Of a stretch of 64,000 bases of DNA, positions 1 through 64,000 are shown piece after piece. Below the pieces are notes generated by a model. It was not told where the DNA came from, searched no databases, and saw nothing but the letters and a program-made list of their open reading frames with translations. The stretch is from Undibacterium paludis (GTDB taxonomy: Bacteria; Pseudomonadota; Gammaproteobacteria; Burkholderiales; Burkholderiaceae_D). The stretch lies in NCBI RefSeq assembly GCF_022568815.1, contig NZ_JAKZHX010000006.1, positions 248,001 through 312,000 on the forward strand. Reading direction: 5' to 3'. A program made the position numbers and the translations under genes. The first letter of the stretch is position 1. Each line of letters opens with the position of its first letter.

Positions 1-1
1 G

Positions 2-568
2 CCAACTGGTGGCCTGCGCCTGTTGCAAGGCAACCTTGGCCGCGCCATCGTCAAGGCTTCAGCCGTACCTGAAGATGCCTGGATCATCAAGGCGCCAGCC
101 AAGGTCTTTGAGTCGCAGGACGCCCTGGTCAAAGCCTACAAGGCGGGTGAATTGAATATGGATTTTGTGGCAGTCGTGATCTTCCAGGGACCGCAGGCGA
201 ACGGCATGCCCGAACTGCATCAGTTCACACCTGTGCTGGGCAGTCTGATGTCTGCTGGCTACAAGGTTGCCCTGGTGACCGATGGTCGCATGTCCGGTGC
301 CTCTGGCAAGGTGCCGGCAGCCCTGCATGTCAGTCCTGAAGTTGCGCAAGGGGGCGCATTGGGTAAAGTACGTGATGGTGACATCGTTGAGTTGAATGTG
401 CATACAGGGGAATTGCGTGCCCTGGTTGATGAAGCAGAATGGCAGCAGCGCCCAGTACGCGAATTAAGAAAAGACCCGACCTTCGGTTATGGTCGTGACC
501 TGTTTGCCGCACAACGTCGGGTTGTCACTGCACCTGAGCATGGTGCTTCCACGCTGTTCATTGATTAA
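2..568 (+). CDS. edd: Phosphogluconate dehydratase, C-terminal part (cut by window edge)
   Basis: This is the C-terminal ~188 residues of 6-phosphogluconate dehydratase, the [4Fe-4S] enzyme that makes 2-keto-3-deoxy-6-phosphogluconate (KDPG) in the Entner-Doudoroff pathway. The reading frame is open back to the first base, with GGLRLLQGNLGRA in frame before any start codon, so the gene begins outside the window. The IlvD/Edd-family C-terminal signature is seen as VTDGRMSGASGKVPAALHVSPE, with GDIVELNVHTGEL after it. The gene directly downstream is the KDPG aldolase, the next pathway step, which confirms Edd rather than the paralogous dihydroxy-acid dehydratase IlvD. The gap to eda is only 46 bp, so the two are probably co-transcribed. 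Confidence 0.95.
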   Translation, partial: PTGGLRLLQGNLGRAIVKASAVPEDAWIIKAPAKVFESQDALVKAYKAGELNMDFVAVVIFQGPQANGMPELHQFTPVLGSLMSAGYKVALVTDGRMSGASGKVPAALHVSPEVAQGGALGKVRDGDIVELNVHTGELRALVDEAEWQQRPVRELRKDPTFGYGRDLFAAQRRVVTAPEHGASTLFID

Positions 569-614
569 ACGTTCCAGTATTCATCCAACATCTTACATGT
601 AAAGTAAATACATC

Positions 615-1256
615 ATGAGTCACAGTACACAAAGCATCATCACACAACTCGAACAGATTCGCGTCCTGCCTATTCTGGTGACAGATGATGTCGATCAGGC
701 GATACGCTGTGTGAACACGCTGGCGGAAAACGGTTTGCCAGCAGTGGAAATCACCTTGCGCACACCAAATGCCATGACAGTCTTGCGCGAGGTGGTCAAG
801 GCATGTCCAGGCGTGATAGTCGGCGCAGGCACCATATTGATGCAGGCGCAGCTCGACGCCGTGAAAGAAACTGGCGCGGCCTTCGGTATCAGCCCCGGTA
901 TCACACCGGTGCTGGCCAGGGCCGCTGCGGAATCCGGCCTGCCTTATTTTCCAGGTGTTGGTGGCGCGAGTGACCTGATGCTGGCATTGGAGCATGGCTT
1001 CAATGTGGTCAAGCTCTTTCCGTCTGACATCGTGGGCGCCGCCAGGATGGCAAAAGCCCTGGGTGGTCCTTTCCCGGATGTGAAATTCTGTCTGACCGGT
1101 GGTGTTACGGTAGAAGCGACACCAGCTTTATTGCAGCAATCAAATATCCTGTGTGTCGGTGGTTCCTGGATGTGCACTGCGTCCCTGATCAATGCCGGTG
1201 ACTGGACTGGGATTGCTACACTGGCCGCTGCCGCGGCTGCAGCGGGAAAAAAATAA
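615..1256 (+). CDS. eda: KDPG aldolase (2-dehydro-3-deoxy-phosphogluconate aldolase)
   Basis: A 213-residue class I aldolase that splits KDPG into pyruvate and glyceraldehyde-3-phosphate, the last step of the Entner-Doudoroff pathway. Length is typical of the family. The conserved VEITLRT segment (catalytic Glu), the GAGTI segment and the Schiff-base Lys in the VVKLFPSD segment are visible, followed by the LTGGV phosphate-binding turn. The C-terminus is an Ala-rich tail ending in GKK. The start ATG has no strong ribosome-binding site, and translation may rely on coupling to edd. The family also accepts 2-keto-4-hydroxyglutarate; the edd context makes the sugar-acid role primary. Confidence 0.96.
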   Translation: MSHSTQSIITQLEQIRVLPILVTDDVDQAIRCVNTLAENGLPAVEITLRTPNAMTVLREVVKACPGVIVGAGTILMQAQLDAVKETGAAFGISPGITPVLARAAAESGLPYFPGVGGASDLMLALEHGFNVVKLFPSDIVGAARMAKALGGPFPDVKFCLTGGVTVEATPALLQQSNILCVGGSWMCTASLINAGDWTGIATLAAAAAAAGKK

Positions 1257-1393
1257 TAAAGGAATCTCTGATTAAGTGTAGCGAGCGGCGTTGGTTTTGG
1301 TTAGGTCGCGCAGCAGCTTAATGAGAGGATACTGAACCTTGTTTGAGATGTCTCATACCTTTCGCCAATCACTTTCGCCAATATAGCAAGATC

Positions 1394-3028
1394 ATGCTTA
1401 CTTCCGTTTCGCGTACTCCTATCTGGGGTTTGTTGCAGCAACGTGCCACCAACATGCCCAGTCTGAAAGAATTGTTCCGTGCTGATCCCCAGCGCTTTAC
1501 ACATTTTTCTGCATCAGCCTGCGGCATCATGCTGGATTATTCCAAGCAACGCATGGATACGACGGCCAAGCTGAACTTGCTGGCGCTGGCCAGGCAACAG
1601 GATGTGGAAGGGCGTCGTGATGCGATGCTGCGTGGCGAAGCCATCAATCACACTGAAAACCGCGCTGTCCTGCATACCGTCTTGCGCTTGCCCAAGGGGG
1701 AATCGTTTTATCTGAATGGTGAGAACATTGCCGCTGATGTGCATCAGGTGCTGGCGCAGATGCGTACCTTCAGTGATGCTGTCAGGGAAGGGCGCTGGCT
1801 GGGTTATACCGGCAAGGCCATACGCACCATCGTCAATATAGGCATAGGCGGCTCTGACCTTGGCCCACAGATGGCTTGCATCGCCCTGGCGCCCTGGTCG
1901 CAAAAAAACCTGTCGCTGCATTTTGTCTCCAACGTCGATGGCCGGCATGTGGCCGACGCCCTGGCCAATGCTGACCCAGAAACTACGTTGTTCGTGGTGG
2001 CGTCCAAGACTTTCACGACCATGGAAACCCTGACCAATGCCCGTACTGCACGCGAGTGGATGCTGTCCCACGGTTGCCCTGTTGACCAGATATGCCAGCA
2101 TTTCGTGGCCTTGAGTACCAATGTCAAAGCGGCTGCTGATTTTGGTATTGCGCCGGAAAATGTCTTCCCGTTCTGGAACTGGGCCGGCGGCCGTTATTCC
2201 ATGTGGAGTGCAATCGGCCTGTCGATTGCACTGTATGTAGGGGCTGACCGTTTTGAAGAAATGCTGGCAGGTGCACATGAGATGGACCTGCATTTTGCGC
2301 AGGCTCCGCTCGAACAGAATTTGCCCGTGCTGATGGCGTTGATTGGTGTGTGGAATATCAATTTCCTCGGCTTGCAGGCTCTGTCGATTGCTCCTTATCA
2401 TCAGCGCATGACACGTCTGCCAGCCTATTTGCAGCAACTGGAGATGGAAAGCAACGGCAAGTCCGTCACGCGCGAAGGTCACAGGGTTGATTACACGACT
2501 TCACCGATACTGTTTGGGGAAGCCGGTACGAACGGCCAGCACGCTTACTTCCAGTTATTGCACCAGGGCGCAACGATCATCCCGACCGACTTTATTGTAG
2601 TGGCCGATGACGATGCCGGTTTGCCGGGGCATAATCAGGCTTTGCTGGCAAATTGCTTTGCCCAGTCCAAGGCCATGGCCTGGGGCAAGAGTATGCAGGA
2701 AGTGCGCGCAGAGCTTGGTGACCTGCCTGACAAGGTATTGGCCCCGCGGGTGTTTGAAGGTAATCGCCCGACTTCGACAGTCCTGCTGGATTCTTTGACG
2801 CCACGCTCATTGGGCGCATTGATCGCCCTGTATGAACACAAGGTGTTCGTACAGTCTGTTATCTGGGATATCAATGCCTTTGACCAATGGGGTGTGGAAC
2901 TGGGTAAGTCCCTGGCGCAGCAATTGATCAGCCTTGACCCAGGTGCCGTCAAGGAAGACTACGACAGTTCCACTAAGGGATTGTTGATGGCCGTAGGGCG
3001 TAGCCATAAACTGAAAAAGGCTGCCTGA
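1394..3028 (+). CDS. pgi: Glucose-6-phosphate isomerase
   Basis: A cytosolic 544-residue phosphoglucose isomerase interconverting glucose-6-phosphate and fructose-6-phosphate, close to the usual ~550 residues. The frame is open from 1343, but the 17 extra N-terminal residues do not look like the family and the ATG at 1394 (MLTSVSRTPIWGLL) gives the normal N-terminus. Family signatures are clear: IVNIGIGGSDLGP (phosphate binding), the PGI signature WAGGRYSMWSAIG, the catalytic Glu in QLEMESNGKSV and the catalytic Lys in QWGVELGKSLA. It lies after edd-eda with a 137-bp gap, so it may have its own promoter. Together these genes feed and recycle hexose phosphate through the Entner-Doudoroff route. 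Confidence 0.97.
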   Translation: MLTSVSRTPIWGLLQQRATNMPSLKELFRADPQRFTHFSASACGIMLDYSKQRMDTTAKLNLLALARQQDVEGRRDAMLRGEAINHTENRAVLHTVLRLPKGESFYLNGENIAADVHQVLAQMRTFSDAVREGRWLGYTGKAIRTIVNIGIGGSDLGPQMACIALAPWSQKNLSLHFVSNVDGRHVADALANADPETTLFVVASKTFTTMETLTNARTAREWMLSHGCPVDQICQHFVALSTNVKAAADFGIAPENVFPFWNWAGGRYSMWSAIGLSIALYVGADRFEEMLAGAHEMDLHFAQAPLEQNLPVLMALIGVWNINFLGLQALSIAPYHQRMTRLPAYLQQLEMESNGKSVTREGHRVDYTTSPILFGEAGTNGQHAYFQLLHQGATIIPTDFIVVADDDAGLPGHNQALLANCFAQSKAMAWGKSMQEVRAELGDLPDKVLAPRVFEGNRPTSTVLLDSLTPRSLGALIALYEHKVFVQSVIWDINAFDQWGVELGKSLAQQLISLDPGAVKEDYDSSTKGLLMAVGRSHKLKKAA

Positions 3029-3053
3029 CATCAATATTCAGGCACGTTGATGT
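3028..3053 (+). terminator. Weak hairpin after pgi
   Basis: ACATCAA and TTGATGT form a perfect 7-bp inverted repeat around a 12-base loop, immediately after the pgi stop. There is no following T run, so termination is doubtful. The remaining ~180 bp up to ppc shows no gene and no convincing promoter. Confidence 0.3.
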
Positions 3054-3231
3054 TGTAAGCCAGCATCAGCGTGTTTGATATATTAGTTTGTCAAAGTTGA
3101 GATAAGCATCCCGTCAAGGCAGGTGCTTGCTCTGTCTGACCATGTACAGGGTAGCGTAAATATATTGTCGCTGCCAGACTCTCAAGAATTTTCATCGATC
3201 TGTTTTTACCCTTACCGTAGAATTTGTCAGC

Positions 3232-6018
3232 ATGAATGCCCACTTACACCCACAATTGAAAATGAACGACATCAGCGACGACAAAGACCAGAGCCTGCGT
3301 GAAGATATACGCAGGCTGGGCCGCATCTTAGGCGATACAGTAAGGAACCAGCATGGCGATGAAATATTTGATCTCATCGAGCAGGTGCGCCAGAATTCCA
3401 TACGCTTTCGCCGTGATGCCGATGAGGCTGCACGAGCAGAACTGGAAACCACACTCGATACCTTGACGAATGACCAGACTACCCAGGTCATACGTGCCTT
3501 CAGCTATTTTTCACATCTGGTGAACCTGGCAGAAGACCAGCATCACATACGCCGTACAAGGGCCCACTTGATTGCAGGCTCTGCACCGCGTCAGGGTAGC
3601 CTGGCGCATACCATAGAAGCTTTATATAACACTGGCCACAGCAGCCAGCAATTGCTCGATTTTTTCCAGACTGCACAAGTGTTCCCGGTTTTGACCGCCC
3701 ACCCGACAGAAGTGCAGCGAAAAAGTATCCTGAATTGCCAGATGGCGATTACCCGCCTGCTAGACGAGCGTGACCGCATGCAGTTGACGCCGGAAGAATC
3801 CGCCGCCAACGAAGAAGCACTGGGGCGTGCCGTATTGACCTTGTGGCAGACGCGCATGCTGCGCACATCCAAATTGTCAGTGCTGGATGAAGTGGAAAAT
3901 GGCCTGAGTTTTTATGACTACACCTTCCTGCGTGAATTGCCGCATCTGTATGCCGGTCTGGAAGATGTGCTTGCCAGTAAGGATAAGGCATTGGCACAAA
4001 CCGAGCTGCCAAGCTTCATGAAAATGGGCAGCTGGATAGGCGGTGACCGTGATGGCAATCCTTTTGTCACAGCTACTGTGCTGGAAAAAACCCTGGCGAT
4101 GCAGGCAACCCGTGCCTTTAAATTCTATCTTGATGAATTGCATACCCTGGGCTCGCAATTGTCGATGGCGAATCTGCTGGTCAAGGTATCTGATGATTTA
4201 CTGGCGCTGGCACAGCGTTCACCAGATCACTCACCGCATCGCTCCGACGAACCTTATCGCCTGGCCATCAGCGGCGTTTATGCAAGACTGTCTGCAACGT
4301 ACAAGCAATTACTCAATCTGGAACCTGTCATACACCCCAGTGGTGTTGCTGAAGCCTATGCAAGCGCCGAGGAGTTGGCGACTGATCTTGACATTGTCCA
4401 TCATTCGTTGCTGGCGAATGGCTCGGCGGCGATTACCCGTGGCCGCTTGCGTCATTTGCGCCGCGCCGTGAAAGTGTTTGGTTTCTATCTGGCCCCTGTT
4501 GATTTGCGCCAGAATTCAGATGTGCATGAACGTGTGGTGGCGGAGCTTCTGCAAGCAGCAAATCCTGACTTGAAATACCTGGACCTGAATGAAGAACAGC
4601 GTATAGAAGTCCTGGTCAAAGAGATCAGCTCGGCCCGTCCCTTGGCATCGCCCTATCTCAACTATTCTGAAGAAACCCAGTCCGAGCTGGCGATTTATCG
4701 CGCTGCCTGCACAGCGCAAAAACGCTATGGCAAAGGTGCGGTACCGAATTGCATCATCTCCAAGACTGATGGTGTGTCCGACATGCTGGAACTGGCCTTG
4801 CTGTTGAAAGAGTCTGGCCTGTTGCATCCGGCAGAGGGGCGTGTCGATGTCAATATCATCCCGTTGTTTGAAACCATAGGTGATTTGCAGAACAGTGCAC
4901 CTGTCATGGACAGGCTGTTTGGCATACCAGCTTATGCGAGATTGCTGAGCAGCCGCAACAATGCGCAGGAAGTCATGCTTGGCTATTCAGACAGTAACAA
5001 GGATGGTGGCTTCCTGACCTCTGGCTGGGAGTTGTACAAGGCAGAACTGGATTTGATAGACGTGTTTGCCAAACATCAGGTAAGGTTGCGCCTCTTCCAT
5101 GGCCGTGGCGGTTCTGTCGGCCGTGGCGGCGGCCCAAGCTATCAGGCTATCCTGGCGCAACCTGCCGGTGCGGTGCAGGGGCAGATTCGCCTGACGGAGC
5201 AGGGCGAGGTCATCACTGCAAAATATGGTAACCCTGAAGTAGGGCGGCGCAACCTGGAAGTATTGGCTGCTGCCACCATGGAAGCCAGTTTGCTGGCCCA
5301 TACTGAACCGGCGCCACGTCCTGAATTTTTATCGGCGATGGAAGAGTTGTCAGATCATGCCTTCAAAGCCTACCGTGATCTGGTGTATGAGACAGAAGGC
5401 TTCGAGCAGTATTTCTGGGAGTCGACAGTCATTTCCGAGATTGCCGGCCTGAACATAGGCAGCCGTCCGGCATCACGCAAGAAGTCTACTGCGATAGAAG
5501 ATTTGCGCGCCATTCCCTGGGTGTTCAGTTGGTCGCAATGCCGCCTGATGTTGCCGGGCTGGTTTGGTTTTGGTTCTGCCGTGCAGGCTTATCTGAAAGC
5601 ACATCCTGATACCGGTTTGCAGACTTTGCAGGCAATGTTCAGGGAATGGTCATTCTTCAGTACTGTGCTGTCAAATATGGAAATGGTGCTGGCCAAGAGT
5701 GATATCGGTATTGCCAGCCGTTATGCGCAACTGGTCAAGGATGAGTCTTTGCGTAACCGCATTTTCCCGCGCATACAGGCTGAGCATGAGGCAACCATCA
5801 CCATATTGAAAGCTATTTCTGGACAGGATGAGTTGCTGGCGGCAAATCCTTTGCTGGCACGCTCCATACGTAACCGTTTCCCTTATCTGTCACCCCTGAA
5901 CCATGTGCAGGTGGAATTGCTGGAACGTTACCGCAATGGCGATGAAGATGAACGGGTGCGCCGTGGTATACATCTATCCATTAACGGTATTGCTGCCGGT
6001 TTGCGTAATAGCGGCTAA
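3232..6018 (+). CDS. ppc: Phosphoenolpyruvate carboxylase
   Basis: A 928-residue PEP carboxylase, the anaplerotic enzyme that makes oxaloacetate from phosphoenolpyruvate and bicarbonate; bacterial members are usually 880-930 residues. The catalytic His motif is in [14 protein letters not shown], the substrate-loop segment is [11 protein letters not shown], and the Arg-rich PEP-binding segment is [14 protein letters not shown]. The C-terminus ends in RNSG, close to the conserved xNTG end of the family. The start ATG at 3232 lacks a strong Shine-Dalgarno; a second in-frame ATG (MNDISDD) lies 10 codons later and could be the real start. Oxaloacetate made here also feeds PrpC (2-methylcitrate synthase) encoded further along the window. 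Confidence 0.97.
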
Positions 6019-6040
6019 GGTATTTGAGTTCGCCATTGCA

Positions 6041-6075
6041 AAAAAACGCACGGCATTGAAGCCGTGCGTTTTTTC
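6041..6075. terminator. Bidirectional intrinsic terminator, ppc / outer-membrane gene
   Basis: A GCACGGC/GCCGTGC stem with a short ATTGAA loop is flanked by A6 on the left and T6 on the right, so it works for ppc on the plus strand and for the convergent outer-membrane gene on the minus strand. Confidence 0.9.
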
Positions 6076-6109
6076 ATGACATTTGCTATGCAAGCGGAAA
6101 CTGAAAAAA

Positions 6110-6688
6110 TCAGAATGTTGCCTGTACACCAATGTTCAGATTGGTGATGTTACCGTTTGTGTAGTTGAAATCAACCTTGCGGGAATCGATTTCTGCACGA
6201 ACTGCAAAATTAGGTGTGAAGGAATAAGTTGCACCTACGCCAAGCATCACGTTTGTGGAGTGCTTGGAGTCAGAAATACTGTAGTTGGCCAAAGATACAG
6301 AACCTTCACCTTTGGAGTAGGCAACGCCCAGCTTGGTGAACAGGCCCCAGTTGTTGCCCAGTTGTGCACGGTATACACCAGCCAGATCCACGCCAGTTGC
6401 TTTCATCTCGCCAGTCACATTGCCTATGCCGGCAACGGTGCCGAAACCTGCCTTGATTTTACCCAGGGAGTAGTAGCTTGCTTCTACACCCCAGTTGGCG
6501 TTGATATTGTAACCGCCGAGGATGTTGAAGGAAGTGTCATTGGTTTTGCAGTTTATTGTGCCAGCGCAGTCCACATTCCAGTGTGCTTTACCAACTGTTG
6601 CGCCTGCGTAAGCTTGTGCGTTTGCTGCGCTATTGATGAACAGGCCAGAGATTGCTACAACAGCAGCGACGATTTTCTTATTAAACAT
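6110..6688 (-). CDS. Outer-membrane beta-barrel protein, tandem copy 1
   Basis: A 192-residue exported protein with an N-terminal signal peptide (MFNKK, a hydrophobic stretch, then cleavage after ANA) and a small outer-membrane beta-barrel: alternating aromatic/hydrophobic strands, GWNxEASYYSLGKI-like motifs and a C-terminal Phe (IGVQATF) as expected for BAM-inserted barrels. Two Cys residues about 8 apart follow the first strand. The frame is open for 36 codons before the chosen ATG, but those codons are not signal-peptide-like and overlap a promoter whose 5' region is conserved with the neighbour. It is a clear paralogue of the next gene. Ligand and function are unknown; similar small barrels (OmpA-N/OMP_b-brl type) are often called opacity or adhesion proteins. 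Confidence 0.8.
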   Translation of the reverse strand: MFNKKIVAAVVAISGLFINSAANAQAYAGATVGKAHWNVDCAGTINCKTNDTSFNILGGYNINANWGVEASYYSLGKIKAGFGTVAGIGNVTGEMKATGVDLAGVYRAQLGNNWGLFTKLGVAYSKGEGSVSLANYSISDSKHSTNVMLGVGATYSFTPNFAVRAEIDSRKVDFNYTNGNITNLNIGVQATF

Positions 6689-6778
6689 TTTGTACCTAAT
6701 TGATTTTCGAGTGAAGCAACATCGTTTTGTAAGTTTGCTCAGATGGTATTTCTGAAATTGTCGATGTTGCGGCGCAGC

Positions 6779-6807
6779 ACTGTAGTCGAAAATCAATAGA
6801 ATGTCAA
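6779..6807 (-). promoter_or_regulatory. Sigma-70 promoter of barrel copy 1
   Basis: Read on the minus strand: TTGACA (6807-6802), a 17-bp spacer, TACAGT (6784-6779). The arrangement, an upstream AT-rich block and ~80 bases of leader are shared with the promoter of the second copy. Confidence 0.75.
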
Positions 6808-6878
6808 AGAATGTTATTTGAATTAATCTAATTCATACTGTTTTTGTAATGAATTGTATTTTTTTATTACTAATGCAA

Positions 6879-6940
6879 GAACCACATATCAAGATCCGTG
6901 GTTCATTGACTGTAGTGTCAGGCATGATGCCAGACACTAC
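6879..6940 (-). terminator. Two stem-loops after barrel copy 2
   Basis: Eighteen bases past the stop of the downstream-facing gene, 6912-6940 is a near-perfect dyad (14-bp arms, one mismatch, starting GTAGTGTC). A second dyad, GAACCAC/GTGGTTC, spans 6879-6904. Neither has a good T run, so they may act as an mRNA 3'-end stabiliser or a factor-dependent stop rather than a canonical terminator. They separate the two copies. Confidence 0.55.
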
Positions 6941-6957
6941 GGACAGTATTTTATGAC

Positions 6958-7548
6958 TTAGAACGCTGCCTGCACACCAATGTTGAAATTGGTGATGTTG
7001 CCACTTGTGTAGGTGAAATCAGCCTTGCGCGAATCGATCTCGGCACGCACAGCGAAGTTAGGTGTGAATGCATAAGTGACACCCAGTCCTGCCATGACGT
7101 TTGTGGAATTCTTGGAATCAGCAAGAATGCCAGTATTGTTCAAAAAGATGGTGCCTTCGCCTTTGGTACGAGCGATACCCAGTTTGGCGAACATGCCCCA
7201 GTTGTTGTTGAATTGCGTGCGATATACGCCCGCCAGGTCAATGCCGGTAGCTTTCATTTCGCCAGTGATATTGCCAACATTGCCATAGGTGACAACGTTG
7301 GTGAAATTGGCTTTGATTTTCCCCAAAGAATAATAACTTGCTTCTATGCCCCAGTTGGCGTTGAAGTTATAGCCGCCGAGAATATTGAAAGATGTGTCAT
7401 TTGTCTTGCAATTCGTCGTGCCATTGCAATCCGCGTTCCAGCGTGCCTGACCTACCGTCGCGCCTACATAGGCTTGCGCATTTGCCGCCATATTGATGAA
7501 CATGCCAGAAACTGCCAACACAGCAGCGATGATTTTTTTATTGAACAT
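6958..7548 (-). CDS. Outer-membrane beta-barrel protein, tandem copy 2
   Basis: A 196-residue paralogue of the neighbouring barrel gene. The signal peptide (MFNKKIIAAVLAVSGMF, cleavage after ANA), the paired Cys residues, the NWGIEASYYSLGKI strand and the C-terminal IGVQAAF are all conserved. Differences concentrate in the predicted surface loops (for instance the KANFTNVVTYGNV insertion), as expected for diverging outer-membrane proteins. It has its own promoter and its own 3' stem-loops, so the pair arose by duplication of the whole transcription unit rather than of the coding sequence alone. Function unknown. Confidence 0.8.
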   Translation of the reverse strand: MFNKKIIAAVLAVSGMFINMAANAQAYVGATVGQARWNADCNGTTNCKTNDTSFNILGGYNFNANWGIEASYYSLGKIKANFTNVVTYGNVGNITGEMKATGIDLAGVYRTQFNNNWGMFAKLGIARTKGEGTIFLNNTGILADSKNSTNVMAGLGVTYAFTPNFAVRAEIDSRKADFTYTSGNITNFNIGVQAAF

Positions 7549-7637
7549 TTTTATTCCTGATTAATTTTTGGATAAGGCAGCACCGCTTCAGAATTCGCTT
7601 AGTTGCTATTTCTGAAATATTGATGTTGCGGCGCAGA

Positions 7638-7666
7638 ACTTTAATTGAGAATATGACAATTGTCAA
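7638..7666 (-). promoter_or_regulatory. Sigma-70 promoter of barrel copy 2
   Basis: On the minus strand: TTGACA (7666-7661), 17-bp spacer, TAAAGT (7643-7638). The block upstream of the -35 and the leader after the -10 (CTGCGCCGCAACATC) match copy 1 almost base for base. Confidence 0.75.
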
Positions 7667-7780
7667 AGAATGTTATTTGAATTAATGCGGCTTTGTGACG
7701 AGTTCTGTGGCGAGTTTTGAAATCAGCCTTGTTGGTGACTTTATTGATGGCTGGCGACGCGCATGTAAATGTCCATACGC

Positions 7781-8905
7781 TTAAAACAGCAAGCCGCCGC
7801 CCTTGCGGAACAAGGCCATATCAACGAAATTGGACATGCGATGTGTAGCTTCTGACGGGGCCAGAGTTACGCCACCAAGGTCGATCAGGTTTTTTTGTGT
7901 GGCCAGCGACTGGAGGGGATCCCGTCCTGGTTTGCCTGCTTGTATGGCTTTCACCAGGGTTTTGGCAACCATGAAACCTTCAAAAGTCAGTGATGACAAG
8001 TCTTCGTCCCTGAATTTTTTCATCATATTGCTATGATCCATCTGTATCACGGTCTTTTTGCTCTGTGGGTTTGGTACTACCTGGGAAAATACCGTCCACT
8101 CAAGGGCCTTGGGGCCGGCAACTTCGGCAAGCCTCTCCAGGTTGATGAGGGACATGCCAGCAACAAAGGTGCGTGGCGCCTGTTTGCGGAATTCTTTCAG
8201 AAAAGTTCCTGTGCCCAGGGTGTCGGCAATCGCAATGACGATGCCGGGGCTGGATTTGGCCAGGACGGCAGATTCTCTTTCCATGTCGCCGGCTGAACCG
8301 CCGATGCGTACCAGGCCGCTCATCAGCATATTGCGCTTTTTCAGTTCAGCCACGACATAGTGGTACATGTCCTGATTCAGTGAATTTTCCTGATAGGCAA
8401 TGCCTACACTCTTGATACCAAGCTTGTCAAAATATGAAAAAATGTATTGCATTTCCTGCTCTGGACTAGGGCGCCAGAATAGCACACGTGAATTATAGGT
8501 TTTGGTTGATGCCACCAGCGGGGCGAACAAGGTTTGCCCGCTCTGTACGAACTTTGGTGTGGTCAGTACGGCATCTGTTACGGCAGCACCTATGCCGCCT
8601 ATCAGAAATTCAGCCTTGTCTTTTTCCAGCAGATCATTGATAGCTTGAGCCGACACTGCAGGAATGCCCTGGTCGTCGCGCACCAGATATTTGATGCGCC
8701 GGCCACCAATGCCGCCATTAACATTGATACTATCGAAATAAGTCGTAATACCGGCCACATAGTCGCGTCCAATGCTACCATTCGGTCCCGACAAATCGAT
8801 GGCCTGACCAATGACAATGGTGTTGCCTTGTGCCTGCGCTTGCACGGAAAAAATGCTGCAGAACAAAGAGAGACATAGGAACCAAAGTCTGAAGAAAGGA
8901 AACAT
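7781..8905 (-). CDS. Leu/Ile/Val-type ABC transporter substrate-binding protein
   Basis: A ~374-residue periplasmic binding protein of the Peripla_BP_6 (LivJ/LivK) family. The signal peptide (MFPFFRLWFLCLSLFCSIFSVQAQA) defines the start at 8905; an upstream in-frame ATG at 8947 would put 14 residues in front of it. The mature part opens with NTIVIGQAIDLSGPNGSIGRDY, followed by GGRRIKYLVRDD and the typical lobes. No permease or ATPase gene is beside it, so it is an orphan binding protein; orphans of this type are common in Burkholderiales and some act as sensors or share a permease elsewhere. Ligand cannot be told from sequence. Confidence 0.85.
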   Translation of the reverse strand: MFPFFRLWFLCLSLFCSIFSVQAQAQGNTIVIGQAIDLSGPNGSIGRDYVAGITTYFDSINVNGGIGGRRIKYLVRDDQGIPAVSAQAINDLLEKDKAEFLIGGIGAAVTDAVLTTPKFVQSGQTLFAPLVASTKTYNSRVLFWRPSPEQEMQYIFSYFDKLGIKSVGIAYQENSLNQDMYHYVVAELKKRNMLMSGLVRIGGSAGDMERESAVLAKSSPGIVIAIADTLGTGTFLKEFRKQAPRTFVAGMSLINLERLAEVAGPKALEWTVFSQVVPNPQSKKTVIQMDHSNMMKKFRDEDLSSLTFEGFMVAKTLVKAIQAGKPGRDPLQSLATQKNLIDLGGVTLAPSEATHRMSNFVDMALFRKGGGLLF

Positions 8906-9040
8906 CCTGATAACCTGTTGTTTGTTGCAATATGGCAATTGTGACATCAAAATGTGACGACCCAATGACGGTACTTGTCTCAGGCTAATATTAGTAAGTT
9001 ATATGCATATATGAATTTTTGAATCCCGGAGTAATGAATA

Positions 9041-9607
9041 GTGTCTGAGCAAATACTTGGCGTGATAGGCTGGTCTGGCTCTGGTAAGACCAGCCTGCTT
9101 GAATACCTGGTCAAAGAACTGGTGAATGCGGGAAAAACTGTCAATGTCGTCAAACATAGCCATCATGATGTGCTCGTTGAGCCGCCTCACAAGGATAGCG
9201 CGCGCCTGCGTCATGCGGGTGCGCAGGAAGTCTTGCTCGCCTCGCCATATCGTTATGCCATCGTGCACGAATTGCGGCATGAGCCGGAATTACCCCTGTA
9301 TGATTTGCTGAGCCGTCTGTCACCGGCCGAACTGACGCTGGTTGAGGGATATAAATGGGAAGCCATAGCCAGACTGGAAGTTTATCGGCCGTCCCTGGGC
9401 AAGCCGGCAATCTATACTGATGATTCAGGTGTCCTGGCCGTTGCCTCTGATGTACCAGCGCCCACCGATTTGCGTGCTGGTCTGGTTTGGCTGGATTTGA
9501 ATCAGCCTCGTGTAGTGCTCGATTGGCTGCTTTGTGCGATGCAAAACAACTTGTTGAAAAAAAGCCGTGAAATTGCTAAAGACTCCTCTCATGCCGCCGT
9601 TAAATAA
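9041..9607 (+). CDS. mobB: Molybdopterin-guanine dinucleotide biosynthesis protein MobB
   Basis: A 188-residue P-loop GTP-binding protein that assists MobA in attaching GMP to molybdopterin for molybdoenzymes. The Walker A motif [10 protein letters not shown] lies at residues ~9-18, followed by the family-typical VKHSHHD (residues ~39-45) and [10 protein letters not shown]. The VEGYKWEAI segment is the Walker B-like region. The start is a GTG, chosen because a CGGAG ribosome-binding site sits 9 bases upstream; the ATG at 9034 opens only a four-codon frame. No mobA or moa gene is adjacent. The last codons of the gene contain the sigma-28-type promoter of the next gene. Confidence 0.92.
9577..9603 (+). 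promoter_or_regulatory. Sigma-28 (FliA) type promoter
   Basis: TAAAGACT, an 11-base spacer and GCCGTTAA match the enterobacterial flagellar consensus TAAAGTTT-N11-GCCGATAA at 13 of 16 positions with exact spacing. It lies in the 3' end of mobB and points at the YjfB-like gene 28 bp downstream. Confidence 0.75.
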
Positions 9608-9631
9608 AGTAGACGGATAAGGGGAATTGTC

Positions 9632-9832
9632 ATGGATGTAACGGGTATTGCCAATGTTGCTACAACTCTGGCTGATGTCGGCACCAGTCAGGCTGTGAGT
9701 ATTGCCGTCTTGAAAAAGGCTAACGATATTACAGCTGAAAGTGCTACTGCATTGATAGAAGCCGTATCAGAAAACAGGTCTGTGGCCAACCTACCGCCCA
9801 ATCTGGGGCGGAATATCAATACCACTGCCTGA
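9632..9832 (+). CDS. YjfB-family putative motility protein
   Basis: A 66-residue small protein. The N-terminal MDVTGIANVATTLA, the central QAVSIAVLKKANDI segment and the short polar tail fit the YjfB family, whose members are ~60 residues and whose genes are often in flagellar regulons; the biochemical role is unknown. There is no signal peptide or membrane segment. A ribosome-binding site (AAGGGG) is well placed before the ATG. The sigma-28-type promoter directly upstream independently supports a motility link. A strong terminator follows, so it is a monocistronic unit nested behind mobB. Confidence 0.8.
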   Translation: MDVTGIANVATTLADVGTSQAVSIAVLKKANDITAESATALIEAVSENRSVANLPPNLGRNINTTA

Positions 9833-9855
9833 TATTCTTGTTGAGGCTGTCGAAG

Positions 9856-9883
9856 GCGCGCCTGTGGCGCGCTTTTGTTTTTT
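9856..9883 (+). terminator. Intrinsic terminator after YjfB-like gene
   Basis: GCGCGCC-TGT-GGCGCGC stem-loop followed by TTTTGTTTTTT. Confidence 0.9.
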
Positions 9884-9972
9884 CAGGCCGGCAAGCAAAT
9901 TCTAGATCTGGCGCAAGCATGATCTTGCCTGATCGGCGATAATCTTCCCATTTTGGGATTTCTGGAAATACT

Positions 9973-10401
9973 ATGGAGCAAAATTCTTGGGGCTGGTCTG
10001 ACCGCCTCAGCCTCAGTTATGGGCCTATGGATGAGACGCATAAAGAGTTTGTCGAGCTTTGTGCCGCCCTGTCGGAAGACAATCCTGCCACCTTTGTGAG
10101 CAGGCTCGATGCCTTGATTGCTCATTCCATAGAACATTTTGAGCAAGAGAATCGCTGGATGGCAGAAACTGCTTTTCCACCAGCCGGTTGCCACAGGCAA
10201 GAGCACGAGGCTGTCCTGGAAGTCATGCAGGAAGTCAGGCGCAGGGTAGAGCTGGGCGAACTGGATCTGGCAACGCGCCTGGCTGAAGAATTGCCGTTAT
10301 GGTTTGAACATCATGTGGACACCATGGACAACATGCTGGCGCGTTTTATGGCAAGCAATCCTGAAAAACTGATGAATGCTGATCAGGCTCAACCAGCCTG
10401 A
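9973..10401 (+). CDS. Bacteriohemerythrin
   Basis: A 142-residue soluble hemerythrin-domain protein that binds O2 reversibly at a di-iron centre. The ligands follow the family pattern: His23 (MDETHKEF), His55 and Glu59 (HFEQE), His74 and His78 (CHRQEH), His114 and Asp119 (HHVDTMD). No signal peptide or sensor domain is attached, so it is a stand-alone oxygen or iron carrier, or an oxygen supply for chemotaxis/respiration. Its 3' end overlaps the convergent S4-domain gene by 13 bp. Confidence 0.92.
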   Translation: MEQNSWGWSDRLSLSYGPMDETHKEFVELCAALSEDNPATFVSRLDALIAHSIEHFEQENRWMAETAFPPAGCHRQEHEAVLEVMQEVRRRVELGELDLATRLAEELPLWFEHHVDTMDNMLARFMASNPEKLMNADQAQPA

Positions 10402-10607
10402 ACGTGTATCTCTATATCGCCCAGGCTGACCAGTTGGCCTGCGCGTATCTTTGCAGTCTTGCGCAATTCCTGCTGGCCGTCCACGCTGACATCGCCACTG
10501 GCAACAATGGCCTTGCCTGCGCCACCGCTTTCGCACAGGCCCACCAGTTTCAGTAACTGGTTCAGTTCCACATAGTCGCCTTCCAGGCTAAAACTCAGCT
10601 TTTGCAT
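10389..10607 (-). CDS. S4-domain RNA-binding protein (YbcJ-like)
   Basis: A 72-residue protein consisting of a single S4 RNA-binding fold. FSLEGDYVELNQLLKLVGL at the N-terminus and the GGAGKAIVASGDVSVDGQ segment are characteristic of the YbcJ family, which may bind structured RNA or the ribosome; no defined role is established. The ATG follows a well-placed AGGA. Its stop codon lies inside the end of the convergent hemerythrin gene, so the two transcripts are antisense over 13 bases. Confidence 0.88.
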   Translation of the reverse strand: MQKLSFSLEGDYVELNQLLKLVGLCESGGAGKAIVASGDVSVDGQQELRKTAKIRAGQLVSLGDIEIHVQAG

Positions 10608-10649
10608 ATAATTTCCTTCAAGACCGCAATAGAAGGGACGCAGCTTACA

Positions 10650-10919
10650 CTATTTCGCTAGCCGTGTTTCAGCTTTGTCCAGCCAGATTCCCAGTTGCGT
10701 AATCAAATCGGCCTGGCTGAAAGAGCAGCTTTCTTCGGTGAACATGCTGCCGGATTCCAGGCGGCCGAGCAGGTTTTCCATGACTTCGGCAAACTGTGGC
10801 GGCAGGGATGACAATAATTCAGTCTGGTTGCGCCAGATCTGGCAAAATTGGGTGACATTGATGTTGCCAGCCGGTAAATCCAGGATACTTTGACGTAATT
10901 GTGCAATGAACTTGAGCAT
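10650..10919 (-). CDS. Hypothetical protein
   Basis: An 89-residue protein I do not recognise (99 residues if translation starts at 10949). Neither candidate ATG has a strong ribosome-binding site; the second (MLKFIAQLRQSIL) was chosen because the extra N-terminal residues look unstructured. The protein is predicted mostly helical and soluble with one Cys near each third; there is no signal peptide. It may be co-transcribed with the S4-domain gene 42 bp downstream on the same strand. I cannot assign a function. Confidence 0.55.
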   Translation of the reverse strand: MLKFIAQLRQSILDLPAGNINVTQFCQIWRNQTELLSSLPPQFAEVMENLLGRLESGSMFTEESCSFSQADLITQLGIWLDKAETRLAK

Positions 10920-11048
10920 ATGGAAACTTTTAGCTTGAAAAAAAGTCATAAGCTAGTAGGATAATCTGATCGCAGCTTGAATCCAATCGAAAATGTAGTG
11001 CGTACAAGTTGGTGTGGATGGTGCGGCTGAAAAATTTTAAAAAATTTT

Positions 11049-11073
11049 TGTAAGTTTGCTTTGTCTGCGTCGA
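11049..11073 (+). promoter_or_regulatory. Possible ECF-sigma promoter of the bufferin operon
   Basis: TGTAAG and CGTCGA separated by 13 bases resemble the -35/-10 of ECF sigma factors, which control bufferin operons in other proteobacteria. The spacing is a little short and no sigma/anti-sigma gene is present nearby, so this is tentative. An AT-rich near-palindrome lies just upstream (11031-11049). Confidence 0.3.
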
Positions 11074-11143
11074 CTATAGGCTGTAGTTTCAAATTTTCCT
11101 ATCCAGGATATTTACCAAGTAGGTCACTTCACAGGAGATGAAC

Positions 11144-11398
11144 ATGAGTAACAAAGCAATGGTAGCAGTAGCACTGGCAGGTTTGTTGGGTTCTGGTTTG
11201 GCTATGGCAGCAGAGCCAGCTAAAACTGAAAAGTGCTTTGGTATCGCCAAAGCAGGTCAGAATGACTGCGCTACAAAATCTGGTTCCCACTCTTGCGCAG
11301 GTCAAGCTAAAAAAGACAATGACGCATCTGAATGGAAAAAAGTACCAGCCGGTTCTTGCGAAAAAATGGGTGGCAAACTGGAAGCACCCAAGTCCTGA
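11144..11398 (+). CDS. bufA: Bufferin precursor peptide (DUF2282 family)
   Basis: An 84-residue exported Cys-rich peptide of the DUF2282 / bufferin-1 family. A signal peptide ends at LAMA (residue ~22). The mature part has four Cys (31, 42, 51, 72) in the family pattern [19 protein letters not shown] and [10 protein letters not shown]. In studied bufferins the inner Cys residues are converted by the MNIO enzyme to thiooxazole groups and the product binds copper in the periplasm. The ATG at 11138 abuts AGGAG with no spacer, so the ATG six bases further (11144) is the better start. The MNIO enzyme and its partner follow directly, which fixes the assignment; the actual modification and metal here are inferred. 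Confidence 0.93.
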
Positions 11399-11425
11399 TA
11401 CTTGGTTGAGCAATGACGAGCTTGA

Positions 11426-12313
11426 ATGAGTTTGACTGATAAGGCTCGCTTGTACCCGCAACCGGCGTCTGCCCTGCAAGGGGTAGGCGTCGGCTTGCGT
11501 ACGCCACATTATCGTGATTTTCTGAATGCACCTGTCGCTATCGACTGGCTGGAGGTGCATTCAGAAAACTATTTTGGCGATGGCGGTTATGACCTGCATG
11601 TTTTGCAGACGTTGCGTCAAGACTATCCCGTCAGTTTGCATGGCGTAGGCTTGAGCCTGGGTTCCGCCCATGGCTATTCAGATTTGCACATCGACAAACT
11701 ACAGCGTCTGGTTGAGCGCGTAGAGCCAGCGTTGATATCCGAACACTTATGCTGGGGGGCTGTTGCAGGCCGGCACCTGAATGATCTCTTGCCCTTGCCC
11801 CTGATGCAAACCGCGCTTGATATGGTGAGTCAGCGGATTGAGTGGTTGCAGGACAGACTGAAGCAGCGCGTGCTGATAGAAAACGTCTCGACCTACCTGC
11901 GCTTTGCCAGTGACGACATGTCGGAAGCCGAATTCCTGGCGGCCCTGGTCAGGCGTAGTGGTTGCGGTATCTTGCTTGATGTTAATAATCTGTATGTCAA
12001 TCAAAACAACCATGGAGAAAGTGCATCCGCTGCCTTGAAGGTAATGGCTGCTTTGCCAGGCGGATCGATTGGTGAAATTCATCTGGCAGGGCATTTACAG
12101 ACAGATATTTGTCTGGTTGATGACCACGGCAGCCAGGTCGCCGGGCCGGTTTGGGACTTGTTCACTCAGGCCTGTCATTTGCTTGGAACAGGTATTCCTG
12201 TCTTGATAGAGTGGGATACTGCCATCCCCGCACTGCCAGTCTTGCTGGCCGAGGCCGACAAAGCCAGGGAAATTCTTGCCGCCATTAAACCTGCCAGGGC
12301 AACTGCAGCATGA
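11426..12313 (+). CDS. bufB: Bufferin-modifying MNIO enzyme (DUF692 family)
   Basis: A 295-residue TIM-barrel multinuclear non-heme iron oxidase (DUF692/MNIO). These enzymes use iron clusters to oxidise Cys residues of a substrate peptide. Metal- and substrate-site segments characteristic of the family are visible: [66 protein letters not shown] and the final IEWD. It starts 27 bp after the precursor gene and overlaps the next gene by four bases (ATGA), so the three are one transcription unit. Substrate is inferred to be the adjacent bufferin peptide. Confidence 0.94.
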
Positions 12314-13122
12314 CGTCCGCGACCACACTGACAGCATTACAGGAGCAGTTTGCACATGCCTTGATTCATCCTGCACATGCGGATGCAGCTATGCCCATGT
12401 TCAATGCACATCCCTTTGGCGAAGACAGACTGGCTCTGTACCGTGGCAATTTGACTGCTATCTGGAATAATGCGCTGGCTAATGCCTATCCTGTATTACA
12501 TCAACTGGTGGGTGACGCGTATTTTGAACAGGTGGCACGGGCCTATGGTCGTACCCATCCATCCATATCTGGTGACCTCAATGATTTCGGGGCGGATTTG
12601 CCGGCATTCCTGAAAAACATACCTGATGCGGCGGATTATCCTTATTTCCCTGACATGGCTGCGCTGGAGTGGCAGGTGCATCGTGCCTATTATGCTACAG
12701 ATGACAATAGCCTGAGCTTGGCGGAGCTGGTGCAGCAAGCTACTGCCGGAGGGTGCGATGTCCAGACGGCGCAACTGGAATTGCATTCCGCCGTCAGCCT
12801 GTATCGTTCTGACTGGGCCTGTGTCGATATCTGGCTGGCGCATCAGCCGGATGCGTCAATGGACATTCCGGCCAATATTCAACGACCGTGTTATGGCCTG
12901 ATTTGCAGACCATCCTGGGCGGTTCAACTTGTTTCTTTGGACCAGCCTGCCTGGCTCGCCCTGAATGCCTTGCAGCAAGGCGCGACACTGGCCGATGCGC
13001 TGGAAGTTGCCGTGGATGCCGCAGTCAACAGTGGTATTGATTTTGATATCAATCGTCACTTGCAATCCTGGTTTTCCGCCGGTTTGTTCAGGCAGGTGAA
13101 ATTTTCTGAGCCTGATGTGTAA
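12310..13122 (+). CDS. bufC: Bufferin partner protein (DUF2063 family)
   Basis: A 270-residue protein whose N-terminal ~100 residues match the DUF2063 putative DNA-binding/HvfC-type domain ([52 protein letters not shown]). In related systems this protein forms a complex with the MNIO enzyme and is thought to present the precursor peptide; despite the old domain name, DNA binding is not expected. The C-terminal part carries a winged, beta-rich region. The ATGA overlap with the MNIO gene implies translational coupling and equal amounts of the two subunits. Confidence 0.92.
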
Positions 13123-13174
13123 GTAAATAGTCTTTGCATTGACTAAGTTGCAGGAGATTAATTGGAGAACATTC

Positions 13175-13651
13175 ATGTACAACACCCTGCAATACTTTCA
13201 TAAATTAAGCACCCGTTTTGACGAGCAACTCAGCGTCCTGGGCGGTTCTGCCCTGAGTCTGGCGTTACGGTTATACGTAGGCTGGCAGTTTTTTAAAGCT
13301 GGCATGGTCAAGGTGTCGGACTGGCAGTCAACCTTGTCATTGTTCAGGGAGGAATACATCGTGCCTGTCGTTCCGCCTGAACTGGCTGCCTGGATGGGGG
13401 CGGGTGGTGAACTGGTTTTACCGGTCTTGCTGGTACTTGGCATTTTTTCCCGTCCAGCAGCCCTGGCCCTGTTTGCCGTGAATTTAATGGCAGTAATTTC
13501 ATATCCACAATTATTTGAACTTGAATGCCCGGCCGCCGTCAATTCCCATTTTTACTGGGGTATTTTGTTGCTGGTGCTGGTCAGTTTTGGCCCAGGAAAA
13601 TTGTCAGTGGATGCCTGGTTGGGCAAACGCCGGACTGCGCTTGCTGCATGA
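13175..13651 (+). CDS. DoxX-family membrane protein of the bufferin operon
   Basis: A ~158-residue membrane protein of the DoxX family with four predicted transmembrane helices; the family signature is seen in ALRLYVGWQFFKAGMVKVSDW, and GGELVLPVLLVLGIFSRPAALALF spans the second and third helices. The start at 13175 is chosen because GGAG lies 8 bases upstream; the frame is open from 13139. DoxX proteins are routine fourth members of bufferin operons (then called BufD) but their role is not settled; quinone-linked electron supply or membrane redox homeostasis has been suggested. It is the last gene of the operon. Confidence 0.88.
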   Translation: MYNTLQYFHKLSTRFDEQLSVLGGSALSLALRLYVGWQFFKAGMVKVSDWQSTLSLFREEYIVPVVPPELAAWMGAGGELVLPVLLVLGIFSRPAALALFAVNLMAVISYPQLFELECPAAVNSHFYWGILLLVLVSFGPGKLSVDAWLGKRRTALAA

Positions 13652-13657
13652 AGCACA

Positions 13658-13674
13658 GCATATGATCCATATGC
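13658..13674 (+). terminator. Hairpin after the bufferin operon
   Basis: GCATATG-ATC-CATATGC perfect inverted repeat seven bases after the DoxX stop, followed by CTGTTTT. A weak terminator, or an operator-like dyad. Confidence 0.4.
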
Positions 13675-13687
13675 CTGTTTTGCATGA

Positions 13688-13709
13688 TGAACTAATCGGA
13701 ATTAGTTCA
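13688..13709. promoter_or_regulatory. Palindromic operator candidate upstream of the RND pump
   Basis: TGAACTAAT-N4-ATTAGTTCA is a perfect 9-bp dyad, the size expected for a TetR- or MarR-family dimer site. It lies 74 bp before the membrane-fusion gene. No regulator gene is adjacent. A second dyad, CTTGTCT/AGACAAG with an 11-base loop, spans 13728-13752. Confidence 0.55.
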
Positions 13710-13782
13710 GTCAGATGATACATAAACCTTGTCTGCTTTGATACAAGACAAGAATTAGCCTCATATCTGACTGATCTCCATC

Positions 13783-14991
13783 ATGCAAAACAAATTCAGT
13801 TTCCGTGACGTTCACGGACAAATTCAATGGCGTACGCCTTTATTGACGGTAATTGCTGCAGCTGTTTGCAGCCTGGGTTACCTGGCTTATTCTGGCAAAA
13901 GTGTTGCGCAAGCCAGAACGCCGGACGCCAAAACAGAAAAAGAGCTGGTCTTTGAACTGTCGCCTGCTGATATCGCCAGCGCTGAATCAAGAGAGCTTTC
14001 CTCAAAATTGCCATTGTCCGGATCACTGGTGCCGGAAAGCCAGGTCACGATACGAGCCAAAGTCGTTGCTGAAGTAGCAGAAGCACCAATGCAGGAAGGT
14101 GTTGCTGTACGCAAGGGGCAGGTAATCGCCCGTTTTACTGCGGCAGACCTGCATGCGCGATTACTGACTCAGGAAGCTGCTGTTGATGAAGCGCAGGCGA
14201 AACTTGCCCTGGCCCAGAAAAACAGGCAGTCCAATGAGGTCCTGCTCAAGCAAAACTACATTTCACAGAATGCTTTTGATACCACACATAATGGTCTGGA
14301 ACTGGCTCAGGCCAATCTGAAGTCGGCCATGTCGCAAAAGCAGGTTGCCCAACTTGCACTGGCCGATACACAGGTGCGTGCCCCGCTTGATGGGATCATC
14401 AGCAAGCGGCATGTGCAGCCGGGCGAAAAAGTATCACCGGACTCACCCTTGTACAGCATTGTCAGTCTGGGGCGCATGACGCTGGAGGCACAAGTGCCTG
14501 CCAGTGAAATACCGCGCGTCAAAACGGGACAGAAAGTATTGTTCCAGGTAGATGGTTTTGGTGGTCGTGAATTCGAAGGCAAGGTTGCCAGGATTAATCC
14601 AGCAACCGAGGCAGGTTCTCGTTCCATGATGGTGTACATCGCTGTCGATAATGCCCATGCCAGCCTCAAGGGAGGCATGTTCGCCAAAGGCAGCCTGATA
14701 CTGGAGAAAACCGCCTCGACGGCCAGCGTACCCCTGACAGCCGTCAGGCAAGTAAATGGCGTTGATGTGGTGTACCAGGTACTCAATGATCAGGTCAGGA
14801 TACAGCCGGTCAAGCTGGGTTTGCGCAGTGATGATGAAGGGCATGTACAGATTTTACATGGTTTGGAGCCGGGGGCAGTAGTGATTGCCTCGCGTCTTGA
14901 TAGCGTCAAGGCTGGAAGCCGGGTGAAAATGCCCAGAGCGAGCACCAATGCCAACCAGAACCCGGCTTCTGGCACAGCTGCGAAGGTCTGA
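13783..14991 (+). CDS. RND efflux periplasmic adaptor (membrane-fusion protein)
   Basis: A 402-residue HlyD/AcrA-family adaptor that bridges an inner-membrane RND pump to an outer-membrane channel. A single N-terminal hydrophobic segment (TPLLTVIAAAVCSLGYLAY) anchors or exports it. The barrel-sandwich lipoyl halves are visible as GSLVPESQVTIRAKV...GVAVRKGQVIARF and VRAPLDGIISKRHVQPGEKV, with an alpha-hairpin between them (Gln/Ala-rich, residues ~120-195), then beta-barrel and membrane-proximal domains. It is followed after 3 bp by the pump gene. No outer-membrane factor is encoded here, so a TolC-type partner elsewhere is presumed. Confidence 0.92.
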   Translation: MQNKFSFRDVHGQIQWRTPLLTVIAAAVCSLGYLAYSGKSVAQARTPDAKTEKELVFELSPADIASAESRELSSKLPLSGSLVPESQVTIRAKVVAEVAEAPMQEGVAVRKGQVIARFTAADLHARLLTQEAAVDEAQAKLALAQKNRQSNEVLLKQNYISQNAFDTTHNGLELAQANLKSAMSQKQVAQLALADTQVRAPLDGIISKRHVQPGEKVSPDSPLYSIVSLGRMTLEAQVPASEIPRVKTGQKVLFQVDGFGGREFEGKVARINPATEAGSRSMMVYIAVDNAHASLKGGMFAKGSLILEKTASTASVPLTAVRQVNGVDVVYQVLNDQVRIQPVKLGLRSDDEGHVQILHGLEPGAVVIASRLDSVKAGSRVKMPRASTNANQNPASGTAAKV

Positions 14992-14994
14992 ACC

Positions 14995-17900
14995 ATGTGG
15001 ATGACCAAAGTCAGTATACAAAACCCCGTGTTCGCCACCATGGTCATGGTGGGCTTGATGGTGCTGGGCATTTTTTCGTACAAAGGTCTCGGTCTGGAAA
15101 ACATGCCCAATGTCGAATCGCCAGGGGTCTGGATGGAAGTACGTTACCCGGGGGCTTCACCAGAAATCGTTGAAAACGATATCACCAAGCCGGTTGAAAA
15201 TGTCGTCAATACCATCAGCGGTGTCAAGCGCATCATGGCCAGTTCGTATGAGGGCAGGGCTGGTATCTGGATAGAATTCCAGTTGTCGGTCAATGGTGAC
15301 AAGGTATTGCAGGAAGTCCGTGACAAGGTAGCACAGATACGTCCCGGATTTCCCAGGGATGTCAAAGATCCCTTCATCGTCAAGGGCGGTAATGACGACA
15401 ATAGCCGTCCCGTGGTGCAGATGGCAGTCAGTTCGGGTGAGCGCAGTCTGCGCGAGTTGTCGAACCTGACGGACCAGATCATCGTCAAGAAATTGCAGAG
15501 CGTACCTGGTGTTGGCCGGGTTGATACGCGTGGAGCGGTGATACGCCAGGTAGAGGTAAGGCTCCTGCCTGACCGCATGGCAGCCAATCGTGTCGGCGTC
15601 AATGAAGTGCTGACTGCGATACAGAACACCAATCAAAACATGCCTGCCGGCTTGATTACCCGTGGTGCGCAAGATCAGCTGGTCAGGCTGGAAGCCAAGA
15701 TAGTCGAGGCAAAAGGCTTTAATAAAATTATCGTGGCCCGTCGTGCTGGCGCACCGGTTTACCTGGAGCAGGTAGCCGAAGTGATTGATGGCGAGCGTGA
15801 AGAATATTCCATCTCTCGTGTGAACGGGCAAAGATCGATCGCGCTGGCGATATCACGAATACAGGATGCCAATATCGTCGAGGTTGGTGATGGCGTCATG
15901 GCTGCTATCGACGAACTGAAGACTCGTTTGCCAAAGGACGTGAAGATGACAGTCAGCGAAAACAATGCTGATTCTGTCAGGCATTCACTTGATGGTGTGA
16001 AAGAAACCATACTTGAAGGCGCTGGCCTGACGGTGCTGATTGTGTTTTTATTCCTGCACTCCTGGCGAAGTACCATCATCACCGGCCTGACCTTGCCGAT
16101 ATCGGTGATCGCCACATTCATCGCCTTGAAGGCATTCGGTTTTACACTGAATTTTCTGACCATGATGGCGCTCTCGCTTTGCATAGGTTTGCTGATCGAC
16201 GACGCAATTGTGGTGCGTGAAAATATTGTCCGCCATCTGGGCATGGGCAAGGGACATAAGCAGGCGGCTGAAGATGGCACGAATGAAATTGGTCTGGCCG
16301 TCATGGCCACCACATTTGCTATTGTTGCAGTGTTTGTACCGGTTGCCTTTATGAAGGGGATGATAGGCAAATTCTTTTTCCAGTTCGGTATTACCGTCAC
16401 GGTAGCGGTGCTGGTATCCCTGTTTGTCAGTTTCACGCTGGACCCCATGTTGTCTTCTGTCTGGCGTGACCCGGCAGAAAACCGTTTCAGGCATTTGCCC
16501 TGGCTGGCCAGGCTGATGGATGCTGTGGAACATGGTATAGAAAAACTGCACATTATTTATGGCAAGCTTTTGCAACTGGTTTTGCGCAAACGCAAAACGA
16601 CACTGCTGCTAGCATTGAGTTTATTCGCCTCCAGTTTTTTCCTGGTGCCCATGATAGGGACAGAATTCATACCGGAAGCGGATGAAGGTCAGATCACAAT
16701 CAATCTGAAGACACCTGTCGGTTCGAGTCTGACCTACACGGATGAAAAAACACGACAGGTAGAAGCAATTCTGAAAGAAATGCCGGCGATTCAAACCATC
16801 AACACGTCAGTTGGCGTAGAGAATGAGCGTAATACGGCGCAAATCAACATGAAGCTGACAGAAGTCCGCCTGACACATCGCAAGTCACAAAAGCAGATAG
16901 AGATGCAGATTCGTGAGCGCCTCAAAAGCATACCGGGCATAGAGATGGCCGTTGGTTTCGACAAGCCGATTTATGTTGCCATCCTTGGGCCTGATGCGGA
17001 CAAGTTGCAGGATGTGATCAATGACGTGATGAAAAAAATTGCGGCGATCAAAGGCATCACTGACCTGGAAAGCAGCCTGACGGGCGCCAATCCTACCGTT
17101 CTGGTCAAGGTTAACAATGAACTGGCCAATGACCTTGGTTTGTCTGTGCAGCAAATCGGCTCGGCCTTACGCCCTTTTGTTGCTGGCGACACCATAGGTC
17201 AATGGCTGGCGTCTGACGGACAGAATTATGAAATCAATGTGCAGTTACCCAAATCGGGGCGGCAAAAAATTTCTGATCTTGCCGACTTGTCATTGGCCAG
17301 TTCCAGGCAGGATGCGCAAGGCAATCCTGTCATGGTGCCTTTGCGTCAGGTAGTACAATTTATTCCCAGTACCAGTCCGCGTGTCATCAAAAGGCAGGAC
17401 TTGCAGCGCCGTGCTGCTATTTATGCGAATGTGGAAGGGCGACCCACCGGTGACGTTGGCGCAGAGGTGCAAAAACTGGTCAAGACCATACAGCTGCCGC
17501 CTGGTTATCGCTTCGACATCGGCGGGCAGACCAGGGAAATGCAGGAGTCATTCAGTGCAGCAGTTGCTGCCCTCGGTATTGCTGTGATCTTTATTTATCT
17601 GATACTGGCGTCACAATTCGGTAGTTTCCTGCAACCGCTGGCTATCATGACGGCCTTACCGTTTTCGCTGATAGGCGTCTTGCTGGCTTTGCTGATTACC
17701 GGCAGCACGCTGAACATTTTTTCCATTATCGGCTTTATTATGCTGATGGGGCTGGTGACCAAGAATGCGATTTTGCTTGTCGATTTTATCAATCAGGCGC
17801 AAAAGCAGGGTATGAGCCAGTTTGATGCCGTACTGGCTGCCGGTCAGGTACGGCTGCGCCCCATCCTGATGACTACTCTGGCCATGGTTTTTGGCATGCT

Positions 17901-18156
17901 GCCCATGGCAATCGGTCTCAGTGATGGTGCTGAAACCCAGGCGCCCATGGGCAGGGCCGTCATAGGCGGGATTATCACCTCCACACTGCTGACCCTGCTC
18001 GTCGTGCCCATTGCCTATACCTATCTCGATAACCTGGGTAAAAAAGCCAAAGCCTATTTTACCCGTCATGAAACCGGGACACAGGTACATGCAGTGGGAT
18101 ACGATACTGGAGTCGTGATCCCCACAACTGTAATCGGCAACATCGGTAAAGATTGA
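14995..18156 (+). CDS. RND efflux transporter, HAE1-like inner-membrane pump
   Basis: A 1053-residue AcrB-type proton-driven transporter with twelve transmembrane helices and two large periplasmic loops. The proton-relay Asp pair is in TM4 (LCIGLLIDDAIVVREN), the paired Lys in TM10 (MGLVTKNAILLVDFINQA), and TM1 begins at residue ~10. The pore/porter sequence differs from AcrB's Phe-rich pocket, so substrates cannot be guessed; this subgroup is commonly annotated as multidrug or organic-solvent efflux. Only 3 bp separate it from the adaptor stop and its own ribosome-binding site is weak, so translational coupling is likely. The C-terminal tail of ~30 residues is hydrophilic. Confidence 0.93.
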   Translation: MWMTKVSIQNPVFATMVMVGLMVLGIFSYKGLGLENMPNVESPGVWMEVRYPGASPEIVENDITKPVENVVNTISGVKRIMASSYEGRAGIWIEFQLSVNGDKVLQEVRDKVAQIRPGFPRDVKDPFIVKGGNDDNSRPVVQMAVSSGERSLRELSNLTDQIIVKKLQSVPGVGRVDTRGAVIRQVEVRLLPDRMAANRVGVNEVLTAIQNTNQNMPAGLITRGAQDQLVRLEAKIVEAKGFNKIIVARRAGAPVYLEQVAEVIDGEREEYSISRVNGQRSIALAISRIQDANIVEVGDGVMAAIDELKTRLPKDVKMTVSENNADSVRHSLDGVKETILEGAGLTVLIVFLFLHSWRSTIITGLTLPISVIATFIALKAFGFTLNFLTMMALSLCIGLLIDDAIVVRENIVRHLGMGKGHKQAAEDGTNEIGLAVMATTFAIVAVFVPVAFMKGMIGKFFFQFGITVTVAVLVSLFVSFTLDPMLSSVWRDPAENRFRHLPWLARLMDAVEHGIEKLHIIYGKLLQLVLRKRKTTLLLALSLFASSFFLVPMIGTEFIPEADEGQITINLKTPVGSSLTYTDEKTRQVEAILKEMPAIQTINTSVGVENERNTAQINMKLTEVRLTHRKSQKQIEMQIRERLKSIPGIEMAVGFDKPIYVAILGPDADKLQDVINDVMKKIAAIKGITDLESSLTGANPTVLVKVNNELANDLGLSVQQIGSALRPFVAGDTIGQWLASDGQNYEINVQLPKSGRQKISDLADLSLASSRQDAQGNPVMVPLRQVVQFIPSTSPRVIKRQDLQRRAAIYANVEGRPTGDVGAEVQKLVKTIQLPPGYRFDIGGQTREMQESFSAAVAALGIAVIFIYLILASQFGSFLQPLAIMTALPFSLIGVLLALLITGSTLNIFSIIGFIMLMGLVTKNAILLVDFINQAQKQGMSQFDAVLAAGQVRLRPILMTTLAMVFGMLPMAIGLSDGAETQAPMGRAVIGGIITSTLLTLLVVPIAYTYLDNLGKKAKAYFTRHETGTQVHAVGYDTGVVIPTTVIGNIGKD

Positions 18157-18224
18157 ATCATGAGCTTTCCATATGCAATCTGGAGAGATTGATATGAAAT
18201 GGGATATAATTTCTTTTTAGAAAT

Positions 18225-18251
18225 AAAAGAGATGCATTGCATCTCTTTTTT
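18225..18251 (+). terminator. Intrinsic terminator after RND operon
   Basis: AAAAGAGATGCA and TGCATCTCTTTT form a perfect 12-bp dyad, followed by a T-rich tail. Confidence 0.85.
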
Positions 18252-18470
18252 CTTTGTTTTTCAAGAGTGTTGTATTTGCCTCGCATGAAAGATCTTTTCG
18301 TGGCAATTAAACAAAATTTCCAAGAGTGTTTACTCTAGATACATAGTTTTTACTATTCACTAAATTGTGTAGATGACATACTAGTTACAAGTTTTAGAAC
18401 GCTCGTTCCATTATTATTGGGCATAGGCAAATCTAGTAACTTGTAAAAAAATATTTAACAGGAGATAACA
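18252..18470 (+). promoter_or_regulatory. Promoter region of esterase/OmpW operon with TetR-like site
   Basis: The 314-bp stretch between the pump and the esterase holds the terminator (18225-18251) and then AT-rich promoter DNA. A 16-bp dyad, TAGAACG-CT-CGTTCCA (18395-18410, one mismatch), is typical of TetR-family operators. It is flanked at a distance by TTACAAG and CTTGTAA. No clear -35/-10 pair stands out. Confidence 0.5.
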
Positions 18471-19997
18471 ATGCGTCAAATTCACGTAACACTGGGTTTG
18501 CTTTCTGCTGCCGTTTTATCGGCTTGCGGTGGCGGTGGTAGTCCAGGACCAGCAATCGACAATACTCCGGCCCGTGGCACACTGGTAGCCAATCCACCTG
18601 TTCTGGTCCCTATTCCACAGGCTAGCGGCCCTGCATTGACCAAGCTTGATCCTGCAGTTTTCAAGGCCTCGCTTGATGCTGCCAAACCAGGTCTGACCCA
18701 GATTACTGGTAATCCCAAGTGTGAAATCAGCACTTATTACATGAAATACACGACAGTTGGTGGAGCCAATGAAGCGACTGATGCGACTGGCGCGATCATG
18801 GTCCCGTCGGGTAGCGATCCGGCCTGTAGCGGCCCACGTCCTGTCATCCTGTATGCGCACGGTACCACAGTCGAGAAATCATTCAACATGGCGAACCTGC
18901 GCGACAACTCGGAAGCAACCTTGCTTGCTGCCATGTATGCGGCACAGGGTTTCATCGTGGTTGCACCTAACTATGCCGGTTACGATACTTCTGCGCTGAC
19001 GTATCACCCTTACCTCAATGCTGAACAACAAGCCAATGACATGGTGGATTCCCTGCGTGCTGCACGCAAGGCATTCGCAACGATAGGCGCACAGGATTCC
19101 GGCAAGCTGGTCATCAGTGGTTATTCACAAGGTGGCCACGTAGCGATGGCAACACAGCGCGCCATGCAGACTACCTATGCATCTGAATTCAAGGTCAGTG
19201 CGCTGGCTGGCATGTCCGGTCCTTACGCCATGTCCCTGCTTGGTGATGCGACTTTTGCCGGTAGCCCGAACGCCGGTGGCACTGTCTTTATCCCGTTGAT
19301 CACCACGAGCTGGCAAAAATCCTACGGTGGCCTGTATTCAAACCCAAACGAAGTGTATGAGGACAAGTACGCAAGCGGTATAGAAACTTTGCTGCCAGGC
19401 GCGCTGACTTTCAATGACCTGTTCGCCACTGGCAAGTTGCCTGCATTTGCCATGTTTGCCAAGGACTCGCTGCCAGGCCCGTCTTCTCCAGCCTTTGCGG
19501 CTTTCTTTGGTGACGGCAATCTGGTCAAGACCAGCTATCGCAACGTGTATCTGGCTGACGCACAGAAAAATCCTTGTAACGTCAATCCTGCAGATCCTTT
19601 GAACTGTACTCCTGCCAATCCTTTCCGTAAGGCCGGTGTGAAGAATGACTTGCGCAACTATGTGCCAAATGTGCCCGTCATGTTGTGTGGCGGCGGCAGC
19701 GATCCAACGGTGTTCTATGCCAGCACACAGGCGACAGCGGGTTTCTTCCAGGCTAAGGGTTTGCCAGCGGCTGCATTGACAGTCCTGGACGTGGATTCTT
19801 CTCCAACCAGTGCTGCAGATCCATTTGCCGCAGCCAAAGTCGGCTTTGCGCAAAGCAAGACTGCCGTCATCAATGCGGCGATTGCTGCCAAGCAGGATCC
19901 GGCTACAGCAGTTGCCAGCGTTTATCACGGCACCCTGGTACCGCCATTCTGTCATGCAGCTACGCGTGCGTTCTTGCAACAAGTCTTGGCTAAATAA
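18471..19997 (+). CDS. Lipoprotein esterase/lipase (alpha/beta hydrolase)
   Basis: A 508-residue secreted lipoprotein with a lipobox LSAC (Cys19) followed by a Gly-rich linker. The catalytic domain is an alpha/beta hydrolase related to secretory lipases and prolyl-oligopeptidase-like esterases: oxyanion segment VILYAHGTT (130-132), nucleophile elbow GYSQGG (Ser219), and a His near the C-terminus (FCHAATRAF). Several Cys pairs in the C-terminal third suggest disulfides, in line with an extracytoplasmic location. The start follows AGGAGATAACA. OmpW is 14 bp downstream in the same operon, and the TetR-like dyad upstream suggests induction by a hydrophobic substrate; the real substrate is unknown. 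Confidence 0.87.
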   Translation: MRQIHVTLGLLSAAVLSACGGGGSPGPAIDNTPARGTLVANPPVLVPIPQASGPALTKLDPAVFKASLDAAKPGLTQITGNPKCEISTYYMKYTTVGGANEATDATGAIMVPSGSDPACSGPRPVILYAHGTTVEKSFNMANLRDNSEATLLAAMYAAQGFIVVAPNYAGYDTSALTYHPYLNAEQQANDMVDSLRAARKAFATIGAQDSGKLVISGYSQGGHVAMATQRAMQTTYASEFKVSALAGMSGPYAMSLLGDATFAGSPNAGGTVFIPLITTSWQKSYGGLYSNPNEVYEDKYASGIETLLPGALTFNDLFATGKLPAFAMFAKDSLPGPSSPAFAAFFGDGNLVKTSYRNVYLADAQKNPCNVNPADPLNCTPANPFRKAGVKNDLRNYVPNVPVMLCGGGSDPTVFYASTQATAGFFQAKGLPAAALTVLDVDSSPTSAADPFAAAKVGFAQSKTAVINAAIAAKQDPATAVASVYHGTLVPPFCHAATRAFLQQVLAK

Positions 19998-20011
19998 GAG
20001 AGGACGCCATC

Positions 20012-20683
20012 ATGAAAAAAATTCATTTCGCCGTTAGTGCTCTGTTTGGCCTGGTTGCCATGTCGGCGCATGCCTATGATTATTCGGTACATGCCGGTGT
20101 GCTCAATGTACAGGTGAGTTCCCAGTCTCCTGACTTTACCAGTAATGGCCCTGCCTTCCTGACGCCGCAACCCGCCAACCTGTCTGTTGGCAATGCAACG
20201 ACGATCGCAGCCGGCGTCACACGTCGTATCAATGACAATTTTGACCTGGACCTGGTTCTCGGTATTCCGCCACAGCATGACGTCAATGGCCGTGGCACGC
20301 TGGCACCATACGGCGTTATCGCCAAGGTCAAGCAGCGTGCTCCTACCCTGTTCGTCAACTATAACTTTGGGGCGCCGACAAATACATGGCGTCCTTTTGT
20401 TGGCCTGGGTGTGAATTACACTCAATTCTTTGACGCTACATCCACTGCAAGTGGCGATATTGCTACCGGCGGCCCAACCAAGATTGAATTGAAAGATTCT
20501 TATGGATTGGCTGGTCAGGCTGGTGTCAATTACAAGATCGACGAACGCTGGTTCTTCAATGTTTCCATCGCTGCAGCCAAGGTCAAATCTGACATGACTG
20601 CAACGACCGGCAGCATACAGCGCAAGACGACAATCGATTTCCGCCCGGTTGTATTTGGTGCTGCAATCGGTTACAAGTTTTAA
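20012..20683 (+). CDS. ompW: OmpW-family outer-membrane protein
   Basis: A 223-residue eight-stranded outer-membrane barrel. The signal peptide ends at MSAHA; the mature part has OmpW signatures (HAGVLNVQ, NFDLDLVLGIPPQHDVNG, WRPFVGLGVNYTQFF, YGLAGQAGVNYKIDERW) and ends in IGYKF, the usual C-terminal barrel signal. OmpW proteins form a narrow hydrophobic channel thought to admit small hydrophobic molecules. Being in an operon with a surface/periplasmic esterase fits uptake of a lipidic substrate or its product. Confidence 0.93.
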   Translation: MKKIHFAVSALFGLVAMSAHAYDYSVHAGVLNVQVSSQSPDFTSNGPAFLTPQPANLSVGNATTIAAGVTRRINDNFDLDLVLGIPPQHDVNGRGTLAPYGVIAKVKQRAPTLFVNYNFGAPTNTWRPFVGLGVNYTQFFDATSTASGDIATGGPTKIELKDSYGLAGQAGVNYKIDERWFFNVSIAAAKVKSDMTATTGSIQRKTTIDFRPVVFGAAIGYKF

Positions 20684-20697
20684 TTGAGTTTTTTTGG

Positions 20698-20730
20698 GAA
20701 AAAAGGGTTCCAGCCGGAACCCTTTTTTTA
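20698..20730 (+). terminator. Intrinsic terminator after ompW
   Basis: AAAAGGGTTC-CAGCC-GGAACCCTTTT stem-loop with a T7 tail. Confidence 0.92.
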
Positions 20731-20736
20731 TTACAA

Positions 20737-20754
20737 GTGCCATATCAATGGCAC
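20737..20754. repeat. 18-bp palindrome between ompW and the 524-residue gene
   Basis: GTGCCAT-ATCA-ATGGCAC, perfect 7-bp arms, lying 20 bp upstream of the sigma-28-type promoter. It could be an operator or just a second hairpin after the terminator. Confidence 0.45.
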
Positions 20755-20773
20755 GTATCACCGTCATTTTTGC

Positions 20774-20800
20774 TAAAGAAATAAGGGATATTGTCGATAA
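20774..20800 (+). promoter_or_regulatory. Sigma-28 (FliA) type promoter
   Basis: TAAAGAAA, 11-base spacer, GTCGATAA; compared with TAAAGTTT-N11-GCCGATAA it differs at three positions and keeps the exact spacing. It starts a ~40-base leader before the 20848 ATG. Confidence 0.75.
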
Positions 20801-20847
20801 TCAATTGAAGATAAAGCAAGGATTTATTTCAAGGATGCATGTAAATC

Positions 20848-22422
20848 ATGTCGACGATTTCTACAAGTTTAAATGTGGCAACCAAGCCTGCTGTCAGTCA
20901 GACCCCGGAGGCAGGTAACCAGGCAGCGTCCGCGGTAACAGCTGTGCCGACGAATACAGGCAATTCTTCAACAGCTGCCTATCAAGTTAATTTGCGATCG
21001 TTGCGCATTGATTCTGCGGGCCAGACTTATGACCAGTCGGGTGCTGTATCTGCAACTCCAGTATCGTCGGCCTGGTGGGAAAACAAGGATACAGATCACT
21101 TCAGTTATTTGCTGGAAAAAAATGCCACATCGACTATCACCACAGCCGGACGCTTCAATGGACTCGCTACTGGCCTGGTAGAGCGCTTACGGATTTCAGG
21201 CACTGAGGTCAAACAGGCCTACATCGCAACTTCGGTGGAGGCTGGCGCCAGCAGTAAGGCCGTGGCCGAAGCAGGTGAGGTCAGCCTGAATGATTTGCGT
21301 GATCGTCCCGATCAAAGCCTGGGGCTGAAAGTGAAACTGGCTTCGGGGCATACGGTCGCCTTGTCCATCAAAAGCAATGCCAATGGTTTGAGTGTTGAAG
21401 CCAGCAGTGATACGGAATTGAGCGAAACTGACAGCAAAGCACTGGATAAGTTGGCAGCAGGTCTGGAAGCGGCTGCACAAAGTTATTTTGCCGACCAGCG
21501 AATCAATCTGAATGCCTTGTCGGGTTTTGATACATCTGTGGTCAGTTCGCTGGAATTGAATATCAAGGCCGGTGACCGCCAGCTTGATTTCAAGATCGAC
21601 CAGTCGCATCATCAACTCAAGCTGACATCACCTGACGGTGTTGTTGATATTGATGTCAGCCACGATAATCCCGGGCTTAGGGGTGATGCGACGCAAAGAA
21701 ACAAGGCTATCCAGCAATTCCTGGGGCAAGTTGACAATGCTGCCAAGCGTGGCAATGCCGATGAGGGGCTAGTGGCGCAATACAAAGAAGCATTTTCTGC
21801 CGTGCAAAAAATCAATACGAATGATGATGACAGCGCAGCAGGGTATTTACTGCCTGCGAAAACGCCTGCCTTTTGGGATAACAGTGCTGGCTCCTTACTT
21901 ACCGGATTGGCCGACTTTAATGCCAAAATTACAGGAGTGACGACTACACCCAATCCGGCACGCCTGCAGGAAAGTGATTATTTCAATTTCCAGACCAGTC
22001 AGAAAACCACACAGGAAGGCCATCTGACGAGCGGGAAGATAAGCCAGAACCTGGAATCAAGCCTGAGTGCAGCTTTTCATCTGGAGTTAAAGTCAGGCAG
22101 AAAGCCTGTGCTTGGCGAGGACAAGAATTCACAAAACTATCGTTATATCAAAGTGGACGATCATGAGAGCAGCAAGCTTGATCTGGGTTTTGAAAAAAAC
22201 CAATTGAGCAGCGCACGTCTGGAAAAAAACCATGACCGCAATTTATCCGTGTCGCGATACGAATTCGGCAAACTGCTTGATACAAAAAATTTCCCGGACA
22301 AACAGACAATAGTCACAGACCTGACGCAAAGTGCAGGCCGTGACGATACCGCAAGTGAGCAGGCCCTGCGGCGTCAGCACATAATCGCCGCATTAAGCGG
22401 GAAAATCTTTTTGGATAACTGA
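20848..22422 (+). CDS. Unknown 524-residue protein, sigma-28-linked
   Basis: I do not recognise a family with confidence. The protein is hydrophilic, Ser/Asn/Asp-rich and lacks a signal peptide or membrane helix. Residues ~1-45 are low-complexity (Thr/Ser/Ala); a globular part begins at YQVNLRSLRIDSAGQTYD with a Trp pair (SSAWWENKD). Residues ~165-285 are beta-rich with repeated LxLKVKLASG- and LELNIKAGDRQLDFKID-like strands; the C-terminal third is again polar, with helix-forming HIIAALSGKIFLDN at the end. Such composition resembles secreted or flagellum-associated Oxalobacteraceae proteins. The ribosome-binding site is poor (AAGGA 14 bases upstream). The sigma-28-type promoter suggests a motility/chemotaxis role. 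Its stop is one base from the convergent chemoreceptor stop. Confidence 0.7.
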   Translation: MSTISTSLNVATKPAVSQTPEAGNQAASAVTAVPTNTGNSSTAAYQVNLRSLRIDSAGQTYDQSGAVSATPVSSAWWENKDTDHFSYLLEKNATSTITTAGRFNGLATGLVERLRISGTEVKQAYIATSVEAGASSKAVAEAGEVSLNDLRDRPDQSLGLKVKLASGHTVALSIKSNANGLSVEASSDTELSETDSKALDKLAAGLEAAAQSYFADQRINLNALSGFDTSVVSSLELNIKAGDRQLDFKIDQSHHQLKLTSPDGVVDIDVSHDNPGLRGDATQRNKAIQQFLGQVDNAAKRGNADEGLVAQYKEAFSAVQKINTNDDDSAAGYLLPAKTPAFWDNSAGSLLTGLADFNAKITGVTTTPNPARLQESDYFNFQTSQKTTQEGHLTSGKISQNLESSLSAAFHLELKSGRKPVLGEDKNSQNYRYIKVDDHESSKLDLGFEKNQLSSARLEKNHDRNLSVSRYEFGKLLDTKNFPDKQTIVTDLTQSAGRDDTASEQALRRQHIIAALSGKIFLDN

Positions 22423-22423
22423 A

Positions 22424-24034
22424 TCAACGTAAACGACGTGGCTGATTTGCCTGGTCTGACTTTGTCGGACGTACAGCCGTTGCCCGGCTTATCTGGGGTG
22501 CTGCACTGGCTTGTTGCTGCACCTTGAAGATATTCACCACCTGCGCAAGGCTGGCTGCCTGTTCATTCATGGCCTGGGCTGCGGCCGAAGCCTGTTCTAC
22601 CAGGGCTGCATTCTGCTGCGTCATATTATCCATGTCGGTGATGGCATGATTGACCTGTTCTATACCCGCGCTCTGCTCCTGGCTGGCCGAGGCAATTTCG
22701 CCAACGATGTCGGTGACGCGCCTGACACTGGCAACGACTTCATCCATGGTGGCGCCAGCGATGGCAACCAGCTTGCCTCCTTCATCCACTTTTTCAGCAG
22801 AGCTATCAATCAGGCTCTTGATTTCTTTGGCAGCGGAAGCCGAACGTTGCGCCAGATTGCGTACTTCGCTGGCAACGACTGCAAAACCGCGTCCCTGTTC
22901 ACCAGCCCTCGCTGCCTCGACTGCCGCATTCAGCGCCAATATATTGGTTTGAAAGGCGATGCCATCGATGACGCTGATAATGTCGACGATTTTTTTCGAC
23001 GATTCATTGATGGAACCCATGGTGGCAACGACCTGGCCAACCACGCTGCCACCCTCGGTAGCGACATCCGATGCAGAGATCGCCAATTGATTGGCCTGTC
23101 TGGCATTGTCGGCATTTTGCCTGACGGTTGAAGTCAGCTCTTCCATGGTAGACGAGGTTTCTTCCAGTGCACCAGCCTGCTGTTCAGTGCGATTGGACAA
23201 GTCCAGATTACCTGAGGCGATTTCGCCAGACGCCGTGGCGATGGATTCTGAACCTGTACGTACTTCGCTGACGACGGAGGCCAGTTTGTCACGCATGCTC
23301 TTGATGGCGAAGAGCAGGCTTGATTGATCATTAATCTTCAATGCGATCTCTGTCGTCAGGTCACCTTCGGCAATATGGCCAACCACTTCTGCAGCGTAGG
23401 CTGGTTCACCACCCAACTGGCCCAGTATGGCCCGCGTCATTTGCCAGGCCAGCGCACCGACCAGCGCCATCATAATGCTGCCTATGCCAAGCAGTACGCC
23501 CGCCTGCTTCCAGAAGGCATCGTTGATGTCATTGATATAGGTGCCGGTGCCGACCAGCCAGTCCCAGGGCGCAAATTTCTTCACGGCGTAGATCTTGTCT
23601 ACCGGTCCTTCTACGCCGGGGCGTGTACCCGGTGCCTGGACTATGCCTGTGCTGCTTTTTTCCAGTGACGCGCGATAGCGATCGCCCGATTCCTTCATAT
23701 CTTTTTGCGGTACGCCTATACGGGCTGCATTGGGGTGAACGAGCAGTAGGTCATCGGTATAGCCACGCACAAAGAAGTACATTTCATCTTTATGAAAACT
23801 TGAAATCGCCAGCTTGGCCTGCTTCTGCGCTTCTTCTCGTGTCATTTTGCCGGACTGTTCCTGGGCATGGGCTTTTTCTATGGCTGCATAAGCCAGCGTG
23901 GTCAGGGTGGTGATTTGTTCGACCCGCTCTTTCATCATGGCCTGGCGCAAAGAAAACAGCGACACGCCAGCAACGACAGTAATGCCGAGTAAGGTGATGG
24001 CGCACAATAGCAGGATGCGGGTACTGAGTTTCAT
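22424..24034 (-). CDS. Methyl-accepting chemotaxis protein with Cache sensor domain
   Basis: A 536-residue chemoreceptor. TM1 is residues ~7-28 and TM2 ~190-212; between them is a single-Cache periplasmic domain ([23 protein letters not shown], then [13 protein letters not shown]), a fold that commonly binds small organic acids. A HAMP segment follows, then the signalling domain with the hairpin tip in the conserved segment around [20 protein letters not shown]. There is no CheR-binding pentapeptide at the C-terminus (it ends in QPRRLR), so it depends on other receptors for methylation. The ligand is unknown. Confidence 0.95.
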
Positions 24035-24301
24035 GTAGTCGTCTCACTTTGTCAGTCAAGCCGGATTTCAGGCGCAAGGTAGAATTGCGAATTCAATCAG
24101 ATGTGCTTGCATTGCCCTGTTGAAAGCTTTGTAACTACATCTGCCTGTCGTTCGATTGTATGTGAGTGCCGGGGCTTGAGCTAGCCGTTGTGCGTACAAA
24201 CCACAAATACTCCGGGTCTGTTTTTTAAGCCGAGGGGTTTGCATGTGAATAAGTGTATTGGCTGTATATCTGGTTACGCAACACACACGTTCAAGCTCAA
24301 T

Positions 24302-25132
24302 CTAACGCATAAGCCAGCGCCGCAAGGCAAAACTCAGTGCATCGACCAGCGCGACCATGACCAGCATGGCGATGATGACGGTAGCAGCGGTCTGCATCTG
24401 GAACAGGGACAGGTGATACTTCAACATCTGCCCCAGACCACCGGCACCGACTACACCGAGTATGGCGGCGGCACGGATATTGTTTTCCCAGCGATATAGC
24501 GTATACGACAGCATTTGTGGCAGGCTTTGCATCAAGGTCGAGTACAGGAAGGCGCTGGTTGCATCGGCGCCATTCAGGCGCAATGTATTTTCTGCCTGCG
24601 GCGGTGTATTTTCCAGCGTCTCTGCGAACAGGCGACCCAGTACGCCGGCCGTATGTGCTGCCAGTGCAAGGGTACCGGCGAAGGGCCCGAGGCCGGCGGC
24701 AATCAGCATGATCGATGCCCAGACCAGTTCAGGTACTGCACGCGCCATATTCAGGAAGAGACGGGTAAGACTTTTGGTGATTTGGCCGAACCTGCCGCTG
24801 GCTGGCAGGGCCATTAACAAGCCCAAGGCTGCGGCGATCAGTGTGCCCAGTGCCGACATGGCCAGGGTTTCGAATGAGGCTAGAGCCGTTTTCTTCAACA
24901 CTGCACCAGCCAGGTCTGGTGGTGCGAATCCTTGCAAAAATTCCCAGGTCTTGCTGGCCGCATCATCTGCGAACAGGGAGCGCCATTCGATGTTGAGGCT
25001 GACAAAACTGCTGATGACCAGCATGAGTATGGCTGCTGCTGCCAGCAGCTTGACGGGATTGAAATTGTCAGGCGATGCGGGCATGCCACCAGCCTGCTGT
25101 TCATTGTTGTCATTGCTGTCGAAAGCGCTCAT
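24302..25132 (-). CDS. phnE: Phn-type ABC importer permease (second)
   Basis: A 276-residue inner-membrane permease of the PhnE family with about six transmembrane helices and the EAA-type loop (HTAGVLGRLFAETLENTP). Its start is taken at 25132, where ATGA overlaps the stop of the first permease gene; an alternative GTG lies 9 bases upstream. With the other permease it forms the channel of a PhnCDE1E2 importer. The gene ends the operon; no terminator is evident in the 267 bp before the chemoreceptor start. Confidence 0.9.
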   Translation of the reverse strand: MSAFDSNDNNEQQAGGMPASPDNFNPVKLLAAAAILMLVISSFVSLNIEWRSLFADDAASKTWEFLQGFAPPDLAGAVLKKTALASFETLAMSALGTLIAAALGLLMALPASGRFGQITKSLTRLFLNMARAVPELVWASIMLIAAGLGPFAGTLALAAHTAGVLGRLFAETLENTPPQAENTLRLNGADATSAFLYSTLMQSLPQMLSYTLYRWENNIRAAAILGVVGAGGLGQMLKYHLSLFQMQTAATVIIAMLVMVALVDALSFALRRWLMR

Positions 25133-25983
25133 GTCAGCCACCGGCGGAATAATTTGCTGGCCCCGTCAGCAATGGCGACCAGTAAGACAAAGACGAGCAG
25201 CATGGTCGATACTTCAGCGCCCGAGAGCATTTTCATCGATTCATCCATGCGCTGGCCCAGTCCACCTGCGCCAACGAAGCCCATGACGACAGAGCCGCGT
25301 ATGGCGCATTCCCAGCGGTAAATAGTGTAAGAAACAAGTTCTGGTGCAGCATTTGGCAAGGCACCGTACAGGAAGGCAGTCAACCTGCCGCTGCCATTCC
25401 TGAGCAGGCTGTCAGTCGCATGGGCATCGCTGGTTTCCAGTATTTCTGCATAGACTTTACCCAGCATGCCGGCATAGGTTAAGGCAATGGCAAATACCCC
25501 TGCGCTGGGCCCCAGGCCAACCAGGCGTACAAATAATAATGCCCACACCAGTTCAGGTACGCTGCGCAGCAGGACCAGTTTCCAGCGCACGACCTGGCGT
25601 ACCAGCCTGGCGGCACCATGCATGCGCCCTGTGCCTAATCGCGATACCGACAGATGTTCATTGACGATCAAGGTCATGGGGATGGCGCCCAACAGTGCCA
25701 GGGTCATGCCTGCCGTGGCAATGGCGATGGTCTGCCAGGTGGCATCGAGTACGATCAACAAAAATTCTGCGGAATGGGCAGGCGGGAAAAAGCCTGACAG
25801 AAAACGATAAGTCGCCCCCAAACTCTGCGCATCAAGTAATTGCCATGGTTTGAACTCGGTGACTTGCAGCATGGGCCAGAGCAGCACCAGCACGCAAAGT
25901 GCCAGCATGATACGGCCACGCCAGGCCGGGTCATGCCTGATGAAATCTTGATCTTGCATTGAAGGATTCAAAGGTGGCTGCAT
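25129..25983 (-). CDS. phnE: Phn-type ABC importer permease (first)
   Basis: A ~284-residue PhnE-family permease, homologous to its neighbour: an N-terminal helix (GRIMLALCVLVLLWPML), the central permease domain and the cytoplasmic loop YAGMLGKVYAEILETSD that contacts the ATPase. ATG at 25983 is preferred over a TTG nine bases upstream. It follows the ATPase gene by 19 bp and overlaps the second permease by four bases. Two distinct permease genes are usual in Phn-type importers. Confidence 0.9.
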   Translation of the reverse strand: MQPPLNPSMQDQDFIRHDPAWRGRIMLALCVLVLLWPMLQVTEFKPWQLLDAQSLGATYRFLSGFFPPAHSAEFLLIVLDATWQTIAIATAGMTLALLGAIPMTLIVNEHLSVSRLGTGRMHGAARLVRQVVRWKLVLLRSVPELVWALLFVRLVGLGPSAGVFAIALTYAGMLGKVYAEILETSDAHATDSLLRNGSGRLTAFLYGALPNAAPELVSYTIYRWECAIRGSVVMGFVGAGGLGQRMDESMKMLSGAEVSTMLLVFVLLVAIADGASKLFRRWLT

Positions 25984-26002
25984 GAAAATCAAGGACTGCT
26001 TA

Positions 26003-26866
26003 TTAAAAGCAGCGAGGCGCGTCAGACAAATCGAGTTGCTCTGGCGGCATCAGTTCAGTCCTGTCCTGATTTTGACCTTCGACACTGCGATACAGTTCTT
26101 CTATCATCTGGTCGCTGACCTTGTCACTGTCAAACATAATACGACCTGCGCGCAAACCTATGATGCGCGGGAAATGCTGGCGTGCCAGTTCCACCTGATG
26201 CAGGCTGCAAATCAGCGTGGCTTGGCGCTGGCTGGCTTCCTGCTGCAAGCTATGCAGGGTTTGCAGGGCCAGGGTGGGGTCCAGAGCAGACAGAGGTTCG
26301 TCAACCAGTAGCAGGCTGGCGTCAGACAAAAGCAGGCGCGCCAGCCCGCAACGCTGGCGTTCACCGCCAGACAGTTTGTCTACCCGCGCATATAACTTGT
26401 GTTGTAAGTCGAATTTTTGCAGGGCTTGCCAGGCTGCCAGTGGATTGCCTGGTTTGACCAGGTTGCGTATTGCCTGTGGCAGCGTCCATTGCGGTAGTCG
26501 CCCGGCCAGTACCGCAGTGACAACACGCTGCCGTGCCGGCAGCGGTGGGGTTTGCGGGGCCAGAAACAGGTGGCGCCGCAGGGCGTGTCGGGCGGTATGT
26601 GACAACTGCCAGACTTGCTCCCCCATGAACTCATGTTCACCACGGAGTGGTTTGTGTGCTGCCGCCAGTGCATGCAGCAAAGTTGTCTTGCCTGCCCCAG
26701 AGGGGCCGATGACGGCGATCTGTTCACCTCGATTGACTGTCAGGTCCAGGTCTGTCAGCGCAAATTTCTGCTGCTCTTGCCGGGATCCTGGCGTTATAGC
26801 AGCAAAGTGCGCCACACCGGGGAAATCCACACACAGTTGCTGCACGCGCAGCTGTATCGCAGTCAT
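26003..26866 (-). CDS. phnC: Phn-type ABC importer ATPase
   Basis: A 287-residue ABC ATPase of the PhnC family. Walker A is GPSGAGKTTL (residues ~54-63), the Q-loop follows in LAPQTPPLPARQRV, the ABC signature is LSGGERQRCGLARLL, Walker B is SLLLVDEPLSALD and the switch His is in ICSLHQVEL. The N-terminal stretch carries a short insertion (AITPGSRQEQQKFA) relative to classical PhnC. Its ATG shares the final A of the binding-protein stop (TAATG), so translation is coupled. Confidence 0.92.
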   Translation of the reverse strand: MTAIQLRVQQLCVDFPGVAHFAAITPGSRQEQQKFALTDLDLTVNRGEQIAVIGPSGAGKTTLLHALAAAHKPLRGEHEFMGEQVWQLSHTARHALRRHLFLAPQTPPLPARQRVVTAVLAGRLPQWTLPQAIRNLVKPGNPLAAWQALQKFDLQHKLYARVDKLSGGERQRCGLARLLLSDASLLLVDEPLSALDPTLALQTLHSLQQEASQRQATLICSLHQVELARQHFPRIIGLRAGRIMFDSDKVSDQMIEELYRSVEGQNQDRTELMPPEQLDLSDAPRCF

Positions 26867-27741
26867 TACTTCAAGAGCCCGGCGTTGTGCGCGGCTGCTT
26901 CTATGGCCTTGTAATTGTCTGCCTTGGTGGGGATGAAGCGGCTGGCGCGTTGCAGGTCCAGAATTTCCTTGTCCTGTGGATTGGCCGGGTCTAACGACAA
27001 GAACGCATCTGAGATTTTCTTGCGCAAATCGGCCGGCATGTCACTGCGGACTGTCCAGTTATAATCAAAATATCCCGGGGTTGTATAAAACACATGGACT
27101 TGTTTGGTGTCAACCTTGGCTTGCGCGACCAGTTTTTCCCAGACCGAGATATTCAAGGCCCCGGCATCGACTTTGCCGCCGGATACGGCAGCAACGGTGG
27201 CATCATGTGCGCCAGAAAAGGCGATGCGCTTGAGGTCAGTGTCAGGATTGATCTTTGCGGCCAACAGATACGAGCGTGGCATCAGGTGGCCTGATGTCGA
27301 TGATTCGGACCCGAAGGTGAAAGTCCTGCCTTTCAGGTCTTCCAGCTTCGTGATAGTCTTGTCGGTCGTGATGAAGACTGATCTGAATTTTTCGTCTTCT
27401 TCACGCTGTACCAGTGGAATGACCTGGTCTTTGCTGCGCACCTTGGCCTGGATGAAGGTGAAACCGCCAAACCAGACCATGTCGAGTTTTTTATTGATCA
27501 GGCCCTCGACCGAAGCAGCGTAATCTGTCACGGGTATGAATTCGACTTTCATTCCCAGCTTCTTTTCCAGCATCGCGCCCAGTGGTTTGAACTTGCGCTG
27601 TAACTCTGTCGGCGCTTCATCAGGGATAGCGGATACACGCAAGACTTGCTGGGCGTGCGTAAGGCCGGATATCGCCAGCAAGGCAGAAGCGATCATCATG
27701 TTACGACGTGACATGGTGAAGCGTGAAATGAACTCAGACAT
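26866..27741 (-). CDS. Phn-family substrate-binding protein, possibly for selenate
   Basis: A 291-residue periplasmic binding protein of the PhnD superfamily (phosphate/phosphite/phosphonate-type). It has a signal region MSRRNMMIASALLAISGLTHA with a twin Arg. The mature N-terminus VLRVSAIPDEAPTELQRKF and the segments VEFIPVTDYAASVEGL and LDMVWFGGFTFIQA resemble the subgroup annotated in databases as putative selenate-binding proteins; this is recall, not a search. First gene of the importer operon, with AGGA before the ATG. No C-P lyase, phosphonatase, phosphite dehydrogenase or selD gene is within the window, so the ligand remains open. Confidence 0.85.
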   Translation of the reverse strand: MSEFISRFTMSRRNMMIASALLAISGLTHAQQVLRVSAIPDEAPTELQRKFKPLGAMLEKKLGMKVEFIPVTDYAASVEGLINKKLDMVWFGGFTFIQAKVRSKDQVIPLVQREEDEKFRSVFITTDKTITKLEDLKGRTFTFGSESSTSGHLMPRSYLLAAKINPDTDLKRIAFSGAHDATVAAVSGGKVDAGALNISVWEKLVAQAKVDTKQVHVFYTTPGYFDYNWTVRSDMPADLRKKISDAFLSLDPANPQDKEILDLQRASRFIPTKADNYKAIEAAAHNAGLLK

Positions 27742-27818
27742 GATATTTCCTGTGTGGTCGGTGGATGCAGGTACGTTTGCCGGCCAGGCCGTGCAAGACG
27801 CGGTTCGATGGATTGCGG

Positions 27819-28847
27819 CTACAACTGATTGCTGGCGGTCTTTTGCGGCTTGTCCTTGGTGGTTGCCGAGGATGAATTAAACTGTTGCAAAGGCAAATAA
27901 TACGATTGATTACGGCCTGCTTTTTTGGCTTCATACAAGGCAGCATCGGCACACTTGAGCAAGATATTGGCGTCTGATTCTGCATGTTTGAAGAAGCTGC
28001 TGCAACCTATGCTGACACTGATGCGTTCGCAAATGCGCGAGTTGACATGTGGTATGTTCAAGTCCCACACAGCAGTACGCAGCTTTTCTGCAAATTGCAT
28101 GGCAGAGTCTTCAGCCATATTGGGCAGCATCAGAACAAATTCTTCACCGCCAAATCGTGCCAGTACATCGGTCGCACGCATTAGTTGTTTGCGCATGGCG
28201 GCGGCAACCTGTATAAGAGCCTTGTCGCCGGCAACATGTCCATAGCTGTCGTTGTATTCCTTGAAGTAATCGATATCGACCATGAAGACTGACAAGGGTA
28301 CATGATGGCGCACGGCATGCCCCATCGCCATTTTGAAGTGCTCATCAAAAAAACGACGGTTATAAATCCCGGTCAGGCTGTCGGTTGTTGCTTCACGCTT
28401 CAGCATTTCTGAATGCGTGCGCAGGATTTTTTCGCGCTTGATCGATGTTGTTGAATCGTTGATCTGTATCAGGCAATTTCGCCCGCCAAACTCTGCATCG
28501 AGCGGAGTGATGGTGATCGACTGATGTATGCGCTTCTTTTCTGCCTCTTGCTCATTGCGTTCAAATAATGGCAGGGGTGAACGATGCAGGGCATTTGACA
28601 GCACCACCGGCAAACCATAGCTCAGGGTATTGGCAATAGCACTGAGCAGGGCGCGGCTTGGTAATTCTTCAAATGCTTCTGAAATATGTCTGCCTATGGC
28701 TTGCTCGGCGGTGATGCCGCTATGTCTTTCCACCCAGCCATTCCACAGACAGACGGTCTGGTTGGCATCAACCAAGATCAGCCCCATACTGATGGAATTC
28801 AATATTTGTTCCAGGGCAAAGGGGGAAGGGGACAGCGCCTGTGCCAT
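27819..28847 (-). CDS. Diguanylate cyclase with N-terminal PAS domain
   Basis: A 342-residue cytosolic GGDEF protein that makes cyclic di-GMP from two GTP. Residues ~10-130 are a PAS domain (MGLILVDANQTVCLWNGWVERHSG). The GGDEF domain starts at ~155 (DSLTGIYNRRFFDEH) and has an intact active site GGEEF (233-237) and an I-site RxxD (Arg224-Asp227) for product inhibition. ATG at 28847 overlaps the upstream cheC stop and has a strong GGGAGGA; the TTG one codon earlier is less likely. It is the third gene of a CheY-CheC-GGDEF operon, so its PAS signal may be read together with a chemotaxis-like phosphorelay. Confidence 0.94.
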   Translation of the reverse strand: MAQALSPSPFALEQILNSISMGLILVDANQTVCLWNGWVERHSGITAEQAIGRHISEAFEELPSRALLSAIANTLSYGLPVVLSNALHRSPLPLFERNEQEAEKKRIHQSITITPLDAEFGGRNCLIQINDSTTSIKREKILRTHSEMLKREATTDSLTGIYNRRFFDEHFKMAMGHAVRHHVPLSVFMVDIDYFKEYNDSYGHVAGDKALIQVAAAMRKQLMRATDVLARFGGEEFVLMLPNMAEDSAMQFAEKLRTAVWDLNIPHVNSRICERISVSIGCSSFFKHAESDANILLKCADAALYEAKKAGRNQSYYLPLQQFNSSSATTKDKPQKTASNQL

Positions 28848-29458
28848 CAAATTCCTCCCAGGAAACGTTCGATTTGAATCACCAAATCTTCCAGGGATGT
28901 CGAACTGAGCAAGAATATCAAATGCCCTTCTGAATGTCGTCTTTCTATGGCCAGATCTATGTGCAGGAGCAGGACATAGGGTTGATCAATATCATCGCTG
29001 ACGCGGCGGAAAATTTCTTCCGTCGTGGCAACAGAATAATCGGGTAATGAACAGTTAAGCGGGATATTGAGCATGTCTGCCATGGCAGACAGGCAGGCAT
29101 TGAGTATGATATTGCCCAGTTCGCACATGGCCTCCTGTTCGAATTCGGCCAGGTCTTCTATGCTTATTTGCGAACCCATCATGTCGCGCACAATTTCCAG
29201 TGCATGCTCTTCAGTAAACAACAGAATGGCTTCAGCTTCAAAGCTGCCGCTGAAAGTCTGGTGTACTGCGCCAAAGCGTTCGCTTTGCGAACCCATGACG
29301 GTGACATCGATCTCCGAGGACTTGCGGATTTCTACCGAAGGAACAGACAGGCGAACTTCTTCACCGACGATGTCGCTGAGGCTGGCAGCAGCCCTGCCTG
29401 CACCGACATTGAATACCTCGCTCAAGGCATCAAGATGAAGTTCAGTCAGCAAGTTCAT
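28847..29458 (-). CDS. cheC: CheC-family phosphatase
   Basis: A 203-residue CheC-type protein that dephosphorylates CheY-P-like response regulators. Both phosphatase motifs are present: Glu14/Asn17 in LSEVFNVGAGRAA with Pro40 downstream, and Glu113/Asn116 in CELGNIILNACLSAM. The frame is open for 71 further codons, but the chosen ATG overlaps the stop of the response-regulator gene (ATGA) and gives the standard CheC N-terminus. It most likely acts on the response regulator encoded just upstream and is translationally coupled to it and to the diguanylate cyclase downstream. Confidence 0.93.
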   Translation of the reverse strand: MNLLTELHLDALSEVFNVGAGRAAASLSDIVGEEVRLSVPSVEIRKSSEIDVTVMGSQSERFGAVHQTFSGSFEAEAILLFTEEHALEIVRDMMGSQISIEDLAEFEQEAMCELGNIILNACLSAMADMLNIPLNCSLPDYSVATTEEIFRRVSDDIDQPYVLLLHIDLAIERRHSEGHLIFLLSSTSLEDLVIQIERFLGGI

Positions 29459-29820
29459 TGGCCGCTCGCGAAATAATTGAGTACGATAGTAATCGACTTT
29501 TCCGTTACAGGCTTGGCAACAAAAATGGAGCCTATGGAATTTGCCCGGTTTTGCATGGTGTCCTGCACATTGGCCGAGAAAATTGCAATCCGTATCTGGG
29601 GATGTTGCTGCAAAATCTGTTCGGCGGCGTCGGTGCCAAGCATACCGGGCATGTTGATGTCCATTGTGCAATAATCGGGTTTGTTTTCGACGACGGACTT
29701 GATGGCTTCTTCACCGCTACCCGCCTCAAGAAACTCCCAGTCCGGATGAACCGCTTTCACATGCGCACGAATGACCATGCGGGAGACTTTGCTATCGTCA
29801 ACAATTAGTAATTTTTTCAT
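29455..29820 (-). CDS. Single-domain CheY-like response regulator
   Basis: A 121-residue receiver domain with no output domain. Acidic pocket Asp8/Asp9 (LIVDDSKVSR), phosphoacceptor Asp54 (TMDINMPGM), Ser82 (IFSANVQ) and Lys103 (AKPVTEKS) are all in place. It is the first gene of the operon with cheC and a diguanylate cyclase. The partner kinase is not in the window. The leader shows no strong promoter or ribosome-binding site. Confidence 0.93.
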   Translation of the reverse strand: MKKLLIVDDSKVSRMVIRAHVKAVHPDWEFLEAGSGEEAIKSVVENKPDYCTMDINMPGMLGTDAAEQILQQHPQIRIAIFSANVQDTMQNRANSIGSIFVAKPVTEKSITIVLNYFASGQ

Positions 29821-29944
29821 AATATTTTATGTGGGACAAATGCTTCAATGTCGGCTGGCGGCGTATGGGCAAGGGCGTGAAATCATTTTACCTTACAGTC
29901 ATGTAAATTTCGCCCTCAAGATCATCAATTAATGTTTCAAATAA

Positions 29945-31534
29945 TTACTTTTTCAGACGACGCCACAAGGTGGTTCTGCTGATGCCCAGATAGTCAGCTG
30001 CAGCTTCTCGATTCTGCTTGAATTTTTCCAAGACCTGTTCCAGGCTTTCAGTCCTGGAAACAGACGTCTCCAGCGGGGTTTCTTCCACCGCAGAACCAAG
30101 TTCAGGCAGGATCTTTGCCACAAAACCTGGCGTCAGCGCCTGCAAGGGTTCTGCGGCCAGAAAAAGGGCTAGCCTTTCCATCAGATTACGTAGTTCTCTT
30201 ACATTGCCGGGCCAGTTATATTGGCTTAACAAAGCGGCACAGCTTGCCAGTTCGGCCTGCAAATTGGGGTGAGGCCTTGCGCCCATTCCTGCCAGGGCAT
30301 GCTTCAGGCACCATTCTGCCAGCGCCGGCAAGTCATCACTGCGCTCTCGCAATGTCGGCAGGTGCAGGCGCAATACCGCCAGCCTGAAATACAAGTCAGC
30401 ACGAAACTTTCCTTCTTTTACCCTAGTTTCCAGGTCGCAATGGGTGGCGCTGATGACGCGCACGTCAACAGGTACGGGGCGTATGCTGCCTACGCGGGTT
30501 ATCTCACGTTCTTCCAGTACGCGCAGCAAACGGGTTTGCAGGCCCAGCGGCATTTCGCCGATTTCGTCAAGAAATACGGTGCCGCGATGAGCGGTTTCAA
30601 ACAGGCCGGCATGACCACCGCGTTTGGAGCCGGTAAACGCCCCTTCTTCATAACCGAATAATTCTGACTCCAGCAGGCTTTCGGCAATGGCACCGCAGTT
30701 CACCGCCACAAATGGCTGGCGTGCCCGGGTACTTTCCCTGTGCAGGGCCTGGGCTGCCAATTCCTTGCCGGTGCCGGTTTCACCTTGTAACAATACTGTG
30801 GCGGGAGAGCGTGCATACAGCGCCAGGAATTTGCGGGTGGTTTGCATGACGGGCGAATCACCGCGCAAGTCATTAAGGTTATGTTTGGCCCGCAACGAAT
30901 CGGCAGCGCTGTGCTGGCGTCCACGGCTTGATTCCAGGCGGGTCAGGCGGGCAATTTCCAGCGCATCGTCAAAAGCCTGGCGTATTGACGTGGCCGAATA
31001 CATGAAAATACCGGTCAACCCTGCTTCTTCGGCCAGGTCGGTAATCAGGCCGGCGCCGATGATGACCTTTACGCCGCTGGCCTTCAGTTCACTGATCTGG
31101 GCGCGGGCGTCTTCCTCCGTTACATAGGTACGCTGCTCCAGGGGAAAGCCGAAGGTGGTCCTGAAGTCGGCCAGCTCTGGCATGGTTTCCTGGTAGTTGA
31201 TTAGCCCTATGGCTGGCGAGACCTTGCGGGCTCTGGCCAGCGCCTGCATGACATCAAAGCCGCTGGCCTTGGCGATGACGACAGGGACGGGCAGGCGATT
31301 CTTCAGGTAGGCGCCGTTGGAGCCAGCGGCAATGACGGCATCGCAACGCTCGGTTTGCAGACGTTCACGCAAATGCTGGGCTGCTTCTTCAAAACCCATG
31401 TGTATGGGTTCAATATCGGCGCTGACATCATATTCCACCATGATGTCGCGGAACATGTCGAACAGGCGTGAAATCGATACTGTCCAGATGACTGGCTTGT
31501 CCTGGTTGTCGCGAGTTGAGATGGGATGTTTCAT
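29945..31534 (-). CDS. prpR: Propionate catabolism activator PrpR (sigma-54 dependent)
   Basis: A ~529-residue enhancer-binding protein. The N-terminal PrpR_N domain ([16 protein letters not shown] through ~200) senses 2-methylcitrate in studied homologues. The AAA+ domain has Walker A GETGTGKE, the sigma-54 contact loop GAFTGS (Ser in place of the usual final Ala), Walker B-like [12 protein letters not shown] and the arginine-finger region. A Fis-type HTH closes the protein ([19 protein letters not shown]). ATG at 31534 is taken as start; a GTG at 31564 is alternative, but it would sit within the operator repeats. It is divergent from prpB, whose promoter has a sigma-54 signature. Confidence 0.95.
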
Positions 31535-31585
31535 TTTTGTTGCAGTTGATGTTTCATATTTCACGATGAAACGTCATTATGAAAC
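31528..31585. promoter_or_regulatory. GTTTCAT/ATGAAAC operator repeats between prpR and prpB
   Basis: Four copies of one heptamer: GTTTCAT at 31528-31534 and 31551-31557, ATGAAAC at 31566-31572 and 31579-31585. The middle pair forms a 22-bp dyad with an 8-base spacer. They lie ~100-160 bp upstream of the prpB promoter, right for PrpR enhancer sites, and overlap the prpR start, suggesting autoregulation. Confidence 0.65.
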
Positions 31586-31685
31586 AATTTTGCTGGTGTG
31601 TACAATGATTGTTAAGCTGCTTTGAATGAATAAGTATTTGATTTATATGGATATCAAGCGTTCACCGGAGGACAGGTGTCGTGGC

Positions 31686-31701
31686 TGGCACGTGTATTGC
31701 A
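31686..31701 (+). promoter_or_regulatory. Sigma-54 promoter of the prp operon
   Basis: TGGCAC, five bases, TTGCA: the -24 GG and -12 GC elements with exact spacing and consensus bases. Predicted transcription start ~31712, about 30 bases before prpB. Confidence 0.88.
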
Positions 31702-31742
31702 ATGTGACGGGAAAATCTGTTCATTAACCTGAAAGCATATAT

Positions 31743-32633
31743 ATGAGTCATCACTCCGCAGGTGCCGCCTTCCGCAAGGCGATGCAGGAAGAATCCCCTT
31801 TGCAGGTGGTCGGCGCCATCAATGCCAACCATGCCTTGCTGGCCAAGCGTGCCGGTTTCAAGGCTATTTATCTGTCTGGCGGCGGTGTTGCCGCCGGTTC
31901 CCTGGGCTTGCCTGATCTTGGCATTTCCAATCTTGATGATGTCCTGACCGATGTGCGCCGTATCACCGACGTTTGCGATCTGCCTTTGCTGGTTGATGTA
32001 GATACCGGTTTCGGCTCCTCGGCCTTCAATGTTGCCCGTACGGTCAAATCCATGATCAAGTTCGGCGCAGCCGCCATCCATATCGAAGACCAGGTTGGCG
32101 CCAAGCGCTGCGGCCATCGTCCGGGTAAGGAGATTGTCAGCAAGCAGGAAATGGTCGATCGTGTCAAGGCAGCAGTCGACGCCCGTACAGACGATGATTT
32201 CGTCATTATGGCGCGCACAGACGCGCTGGCCGTCGAAGGCCTTGAAGCAGCGTTAGACCGCGCCCTGGCCTGCGTCGAAGCAGGTGCCGACATGATCTTT
32301 CCTGAAGCGATTACTGAACTGTCCATGTACAAGCAGTTTGCCAATGCGGTCAAAGTACCTATCCTGGCTAATATCACTGAATTTGGGGCGACACCCTTGT
32401 ATTCGGTGGAAGAGCTGGCTGCCGTCGATGTCGGTCTGGTACTGTATCCGCTGTCAGCCTTCCGTGCCATGAACAAGGCGGCAGAAAACGTGTATGGCGC
32501 CATACGTCGTGATGGCACGCAAAAGAATGTCGTCAACACCATGCAGACCCGCATGGAATTGTATGATCGCATCAACTACCATGATTTTGAACAAAAGCTC
32601 GATGCCTTGTTCGCACAGCAAAAATCCAAATAA
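31743..32633 (+). CDS. prpB: 2-Methylisocitrate lyase
   Basis: A 296-residue enzyme of the isocitrate lyase/PEP mutase superfamily that cleaves 2-methylisocitrate to pyruvate and succinate, the final step of the methylcitrate cycle. Visible signatures: [19 protein letters not shown], the Mg2+ site DVDTGFG, the catalytic Cys loop [10 protein letters not shown], and [11 protein letters not shown]. Length is standard. First gene of the sigma-54-controlled operon. The prp gene order around it distinguishes it from isocitrate lyase, which is much longer. Confidence 0.97.
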
Positions 32634-32730
32634 AAGATCCGGATAAAGTCCAGGAATAGTCCCGTTTTGCAGTGCAACGTATCCGCAGGCGGGAATCGCA
32701 ATTATTCAATGTAAGAAAACGGAGAAAAGC

Positions 32731-33879
32731 ATGACTGAAGCAGTTCCTTTCAAACCAAAAAAATCAGTTGCCCTGTCTGGTGTGACCGCGGGTAACACAG
32801 CCTTGTGTACCGTAGGTAAAACCGGCAATGACCTGCATTACCGAGGGTACGATATTCTGGACGTGGCAGACGCCTGTGAGTTTGAAGAAATTGCCCATTT
32901 GCTGGTACATGGCAAGTTGCCTACCGTAGCCGAACTGCGTGCTTATAAAAACAAATTGAAAGCCTTGCGCGGCTTGCCTGCCAACGTCAAGGCCGCACTC
33001 GAATGGCTGCCTGCCTCATCCCACCCCATGGACGTCATGCGTACCGGTGTGTCGGTACTCGGCTGTGTGTTGCCGGAAAAAGATGATCACAATACACCAG
33101 GTGCACGCGATATCGCGGACCGCCTGATGGCTTCGCTCGGTTCCATGCTGCTGTATTGGTACCACTACAGCCATAACGGCAAACGCATAGAAACCGAGAC
33201 TGATGACGACTCCATTGGTGGCCACTTCCTGCATTTGCTGCATGGTGAAAAACCCAGCGAACTGTGGGAAAAAGCCATGCATACATCACTGATTCTGTAT
33301 GCCGAACACGAGTTCAATGCGTCCACCTTTACAGGGCGTGTGATTGCCGGTACGGGTTCTGACATGCATTCCGCGATTACTGGCGCCATCGGCGCCTTGC
33401 GCGGTCCCAAGCATGGCGGTGCCAATGAAGTCGCGTTTGAAATCCAGAAACGTTATGACAATCCTGATGAAGCTGAAGCCGACATCAAAAAGCGCGTGGA
33501 AAACAAGGAAGTCGTCATCGGTTTCGGTCATCCCGTGTACACGATTTCTGATCCGCGCAACAAGGTCATCAAGGAAGTGGCACGTACCCTGTCCAAGGAT
33601 GCCGGCTCCATGAAAATGTTTGATATCGCAGAACGTCTGGAAACAGTGATGTGGGACATCAAGAAAATGTTCCCCAATCTTGACTGGTTCTCTGCCGTGT
33701 CTTATCACATGATGGGGGTACCGACAGCGATGTTTACGCCACTGTTCGTGATAGCCCGTACGTCCGGCTGGGCGGCGCACATCATAGAGCAGCGCATAGA
33801 CAATAAAATCATTCGCCCTAGCGCCAATTATGTCGGCCCCGAGGATTTGAAATTTGTCCCCTTGAACAAGCGCAAGTAA
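32731..33879 (+). CDS. prpC: 2-Methylcitrate synthase
   Basis: A 382-residue citrate-synthase-fold enzyme that condenses propionyl-CoA with oxaloacetate. His/Asp catalytic segments are present: [32 protein letters not shown] and the later [21 protein letters not shown]. The N-terminus [20 protein letters not shown] is typical of PrpC and shorter than type I citrate synthase. A GGAG site is placed 8 bases before the ATG. It follows prpB after 97 bp that includes no clear terminator. Confidence 0.96.
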
Positions 33880-33901
33880 ATCAACCTGGAAGGCCAGTGA
33901 T

Positions 33902-34381
33902 ATGAAAGTGCAGGCAGATCTGTCCAAACTGAGTATCAGGCGTGCCGTCAAGGCAGATTTGCCACGTCTGCTGGAATTGATAGCCGATGACGACCTTGGC
34001 AAGAACCGTGAAGGCGTAGGTTCTGACGAAGCCTGTTATGTTGAAGCCTTTGATCGCATCAGTGCGGATAGTAATCAGTTCCTGATGGTTGCTGAAATGG
34101 ATGGCCGCATCATCGCCATGCAGCAAGTGACCTTCATCCCCGGCCTTTCACGCAAGGGGGCAACCCGCGCCATGATAGAAAGCGTGCGGGTTGACGGTTA
34201 TCTGCGCGGTCAGGGTATAGGTCACTGGTTCATACAGCAGGCCGTGCAACTGGCGCGTGAGCGTGGTTGCAAGTTGGTGCAGTTGACCAGCGACAAAAAA
34301 CGCATACAGGCACACAGGTTCTACGGCAGCATGGGTTTTGTTGCCTCGCATGAGGGTTTCAAGTTGCAGCTCGAGAATTGA
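33902..34381 (+). CDS. GNAT-family N-acetyltransferase in the prp cluster
   Basis: A 159-residue single-domain GNAT acyltransferase. The acyl-CoA binding loop is in ESVRVDGYLRGQGIGHWFIQQA, followed by LVQLTSDKKRIQAHRFYGSMGFVASHEGFKL, a typical GNAT C-terminal half. It lies 22 bp after prpC and before acnD, so it is within the propionate cluster, an uncommon position. PrpE contains the conserved Lys that is acyl-regulated in Salmonella, so a role in acylating PrpE or using propionyl-CoA is tempting; that is inference. It could equally act on a small molecule. Confidence 0.85.
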   Translation: MKVQADLSKLSIRRAVKADLPRLLELIADDDLGKNREGVGSDEACYVEAFDRISADSNQFLMVAEMDGRIIAMQQVTFIPGLSRKGATRAMIESVRVDGYLRGQGIGHWFIQQAVQLARERGCKLVQLTSDKKRIQAHRFYGSMGFVASHEGFKLQLEN

Positions 34382-34459
34382 ATCGCCAGTTCTGAATCTC
34401 AATCGTACTCATCCCGTGAAGAGTACAAAATCTACCATATACTTATTTAGTCAACAGTC

Positions 34460-37054
34460 ATGAACATCCAATACCGCAAATCCTTACCAGGCACCAGGCT
34501 CGATTACTTTGACACCCGTGCGGCTGTTGATGCGATTGCACCAGGCGCCTATGACAAGTTGCCTTACACCTCACGTGTGCTGGCAGAGAATCTGGTACGT
34601 CGCTGTGACCCTGCGACGCTGACAGATTCTCTCAAACAATTAATAGAACGCAAACGTGACCTCGATTTTCCATGGTTTCCGGCGCGTGTGGTTTGTCATG
34701 ATATCCTGGGCCAGACTGCCCTGGTAGACCTGGCTGGTTTGCGTGATGCCATCGCCTTGCAGGGGGGGGATCCGGCGCTGGTCAATCCTGTGGTGCCGAC
34801 CCAACTGGTTGTTGACCATTCGCTGGCAGTCGAATGCGGCGGTTTTGATCCGGATGCTTTTGAAAAAAATCGCCAAATCGAAGACAGGCGCAATGAAGAC
34901 CGCTTTGATTTCATCAACTGGACCAAGAAAGCTTTCAAGAATGTTGATGTGATCCCGCCGGGGAATGGCATCCTGCATCAGATCAATCTGGAACGCATGT
35001 CACCTGTGGTGCAGGTGACCGATGGCGTTGCTTACCCTGATACCCTGGTTGGTACCGACAGCCATACACCTATGGTTGATGCGCTTGGCGTCATTGCGAT
35101 AGGTGTGGGCGGGCTGGAGGCCGAGAGCGTTATGCTCGGTCGTGCATCGTGGATGCGCCTGCCAGACATCATCGGTGTCGAACTGACAGGCAAGCCGCAA
35201 GAAGGTATTACGGCAACCGATACTGTGTTGGCCTTGACTGAATTCCTTCGCAACCAAAAAGTCGTTTCATCCTATCTGGAATTTTATGGTGAAGGAGCTT
35301 CTCACCTTACTCTGGGCGATCGCGCCACGATCTCGAATATGGCGCCAGAGTTTGGCTCGACTGCGGCCATGTTCTACATTGATGAGCAAACCATCAAATA
35401 CCTGAAATTGACTGGCCGTGATGATGAACTGGTGGCGTTGGTAGAAACCTATGCCAAAGAAACTGGCCTGTGGGCAGACACGTTGAAGAATGCTGAATAC
35501 GAGCGTGTGCTGAAGTTTAATCTGTCTTCCGTTGTGCGCAATATTGCCGGTCCGTCCAATCCTCATAAACGCGTACCAACATCGGAACTGGCGGCGCGCG
35601 GCATCAGTGGCAAAGTTGAAGATGTACCTGGCCTGATGCCGGACGGTGCAGTGATTATTGCTGCCATCACCAGTTGCACCAACACCAATAATCCGCGCAA
35701 CATGATTGCCGCCGGTCTGCTGGCGCGCAATGCCAACAAGCTGGGCCTGACCCGCAAACCCTGGGTGAAAAGTTCCCTGGCGCCAGGTTCCAAGGCCGTG
35801 ACCCTTTATCTGGAAGAAGCCAAACTGATGCCAGAACTGGAACAGCTCGGTTTTGGTGTGGTGGCCTATGCCTGCACCTCATGCAATGGCATGTCAGGTG
35901 CACTTGATCCGGTCATCCAGAAAGAAGTAATAGAGCGCGATCTGTATGCGACAGCGGTCTTGTCCGGCAACCGTAACTTTGATGGCCGCATCCATCCTTA
36001 TGCCAAACAGGCTTTCCTGGCGTCACCACCCTTGGTGGTGGCTTATGCTATCGCCGGAACGATACGCTTTGATATAGAGAAAGATGTATTGGGCACTGAT
36101 GCAGCAGGCAAGCCAGTGACACTCAAGGATATCTGGCCAAGCGATGCGGAAATTGATGCCGTGATAGCCAACAGCGTCAAGCCTGAGCAGTTTCGCAAGG
36201 TATATATCCCCATGTTTGCCAAACAGGCTGATGATGGCGGGCAGGTCAGCCCGCTGTATGACTGGCGCCCGCAAACCACCTATATCCGCCGACCGCCCTA
36301 TTGGGAGGGCGCACTGGCAGGCGAACGCACCATGAAGGGCATGCGCGCCCTGGCCGTGCTTGGCGACAATATCACGACAGACCATTTGTCGCCGTCGAAT
36401 GCCATCATGCTCGACAGCGCTGCCGGCGAATACCTGGCCAAGATGGGCCTGCCTGAAGAAGATTTCAATTCTTATGCGACCCACCGTGGCGATCATTTGA
36501 CAGCACAACGGGCCACCTTCGCCAATCCAACACTAAAAAATGAAATGGTCGTTGTTGATGGCAAGGTCAAGGCCGGCTCACTGGCGCGCATCGAACCGGA
36601 AGGAAAGATCACCCGCATGTGGGAAGCCATAGAAACCTATATGGAACGCAAACAGCCGTTGATCATCATTGCCGGTGCCGATTATGGTCAGGGCTCTTCG
36701 CGTGACTGGGCTGCCAAGGGTGTACGCCTGGCTGGTGTGGAAGCCATCGTTGCCGAGGGCTTTGAACGCATACACCGTACCAACCTGGTTGGCATGGGTG
36801 TGTTGCCACTGGAGTTCAAGCCTGGCGTCACTCGTTTGAGCCTGGGTATTGATGGCACTGAGACCTTTGACGTCATCGGTGAGCGCACACCTAGGGCGAC
36901 GCTGACCCTGCTCATCCATCGCAAAAATGGTGAGCTTGTTGACGTGCCGGTGACATGCAGGCTCGATACGGCAGAAGAAGTATCGATCTATGAAGCTGGG
37001 GGCGTCTTGCAGCGTTTTGCCCAGGATTTCCTGGAGTCTGCCAAGGCAGCCTGA
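34460..37054 (+). CDS. acnD: 2-Methylcitrate dehydratase, aconitase type (AcnD)
   Basis: An 864-residue aconitase-superfamily Fe-S enzyme that dehydrates 2-methylcitrate to 2-methylaconitate. The [4Fe-4S] Cys ligands are in SCTNTNNPRNM and ACTSCNGMSG; QGSSRDWAAKG is the substrate-binding swivel segment. Domain order is aconitase core then C-terminal swivel (from ~660). AcnD plus PrpF replace PrpD in this variant of the cycle. Within the gene, 34762-34769 is an eight-G run that keeps the frame (Gln-Gly-Gly-Asp). PrpF follows after 124 bp. Confidence 0.96.
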   Translation: MNIQYRKSLPGTRLDYFDTRAAVDAIAPGAYDKLPYTSRVLAENLVRRCDPATLTDSLKQLIERKRDLDFPWFPARVVCHDILGQTALVDLAGLRDAIALQGGDPALVNPVVPTQLVVDHSLAVECGGFDPDAFEKNRQIEDRRNEDRFDFINWTKKAFKNVDVIPPGNGILHQINLERMSPVVQVTDGVAYPDTLVGTDSHTPMVDALGVIAIGVGGLEAESVMLGRASWMRLPDIIGVELTGKPQEGITATDTVLALTEFLRNQKVVSSYLEFYGEGASHLTLGDRATISNMAPEFGSTAAMFYIDEQTIKYLKLTGRDDELVALVETYAKETGLWADTLKNAEYERVLKFNLSSVVRNIAGPSNPHKRVPTSELAARGISGKVEDVPGLMPDGAVIIAAITSCTNTNNPRNMIAAGLLARNANKLGLTRKPWVKSSLAPGSKAVTLYLEEAKLMPELEQLGFGVVAYACTSCNGMSGALDPVIQKEVIERDLYATAVLSGNRNFDGRIHPYAKQAFLASPPLVVAYAIAGTIRFDIEKDVLGTDAAGKPVTLKDIWPSDAEIDAVIANSVKPEQFRKVYIPMFAKQADDGGQVSPLYDWRPQTTYIRRPPYWEGALAGERTMKGMRALAVLGDNITTDHLSPSNAIMLDSAAGEYLAKMGLPEEDFNSYATHRGDHLTAQRATFANPTLKNEMVVVDGKVKAGSLARIEPEGKITRMWEAIETYMERKQPLIIIAGADYGQGSSRDWAAKGVRLAGVEAIVAEGFERIHRTNLVGMGVLPLEFKPGVTRLSLGIDGTETFDVIGERTPRATLTLLIHRKNGELVDVPVTCRLDTAEEVSIYEAGGVLQRFAQDFLESAKAA

Positions 37055-37178
37055 GTGGCATTTTCCCCAGAGATTGGGGCGTAAAGTGGGGGGGGGCTGG
37101 CGTCTGTACTCGCATGACTGGCGATCAGTTTTCCCCCTCTGAAAATCATGTCCGGTATCAATCATAAAGAACATATTC
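37055..37178 (+). other. acnD-prpF intergenic gap with G9 run
   Basis: The 124-bp gap holds a run of nine G at 37088-37096. No terminator, promoter or small gene is visible. Confidence 0.6.
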
Positions 37179-38369
37179 ATGGCACATCAACCCCAAATCA
37201 AAATCCCTGCAACCTATATGCGTGGTGGTACCAGCAAGGGTGTGTTTTTCAGTCTGGCAGACTTGCCCGCGGCAGCGCAAGTGCCAGGCGCTGCGCGTGA
37301 CGCCTTGTTGTTGCGCGTGATTGGCAGCCCTGATCCCTATGGCAAACAAATCGACGGCATGGGAGGTGCGACGTCGAGTACCAGCAAGACGGTCATCCTG
37401 TCCAAGAGCAGCAGGCCCGATCACGATGTGGATTACCTGTTTGGCCAGGTCGCCATTGATAAAGCCTTTGTGGACTGGAGCGGCAATTGCGGCAATCTGT
37501 CTGCAGCGGTCGGCGCATTCGCCATCAGTAGCGGTTTGATCGACGCAGACCGGGTTCCGCAAAACGGCATGGCGACCGTACGTGTCTGGCAGGCAAATAT
37601 CGGCAAGACCATCATTGCCCATGTGCCCATGACGAATGGGGCTGTACAGGAAACCGGCGATTTTGAACTCGACGGCGTGACTTTTCCGGCAGGAGAAGTT
37701 CAGCTCGAATTCATGGACCCGGCTGCGGATGAAGAGGGCGCAGGTGGATCGATGTTTCCCACCGGTAATCTGGTGGATGAGCTTGAGGTGCCAGGTATAG
37801 GCGTCTTGAAAGCCACCATGATCAATGCCGGTATTCCGACCATCTTTGTCAATGCCGATGCCATAGGCTACACCGGTACCGAATTGCAGGATGCCGTCAA
37901 TGGCGACAGCAAGGCGCTTGCCATGTTTGAAACCATACGTGCCCATGGAGCAGTGCGCATGGGCTTGATCAAGGACATTGCAGAGGCTGCAAATCGCCAG
38001 CACACACCCAAGGTAGCTTTTGTCGCCAGGCCGGCTGACTATGTGTCTTCCAGCGGCAAGCAGGTCAGGGCTGCTGAAATTGACTTGCTGGTACGCGCGC
38101 TATCCATGGGCAAGTTGCATCATGCCATGATGGGTACGGCTGCAGTCGCCATAGGTACCGCTGCCGCTATACCCGACACCCTGGTCAACATCGCAGCGGG
38201 TGGTGGTGCACGCAATGCCGTACGTTTTGGTCATCCTTCCGGCACCTTGCGAGTTGGTGCAGAAGCTGTGCAAACCCAGGGTGAGTGGAGTGTCACCAAG
38301 GCAGTCATGAGCCGTAGCGCACGTGTACTGATGGAAGGCTGGGTACGTGTGCCGGGAGACGCATTCTGA
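37179..38369 (+). CDS. prpF: 2-Methylaconitate cis-trans isomerase
   Basis: A 396-residue PrpF-family isomerase that converts the AcnD product into the isomer processed by aconitase. The two-domain diaminopimelate-epimerase-like fold is recognised from TYMRGGTSKGVFFSLADLP at the N-terminus, the SGNCGNLSAAVGAFAI segment (catalytic Cys region) and VNIAAGGGARNAVRFGHPSGT near the C-terminus. Its presence next to acnD is diagnostic of the PrpD-independent methylcitrate pathway. The ribosome-binding site is weak. Confidence 0.96.
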   Translation: MAHQPQIKIPATYMRGGTSKGVFFSLADLPAAAQVPGAARDALLLRVIGSPDPYGKQIDGMGGATSSTSKTVILSKSSRPDHDVDYLFGQVAIDKAFVDWSGNCGNLSAAVGAFAISSGLIDADRVPQNGMATVRVWQANIGKTIIAHVPMTNGAVQETGDFELDGVTFPAGEVQLEFMDPAADEEGAGGSMFPTGNLVDELEVPGIGVLKATMINAGIPTIFVNADAIGYTGTELQDAVNGDSKALAMFETIRAHGAVRMGLIKDIAEAANRQHTPKVAFVARPADYVSSSGKQVRAAEIDLLVRALSMGKLHHAMMGTAAVAIGTAAAIPDTLVNIAAGGGARNAVRFGHPSGTLRVGAEAVQTQGEWSVTKAVMSRSARVLMEGWVRVPGDAF

Positions 38370-38430
38370 TCCCTATGCCATAAAAAACAGCGGCAAGTTT
38401 AAGCGACAAATAATTCAGTCATAGTTTCAA

Positions 38431-38452
38431 TGCATGCAGCCAGCTGCATGCA
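38431..38452. repeat. 22-bp palindrome after prpF
   Basis: TGCATGCAGC-CA-GCTGCATGCA, perfect 10-bp arms, 62 bp after the prpF stop and 40 bp before the next gene. There is no T tail, so it may be an operator, a processing hairpin or an attenuator between prpF and the membrane-protein gene. Confidence 0.6.
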
Positions 38453-38491
38453 GGGGGAGCTTTTACACAAAAATCTGGGGCAGGAAAATCC

Positions 38492-39211
38492 ATGTGGTAC
38501 AGCATCGCAGGAAGTCTCAATTCCATCTTCATTGTTGTCAGCCTGCTTGGCATCTGGTCACAGATCAAACTGGTCAATGACAGAAAGAAAAATTATTTGC
38601 AGGCGGCGCACGGTACCAGGTCAGACAGGCCGACAGATGTATTGTCCCTGAACCAGTTCACAGTCAGCTTTCTCGCTTACTGGTCGTTCTTTGTCTATGG
38701 TTATTCGATAAGACCTTTCAATCATTTCATTGTGTGGCCGCGCATGATTGCGGCACTGTTGATACTCAGACTACTATGGGAAATGTACGCCGACCGTAAG
38801 ACCTTGGCGTCGCGTCTGGTTTTTATCATGGCAGGTGTGTTGATGAACCTTGGCGTGCTGGGACTTGTATTGGGTAACACGTTTGTCGATGAGGGCAGGC
38901 TGGTATCACAAGCTTTGATCGTCATCATTACCCTGTTCCTGGCGCAAGGCTATGTTCATCAGATCAGCCTGATTGTGGCTTCTGGCAAGACAGGTGCCGT
39001 GTCACTGAAAATGAGCCAGTTTATTCTGGCAATGGATGTGACCACCATATTATTTGCCTTTGTCATGGGCTTGCAGGCCGGCTGGCCTTTGTTATTTCTG
39101 GCCACGGTCAGCGCGATCACCAAACTTGCCATCATGTGGCTGTTTGTCTGGGTCAGGCGCAGTCCGGTGGCAGCACAAAGAAGAAATGCCATGGCGGAAT
39201 TGGTAGCATAG
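38492..39211 (+). CDS. Unknown multi-spanning membrane protein in the prp cluster
   Basis: A 239-residue integral membrane protein with about seven predicted helices: ~5-22, ~56-73, ~84-95, ~106-128, ~137-155, ~174-195 and ~200-222. I recognise no family with certainty. Two similar blocks, LSLNQFTVSFLAYWSFFVYG and SLKMSQFILAMDVTTILFAF, resemble the PQ-loop/SWEET repeat, and the N-terminus SIAGSLNSIFIVVSLLGIW fits the same idea. AGGA precedes the ATG. Position between prpF and prpE, 39 bp before prpE, suggests a role in propionate or methylcitrate-related transport; this is inference. Confidence 0.7.
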   Translation: MWYSIAGSLNSIFIVVSLLGIWSQIKLVNDRKKNYLQAAHGTRSDRPTDVLSLNQFTVSFLAYWSFFVYGYSIRPFNHFIVWPRMIAALLILRLLWEMYADRKTLASRLVFIMAGVLMNLGVLGLVLGNTFVDEGRLVSQALIVIITLFLAQGYVHQISLIVASGKTGAVSLKMSQFILAMDVTTILFAFVMGLQAGWPLLFLATVSAITKLAIMWLFVWVRRSPVAAQRRNAMAELVA

Positions 39212-39250
39212 TTTTCAGAATCTGGTAATACCACAACCTCAGGAGACAGC

Positions 39251-41140
39251 ATGAAATACGCAGCGTTTTATCAGGAATCGATACAGAATCCGCAAAGGTT
39301 CTGGGCCAGGGAATCCAGCCTGATTGACTGGCATAAACCTTATGAGCAGGTGCTGGATCACAGCAGACCACCCTTTGCCAGATGGTTTGTCGGCGGCGAG
39401 ACCAATCTTTGTCACAATGCCATAGACAGGTGGTTGCCGACGAGGGCTGATCAGCCTGCCCTTATTGCCATTTCTACCGAAACCAATACCGAAAAAACCT
39501 ATAGCTTTGCAGAGCTGCATGTCGAGGTGCAGCGCATGGCTGCCATCATGCTGGACCTGGGTGTCAGGCAGGGTGACCGGGTGCTCATCTATATGCCCAT
39601 GGTGGCCGAAGCGGCCTTTGCCATGCTGGCCTGCGCCCGCATTGGTGCTGTCCATTCCGTGGTATTTGGCGGCTTCGCTTCCAAGAGTCTGGCAACCCGT
39701 ATAGATGACGCCAGGCCGGTACTGGTGGTGTCTGCTGATGCCGGCATGCGCGGTGGCAAGGCGGTGCCGTATAAACCTCTGCTGGATGAAGCGATACAAT
39801 TGGCCGGCCATCAGCCCAGGCATGTCCTGCTGGTTGATCGCGGTCTTGACAGCATGAACCTGGTTGAGGGGCGTGACGTCGATTATGCGACGGCCAGGGC
39901 GCAGCATATTGATGCACGGGTCCCGGTAACGTGGCTGGAATCAAATGCGATATCCTATGTGCTATACACGTCGGGCACGACGGGCAAGCCCAAAGGTGTG
40001 CAGCGCGATGTCGGTGGCTATGCTGTGGCGCTGGCATCATCGATGAAACATATCTTCTGTGGCCAGCCTGGCGAGACTTACTTTGCCACGTCTGACATAG
40101 GCTGGGTGGTCGGTCATTCATACATTGTCTATGGACCTCTGATTGCCGGCATGGCGACCATCATGTACGAAGGGACACCCATACGACCAGACGCCGGTAT
40201 CTGGTGGAGTATCGTCGAAAAGTACAAGGTCACACGCATGTTCTCGGCGCCAACTGCAGTGCGGGTCTTGAAAAAACATCCACCTGAGCTGATGCGCAAG
40301 TATGACCTGTCGTCACTGAAAACCTTGTACCTGGCCGGTGAGCCACTTGATGAAACGACATCAAGCTGGATTGCCAGTGAACTCGGCGTGCCGATTGTTG
40401 ATAATTACTGGCAGACCGAAACCGGCTGGCCGATTCTGTCTGTCGCGCGCGGCGTGGAAAACACCGCCAGCCGCCTGGGGAGCCCGGGTATTGCCATGTA
40501 TGGTTATGATGTGCGCGTCATCAATGAAAGCACAGGCGCAGAATGTGGCACCAACGAAAAAGGTGTTGTCGCCATCAAAGGCCCGCTGCCACCGGGCTGC
40601 ATGCAAACAGTGTACGGTGATGATGCCCGCTTTGTCAGCACTTACTGGTCCAATTTCGCCCATGATCAACTGTACTCCACCTTTGACTGGGGGATCAGGG
40701 ATGCCGATGGCTATTACTTCATTCTTGGCCGTACCGATGACGTGATCAACGTGGCGGGGCATCGTCTGGGCACGCGGGAAATAGAAGAAAGTATCTCCAG
40801 TCACCCGCAGATATCTGAAGTAGCTGTGGTCGGTGTCGAAGACAAGCTCAAGGGACAGGTAGCGGTCGCTTTTGCGATAGTGAAAAATCCTGACCTCATA
40901 GCCACAGGCGAGCAAAAGCTGACGCTGGAAGGCGAAGTGATGGCTGTCGTCGATAAGCAATTAGGTGCTGTTGCCAGGCCGGCACGCATTCATTTTGTCA
41001 GCACGCTGCCGAAAACCCGTTCAGGCAAACTCCTGCGTCGTTCGATACAGGCTATTTGCGAGGGCAGGGACGCCGGGGATCTGACAACAATAGAGGACCC
41101 AGCGTCTTTGCAGCAAATCAAGGCCGCATTAGCTGGGTGA
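39251..41140 (+). CDS. prpE: Propionyl-CoA synthetase
   Basis: A 629-residue AMP-forming acyl-CoA synthetase that activates propionate. Motifs: YTSGTTGKPKG (P-loop), WQTETGWPI (PrpE-type A5 segment), YYFILGRTDDVINVAGHRLGT (hinge) and the C-terminal LPKTRSGKLLRR, with Lys593 the catalytic and acylation-controlled Lys corresponding to Salmonella Lys592. AGGAGACAGC precedes the ATG. It completes the cluster and is closed by a terminator. Confidence 0.96.
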   Translation: MKYAAFYQESIQNPQRFWARESSLIDWHKPYEQVLDHSRPPFARWFVGGETNLCHNAIDRWLPTRADQPALIAISTETNTEKTYSFAELHVEVQRMAAIMLDLGVRQGDRVLIYMPMVAEAAFAMLACARIGAVHSVVFGGFASKSLATRIDDARPVLVVSADAGMRGGKAVPYKPLLDEAIQLAGHQPRHVLLVDRGLDSMNLVEGRDVDYATARAQHIDARVPVTWLESNAISYVLYTSGTTGKPKGVQRDVGGYAVALASSMKHIFCGQPGETYFATSDIGWVVGHSYIVYGPLIAGMATIMYEGTPIRPDAGIWWSIVEKYKVTRMFSAPTAVRVLKKHPPELMRKYDLSSLKTLYLAGEPLDETTSSWIASELGVPIVDNYWQTETGWPILSVARGVENTASRLGSPGIAMYGYDVRVINESTGAECGTNEKGVVAIKGPLPPGCMQTVYGDDARFVSTYWSNFAHDQLYSTFDWGIRDADGYYFILGRTDDVINVAGHRLGTREIEESISSHPQISEVAVVGVEDKLKGQVAVAFAIVKNPDLIATGEQKLTLEGEVMAVVDKQLGAVARPARIHFVSTLPKTRSGKLLRRSIQAICEGRDAGDLTTIEDPASLQQIKAALAG

Positions 41141-41159
41141 GGGTATGTACTTGAAAGAT

Positions 41160-41192
41160 AAAGAAAAGGGCTTGCCAAGCCCCTTTCTTTGT
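41160..41192. terminator. Bidirectional terminator, prpE / HDOD gene
   Basis: AAAGAAAAGGGCTTG and CAAGCCCCTTTCTTT arms form a long stem (one bulge) with A- and T-rich flanks on both sides, serving the two convergent genes. Confidence 0.88.
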
Positions 41193-41210
41193 TGACCTCA
41201 GGTTGGAATG

Positions 41211-42095
41211 TCAGCCTTGCAAGGCTGCGGCCAGGGTTTTGACTTCTTCTTCAGACTCTTCCAGTATGCTGTTTAGCGTTCCGTCGCCGACGACAAAATC
41301 GATTTCCGAAGAATATTGCTCGGATTCTTCGGCATAAGAGTGGATATCCATGGGGGAATGGGTTGTTGCCAGTTCATTTGCCAGCAACAGCGTATCGCCC
41401 AGGGTTTCTGGCGGCATGGCCCGCAGGCCGAACCACAATGCTTCCACGGCTTCAACCACCGGTGGTGGCAATTTCAGGCTCTTGATCACGGCTGAGCCGA
41501 TTTGTGACTCGGTTGATTCACGGTCGATGATGGTGTCAGAAAAAGAGGGCAGCTCATCAGGGTCAGAATCGGGCGCTGGCTGATCGCGCTCTATCAATGA
41601 AGGAAATTCGTCGACGCGTGACAGCAGGTAAAAATTGCCGACCTCGTGGACAATACCGGCAAACATGGCTGTGTCCGGGTCCAGTTTGGTGATGCGCCGG
41701 GCGATGACTTGTGCAAGTGCAGCAACCTGAGCGGTGTGCTCCCACAGTTTGTTTGTCATGGCCTGAAGCTGCTTGTTTTTGCTGGTACCGGCCAACTGGC
41801 GCACAACCAGCGAGGCAACCACGGCACGCAAGGTGCGGAACCCCAGACGGCTGATGGCAGCCTTGACATTGGTGACTTCGTTGCCACGGTTATAGGCTGC
41901 CGAATTGGCAATGGCAACCACGCGTGCAGCGAGGAAGGGCTCATTCAGGACCAGCTTGGTTGCAGTATCAATACTACAGTTCGGATCATCGAGAGTCTGC
42001 TGTATCTTAAGAGAAGCCGCAACATTCGTGGGGAAGACTAACTCCCCACGTTTGGCTTGTTCAGCTATGCTGTTGAGCGCATCGATTTTATTCAT
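41211..42095 (-). CDS. HDOD-domain signalling protein
   Basis: A 294-residue cytosolic protein with an HDOD domain over residues ~15-210 (FPTNVAASLKIQQTLDDPNCS, LNEPFLAARVVAIANSAAYN, AISRLGFRTLRAVVASLVV, the last two typical of the family). HDOD proteins are catalytically inactive HD-superfamily relatives used as scaffolds in cyclic-di-GMP and type IV pilus or stress signalling. The C-terminal ~80 residues are acidic and helical. The frame extends upstream 32 codons, but MNKIDALNSIAEQAKRGELV is the usual N-terminus. A 4-base-loop dyad (42141-42158) lies upstream. Confidence 0.9.
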   Translation of the reverse strand: MNKIDALNSIAEQAKRGELVFPTNVAASLKIQQTLDDPNCSIDTATKLVLNEPFLAARVVAIANSAAYNRGNEVTNVKAAISRLGFRTLRAVVASLVVRQLAGTSKNKQLQAMTNKLWEHTAQVAALAQVIARRITKLDPDTAMFAGIVHEVGNFYLLSRVDEFPSLIERDQPAPDSDPDELPSFSDTIIDRESTESQIGSAVIKSLKLPPPVVEAVEALWFGLRAMPPETLGDTLLLANELATTHSPMDIHSYAEESEQYSSEIDFVVGDGTLNSILEESEEEVKTLAAALQG

Positions 42096-42140
42096 CGCTA
42101 TATCTTTTGCACAAGTTAAACAAACATTGACTATGGTTGC

Positions 42141-42158
42141 ATGGGTATATGTACCCAT
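42141..42158. repeat. 18-bp palindrome upstream of the HDOD gene
   Basis: ATGGGTA-TATG-TACCCAT, perfect 7-bp arms, 46 bp before the HDOD start codon; a plausible operator. The rest of the 282-bp gap to the DUF885 gene is AT-rich and shows no gene. Confidence 0.5.
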
Positions 42159-42377
42159 CCGATAAACAAGTAATTCACAGTTAATTCGCAACTAATTAGT
42201 AGGCAACGAATAAGCAACTAACGAGCAAACAGCAGGCAGTTATTATCTTATTTGTAATTAAATTACGCCTGCAGCTTCTTTCCTGGTCAAGATTTGCAGA
42301 ATGATTTCAGATGATTTCATTCTGCTTCAGATAGGGTTGCAGGTCAATCAAGCGTTGGAAAATAAATCAAAACTTGC

Positions 42378-44219
42378 TCAATTTGTCTTTTGGCTGTCTA
42401 TCCATTTATTCACTTTGGCTTCCAGCAGGGCCAGCGGCAAGGTGCCGTCACTCAGGACCACTTCATGAAACTGGCGCAAATCAAAGCGTTTGCCCAGGGC
42501 GGTCGCCGCTCTTTGCCTGAGTTCCACGATTTTCAACGAGCCTATCTTGTAACCCAGGGCTTGCCCAGGCCATGCCATATAGCGTTCCGTCGCCTGGCGC
42601 GAAGCTGCCTCACTGTAGCCCAGGGTTGCCTGTTGATACTGTATTGCCTGCTCACGTGTCCAACCCTTGGCATGCAGGCCTGTGTCGACGACCAGTCGAG
42701 TCGCACGCAATAATTCGTCCGTCAGGTGGCCCAGATAGGCATTCGGGTCATTTTCAAACAAACCCATTTCCCGGCCCAGGGTTTCCGCATAAAGTGCCCA
42801 GCCTTCAGTATAGGCATTATTACCGCCGAATTTGCGGAATTTGGGGATATCCAGTTCCAGCGACCTGGCCAGATGAAAGTGGTGACCCGGCTGGCCTTCG
42901 TGCAGATACAGGGTCTTCATACCGGTAGTGCTATAGTCCGCCGGATTATTGATGACGGCCCAGAACACGCCGGGGCGTGAACCATCATAGGCTGGCTGGG
43001 TGTAATGATCAGATGCAGTCTGCCTGCTTATTTCTGGTTCTGCACGGATATCAAGCGCTGCCTTGGGTGTTTTGCTGAAGAGTTCAGGTAGCTTCGCAAC
43101 AACCAACTTTTCTATCTGGCGGTAGCCATCAAGAACTTCAGCCTCAGTCTTGTAAGGGCGGTATTGTGGCTGGGTGTCTATCCAGGCTGGCAAGCCAACC
43201 GGGTCACCGTGATAACCGAGCCTGGGTCCCAGTGCGACGAACTCACTTTGTATTCTGGCAACTTCTTTCAAGCCTATGCCGTGTATGGTTTCCGGGTCCA
43301 GGTTGGTCGTCGTCTGGTCGCGGACCAGGGTGCGGTACCAGCTGTCGCCATCCGGCAAGGCGCCCAGGCCGCTGCTGGTGCGGCTGGCGGCCAGGTAGTC
43401 ATTTGCAAGGAATTGCTGGAACTCGCGCAGGGCGGGCAAGACTTTACTGCTTAACACCTGCCGGTATGCAGTGCCCAGGCGTTGTTTATCCTTGTCAGAA
43501 AACTCTGCAGGGAAGTTTTTGACCGGTACGAAGTATGCATGATCTTCCAGCTTTTCTGTGACCAGTTGCGCATATTGCGGCAATGCAGAATTGACCAGTG
43601 CCTTGGGCAAGACGATACCGCGCTTGATGCCGATGCGCATATTGTCCTTTGCCTGATGCAGCCATGTTGGCAATTTTTCCAATCGACGCAGGAAAATTTC
43701 GTATTGCTTCACGGTCTTCAAGGGCTGGGCATTTTGCCCGGACGCGAAGTGGGCCAAAGTCACGGGCAGGCTGTCCATCTGATTGATGGGCAATAAATGC
43801 TGGTCAAACTTCGCTAATTCCAGATTCGCACGAATTTCAAAATCCAGGCAGTCATAGGTGACCAGATCATTGACAGACAATTGATCGCGCCTGATGGCCG
43901 CCAGCTTGCTGGCAACATCCTTCCACATGGCGACCTGTTTTGCCTTGACCGAAGGCAGTAAGGTCTGGGGCAGCAAGTCATCATAGCGGCTATCGCCATT
44001 GTAGGTTGCGCCCATGGGGTCGAAAGCAGTTTGCTTCTCATAGTAATAATCAGCCAGTTTGAGCAGGCGCTGGCTTTCCAGCTTTGCTGCCGCGATTGTC
44101 TTCACCTGGTTAGCCTGGGTGTGCGCCTGCTCTGCTGCCAGGGCGTTGCCAGTGATGATGCTGTAACTAATGATGCCGGCAGAAATGAGTGTGCCGGTAA
44201 GTGAGCAGAGCTTGGGCAT
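42378..44219 (-). CDS. DUF885-family exported peptidase-like protein
   Basis: A 613-residue exported protein. The signal peptide (MPKLCSLTGTLISAGIISYSIITGNALA) sets the start at 44219, though the frame is open for 90 more codons. The DUF885 domain covers most of the protein; its hallmark HEGQPGHHFHLARSLEL supplies a gluzincin-like HExxH-related metal site (HEGxPGHH), with the Glu in the NAYTEGWALYAETL segment as a further ligand. The family is believed to contain metallopeptidases or carboxypeptidases, but substrates are mostly unknown. Confidence 0.86.
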   Translation of the reverse strand: MPKLCSLTGTLISAGIISYSIITGNALAAEQAHTQANQVKTIAAAKLESQRLLKLADYYYEKQTAFDPMGATYNGDSRYDDLLPQTLLPSVKAKQVAMWKDVASKLAAIRRDQLSVNDLVTYDCLDFEIRANLELAKFDQHLLPINQMDSLPVTLAHFASGQNAQPLKTVKQYEIFLRRLEKLPTWLHQAKDNMRIGIKRGIVLPKALVNSALPQYAQLVTEKLEDHAYFVPVKNFPAEFSDKDKQRLGTAYRQVLSSKVLPALREFQQFLANDYLAASRTSSGLGALPDGDSWYRTLVRDQTTTNLDPETIHGIGLKEVARIQSEFVALGPRLGYHGDPVGLPAWIDTQPQYRPYKTEAEVLDGYRQIEKLVVAKLPELFSKTPKAALDIRAEPEISRQTASDHYTQPAYDGSRPGVFWAVINNPADYSTTGMKTLYLHEGQPGHHFHLARSLELDIPKFRKFGGNNAYTEGWALYAETLGREMGLFENDPNAYLGHLTDELLRATRLVVDTGLHAKGWTREQAIQYQQATLGYSEAASRQATERYMAWPGQALGYKIGSLKIVELRQRAATALGKRFDLRQFHEVVLSDGTLPLALLEAKVNKWIDSQKTN

Positions 44220-44624
44220 AAAAATGATCCGCAGAATGGAAATTGAAAAATAATCCGCAAGCATACCATCAGGTACCAAATTATTGTTCGCTTGCAAAGA
44301 TGCTTTTGCTGGCCAAGTCCCTGCTTGTCGGTTGAATGCAAAAGATGAAAATAAGCGGAGCTTTTTGAATTTATGCTTAAAGCTTTTCCTGCTTTGACCG
44401 TTATCTGAGTAGATCGCGCATATTCCAGTTTCTGATGCTTTGCGGCTTGGGATTGAGGGACAGGCGCGTGCCAATGGAACTGATATCAATGGTGCCTGTG
44501 TCCTGTCGCGGCTGGCGAAGGATGACTGACGTCTGTATGCCTGTGGTCTGCAACTTCTACCCCGGCAAAAAAACTGATCATGCGGTTCCTTGTTTGATTT
44601 CTATTGCCAAGGCTGGGCCGCATC
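44220..44624. other. 405-bp gene-free divergent promoter region
   Basis: This stretch separates the DUF885 gene from the Ca-loop gene. It contains a sigma-28-like site at 44378-44404 (listed separately). The open frame at 44435-44644 lacks a ribosome-binding site and family-like sequence. Otherwise I see nothing. Confidence 0.6.
44378..44404 (+). promoter_or_regulatory. Possible sigma-28 type promoter
   Basis: TAAAGCTT, 11-base spacer, ACCGTTAT. The -35 TAAA and the -10 core CCG are right, the rest is degenerate. It points at the Ca-loop gene but leaves a long (~210-base) leader. Confidence 0.4.
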
Positions 44625-45725
44625 ATGAAAATTGCCTCTTCTGACATCACCCTTTCATCGAGCCATGCCGCCAGCAGCACATGGGAAACCCAGGAAAAGC
44701 TGCGTGCCTGGGTAGGTGACCAGCGCCCTGACTTTGAAGGTAATAATACCAAGACCAATGGGCCTGCCAACCTCAGGTCAGTTACCGGTACCGTACAAAT
44801 TTCTGATGCCGCGCGGGCAGCGCAAGCCGCCCCCGTCAATTCTGCTGCAGGAGCTGCCGATGCGGTTGAGCAAGCAGGTGACGCAGACAACGACCCGCGC
44901 GTCCGCCTGATCAAATACATCATAGAATTGTTGACAGGTAAAAAGATCAATGTGCTCAACAGCGAAGACTTGAAAGTTGATACGAGCGCCGCACCAGCCC
45001 AGCCTACCCAAACGGCTGAGGCTGCAACTGCAGCAAAAAATGCAGCGCCGCAGAAGGCCGGCTGGGGTGTGGAGGTTGATACCCATGAATCTTACACAGA
45101 AACCGAGCAGACTTCATTCAAGGCCAGTGGCAAGATCGTGACTGCAGATAATAAGGAAATCAGTTTCGATTTATCATTTGAGCTGAACCGAAGCTACCAT
45201 GAAGAAAGTGATACCCATATCCGGCTTGGTGATGGCAAAAAGGTCGATCCACTGGTGATCAACTTCTCTGGCAATTCCGCGCAACTGACTTCGCAGAAAT
45301 TTGCTTTTGATCTCAATGGTGACGGTAAAAAAGAAAATATCTCTTTTGTGCAGGGGGCAGGTTTCCTGGCACTCGATAAGAATAATGATGGCAAGATCAA
45401 TAACGGCTCAGAGCTGTTTGGTCCTGGTACAGGCAATGGCTTTTCCGAGCTGGCCGCTTACGACAGCGACGGTAATCACTGGATAGATGAAAACGATGCG
45501 GTTTACCAGAAACTGAAAGTATGGACCAAAGATAGCGCGGGGCATGACCAGTTGCAGACGCTGAAGCAGGCAAATGTCGGCGCGCTATATCTGGGTAATG
45601 CTGGTACGCAGTTTTCCCTCAATAATGCACAGAATCAATCAGACGGGCAAATCCGTTCTTCCGGCGTATGGTTGAGTGAAGATGGCAAGGCGCATAGCTT
45701 GCAGCAGGTTGATCTGTCAGTCTGA
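44625..45725 (+). CDS. Ca-binding-loop (EF-hand/VCBS-like) protein, unknown role
   Basis: A 366-residue protein without signal peptide. The first ~130 residues are low-complexity and Ala/Gln/Thr-rich; a beta-rich domain follows (WGVEVDTHESYTETEQTSF, FDLSFELNRSYHEESD). The C-terminal third has three acidic loops, DLNGDGKKEN, DKNNDGKINNGSE and DSDGNHWIDENDA, spaced as in bacterial EF-hand or dockerin-like Ca sites. Such leaderless Ca-loop proteins are common in Oxalobacteraceae and often unassigned. The general plan (disordered N-terminus, polar beta-rich body) resembles the 524-residue protein at 20848. The start ATG at 44625 has only a weak ribosome-binding site. Confidence 0.75.
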   Translation: MKIASSDITLSSSHAASSTWETQEKLRAWVGDQRPDFEGNNTKTNGPANLRSVTGTVQISDAARAAQAAPVNSAAGAADAVEQAGDADNDPRVRLIKYIIELLTGKKINVLNSEDLKVDTSAAPAQPTQTAEAATAAKNAAPQKAGWGVEVDTHESYTETEQTSFKASGKIVTADNKEISFDLSFELNRSYHEESDTHIRLGDGKKVDPLVINFSGNSAQLTSQKFAFDLNGDGKKENISFVQGAGFLALDKNNDGKINNGSELFGPGTGNGFSELAAYDSDGNHWIDENDAVYQKLKVWTKDSAGHDQLQTLKQANVGALYLGNAGTQFSLNNAQNQSDGQIRSSGVWLSEDGKAHSLQQVDLSV

Positions 45726-45763
45726 CATGGATGTTGTTCTTTGCGGTAAGCTTTGTTTATCAC

Positions 45764-45806
45764 GAAAAAACGGCCCTTGAAGTTCAATTCAGGGGCCGTT
45801 TTTTTC
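45764..45806. terminator. Bidirectional terminator
   Basis: AAAACGGCCCTTGAA and TTCAGGGGCCGTTTT arms (one mismatch) with A6 and T7 flanks, between the convergent Ca-loop and chemoreceptor genes. Confidence 0.92.
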
Positions 45807-45837
45807 ATACTTCTTTCATCACTGATGCTGGGTCAGG

Positions 45838-47571
45838 CTAGAACTCTTCCCAGTCCGTATTTGCCCCGGTGTCCGGTTTTTCTAGTGAGGAGTTTTTCCT
45901 GGCTGGTGTTGCGCTATTTACAGTTTTTGCCGGGGCTCTGCTGATCCTCAGTGTCTTCTCGGCTGCCGATGTTGTCGATTTTGGAGTGGCTTTGCTGACA
46001 CTGGGCGCAGGCTGACTCTTGATGATATTGTCGAGTTTGAAGATGCTGACCGCCTGGGTCAGCGCTCCCGCCTGTTCCTGCATACTTTCGGCGGCAGCGG
46101 CTGCCTGCTCAACCAGTGCCGAATTCTGTTGGGTCATTTCATCCATATTGGAAATGGCCAGATTGACTTGTTCTATGCCGGCGCTTTGTTCCTGGCTGGC
46201 GGCGGTAATCTCGCTCATGATGTCAGCCACATGTTTGATGGAGGTGACGATCTCGTCCATCGTCATGCCTGCCTCATCCACGAGCTTGTTGCCGAGGTTG
46301 ACTTTTTCAACTGAATCATCAATCAGGGATTTGATTTCTTTGGCCGCGCTGGCGCTACGTTGCGCCAGGTTCCTGACCTCGGCAGCAACCACGGCAAAAC
46401 CGCGTCCCTGTTCACCGGCGCGTGCGGCTTCAACCGCGGCATTCAGTGCCAGGATATTGGTCTGGAAGGCGATGCCGTCAATCACGCCGATGATGTCGAC
46501 AATCTTGCCCGAGCTATCCTTGATGGAACCCATGGTATTGACTACCTGGCCGACTATATGGCCACCCTTGGTCGCGACTTCAGATGCAGAAATCGCCAGT
46601 TGATTGGCCTGGCGGGCATTGTCTGCATTCTGCTTGACGGTAGATGTCAGCTCCTCCATGGACGAGGCTGTTTCTTCCAGTGAGCTGGCTTGTGATTCTG
46701 TACGGCCCGACAGGTCGGCATTGCCTGAGGCAATTTCACTTGAGGCAGTCGATATCATGGCTGCGCTGTTATGTACCTGTGAAATAGTCATGACCAGACT
46801 GTTGTTCATGTCAGCAAGGGCGCTCATCAACTGACCAGTTTCATCACGCGATTTGACTTCTATGCGGCCGGTCAGGTCGCCATTGGCAACCTTGGTGGCG
46901 ACATTAACGGCAGCCTCCAGCGGGCTGGTGATGGAACGCGCTATCCAGGTAGCAAATGCGGCACTGATGAGCAGAGCAATAATGCCAAGTACGATCATCA
47001 GATTGCGCGAAAACATGATGATATTCTTGATTTCATCACCATTGCCATTCATGTCGGCCTTGAGCACTTCACTGAGTTTTTCTATGTCAGTCAGGGATTG
47101 TTTCAGGGCAGGGAAGGTCGATTTGCCCATCATGGCGATGGCTTCATCTTTTTGATCGAGTTCGATCAGGTCGCCGGTCTTGCTGAATGAGGCTACAAAA
47201 GCAGCATTTGACGCCACCAGTTTTTCCACTGCTTCTTTTTCTTTGGCTGACTGCGCCAGTTTTTTCAAGGTGTCCAGCAGGGAGGTGATTTTCTTCTTGT
47301 TGGCATCTATTGCGCCGTACTGTTTCGTACGGGCATTCTGGTCAGGGGTAATGAACAGTTCCAGGGTGCGGCTGCCATTTTCCTGTATCAGTGCTGAAAT
47401 TTCCAGGGCGCTGGTGACACCAACGGCATCGTTTTCCAGTATCTGCCTGTTTCTGTCGGCAATTTCATTGAGCCTGATAACGCTGATGACGACCATTAAT
47501 AACATGGTCAGCAAAGTCAGCCCGAAACCAAAGCTGAGGCGTACCCTGATTTTAAGATTACTGAAGTTCAT
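45838..47571 (-). CDS. Methyl-accepting chemotaxis protein with CheR/CheB tether
   Basis: A 577-residue chemoreceptor. TM1 (~10-32) and TM2 (~190-212) flank a four-helix-bundle periplasmic ligand domain (rather than Cache). HAMP then the methyl-accepting signalling domain follow, with the tip around [20 protein letters not shown]. The extreme C-terminus is DWEEF, matching the CheR/CheB-binding pentapeptide (NWETF in Tar) on a flexible Ser/Pro/Ala linker. So this receptor can recruit methylation enzymes, while the receptor at 22424 cannot. AGGA precedes the ATG. The ligand is unknown. Confidence 0.95.
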
Positions 47572-47759
47572 GGTTGAGATTCCTGTATAAATCAGTTTTT
47601 AGGACTTTTTAGGAGCTGCCGTTGTAGTTTTCAGCATACCTAAAAACCAGATACTAAGGTAAGTAAATTGATGTTTAGTCGCAGTTGCTGTCGGTTTCCT
47701 GACAAAATTAAGATTTCCTTCATGTAAAATCACAAATCAGTTGATAAAACAGAGGACTT

Positions 47760-48743
47760 ATGAAGCTTGCAACACTGAAGGATGGTTCCCGGGACGGGCA
47801 ATTGCTGGTCGTTTCACGAGACTTGAAAACTGCCTGTATCGCGGATGGCGTCGCACCTACTTTGCAACATGCCCTCGACGACTGGAATTTCATACAGCCA
47901 CAGCTTGAAGAGTTATACAACAAGCTAAATGCCGGACGTGCCACTTACAGCTTTGATTTTGAAGCAAAAAACTGCATGGCGCCTTTGCCCAGGGCATTCC
48001 AGTGGGCGGATGGTTCTGCCTATGTCAATCATGTGGAACTGGTGCGCAAAGCCAGGAATGCCGAGATGCCGGACAGCTTCTGGCATGATCCCCTGATGTA
48101 CCAGGGCGGCAGCGATGATTTTATCGGTCCCTGTGATGACATCGTCATGGCATCGGAAGAGTGGGGTATCGACTTTGAAAGCGAAATTGCTGTCGTGACC
48201 GGTGACGTGCCCATGGGTGTGAAAGTGCAACATGCGGCCGACCATATCTGCCTGCTGATGCTGGTCAATGACGTATCCCTGCGCAATCTGATCCCGGCTG
48301 AACTGGCCAAGGGCTTTGGGTTCTTCCAGTCGAAACCGGCGTCCAGCTTTTCACCGGTGGCTGTTACGCCGGATGAACTTGGTGATGCCTGGAAGGATGG
48401 CAAAGTCAACCTGCCGCTGCGTTCCAGCCTTAATGGCATGCTGGTTGGCCAGCCAAATGCCGGCATCGATATGGTGTTTTCTTTCCCTCAACTGATCACA
48501 CATCTATGTAAGACCAGAAATGCCAGGGCCGGCACCATCATTGGTTCTGGCACAGTGTCAAACAAGGATGCCGGCAAAGGCTATAGCTGCATCGCAGAAA
48601 AACGCGCGCTGGAAATGATTGCCGTTGGTGAACCAGTCACACCGTATATGAAATTTGGTGACAGCATCAAGATAGAAATGCTGGATAAAAATGGCAAATC
48701 CATCTTCGGTGCGATTGACCAGAGCGTGGTGGACAAGATTTAA
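47760..48743 (+). CDS. Fumarylacetoacetate hydrolase family protein
   Basis: A 327-residue FAH-fold enzyme, which cleave C-C bonds in beta-diketo acids or decarboxylate oxo acids with Mg2+. The metal-site Glu/Asp pattern is in DFESEIAVVTGDVPMG and LLMLVNDVSLRNL; KGFGFFQSKPASSFSPVAVTPDELG is also typical. It fits the fumarylacetoacetase-like subgroup used in aromatic degradation, but no hmg/mai genes are adjacent. GAGGA is well placed before the ATG. A binding-protein gene follows after 71 bp on the same strand. Confidence 0.87.
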   Translation: MKLATLKDGSRDGQLLVVSRDLKTACIADGVAPTLQHALDDWNFIQPQLEELYNKLNAGRATYSFDFEAKNCMAPLPRAFQWADGSAYVNHVELVRKARNAEMPDSFWHDPLMYQGGSDDFIGPCDDIVMASEEWGIDFESEIAVVTGDVPMGVKVQHAADHICLLMLVNDVSLRNLIPAELAKGFGFFQSKPASSFSPVAVTPDELGDAWKDGKVNLPLRSSLNGMLVGQPNAGIDMVFSFPQLITHLCKTRNARAGTIIGSGTVSNKDAGKGYSCIAEKRALEMIAVGEPVTPYMKFGDSIKIEMLDKNGKSIFGAIDQSVVDKI

Positions 48744-48814
48744 GTTGCCTGTTCTGGCTGTTTGCCCAGATGCCCCAATTTGCAGACGATACACATCATT
48801 GACTGGAGTCCGGT

Positions 48815-49981
48815 ATGTCCCTGATTTTTACTTTTTCCTTGCGTACGGCAGTTGTGGCAGTGTTGGGGCTGGCGTGTGTCGCTGCCAGCGCGCAGATCAG
48901 GGTGGGGATCAATCTTTCAACGACGGGGCCGGCAGCTGCCATAGGCAGCTCTTCAAAAAATACTGTTTTACTGTGGCCCAAGGAGTTGGCCGGGAAGAGG
49001 ATAGAGTACATCATCCTTGATGATGGAACAGATCCAGGTAATGCTGTCAAAAATGTACGCAAGCTGATTGCCGAAGAAAAGGTCGATATCATCATCGGCC
49101 CCAACACCACACCGAATGCGCTGGCGCTGCTCGACATTGTGGCAGAAAGCGAAACACCGATGATCGCCCTGGCGGCTTCAGCAGGCATCGTCGAACCCAT
49201 GGATGCCAAACGTGCCTGGGCATTCAAGATGCCGCAGAACGATACGCATATGACGACCATACTGACACAGCACATGGCAGACCATGGTGTGAAAACGGTC
49301 GCCTTCATCGGTTTTGCTGACGCTTATGGTGAGGGCTGGTGGCGTGAATTTTCGAAACTGGCTGAGCTGCGCCATATCAAGATCGTCGCCAATGAAAGGT
49401 TCGCCCGTACAGACACCAGCGTGACCGGACAGGTCTTGAAGATGATGGCTGCGAAGCCGGACGCCGTCCTGATTGCAGGTTCAGGTACGCCGGCAGTATT
49501 GCCGCAAAAAACACTGATAGAGCGTGGTTACAAGTCACAGATTTACCAGACCCATGGCATCGCCAGCCTGGAATTTTTGAAGCTGGGAGGCAAGGACATA
49601 GAAGGTACCTTGTTCCCTACTGGTCCCGCAGTCGTGGCACGCCAACTGCCTGACAAACATGCAGTCAAAAAAGTCAGCGTGGAATTTGTCTCTAAATATG
49701 AAAAAGCTTATGGCCCCGACACGGTAACCCAGTTCGCGGCTGATGCCTGGGGCGCATGGCTATTGATCGCCAATGCCGTACCGGTGGCGATCAATACGGC
49801 ACAACCAGGCACCAAAGCCTTCCGGCAGGCTTTGCGCAGTGCACTGGAAAATACACATGGCCTGGTGGTGCCGCAAGGTGTCATCAATATGAGTGCAACA
49901 GATCATGTGGGTCTGGACCAGCGCTCGCGCGTTATGGGCAAGATACAGGGCGGCAAATTCACTTATGCTTATGGTGGCTGA
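48815..49981 (+). CDS. Leu/Ile/Val-type ABC substrate-binding protein
   Basis: A 388-residue periplasmic binding protein of the Peripla_BP_6 type. The signal peptide (MSLIFTFSLRTAVVAVLGLACVAASA) is followed by QIRVGINLSTTGPAAAIG and lobes typical of the family (KRIEYIILDDGTDPGNAVKNV). GGAG is seven bases before the ATG. No permease or ATPase is nearby. It follows the FAH gene, so it may bind an aromatic or aliphatic acid related to that pathway, but this is guesswork. Confidence 0.86.
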   Translation: MSLIFTFSLRTAVVAVLGLACVAASAQIRVGINLSTTGPAAAIGSSSKNTVLLWPKELAGKRIEYIILDDGTDPGNAVKNVRKLIAEEKVDIIIGPNTTPNALALLDIVAESETPMIALAASAGIVEPMDAKRAWAFKMPQNDTHMTTILTQHMADHGVKTVAFIGFADAYGEGWWREFSKLAELRHIKIVANERFARTDTSVTGQVLKMMAAKPDAVLIAGSGTPAVLPQKTLIERGYKSQIYQTHGIASLEFLKLGGKDIEGTLFPTGPAVVARQLPDKHAVKKVSVEFVSKYEKAYGPDTVTQFAADAWGAWLLIANAVPVAINTAQPGTKAFRQALRSALENTHGLVVPQGVINMSATDHVGLDQRSRVMGKIQGGKFTYAYGG

Positions 49982-50009
49982 ATAGTCTGCATTAAATCCA
50001 TGGTAGATG

Positions 50010-50047
50010 ATGCCAGCCCGAGAGGCTTGACTCTCAGGCTGGTTTTT
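50010..50047 (+). terminator. Terminator after binding-protein gene
   Basis: CCAGCC...GGCTGG with an inner GAGAG/CTCTC pairing, then TTTTTT. It ends at the last base of the convergent phospholipase stop codon. Confidence 0.8.
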
Positions 50048-52308
50048 TATTGCCTGCCCATCTGGAAGAATACATTTTTCGCCCCGCCCTGACCAAGGGC
50101 AACGCCAAGATAAATTGGTCCAATGAAGCTATTGAAACCGGCAAACAGGCTGGCGCTCTTGCGCAGTGACTGCATCGAAATATCGCCGCCTTTGTTCCAG
50201 ACATTGCCCGCTTCAAGGGACGTACCCAGGAACAGGCTTTGTCCCGCCAGGTCAAACTTTACTGCGCGCAGCAGATAAGTCAGACTGCCATATAGCATGA
50301 AATTGCCGGAAAACTGATCTGGCTGGTAGGCAGACAATTGCTGGAAACCGCCAAGGGTATAACCGATGCCACGTATGTCTGTGTCGCTCTGGAACAAACC
50401 GGCGGCGCTGAGTTTAAGGTTGATGCTGTGATTGTCTATGCTGCTGGCCCAGGTCGTATTGACTGCCAGCTCCTGGAAACGCTTGCTGGCGCCACTGGTA
50501 CCGGCAAAGGCCGTGGCGTCGAATTTGTAACCATTGCGCGGAAAGCTGGCATCACTGAGCTGGTCGACGACGATTGCTGCCTTCAGGCCAAGCTGTTCCA
50601 GGTCGGCGCTGGGTAAGGACTCGGATACGATATTGCCATTTTCGTCCCGGTACAAGATACTGCCCAGCTTGGGACGTACCCGGTAATGATTGAAGTTCAG
50701 ACCCAGCTTGGCTTCGCCGAGTATGCTTTGTTCGCCAAGACGAAAACCAAGATCGAGTCCAAGTTTGTCGCCACGAAAATTGTATTCGGCGATCCGGGTG
50801 TTGCCGCTGTACAGGTTCCTGGTGTTTTGCCCTATCTCGGCAAATGGCGCCAGATACATGCCTTCGCGCTCAAACAGGGGTTGGCGCAGTTCTGTATGTA
50901 ATTTCAGGCTGTTGCCAAATTCCAGGTCATTGCGCCATTCCAGACCTCCATCGGTCAACCAGGGGCGTCTGTGGCCAACCTGCAGTTTAAAACCACCGGT
51001 GCCTTCAAAGCCGCTTGACAGCGCCAGGCCAAAACGCAGGAAATGTGGCCCCCAGTTGCGGCCATAGGCATTGACCCGTATACCATATTCGCCGTCACGT
51101 TCCACCAGTTCATGGCTGATGCTGTCAAAGTCCCGGGCATTATTGAGTATGGCCAGCTTGCTGTTGATGTCTTCGGCCTTATATCTGCTGCCGGTCTTGA
51201 TGTTGAGCTGGCGGCGTATATCGCTTTCCGGCACGGCGCCATTGGTGACGATGTCAACGAAGGCGATGTTGATATCCGGCAGTTGCGGGTTCAGGCGTAA
51301 CTGGTGCCTGACTGCGTAGACATCCGGCGGCAGGCTGAATTCTTTCAACCTCTGCAGCATGAAATGGGTTTCTTTTTCACCGATGACAACGGCTTCCCGT
51401 GAGCGGGCGAAATCCATGAAACTGATATTGCCCAGTTGCGGCTCTATCAAGATATCCCTGGGGCCGAGCAAGGCTTTTTGCGCCTCCACATTTTGTTCAG
51501 TCAGGATATTCACCATTTGCTGACTGACATTGAACAGGGTCTGTAATTGGTCACGGGGCATCAGCGGAGTGCCAATATTGACGGCAATTACGATATCTGC
51601 CCCCATCTGATGGGCAATGTCGACGGGCAAATTCCGGACCAGACCTCCGTCGGACAGCAGGCGGCCATCGACTTCTATCGGTGCAAACACCCCTGGTGCG
51701 GCCATGCTTGCACGTATGGCTTTATGCAGAGGGCCCTTGGTGAAAATCACCATCTTGCCGGTTTCAAGGTCCGTGGCAACTGTACGAAATGGGATGGGCA
51801 GGCGATCAAAGTCTATGTCCGGTTGTAAATGTGCAGTCCAGTTTTGCAGCAGCTCAAGGAACTGGGTTGCCTGTACCACGCCAGCCGGCAGGCGCACACC
51901 GTTGGCACTCAGGCCCAGCGTGGCGCCGAGCGGGTATTGCTCATCTTCTTCCCGCACGCTCTGTGGCTGGTAACGCCTTTCCACCCTGTCCAGCGCGATG
52001 TCATTCAATTTGAGGGCATCGAGCCTGGTTTCTATCTCACTAGCAGAAAATCCGGCTGCATACAAGCCACCGACGACGGCACCCATGCTGGTGCCGGCGA
52101 TGCAATCAATGGGGATATGCATTTCTTCCAAGACCTTCAATACCCCGACATGGGCAAAGCCACGGGCGCCACCACCAGACAGCGCCAGGCAGATTTTTGG
52201 GGTTTTTACTTGTGGAGGTGGTGTGACAAGACTTTCTGCACGGATGCTTGCAGATTGAAGCAAGAAGCTGATGAGAGTAGAAAAAAACAATAGTTTTGAT
52301 TTGTGCAT
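50047..52308 (-). CDS. Patatin-like phospholipase, type Vd autotransporter (PlpD-like)
   Basis: A 753-residue outer-membrane autotransporter. After the signal peptide (cleavage near SIRA) comes a patatin lipase domain with the oxyanion GGGARG (45-50), Ser74 in GTSMG and Asp218 in SDGG, an intact Ser-Asp dyad. A POTRA domain (~345-410, INIAFVDIVTNGAVPESDIRRQL) and a 16-stranded BamA/Omp85-type barrel (from ~420) follow. In PlpD of Pseudomonas the lipase is displayed or released at the surface. The C-terminus ends in QMGRQ rather than an aromatic residue. Start and signal peptide agree. Confidence 0.94.
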   Translation of the reverse strand: MHKSKLLFFSTLISFLLQSASIRAESLVTPPPQVKTPKICLALSGGGARGFAHVGVLKVLEEMHIPIDCIAGTSMGAVVGGLYAAGFSASEIETRLDALKLNDIALDRVERRYQPQSVREEDEQYPLGATLGLSANGVRLPAGVVQATQFLELLQNWTAHLQPDIDFDRLPIPFRTVATDLETGKMVIFTKGPLHKAIRASMAAPGVFAPIEVDGRLLSDGGLVRNLPVDIAHQMGADIVIAVNIGTPLMPRDQLQTLFNVSQQMVNILTEQNVEAQKALLGPRDILIEPQLGNISFMDFARSREAVVIGEKETHFMLQRLKEFSLPPDVYAVRHQLRLNPQLPDINIAFVDIVTNGAVPESDIRRQLNIKTGSRYKAEDINSKLAILNNARDFDSISHELVERDGEYGIRVNAYGRNWGPHFLRFGLALSSGFEGTGGFKLQVGHRRPWLTDGGLEWRNDLEFGNSLKLHTELRQPLFEREGMYLAPFAEIGQNTRNLYSGNTRIAEYNFRGDKLGLDLGFRLGEQSILGEAKLGLNFNHYRVRPKLGSILYRDENGNIVSESLPSADLEQLGLKAAIVVDQLSDASFPRNGYKFDATAFAGTSGASKRFQELAVNTTWASSIDNHSINLKLSAAGLFQSDTDIRGIGYTLGGFQQLSAYQPDQFSGNFMLYGSLTYLLRAVKFDLAGQSLFLGTSLEAGNVWNKGGDISMQSLRKSASLFAGFNSFIGPIYLGVALGQGGAKNVFFQMGRQ

Positions 52309-52588
52309 GTTGAAAGTGGCGGAAACATGGAATTCTTTGCTCAGGGTCTATATACTAGCGCATGTATATGAAATGATGCTAACCAGTACTTATTCGCATA
52401 AGGCATTGTATAAGCCTTGTTTGTAAAATGCTTAACATTGTAAGAGTAATCCTGGTCTGTGATAACGGTGAGGACGCCGGTGGGGTTTGAATGGACATCC
52501 TCAATCAGTCACCAGTCCCAGATAGAAACATTCCGGTTTTGCAGCAGACCAGAGCAACAGTGACCTTCTTTCTCACACAAGAATACCC
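52309..52588. other. 280-bp divergent intergenic region before cysB
   Basis: AT-rich on the phospholipase side, with the small dyad AAGGC/GCCTT; on the cysB side TGAGGA and TCCTCA form a wide dyad near 52470-52505. No gene and no clear promoter hexamers are seen. Confidence 0.4.
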
Positions 52589-53530
52589 ATGAACCTACAT
52601 CAATTGCGTTTTGTTCGCGAAGCGGTAAGACAGAATTTTAATTTGACTGAGGCCGCCAAGGCCCTGTTTACATCGCAACCTGGTGTTTCCAAGGCAATTA
52701 TTGAACTGGAAGAGGAATTGGGTGTGGATATTTTCACTCGTCACGGCAAGCGCATACGCGGCCTGACCGAGCCGGGCAGGGCAGTGCTGAAGTCGGTTGA
52801 ACTGATCATGCAGGAAATTGACGGGCTCAAACGCATAGGCAAGGAGTTTGCAGCGCAGGACAGTGGCAGCTTCACCATCGCCACCACCCATACCCAGGCG
52901 CGCTATGCTCTGCCCAAGGTAGTGCAGGCCTTCATGCAAAAATACCCCAAGGTGAGATTGTCGCTGTTACAGGGCAATCCCAAGCAGATTGCCGAAATGG
53001 TCATGCGTGACCAGGCAGATATCGCCATTGCGACAGAAGCCATCGCCGGATTTGACGGCTTGATTTCCCTGCCTTGCTATCAGTGGGAACATGTCGTGGT
53101 AGTGCCGGTTGAGCACCCCTTGCTGAAGCTGAAGAATGTCTCTCTCGAAGAGATTGCCAATTACTCTCTCATTACTTATGATGCCGCCTTTGCCGGGCGC
53201 AGCAAGATAGACCACGCTTTCCAGATACGCAACCTCAAGCCGGACATCCTCCTTGAAGCCATTGATGCTGACGTCATCAAGACCTATGTGGAACTGGGCA
53301 TGGGTATAGGTATTATCGCGGGCATGGCTTTTGATGCCGAGCGCGACAGGAATTTGCGGGCCATACCCGTCGGTCATCTGTTCGGCATGAATATTTCCCG
53401 TGTCGCCATCAAGCAGGGCGCGTATTTGCGCAGTTACATCTATACCTTCATAGAATTGCTTAATCCCACCCTGAACCGCAAGATGATCGATAACGTCATG
53501 CAGGGTAACAAGGACACTTACGATTTATGA
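52589..53530 (+). CDS. cysB: CysB-type LysR regulator
   Basis: A 313-residue LysR-family regulator of the CysB/Cbl type, which activates sulfur assimilation in response to N-acetylserine. The winged HTH is at ~5-60 (NLTEAAKALFTSQPGVSKAI, ELGVDIFTRHGKRIRGLTEPG) and the effector domain has the CysB-typical TTHTQARYALPKVVQAF. No cys biosynthetic gene follows; instead the stop overlaps the next gene (ATGA), which is an HAD phosphatase. Betaproteobacterial cysB genes are often stand-alone regulators. Confidence 0.93.
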   Translation: MNLHQLRFVREAVRQNFNLTEAAKALFTSQPGVSKAIIELEEELGVDIFTRHGKRIRGLTEPGRAVLKSVELIMQEIDGLKRIGKEFAAQDSGSFTIATTHTQARYALPKVVQAFMQKYPKVRLSLLQGNPKQIAEMVMRDQADIAIATEAIAGFDGLISLPCYQWEHVVVVPVEHPLLKLKNVSLEEIANYSLITYDAAFAGRSKIDHAFQIRNLKPDILLEAIDADVIKTYVELGMGIGIIAGMAFDAERDRNLRAIPVGHLFGMNISRVAIKQGAYLRSYIYTFIELLNPTLNRKMIDNVMQGNKDTYDL

Positions 53531-54330
53531 GCATGCAGCCATTGGGCAACTGGCCGGCAGCACAGCGCCGGCAGGTGCGTGGCATACTGACGGATATCGA
53601 TGATACCTTCAGTAGCCACGGCAAGTTGACAGTGGCCAGCCTGGCGGCGCTGGACAGGGCAAAAGCAGCGGGCCTGCGGCGCATTGCCGTTACAGGGAGG
53701 CCGACTTACTGGACCTTGCCTTTGTTAAGGCTATGTGATTTTGATGCCGTCATTGCTGAAAATGGCGCCAGTGCTTTCTGGATAGATGGCAAGGGGGCTC
53801 AGCAGGCACTGTATTATGCTGACGCCGAGGTACGCAAGCAGCATAGGCAGCAATTGCTGGACTTTGCCGATATCATGCGCCGACATTTTCCGGACATCCT
53901 GCCTGCTGCTGATGCAGCACAGCGTATAGGTGACCTGGCCTTTGATATTGCGGAAAATATTCCAGCCCTGCCCATGTCGCAAGTGAATGAGGCAGTTGTA
54001 CTGATCCGGGAACATGGCTTGCATGCGACGACGAGCAGCATTCATGCCCATGCTTCTGTCCTGCCGTTCAGTAAACAGAGTATGAGTGAGCGTGTCTTAC
54101 ACGAAGTATTTGGTATCAGTGATGAAGAAGCGTGTAGTACCTATGTATTTATTGGTGATTCTGCCAATGATGCCAGCATGTTTGCGCACTATCCTTTATC
54201 GGTGGGTGTGGCGAATGTCCGCAAATTTCTCGACAGGTTCGATGCCCATCCGGTGTATGTCTGCGAGGCTGAATATGGAGCGGGATTTGTGGAACTGGTG
54301 GATTTTCTGTTGAAAGCAAAAGATGAATGA
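53527..54330 (+). CDS. HAD-superfamily phosphatase (Cof/MPGP type)
   Basis: A 267-residue HAD-IIB phosphatase. The nucleophile motif I is ILTDIDDTFSSHGKLT (Asp pair in DIDDT), motif II lies in AVTGRP, and motif IV is FIGDSANDASMF. A cap domain sits between. Families with this layout include sucrose-phosphate, mannosyl-3-phosphoglycerate and Cof-type sugar phosphatases; substrate unknown. The gene overlaps cysB by four bases upstream and the methyltransferase by eight downstream, so the three are one coupled unit. Confidence 0.85.
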   Translation: MSMQPLGNWPAAQRRQVRGILTDIDDTFSSHGKLTVASLAALDRAKAAGLRRIAVTGRPTYWTLPLLRLCDFDAVIAENGASAFWIDGKGAQQALYYADAEVRKQHRQQLLDFADIMRRHFPDILPAADAAQRIGDLAFDIAENIPALPMSQVNEAVVLIREHGLHATTSSIHAHASVLPFSKQSMSERVLHEVFGISDEEACSTYVFIGDSANDASMFAHYPLSVGVANVRKFLDRFDAHPVYVCEAEYGAGFVELVDFLLKAKDE

Positions 54331-54988
54331 AAACAAAATGCACGACCCCATGCGCAATTATTATGCGCAACGCGCCGGCAAGCTGGAGCAGGTCTATCAA
54401 AAACCGGAACGCCAACAGGACCTGCGTGAAATCCAGGGTAAAGTGATTGAGGTCCTGAAAGATCAGCGCGTGCTTGAAGTGGCCTGCGGTACCGCATACT
54501 GGACTGAGCGTTTTGCGCCGGTGGCAAGTTCTGTCATGGCGACTGACTACAACCAGTCCATGATAGACCTGGCCCAGGCCAAATCTTATCCTGACGGCAA
54601 AGTGAAATTTTCGGTGACGGATCTGTATGATTTGCCGCCAGCCGATGCAGACCAGTATTCAGCCTGTTTTGCCGGTTTTTTCTGGTCGCATGTCCTGCGT
54701 GATGAACAACCGGCTTTGCTGGCGCATCTGAGCAAGGTCGCAGGCAAGGGGGGTACGCTGGTCTTGATAGACAATAACTATGTAGAAGGCAGCAGTACAG
54801 TGATTGCCCGTACTGACCTCGAAGGCAATACCTATCAATTGCGCAAGCAGGAAGATGGTAGCAGGGTGGAAATCCTGAAGAATTTCCCTACAGATAGTGC
54901 ATTGCGCAAAAAATTTGGTCCTTCTGTCCGTGATATCCGTATTTTCAGGAATACTTACTACTGGATGCTGACCTGCGTATTGAAGTGA
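54323..54988 (+). CDS. SAM-dependent class I methyltransferase
   Basis: A 221-residue Rossmann-fold methyltransferase. Motif I is VLEVACGTAYWTERFAP with the acidic SAM ribose residue in VMATDYNQSM. The later DLYDLPPADADQYSACFAGFF and HVLRDEQPALLAHL segments are standard for the class I fold. It overlaps the end of the HAD gene by eight bases. The substrate cannot be told from sequence. Confidence 0.88.
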   Translation: MNENKMHDPMRNYYAQRAGKLEQVYQKPERQQDLREIQGKVIEVLKDQRVLEVACGTAYWTERFAPVASSVMATDYNQSMIDLAQAKSYPDGKVKFSVTDLYDLPPADADQYSACFAGFFWSHVLRDEQPALLAHLSKVAGKGGTLVLIDNNYVEGSSTVIARTDLEGNTYQLRKQEDGSRVEILKNFPTDSALRKKFGPSVRDIRIFRNTYYWMLTCVLK

Positions 54989-55090
54989 AATAGCGAAATG
55001 AAAATCTGTCACGGAGTCTGTTCTAGTATTGTTCCTCGAAAGACTGCCGTGATACATTGCAAGTCGTTTATTTTTTTTCTGGAGTAATAC

Positions 55091-55387
55091 ATGGACTTGC
55101 AAGCTTGCACAGAAGCGATACGCGCTAAAGTTGGTGACGATAGCGGTTTGAACGCCACCCTGAAATTTGACTGCGGCGATGAAGGTGTCGTATTTGTTGA
55201 CGCCCTGGCGGCACCAAACAGCGTCAGCAATGACAATAAAGAAGCAGTTTGCACCATCACGATTTCTCTTGAAAACCTGGCGGACTTGCTGACTGGCAAA
55301 TTGAATCCCATGAACGGCTTCATGATGGGTAAGTTGAAAGTATCTGGCGACATGGGCGTTGCCATGCGCTTGCAAACAGTCGTGTAA
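55091..55387 (+). CDS. SCP2 sterol-binding-domain protein
   Basis: A 98-residue single SCP2 domain protein. The fold is recognised from LNATLKFDCGDEGVVFVDA and NPMNGFMMGKLKVSGDMGVAMRLQ at the C-terminus. Bacterial SCP2-like proteins bind hydrophobic ligands such as acyl-CoA or fatty acids; the exact role is unknown. A GGAG site is well placed. A terminator follows 25 bp later, so it is monocistronic. Confidence 0.9.
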   Translation: MDLQACTEAIRAKVGDDSGLNATLKFDCGDEGVVFVDALAAPNSVSNDNKEAVCTITISLENLADLLTGKLNPMNGFMMGKLKVSGDMGVAMRLQTVV

Positions 55388-55412
55388 GCAAGGCAATACA
55401 GCTTGTGACATG

Positions 55413-55455
55413 ACGGCATTTCTGTTCGCTTTGGCGAATTGAAATGCCGTTTTCT
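55413..55455 (+). terminator. Intrinsic terminator after SCP2 gene
   Basis: ACGGCATTTC/GAAATGCCGT outer stem with an inner TTCGC/GCGAA stem, then TTTTCTATTGTTGTTTT. Confidence 0.85.
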
Positions 55456-55472
55456 ATTGTTGTTTTATATTT

Positions 55473-55811
55473 TTATACCAGAGACATGGCGCTTAAGGCC
55501 AATGCTGAACTACCATCAGGGTAGAGCGCGTCATAACAACGTGTACAATTGCTGCAAAATAGGTGGGAGCGCCTGACGAACTTGTAGCGCAATATCAATT
55601 GCAGTTGTACGCCACTGCAATAAGGGCAATGCTCGCGCATGCTACCGGCCGAGGGGGCATCCTCTGATTGAAATCCTTCTTCTAACATGACTCCTTCTAT
55701 CACTTCACGTGGATCAAGTTGCACCAGGATAAAATCGGGTGCACGAACATTACGCCTTTCCGAATAATCGTCTTGCTGCTGGGAAATAAGATGGGCACTG
55801 GCTGTCATCAT
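55473..55811 (-). CDS. Unknown protein with C-terminal zinc-ribbon-like Cys pairs
   Basis: A 112-residue orphan I do not recognise. The start is the ATG at 55811, six bases after AGGAG; upstream in-frame ATGs give up to 129 residues. The N-terminal half is polar and acidic (DDYSERRNVRAPDFILVQLDPREV), the C-terminal half has two CxxC pairs (HCPYC and FCSNC) plus an extra Cys in NCTRCYDA, forming a likely zinc ribbon. No signal peptide. Possibly nucleic-acid or protein binding; no firm function. Confidence 0.65.
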   Translation of the reverse strand: MMTASAHLISQQQDDYSERRNVRAPDFILVQLDPREVIEGVMLEEGFQSEDAPSAGSMREHCPYCSGVQLQLILRYKFVRRSHLFCSNCTRCYDALYPDGSSALALSAMSLV

Positions 55812-55937
55812 AACGGGCTCCTGATATGACATTTGCTCCGGCATAGTACGCAATTCAAGCAATTGGTGTGACTATGCAGGGCAGACTTTCAATCTAGTAA
55901 AATTCAGGCATGAAGACAAGGATGACGGGAAGAAAAA

Positions 55938-56237
55938 ATGAGCTCGCAGAATGAATCCTGGACTTTAACAGTGCAGCCGCAGAACTGGCTTTGCGAAGCC
56001 AGTGAGGAGTTCAGCCTGCTGGAGGCTGCCCTGTTCGATGGGGTGCGCATCCCCAATTCCTGCCGCAATGGAACCTGTCGCACCTGTATGTGCAAGCTGC
56101 TGTCCGGCAAGATCACCTACCAGATAGACTGGCCGGGCCTGAGCCTGGAAGAAAAGCAGGATGGCTGGATATTGCCCTGTGTTGCGCGAGCCGGCTCGGA
56201 CGTGGTACTGCATGTGCCTGCGGCGGTCAAGGTTTAG
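55938..56237 (+). CDS. 2Fe-2S ferredoxin-like protein
   Basis: A 99-residue plant-type [2Fe-2S] ferredoxin domain. Cluster ligands are in NSCRNGTCRTCMC, with the last Cys in LPCVARAG. The acidic surface and LLEAALFDGVRIPNS segment are typical. It has no reductase domain fused and is a stand-alone electron carrier. GGAAG precedes the ATG. The gene stops 14 bp before the convergent CapA gene ends. Confidence 0.9.
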   Translation: MSSQNESWTLTVQPQNWLCEASEEFSLLEAALFDGVRIPNSCRNGTCRTCMCKLLSGKITYQIDWPGLSLEEKQDGWILPCVARAGSDVVLHVPAAVKV

Positions 56238-56251
56238 TCATCCGGTTTTAA

Positions 56252-57247
56252 TTACTCACTGTTACGGCATTGACCGAGCTTGCCATCAGAACGGTTCCAG
56301 CACGGCGTGCTGGCATCGGGTACTGGATGTGGCACGCCTTCATCATCAATTTTTGCCAGTCTGGTCGTCCATGCCATGACGCCTTTTCTGTCCAGTTGCA
56401 GACGTATCACCCAGCCACGTGTCTGCGGTTCATTGTCCAGTTCATCCATGACAAAATTGCCTATGCTATAGATAATGGGCTTGCCTTTGTAATTGTCTAC
56501 GTCCTGTATCACATGGGGGTGTCCACCGATGACAGCATCAGCACCGGCATCGATCATGACCCGCGCCAGTTGACGTTGCCTGTCGACGGCGACTTTGTCA
56601 TTTTCCCAGCCCCAGTGCATGAAGGGGATAACCAGGTCTGCCTTGTGTTGTTGACGTGCCTGGCGGATGTCGAGAGCAACCTGTTCATCCTCACTCCAGG
56701 CGACACCTGCGGCCTGTGCTTGCGCTTCAAAGCTGCGCGGCATATATTCGTTGTAACCGAGCAGGGCGATGCGCAAACCTTTCTTTTCGATGATCAACGG
56801 TGTATGAGCTTCGCGCAGATTATTACCACCCCCGAAGTGCAGTATTTTCTGCTGGTCAAGCAGGCCCAGCATTTCCTGGAAAGCGGCACGGCCAAAATCA
56901 CCTGAATGGTTGTTGGCAATCGACACCGCGTCTACGTGCTGCTTTAATGTATCGAGGGTGCGGGGATGGGCGCGGAAGGTAAAGTTCTTGTCAGCTGCTT
57001 CGCCGGTGGTTGCTACCACGCATTCAAGGTTGACAACACGGATATCGGCATTTTTGAATAAAGGTGCAAACGGTGCGAACGGGTCTTTGCCATTGGCAAT
57101 CATTTTGCCAGGTTTACCGTCAAGTACCACATCACCGGCAAACAGGATACTGACACTGCCATCCTGTGCCAGGGCCGCACTTGCAGCTATCGCAGACAAG
57201 GTGAAAGTTGACAATAAGTGATACAGAGTCTGTTTGATGAATTTCAT
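56252..57247 (-). CDS. CapA-family metallophosphatase-like exported protein
   Basis: A 331-residue exported protein of the CapA/PgsA family (poly-gamma-glutamate synthesis type), with a calcineurin-like phosphoesterase fold. Signal peptide ends at AALA; then SILFAGDVVLDG (metal site), VVNLECVV, SIANNHSGDFG (metal His), FMHWGWEND and GGHPHVIQDVD (His pair) are all in place. GAGGT precedes the ATG at 57247, a TTG upstream is rejected. The role in Burkholderiales is unproven. It overlaps the upstream gene by four bases. Confidence 0.88.
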   Translation of the reverse strand: MKFIKQTLYHLLSTFTLSAIAASAALAQDGSVSILFAGDVVLDGKPGKMIANGKDPFAPFAPLFKNADIRVVNLECVVATTGEAADKNFTFRAHPRTLDTLKQHVDAVSIANNHSGDFGRAAFQEMLGLLDQQKILHFGGGNNLREAHTPLIIEKKGLRIALLGYNEYMPRSFEAQAQAAGVAWSEDEQVALDIRQARQQHKADLVIPFMHWGWENDKVAVDRQRQLARVMIDAGADAVIGGHPHVIQDVDNYKGKPIIYSIGNFVMDELDNEPQTRGWVIRLQLDRKGVMAWTTRLAKIDDEGVPHPVPDASTPCWNRSDGKLGQCRNSE

Positions 57248-57681
57248 TGTTGCACCTCTTGTAGGGTGCAACGGTATTGCAGTTCTCGTTCGACCGCACC
57301 GGCGTAGACAGAATTTTGCGGCGTCAGCGGGCTTTCCTGGGGGGATACTTTGAACGGGGGAAGGTAAGTTGCCTGATGTATGGGGATATCACCATGACGT
57401 GTCTGGAAATAGGCATACAGCTTGACATAGTCTATGCTTTGCTCCTTGCCAACCATCACTGCCTTGAACGTAAAACGTTCACCGATGTCGTTTGTTTTCA
57501 CATCGTACGGGTCTTGTACTATCAGGCTCTGGATGGTCTGCACGCTACCCGCATAGCTGACATAGCAACGCAATAGGGGTTTTGCATGACTGGTCGCACT
57601 CAGGCAACTGACCATCAAAAAAACACTACTGATCAATGAAGATACTCGATACGTCTTCCTCGTTCCTGCAAGTGTTTGCAT
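57244..57681 (-). CDS. Small exported protein upstream of CapA
   Basis: A 145-residue exported protein I do not recognise. The N-terminal hydrophobic segment (VSSLISSVFLMVSCLSATSHA) is a signal peptide, with either lipidation at Cys26 (MVSC, poor lipobox) or cleavage after SHA. The mature part is beta-rich with two further Cys (LLRCYVSY and YRCTLQ), likely a disulfide. ATGA overlap with CapA gene implies coupled expression. Function unknown. Confidence 0.6.
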   Translation of the reverse strand: MQTLAGTRKTYRVSSLISSVFLMVSCLSATSHAKPLLRCYVSYAGSVQTIQSLIVQDPYDVKTNDIGERFTFKAVMVGKEQSIDYVKLYAYFQTRHGDIPIHQATYLPPFKVSPQESPLTPQNSVYAGAVERELQYRCTLQEVQQ

Positions 57682-57717
57682 AGATTTACCGATGTCCGTT
57701 TATACGAACAGCGATTA

Positions 57718-59115
57718 TCACAGTATTTGCGCACGTAGGGAAGTCAGAGTTTTACCGTCTATTTTATAGCAGGATAAATGCTCAGGTACTTCACAGCGCC
57801 AATCCAGTTCGCGTTCTATTTGCTGACGCAAGTGGTCAGACGCCGCTGGCTCACCATGTGTGATGAAACTACGTAATGGAGTTTGTTTCAGGTGTTTGAG
57901 CCATCCTAACAACTCCTGGTAGTCCGCATGCGCTGATAAGCCATCTATTTGTACAACTTTGGCACGTACCCTCACATCCTGGCCGTGAATGCGGACTGTG
58001 CTGGCACCATTGAGCAGAGATTCACCTCTTGTACCGCCAGCCTGGTGGCCGCAAAAAACAATGGAATTCCTGTCGTCGGGGGCCATATACTTCATGTGAT
58101 GCAGCACTCGTCCGCCGGTCGCCATGCCACTGGCAGAGATGATCACTTTTGGCCAGCGTTCACCGTTGAGACGCTGCGATTCTTCCGGCGTTTTCACGTA
58201 GGTAGTCATAGCCAACATCCCGGCAATATCTTCAGCTGAAAGTTTTAGTGAATCTGCATAGAGGCTGTAGATGCCTGTAGCACTTTCTGACATGGGGCTG
58301 TCCAGATAAATGGGGCAGTTAGGTATTTGCTTGTTTGTGCGCAATTTATACAGTAAGTACAGCAGGGTTTGCGCGCGCCCGACGGCAAATGACGGTATCA
58401 GGACCGAACCACCGTGTTGTACGGTATTGTTGATGACGTCACGTAATTCGTTTTCGGGAATGTTATTGCTGTGCAGGCGATCCCCGTAAGTTGACTCAAC
58501 AATGAGGTAATCAGTTTCTTCTGCAAATTCTGGCGCCTTCATGATGTAGTCGCGTGGCCGACCTACATCGCCGGAAAACAGCAACCTGGTCTGTTCCATC
58601 TTCAGGGAGATGCTGCAGGAGCCAAGAATATGTCCGTTAGGCACCCATTTTGCATGCACGTCATCAGCTATTGCAATGTTGGTGTGTTCATCTATGTAAT
58701 GAAAATGCTTGAGCGCCTTGTCTACATCTTTGCTGTCATACAAAGGCAGTGCTTGCTCATGTTTGGACAGATGGTGTCGATTCAGGTAGGCTGCCTCTTC
58801 TTCAAACAGATGAGCAGAATCACGCAGCAATAATCTGCATAACGCAAAAGTGGCTTTGCTGCAGTAGATTTTCCCCTTGAATCCCAGTTTGACCAGTAAG
58901 GGTAGGTAACCAGAGTGATCGAGATGGGCGTGGGTTAATAAGACTGCATCAATTTTTGAAGGATCAAAAGGTGGTTCCTCCCAGTTGCGCAAGCGCAATT
59001 GCTTATAGCCCTGAAACAGACCGCAATCCACCAAAATGCTGGTTTGATCAGAAACCAGCAGATAACGTGAACCTGTTACTGTACCGGCAGCTCCCAAGAA
59101 ATGCAGTTTGATCAA
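57718..59115 (-). CDS. Beta-CASP metallo-beta-lactamase ribonuclease
   Basis: A 465-residue MBL-fold RNase of the CPSF73/YSH1-like beta-CASP group. The Zn site is LLTHAHLDHSGYLP (His62, His64, Asp66, His67), followed by the beta-CASP insert (GGSVLIPSFAVGRAQ) and the RMMBL-type end (LSAHADYQELLGWL, FITHGEPAASDHL). Such bacterial proteins cleave RNA but their cellular targets are mostly unknown. The start is TTG, chosen because GGAGGTGTAAC precedes it; no ATG is nearby in frame. Confidence 0.92.
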   Translation of the reverse strand: MIKLHFLGAAGTVTGSRYLLVSDQTSILVDCGLFQGYKQLRLRNWEEPPFDPSKIDAVLLTHAHLDHSGYLPLLVKLGFKGKIYCSKATFALCRLLLRDSAHLFEEEAAYLNRHHLSKHEQALPLYDSKDVDKALKHFHYIDEHTNIAIADDVHAKWVPNGHILGSCSISLKMEQTRLLFSGDVGRPRDYIMKAPEFAEETDYLIVESTYGDRLHSNNIPENELRDVINNTVQHGGSVLIPSFAVGRAQTLLYLLYKLRTNKQIPNCPIYLDSPMSESATGIYSLYADSLKLSAEDIAGMLAMTTYVKTPEESQRLNGERWPKVIISASGMATGGRVLHHMKYMAPDDRNSIVFCGHQAGGTRGESLLNGASTVRIHGQDVRVRAKVVQIDGLSAHADYQELLGWLKHLKQTPLRSFITHGEPAASDHLRQQIERELDWRCEVPEHLSCYKIDGKTLTSLRAQIL

Positions 59116-59267
59116 GTTACACCTCCAGTCAAAGAGTTGTTTTCATCGGTCAGTCTGTCATCGAACTAGCTCCAGAAAACATATATTCAATTGAATACTG
59201 CGGAGATAACTTGGTCAATAACAAATCGACGACTGTTGCCAATTCATTGCAATTTCTTTGTGTTAAC

Positions 59268-61418
59268 TCAATATTGACGGCTGTCTTTTGCAAATTCCAA
59301 GTATCTGTCCGGTAAGGCAAAGCGTTCGCCATAATTGGCTTGCAATTCTGCTGCACGTCTTGCAAATTGCTCTACTCCAACATGATTGACGAATTGCACC
59401 GCACCACCAGTCCAGGCAGGGAAACCAATGCCAAAAATTGATCCAATATTGGCGTCACGACTGGATTCCAATGTACCTTCCTGCATGCAGCGCATGGTTT
59501 CTATGGACTGTATGTAGAGGAACCTGTCCCGCAAGTCGGCGTAGGGCAAGGTAAATCCGGCTTTGCCAAATAATTTCCCCAATTCTGGCCACAGGTATTT
59601 TTTACTTCCATGGATGCCTGCTTCTGCAGGATATTCATAAAATCCTGCACCAGCTGCCTTGCCAGCCCGCTGATGTTGATCAAGCATGACATTGATGACG
59701 GCGGTAGAAGCTGGTTCTTTCCAGCTCAGTCCTTCAGCCTGCATATCAGCCCTGGTCTGCTCTGTCACATGACGTGACAGGCTCAGTGACACCTCATCCT
59801 GCACGGCCAGCGGTCCGACCGGCATACCTACGGACAGCGCTGCATTTTCTATCAGGGCGGCGGGCAGGCCTTCTGCCAGCATGCTCAGGCCTTCATTGAC
59901 AAAGCTGGCGAATACCCGGCTGGTGAAAAATCCGCGTGCATCATTGACGACAATAGGTGTTTTGCCGATTTGCAGTACATAGTCATAGGCGCGGGCCAGC
60001 GTTGCCGCATCAGTTTGCCTGCCCTTGATGATTTCAACCAGTTGCATCTTGTCTACCGGCGAGAAGAAATGCAGGCCGATAAAACGTTCAGGATGGTTGA
60101 CTGCCTTTGCCAGGCCGCTGATGGGCAGGGTGGAGGTATTGCTGGCCATGACGCCGTTGTCTGGCAAATAGCTTTCTGCTTCCTGGTTGACGCTGGCTTT
60201 CAATTCACGGTTCTCAAAGACGGCTTCTATGATCAGGTCGCAACCGGCGAAATCACTGGCTTGCCCGCTGGCCTGTATCAGTGCCAGTTGCGCTTCTGCT
60301 TTTTCGGTAGACAGACGACCTTGTGTAACTTTCTTGTTCAGGATTTGCGCGACACTGGCCTTACCCTGTTCAGCCTTTTCCAGCGTCTGGTCTTTCAAGA
60401 CGGTAGCGATGCCGCGTGCTGCACTGACGTTGGCAATACCGGCTCCCATCATGCCGGCACCTATCACCCCCAGTTTTTTGACGCTTGACTTGGGAATGTC
60501 CTGGGGACGGCTTTTACCGCTACTGATTTCCTGCATCTGGAAGAACAGGGTGCCAGTCATATTCTTGGCAATCTGCCCCGTTGCCAGTTGCGTGAAGTAA
60601 CGACCTTCGATTTTCAAGGCATTGTCGATGTTGACTTGTGCGCCTTCCACCATGGCGGCCAGTATGGCTTCTGGCGCTGGGTAATTGCCGCGGGTCTTTT
60701 CGCGCAGTATGGCAGGCGCCACCATGATCATGGGTAGCAGCTTGGGTGAATTTGTTGCACCGCCAGGCAATTTATAGTCATCCTTGTCCCAGACCTGTTT
60801 TGCTTGCGGGTTGGCTAGTATCCAGATGGCAGCCTGTTGCAGCATGTCTGCCTGATTGTTTGCCAGGGCATGTATCAGACCGGCTTCCAGGGCGGCAGCG
60901 GGGGATACCTGCTTGCCTTCCAATAAGTAAGGCATGGCCTCCTGCAAGCCCAGCAGGCGTACCGTGCGCACCACGCCCCCTGCGCCAGGCAGCAAGCCCA
61001 GCGTCACTTCGGGGAAGCCGATTTTCGACCTGGCTTGATTCAGCGCGATGCGGTAATGACAGGCCAGTGCGAGTTCCAGTCCACCGCCAAGAGCACTGCC
61101 ATTGATGGCGGCAACCACGGGTTTACCCAGTTTTTCCAGCCTGCGCAATATGGCCTTGCTGCGTTCTACCATGTCCAGGCAGGACTGCGCATCTTCGGGA
61201 CGTATCCGTATCAGTTCGCGCAAGTCTCCACCGGCAAAAAAACTGTCTTTGCCCGATGTCAGGATGACGCCGCTGATCTGGTCCTTATCTCTTTCCAGTT
61301 GTGCGACCGCAGCAGCCAGGGCCGAGCGGAATGAGGCATTCATTGTATTGACCGACAGCCCTGGCATGTCTATGGTCAGTGTGACGATGTGTTGTGCATC
61401 TTTGCTGTAGTTGATCAT
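59268..61418 (-). CDS. Multifunctional fatty-acid oxidation protein (FadB/FadJ-type)
   Basis: A 716-residue fusion of enoyl-CoA hydratase (N-terminal ~200; VAAINGSALGGGLELALACHYRIA oxyanion and catalytic Glu region, GFPEVTLGLLPGAGG) and L-3-hydroxyacyl-CoA dehydrogenase (Rossmann GVIGAGMMGAGIANV from ~315, catalytic His in FIGLHFFSPV). C-terminal HCDH repeat follows. Acts in the cytosol on fatty-acyl-CoA intermediates. It is 24 bp after the thiolase gene on the minus strand, forming the beta-oxidation operon. It is FadJ/FadB-like but not assignable to one by eye. Confidence 0.95.
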   Translation of the reverse strand: MINYSKDAQHIVTLTIDMPGLSVNTMNASFRSALAAAVAQLERDKDQISGVILTSGKDSFFAGGDLRELIRIRPEDAQSCLDMVERSKAILRRLEKLGKPVVAAINGSALGGGLELALACHYRIALNQARSKIGFPEVTLGLLPGAGGVVRTVRLLGLQEAMPYLLEGKQVSPAAALEAGLIHALANNQADMLQQAAIWILANPQAKQVWDKDDYKLPGGATNSPKLLPMIMVAPAILREKTRGNYPAPEAILAAMVEGAQVNIDNALKIEGRYFTQLATGQIAKNMTGTLFFQMQEISSGKSRPQDIPKSSVKKLGVIGAGMMGAGIANVSAARGIATVLKDQTLEKAEQGKASVAQILNKKVTQGRLSTEKAEAQLALIQASGQASDFAGCDLIIEAVFENRELKASVNQEAESYLPDNGVMASNTSTLPISGLAKAVNHPERFIGLHFFSPVDKMQLVEIIKGRQTDAATLARAYDYVLQIGKTPIVVNDARGFFTSRVFASFVNEGLSMLAEGLPAALIENAALSVGMPVGPLAVQDEVSLSLSRHVTEQTRADMQAEGLSWKEPASTAVINVMLDQHQRAGKAAGAGFYEYPAEAGIHGSKKYLWPELGKLFGKAGFTLPYADLRDRFLYIQSIETMRCMQEGTLESSRDANIGSIFGIGFPAWTGGAVQFVNHVGVEQFARRAAELQANYGERFALPDRYLEFAKDSRQY

Positions 61419-61442
61419 GGCGTCTGCTTTCGGTGACTGGTT

Positions 61443-62645
61443 TTACACACGTTCTATGATGGTGGCGATACCCATGCCACCACCGACACATAAAGTAATC
61501 AGTCCGCGCTTCAGCTTGCGCGCTTCCAGTTCATCAATCAGATTACCGAGTAACATGCAACCGGTCGCTCCGAGGGGATGGCCAAGCGCGATGGAGCCAC
61601 CGTTGACGTTGACCTTTTCTTCCGGCACCTGCAAGTCCTTCATGAATTTCATGACGACAGCAGCAAAGGCTTCATTGACTTCGAACAGATCAATGTCCCT
61701 GATGGTCAAGCCTGCTTTGCCCAGCGCCTTGATGGTGGCGGGGCCAGGGCCGGTCAGCATGATGGTCGGGTCGGTGCCGGTAACGGCAGAGGCGACTATC
61801 CGTGCACGCGGGTTCAGGCCCAGACGTTTACCCATGGCTTCTGAACCTATCAGGGCCAGGGCGGCGCCATCGACAATGCCGGAAGAGTTACCGGCAGTAT
61901 GCACATGATTGATACGTTCTATCTCTGGGTATTTGCGGAGGGCTACACTGTCAAAACCCATTTTCCCCGGCATTTCAAACGAAGCCTTGAGTGCGGCAAG
62001 TGTTTCCATGCTTGATTGCGGTTTGATGAATTCGTCCTCAGCCAGTATCACCAGGCCATTGATGTCGCGTACCGGGCGCAGCGATGTGAAGCGGCCGCCG
62101 GCACGGGCGGCGGTGGCTTTCTGTTGTGAGCGCAGGGCAAAAGCGTCGACGTCTTCGCGGCTGAAACCTTCCAGTGTGGCAATCAGGTCTGCGCCTATGC
62201 CCTGTGGCAAAAAATCAGTCTGCATGCTGGTTTGCGGGTCTGCTGCCCAGGCGCCGCCATCCGACCCCATGGGCACGCGCGACATCGATTCAACGCCACC
62301 GGCCACGACCAGGTCTTCCCAGCCTGAGCGTACTTTTTGTGCTGCCAGATTGACTGCTTCCAGGCCCGATGCGCAAAAACGGTTAAGCGTGACACCTGCC
62401 ACTTGCCAATCCCATCCGGCGACCAGGGCCGCTGTCTTGGCGATATCTGCCCCCTGATCAGCGATGGGGGTGACACAACCCAGCACTACGTCGTCGACCA
62501 ACGCTGTATCCAGGGACAGGCGTTGTTGCATGTCCTGCATCAGGTCGGACAGCAGGGAAACCGGCTTGACGCTGTGTAGCGATCCATCCTTTTTCCCTTT
62601 ACCGCGCGGTGTGCGCGGGGCATCAAAAAGATAAGCTTCTGTCAT
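61443..62645 (-). CDS. Acetyl-CoA acetyltransferase (3-ketoacyl-CoA thiolase)
   Basis: A 400-residue thiolase that cleaves 3-ketoacyl-CoA to acetyl-CoA in beta-oxidation. Nucleophile Cys91 lies in [11 protein letters not shown]; the His in [14 protein letters not shown] and the Cys in [10 protein letters not shown] complete the site. Length is usual. AGGAG precedes the ATG at 62645. It heads the minus-strand operon thiolase-FadB-like and shares a divergent promoter region with the thioesterase. Confidence 0.95.
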
Positions 62646-62745
62646 TTGATTCTCCTGTGATGCGAGGTGAGTTATCGATGGAAGTTGCGGCAGCCAACAT
62701 GACCAAAATCAGGCATTGCTGAGCCGGGAGTGTATGATGATACAA

Positions 62746-62769
62746 TTAATAAAGCAATTGCTTGATTAA
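62746..62769. promoter_or_regulatory. 24-bp palindrome in the fad divergent region
   Basis: TTAATAAAGC-AATT-GCTTGATTAA: arms match at all but one position per side, centred between the thiolase and thioesterase genes. The form fits a TetR- or MarR-family operator controlling both directions. Confidence 0.65.
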
Positions 62770-62834
62770 ATTAATGTAGCTTTGAAAATAATAGTGAAGC
62801 AGCCTGACGGCTGCAATTTATGTGAATAAAAACC

Positions 62835-63314
62835 ATGACACAAACCATTATCGACAACCCGGAATTTCGGGGTATGCTCAAAATCGTCATTGAAGAAAAG
62901 ATTCCTTTTTGCAACTTGCTGGGCGTCAAGCTGGACAGTTTTGACCCTGATTCGCCCAGCCTTGGTATAGAGATGCGCGAGCAGCTGCTGGGCAATTTCG
63001 CCCAGGGCATGTTGCATGGCGGTGTCATTGCTTCTGTCCTGGATAGCGTGGCTGGGTTTGCCATCCTGCTCAAGATGGCGCAGCAGAGCCCGCAAGACGA
63101 TGTACTCTCGCAGATCAGGGAATTCGGCAAGATGAGTACGATAGATTTACGCATAGACTACCTGCAGCCGGGGCGTGGCAAGTACTTCATTGCCGGTGCT
63201 GAAGTCACCAGGCTGGGCAAGCGCGTGGCCAATGTTCTGATGGATTTGCGCAATGAAAAAGGTGACAGAATTGCGACAGGTGCCGCTGCTTTCATGTTGC
63301 ATGGACGAGCCTGA
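62835..63314 (+). CDS. Acyl-CoA thioesterase (hotdog fold, YigI/PaaI type)
   Basis: A 159-residue hotdog-fold thioesterase. FAQGMLHGGVIASVLDSVAGFAIL carries the family's HGG active-site motif, and STIDLRIDYLQPGRGK matches PaaI/YigI relatives. It hydrolyses acyl-CoA and may drain dead-end intermediates of beta-oxidation. Divergent from the thiolase operon and followed after 69 bp by an enoyl-CoA hydratase on the same strand. Confidence 0.9.
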   Translation: MTQTIIDNPEFRGMLKIVIEEKIPFCNLLGVKLDSFDPDSPSLGIEMREQLLGNFAQGMLHGGVIASVLDSVAGFAILLKMAQQSPQDDVLSQIREFGKMSTIDLRIDYLQPGRGKYFIAGAEVTRLGKRVANVLMDLRNEKGDRIATGAAAFMLHGRA

Positions 63315-63383
63315 TTGCCTTTCTCATTTCTACTGACTAGGATGGTAAGTGTACTGAGCGCCTAAAACCAACAGGAGGATGAC

Positions 63384-64000
63384 ATGAGCATACGTCTGGA
63401 AAAAGCGAATGGCCTGGCAACCATTGTCTTCAATAATCCGAATTGTATGAATGTGATGGGGGCGGCAGAAATACGCCTGCTAAACCGGCTGACTGAGGAG
63501 TTGGCTGAGGATCACTCCGTCCGCGTTGTCATCATCCGTGCTGAAGGCAAGGTGTTTGGCGCCGGAGGTGATATCAGCAGTTTCAGACCTGGCGATCCTG
63601 CTTCCCCAGAGGCAATACGCGAAATCGGGGCCGAATTGAATCAGGCAATCTTGCGCCTGCATAAACTGCCGGCCATCGTCATTGCCTCGGTGCACGGTGC
63701 TGTTGCCGGTGGCAGCATGGGCACCATGAATGCGGCTGACCTGGTCGTGGCCGCCAAAGGAACGCGATTCAACATGGCCTATGCCAAGATAGGCGCCAGT
63801 CCCGACGTCGGTAATACCTGGTTTTTGCCACGACTGGTCGGTAATCGCAAGGCGCTGGAATGGCTGCTGTTTTCAGAAAACTTTGATGCCGATGAAGCAC
63901 TGGCCTTTGGTCTGATCAACCTGGTTGTACCACCAGAGCAGTTGAAAGATGTGACTGAAAAGCTGGCTTTAAGACTGCTACGCGGCCCGCAAGAGACCTA
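63384..64000 (+). CDS. Enoyl-CoA hydratase/isomerase (cut by window edge)
   Basis: The first ~205 residues of an enoyl-CoA hydratase/isomerase-family protein; the frame runs open to the last base. AGGAGGA is ideally placed before the ATG. Oxyanion and substrate-site segments are present: KVFGAGGDISSFRPG, then VIASVHGAVAGGSMGTMNAADLVVAA, and YAKIGASPDVGNTWFLPRLVG. The Glu usually catalytic in hydratases (after the GG segment) is replaced by Asp/Ser-type residues (SPDVGN), so an isomerase or other reaction is possible. Context: the beta-oxidation block. Confidence 0.9.
   Translation, partial: MSIRLEKANGLATIVFNNPNCMNVMGAAEIRLLNRLTEELAEDHSVRVVIIRAEGKVFGAGGDISSFRPGDPASPEAIREIGAELNQAILRLHKLPAIVIASVHGAVAGGSMGTMNAADLVVAAKGTRFNMAYAKIGASPDVGNTWFLPRLVGNRKALEWLLFSENFDADEALAFGLINLVVPPEQLKDVTEKLALRLLRGPQET

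Follow-up and report, generated by a model that had tools for sequence, protein, structure and literature searches.

The window analysed here (the whole stretch of 64,000 nucleotides of Undibacterium paludis) carries a set of genes of the bufferin kind. Bufferin operons without an adjoining regulator leave their control open, and this locus raises the question of what might switch it on. We suggest, with a probability of roughly three in four, that a complete Buf1 operon stands here within a copper/oxidant regulon governed by an unlinked pair of the sigma-E/MseR type. The gene families, element conservation, co-distribution and sigma phylogeny on which this reading is built were observed, and it is from them that we infer promoter activity, the identity of the sigma factor, the inducing signal and the chemistry of the peptide.

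The operon and its predicted peptide

Sequence and profile search placed bufA1, bufB, bufC and doxX one after the other on the plus strand (Table 1). The first-pass annotation had read the same four families in this order, with an ATGA overlap between the second and third genes and four Cys in the family pattern, and had proposed a search with family profiles; all four profiles scored above their cut-offs, PF10048, PF05114 and PF09836 among them, and the overlap is present. Moreover, bufB passes the NCBIfam model NF050167 MNIO_BufB (344.9 against a cut-off of 310). Two alternative starts can be proposed for doxX, ATG 13175 (158 aa) or TTG 13139 (170 aa).

Table 1. Coordinates, in the window, of the operon genes and of the features around them
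Feature	Positions	Strand	Description
Sigma-70 match	10935-10962		9 of 12, upstream of bufA
ECF-type promoter-like element	11049-11076	+	TGTAAG-N16-CGACTA, 67 bp before bufA1
bufA1	11144-11398	+	84 aa, Buf1-type (DUF2282) precursor; PF10048 DUF2282, 87 bits (cut-off 22.4)
bufB	11426-12313	+	MNIO enzyme; PF05114, 319.7 bits (cut-off 25)
ATGA overlap bufB/bufC	12310-12313
bufC	12310-13122	+	DUF2063-type partner protein; PF09836 DUF2063, 74.5 bits (cut-off 27.2)
Second promoter-like element	13118-13145	+	TGTAAG-N16-TGACTA, bufC end, before doxX; near copy of the bufA1 element
doxX	13175-13651	+	small membrane protein; PF07681, 56.3 bits (cut-off 23.6)
Weak terminator-like hairpin	13658-13674	+	between doxX and the RND genes
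RND pair	13783-18156		downstream of the operon

The order bufA-bufB-bufC-doxX is conserved in six related loci (L004, L005, L006, L008, L010 and L027; L007, L009 and L013 were cut short in this comparison), so that the operon is not a chance arrangement. According to the excerpts available of PMC12452194, these genes are the core of bufferin clusters. The window precursor does not reach the cut-off of 60 of the BufA2 model NF050166 (24.6), which is passed by the precursor of a second cluster in the genome (98.9). An oxazolin (Hvf) system was rejected, the scores lying below the cut-offs for HvfB (213.6 against 360), HvfC (NF050145, 46.5 against 142) and HvfX (NF050144, 56.9 against 80). Judged by its sequence, the locus is best described as an operon, of a known kind, for the predicted synthesis of a Buf1-type bufferin with four Cys in the family pattern.

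The N-terminus of BufA, read by eye, has a hydrophobic stretch ending in AMA-A and resembles a Sec signal, and the mature part contains the four Cys (CFG..., NDC, SCAG, SCEK), in a pattern also present in the homologues of the genus. BufB aligns with 3bww; a sequence search of the solved structures gave no relative for BufC or BufA, the one match of BufA being at chance level (E 0.91).

The function of the peptide can be proposed from what is described for members of the family. BufA1 would be made with a Sec signal, BufB, helped by BufC, would oxidise the middle two Cys to thiooxazoles that chelate copper, and after export the peptide would buffer copper in the periplasm, which is where we too expect it, rather than as the "secreted" peptide of which the first-pass annotation also spoke. 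If BufA1 behaves like bufferin 1 of Caulobacter, the two central Cys are expected to become thiooxazoles and the outer pair a disulphide (PMC12452194, in the part available), each thiooxazole giving a mass shift of about -4 Da (PMC12668002). That the peptide is instead unmodified or binds another metal, the cluster being a relic, seems to us quite improbable: the MerC-bufferin fusions described in the same excerpts (PMC12452194) do hint at other metals, but all four genes are intact, DUF2282 occurs in 40 of 43 Undibacterium genomes, and an alignment of 40 BufB sequences has 19 His/Asp/Glu/Asn columns that are conserved in at least 39 of them.

The RND pair downstream was considered as a copper-efflux partner and set aside, its scores being below the CusA/CzcA and CzcB cut-offs. 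In the stretches fetched for comparison such a pair lies 3' of the operon in L004, L005, L027 and L043, and it was not found in those of L006, L008 and L010. Terminator-like hairpins such as the one preceding this pair are common in shuffled sequences (the region has 7, where 3.4 would be expected).

Promoter-like elements at the operon and elsewhere in the genome

The ten aligned upstream regions of Undibacterium type all retain the 12 specified bases of the element before bufA1, and in its 12-base form the copy in the window is the only exact one in the genome. Written as GTAAGTTTG, 12 nt, CGACTATA, it resembles closely the published consensus for sigma-E of Neisseria (GTMAGBWTT, 12-13 nt, CGTCTAAH), from which it departs at one position of the -35 part and at two of the -10 part.

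The near copy before doxX has counterparts of the form TGTAAG-N16/17-[CT]GAC before the doxX genes of L004, L005, L006, L027, L008 and L010, and none was found before doxX in L011 and L043. As doxX has a conserved promoter-like element of its own, transcription of the four genes may be less simple than one common mRNA, a point on which the earlier reading needs amending.

A copper sensor of CueR/CusR type or the main sigma factor could also drive the operon, the conservation of TGTAAG/CGAC being then incidental. Copper does induce gig operons elsewhere, and control by RpoQ is unproven in Cupriavidus (PMC10304878, in the portion available); moreover, the stretch around the sigma-70 match upstream of bufA is similar in L004, L005 and L027. 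Sigma-70 matches in the region are, however, at chance level (2 found, 2.8 expected), every specified base of the ECF-type element is kept, and the same element precedes msrP, bufA2 and other genes. Judged from these promoter elements, such control seems to us very doubtful, and we return to an ECF-type promoter as the preferred reading.

The shortened pattern TGTAAG-N16-CGAC occurs 11 times in the genome, and nine of these copies, in our own reading and not blind, lie 30-112 bp before a gene; the -10 part was trimmed post hoc from CGACTA to CGAC after inspecting the genes behind one-mismatch matches, so that this own-genome count is partly circular. The genes behind the nine copies are bufA1, bufA2, msrP, msrA, two thioredoxin-like genes, a DUF1223 gene, a Spond_N gene and a gene for an exported protein with no Pfam family. 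The reversed control pattern has 15 copies, at most two of them promoter-like in our own reading and none before such genes. A mechanical rule (an ORF of at least 150 codons starting within 120 bp) applied to both patterns retained 7/11 copies of the element and 1/15 of the control. As the pattern is not enriched genome-wide, either in its exact form (11 copies against 15 for the control) or with one mismatch (25 against 39), only position and conservation carry weight.

Across the genus the element is partly conserved at the regulon genes. The shortened pattern precedes both bufA1 and msrP in all six other sigma-positive genomes compared, and in U. flavidum and G006 these were the only two of the set found. 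The strict element is absent at bufA in two near-complete sigma-positive genomes (one base off in G008, none in G043), and four extra bufA copies without it occur in the element-positive genomes G010, G012, G016 and G044.

A candidate sigma/anti-sigma pair

It had been remarked in the first-pass annotation that no ECF sigma/anti-sigma pair is attached to the cluster and that its regulation may differ from that of some relatives. None adjoins the operon indeed; what the remark missed is the likely regulation, namely the ECF-type element before bufA1 and a candidate pair on another contig. This pair consists of a sigma gene (G000:C3:30197-30766) and, just after it, the gene of a zinc-type anti-sigma. 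The sigma factor passes TIGR02943 (250.3 against 162.2) and the anti-sigma NF052368 (68.4 against 50), the Cys/His spacing of the latter, C-x25-H-x3-C-x2-C, being the same as in MseR. A first sigma candidate (C1:142637, L056) was dropped, the one-mismatch element lying about 200 bp upstream of it, inside a divergent cytochrome-like ORF. Control of the SigF/NrsF kind was rejected because NrsF (PF06532) had no match in the genome; a Caulobacter control genome was matched.

In the phylogenetic tree the C3 sigma factor forms a clade with support of 100/100 together with ten sigma factors whose genes, in other bacteria, are physically linked to buf operons. The pattern GT[AC]AG-N16/17-CGAC was found before the operon in all ten buf loci of this sigma clade and in 3/19 other buf loci. 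In this comparison GTAAG was widened to GT[AC]AG after GTCAG had been seen in five loci (the published Neisseria consensus is already GTMAG), the upstream region of L019, L020 and L036 was taken from the thioredoxin-like gene preceding bufA after the element had been seen there, and five of the 43 buf loci (L033, L038, L039, L040 and L043) were excluded because the start of bufA was truncated, could not be located or lay elsewhere.

A homologue of the sigma factor is present in 38 of the 43 Undibacterium genomes. The only near-complete genomes with bufA and without this homologue are G005 and G020; the element is absent at bufA in both, and no copy of the pattern stands before a gene of the set (0/4 and 0/5). 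The two are closely related, with 91.5% identity in the 402 bp that precede bufA, and therefore the loss of the element probably counts once, for one lineage. Furthermore, the sigma factor is present with no DUF2282 match in G027 and G038 (9% contaminated), and the element occurs with no sigma match in G023 and G026, genomes which are 73% and 56% complete.

The cognate pair being inferred, another ECF sigma factor may read TGTAAG-N16-CGAC while the C3 pair controls something else. The genome has 21 genes with sigma-70 region 2, and no such element was seen upstream of the C3 sigma gene, where autoregulation would have placed it. Nevertheless, the tree includes 11 of the 21 (the other ten were excluded because they resemble the C3 gene weakly or not at all, or exceed 420 aa), and only the C3 one falls inside the buf-linked clade, the others being far more distant from the linked factors; near-complete genomes without the C3 homologue also lack the element, and its consensus resembles that of Neisseria sigma-E. 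Another reader of the element is, in our view, unlikely.

Under the regulation that we favour, the RNA polymerase holoenzyme would carry the C3 sigma factor, of the Neisseria sigma-E/Haemophilus RpoE2 kind, held otherwise by its small zinc-type anti-sigma, and would transcribe bufA1 from the ECF-type element and doxX also from its own. The same factor may switch on bufA2 (the second bufferin operon), msrP, msrA, the thioredoxin-like genes and the DUF1223 gene, joining copper trapping and the repair of oxidised envelope proteins in one response. It seems likely, if a little less so than our main reading, that this one unlinked pair commands a scattered Undibacterium regulon and that copper buffering is here an arm of an envelope-oxidation response and not a pure copper response. 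With a motif, a candidate pair and a natural loss, the answer is directly testable.

Comparison with known systems

According to the excerpts available (PMC12452194, PMC3511200), SigF of Caulobacter vibrioides, whose promoter is GTAACC-N16-CGAA, controls two bufferin-type operons (CC3254-57 and CC2907-05) and partly the YedY/MsrP gene CC2748. The SigF/NrsF operons share with ours the DUF2282, MNIO, DUF2063 and DoxX genes and a similar promoter layout, whereas the anti-sigma is there the six-helix NrsF and in Undibacterium a small protein of the zinc type, and the element is here TGTAAG/CGAC.

The sigma-E regulon of Neisseria, as far as the accessible text goes (PMC2893595, PMC3240639), holds the NMB2140-2145 operon and msrAB. 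The likeness to this sigma-E/MseR system lies in the zinc anti-sigma spacing, in the promoter consensus and in an operon of such kind, with DoxX at one end, paired with Msr. In contrast, the Neisseria sigma and anti-sigma genes lie inside the same operon and are autoregulated, while the Undibacterium pair is unlinked.

In Haemophilus influenzae, RpoE2/HrsE is described in the excerpts of PMC7907618 as controlling a DoxX/MNIO cluster and msrAB, being induced by hypochlorite and little autoregulated. Common to the two systems are an ECF sigma factor with a small cytoplasmic anti-sigma, an MNIO cluster located elsewhere in the genome, and msrAB; the precursor is there of the oxazolin (EGKCG) kind and here Buf1, with BufC and DoxX below the HvfC and HvfX cut-offs. 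The gigPABT operon of Cupriavidus metallidurans (PMC10304878, from the same portion) is another four-gene operon of such kind, induced by copper and adjoining an ECF sigma gene; its pair (rpoQ-rsqA) is, however, divergently linked and the anti-sigma a predicted membrane protein.

If our reading is true, one regulon would bring together targets that have so far been described apart: two bufferin-type operons and msrP under SigF in Caulobacter, and one MNIO operon with msrAB under sigma-E in Neisseria and RpoE2 in Haemophilus. Copper-trapping peptides would then be tied to the repair of oxidised methionine, a link with which work on MsrP in copper-stressed E. coli is in line, at least in the part available (PMC9302797).

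The bufferin operon and its genome setting

All four genes of the bufferin operon are present and intact, and each matches its family (a DUF2282 precursor, an MNIO enzyme, a DUF2063 partner and a DoxX protein), as the first-pass annotation had proposed, and it is also true that no sigma/anti-sigma pair is attached. Its account of regulation was incomplete, since it held neither the promoter-like element nor the unlinked sigma candidate described below. Operons of this kind have already been described (PMC12452194, PMC12668002), and this one therefore belongs to a known kind. PMC12452194 describes Buf1 and Buf2 bufferins with core genes like those seen here. According to this study, Buf1 has four Cys of which the central two are modified, giving thiooxazoles that chelate copper, DUF2282 genes occur in 4072 genomes out of more than 40,000 that are fully assembled, and sigma/NrsF genes are found in Buf1 clusters and not in Buf2 clusters. 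Each modified Cys amounts to -4 Da (PMC12668002).

BufB scored above the NCBIfam cut-off for bufferin maturase. The DUF2063 partner and the DoxX protein remained under the cut-offs of the NCBIfam oxazolin (Hvf) models, and the cluster is therefore of Buf1 type and not of oxazolin type. When 40 BufB sequences were aligned (38 from 43 loci and two of the own genome), 19 His/Asp/Glu/Asn columns were kept in at least 39 rows. The window covers 248001-312000 of contig C56, in a genome of 6.5 Mb and 76 contigs; the nearest named loci by BufB identity (75-77%) are those of Undibacterium pigrum, U. umbellatum and U. hunanense. The genome search found one DUF2282 gene and two MNIO genes, the second behind a precursor passing the BufA2 model (98.9 vs 60), so that the strain carries a single Buf1 operon and a single Buf2 operon. 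The promoter-like element described below for bufA1 also lies upstream of the second cluster. The RND pair downstream of the window operon scored under the CusA/CzcA cut-offs and, in some relatives, was not seen within the fetched stretch.

Coordinates of the operon, the promoter-like elements and other features
Feature	Position	Strand	Remark
bufA1	window 11144-11398	+
bufB	window 11426-12313	+
bufC	window 12310-13122	+
doxX	window 13175-13651	+
TGTAAG-N16-CGACTA	window 11049-11076	+	before bufA1
TGTAAG-N16-TGACTA	window 13118-13145	+	before doxX; one mismatch; overlaps bufC stop
RND adaptor and AcrB-type permease	window 13783-18156		beyond weak hairpin
BufA2 precursor, MNIO, DUF2063-type partner	L002:674-2725		second bufferin cluster; contig C56 near 43 kb, outside window
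Candidate ECF sigma gene	G000:C3:30197-30766		own genome
CGTCTA-type element copy	G000:C3:30277-30304		within 3' part of sigma gene, upstream of anti-sigma gene
Small Cys-rich CWC protein (PF14375)	L059:686-919		downstream of sigma/anti-sigma pair
Two DUF2282 matches	G010:C45:1097426-1097803		single 359-codon open frame; tandem Buf1-like protein

The promoter-like element in this genome and its relatives

In an alignment of the roughly 330 bp that lie before bufA in the window and in nine Undibacterium-type loci, all 12 positions of TGTAAG-N16-CGACTA were identical in 10/10 upstream regions, and outside this block much of the sequence was divergent among the more distant loci. At the place of the pre-doxX copy, TGTAAG-N16/17-[CT]GAC occurs in loci L004, L005, L006, L027, L008 and L010, and neither L011 nor L043 showed it; the sequences of L009 and L013 end early.

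The 12-base form has one copy in the own genome, that at bufA1. Pattern search with the trimmed TGTAAG-N16-CGAC gave 11 copies, and by-eye, non-blind reading placed nine of them 30-112 bp upstream of a same-strand gene: bufA1, bufA2, msrP (NF003767, 483.8/207), msrA (TIGR00401, 172.9/108.1), two thioredoxin-like genes, a DUF1223 gene, a Spond_N gene and the gene of an exported protein that has a single CxxCH and falls in no Pfam family (L096). This last is the weakest: its open frame extends back across the element, past the end of the fetched stretch. Two more of the nine overlap an opposite-strand ORF of at least 120 codons (L095, 196; L100, 128), and the remaining copies, L097 and L102, are antisense within genes. 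The control, which was the pattern read backwards, gave 15 copies, 12 within ORFs of at least 120 codons and no more than two (L111, L114) at positions that looked promoter-like by eye; the difference, 9/11 vs 2/15 (Fisher one-sided 0.0008), is partly circular because the pattern was trimmed post hoc and the reading was not blind. A mechanical rule (ORF of at least 70 codons starting within 120 bp; L102 counted, L096 not) gave 9/11 vs 3/15, and with at least 150 codons 7/11 vs 1/15.

With the pattern fixed as before and genes identified by tblastn searches with proteins of the own genome, copies before the set genes numbered 4/7 in U. pigrum and in G025 (bufA1, bufA2, msrP and DUF1223 in each), 6/7 in U. 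hunanense (the same genes, msrA and a thioredoxin-like gene), 2/11 in U. flavidum and 2/7 in G006 (bufA1 and msrP in each), and 4/10 in G035 (bufA1, msrP, msrA and a thioredoxin-like gene of 31% identity), which has one further copy 244 bp upstream of doxX. G006, G025 and G035 are sigma-positive directly, and U. pigrum, U. hunanense and U. flavidum via G018, G013 and G011, which have exact 700-bp stretches in common with the three species. The element thus precedes bufA1 and msrP in 7/7 sigma-positive genomes (own included), bufA2 and DUF1223 in 4/7 and msrA in 3/7.

An unlinked candidate sigma/anti-sigma pair

No NrsF match was found in the own genome, which has 21 sigma-70 region 2 genes. 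One of these, on contig C3 (locus L059; 190 aa from its likely start), is the best own match to the ECF genes adjoining buf operons in ten other loci, with 48-55% identity, the next-best reaching about 32% or lower. In a tree of 23 proteins, which took in 11 of the 21 own genes and has several long branches, it groups with the ten buf-linked sigmas (support 100/100); L023 and L037 have ECF genes that branch elsewhere. It passes TIGR02943, and the adjacent downstream gene encodes an anti-sigma passing NF052368. The C-x25-H-x3-C-x2-C spacing was found in 10/10 anti-sigmas read (the own one and those of all linked loci but L028) and is the spacing of Neisseria MseR (Cys4-His30-Cys34-Cys37); an ORF of this kind is present at 26/30 sigma loci fetched across Undibacterium. 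The CGTCTA-type copy inside the sigma gene could be a coding constraint. A similar word was seen within the sigma genes of L026 and L034.

GT[AC]AG-N16/17-CGAC lies within 250 bp upstream of the operon in 10/10 linked loci (taken in L019, L020 and L036 from the thioredoxin-like gene heading it) and in 3/19 other buf loci outside Undibacterium (L011, L017, L046). Shuffled upstream regions gave a mean of 0.05/10 and a maximum of 2 (2000 rounds, single-base shuffles). In L014, L015, L016 and L035 (Burkholderia, Trinickia, Duganella) bufABC was seen without the element and with no DoxX match in the fetched stretch.

A sigma homologue (E 1e-20) is present in 38/43 Undibacterium genomes and DUF2282 in 40/43. 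All 45 DUF2282-match stretches were read, and TGTAAG-N15..17-CGAC is upstream in 36; of the bufA genomes, 35/40 have it before one or more of their bufA copies. The bufA genomes without it are G005, G020, G008 (AGAC for CGAC), G043 and G030, this last with only a 17-spaced copy more than 400 bp from bufA. In G019 the element is pushed back by an insertion, inverted-repeat-ended by eye, that separates bufA at 1417 from the element near 1062 (L181, reverse strand). Among the 34 bufA genomes with completeness of 90% or more and contamination of 5% or less, the homologue is absent from G005 and G020, both without the element, which is found in 30/32 sigma-positive genomes (Fisher one-sided 0.011 vs G005/G020). 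These two are 91.5% identical over 402 bp upstream of bufA and closely related, so the loss was probably one event; their pattern copies before set genes are 0/4 and 0/5. G023 and G026 (completeness 73% and 56%) have the element without a sigma match, and G027 and G038 the sigma factor without a DUF2282 match.

Comparison with known regulons

We propose that the unlinked pair would control a regulon of Buf1, Buf2 and Msr genes, a reading well supported by sequence comparison. No report of such an unlinked-pair regulon for Undibacterium was found in the open-licence literature.

Neisseria sigma-E, with the consensus GTMAGBWTT, 12-13 nt, CGTCTAAH (PMC2893595), targets msrAB and the NMB2140-2145 operon (PMC2893595, PMC3240639), which is an MNIO operon because its gonococcal counterpart includes the DUF2063 protein NGO1945. 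In Haemophilus the small cytoplasmic protein HrsE holds RpoE2, which after hypochlorite controls both msrAB and a separate DoxX/MNIO-type/DUF2063 cluster, with little autoregulation (PMC7907618). In Cupriavidus RpoQ adjoins gig, RpoQ control being unproven (PMC10304878), and in Legionella gig responds to gold as well as copper (PMC5413113). Caulobacter SigF acts on two bufferin-type operons and partly on msrP via GTAACC-N16-CGAA (PMC3511200). The proposed regulon therefore has clear precedents.
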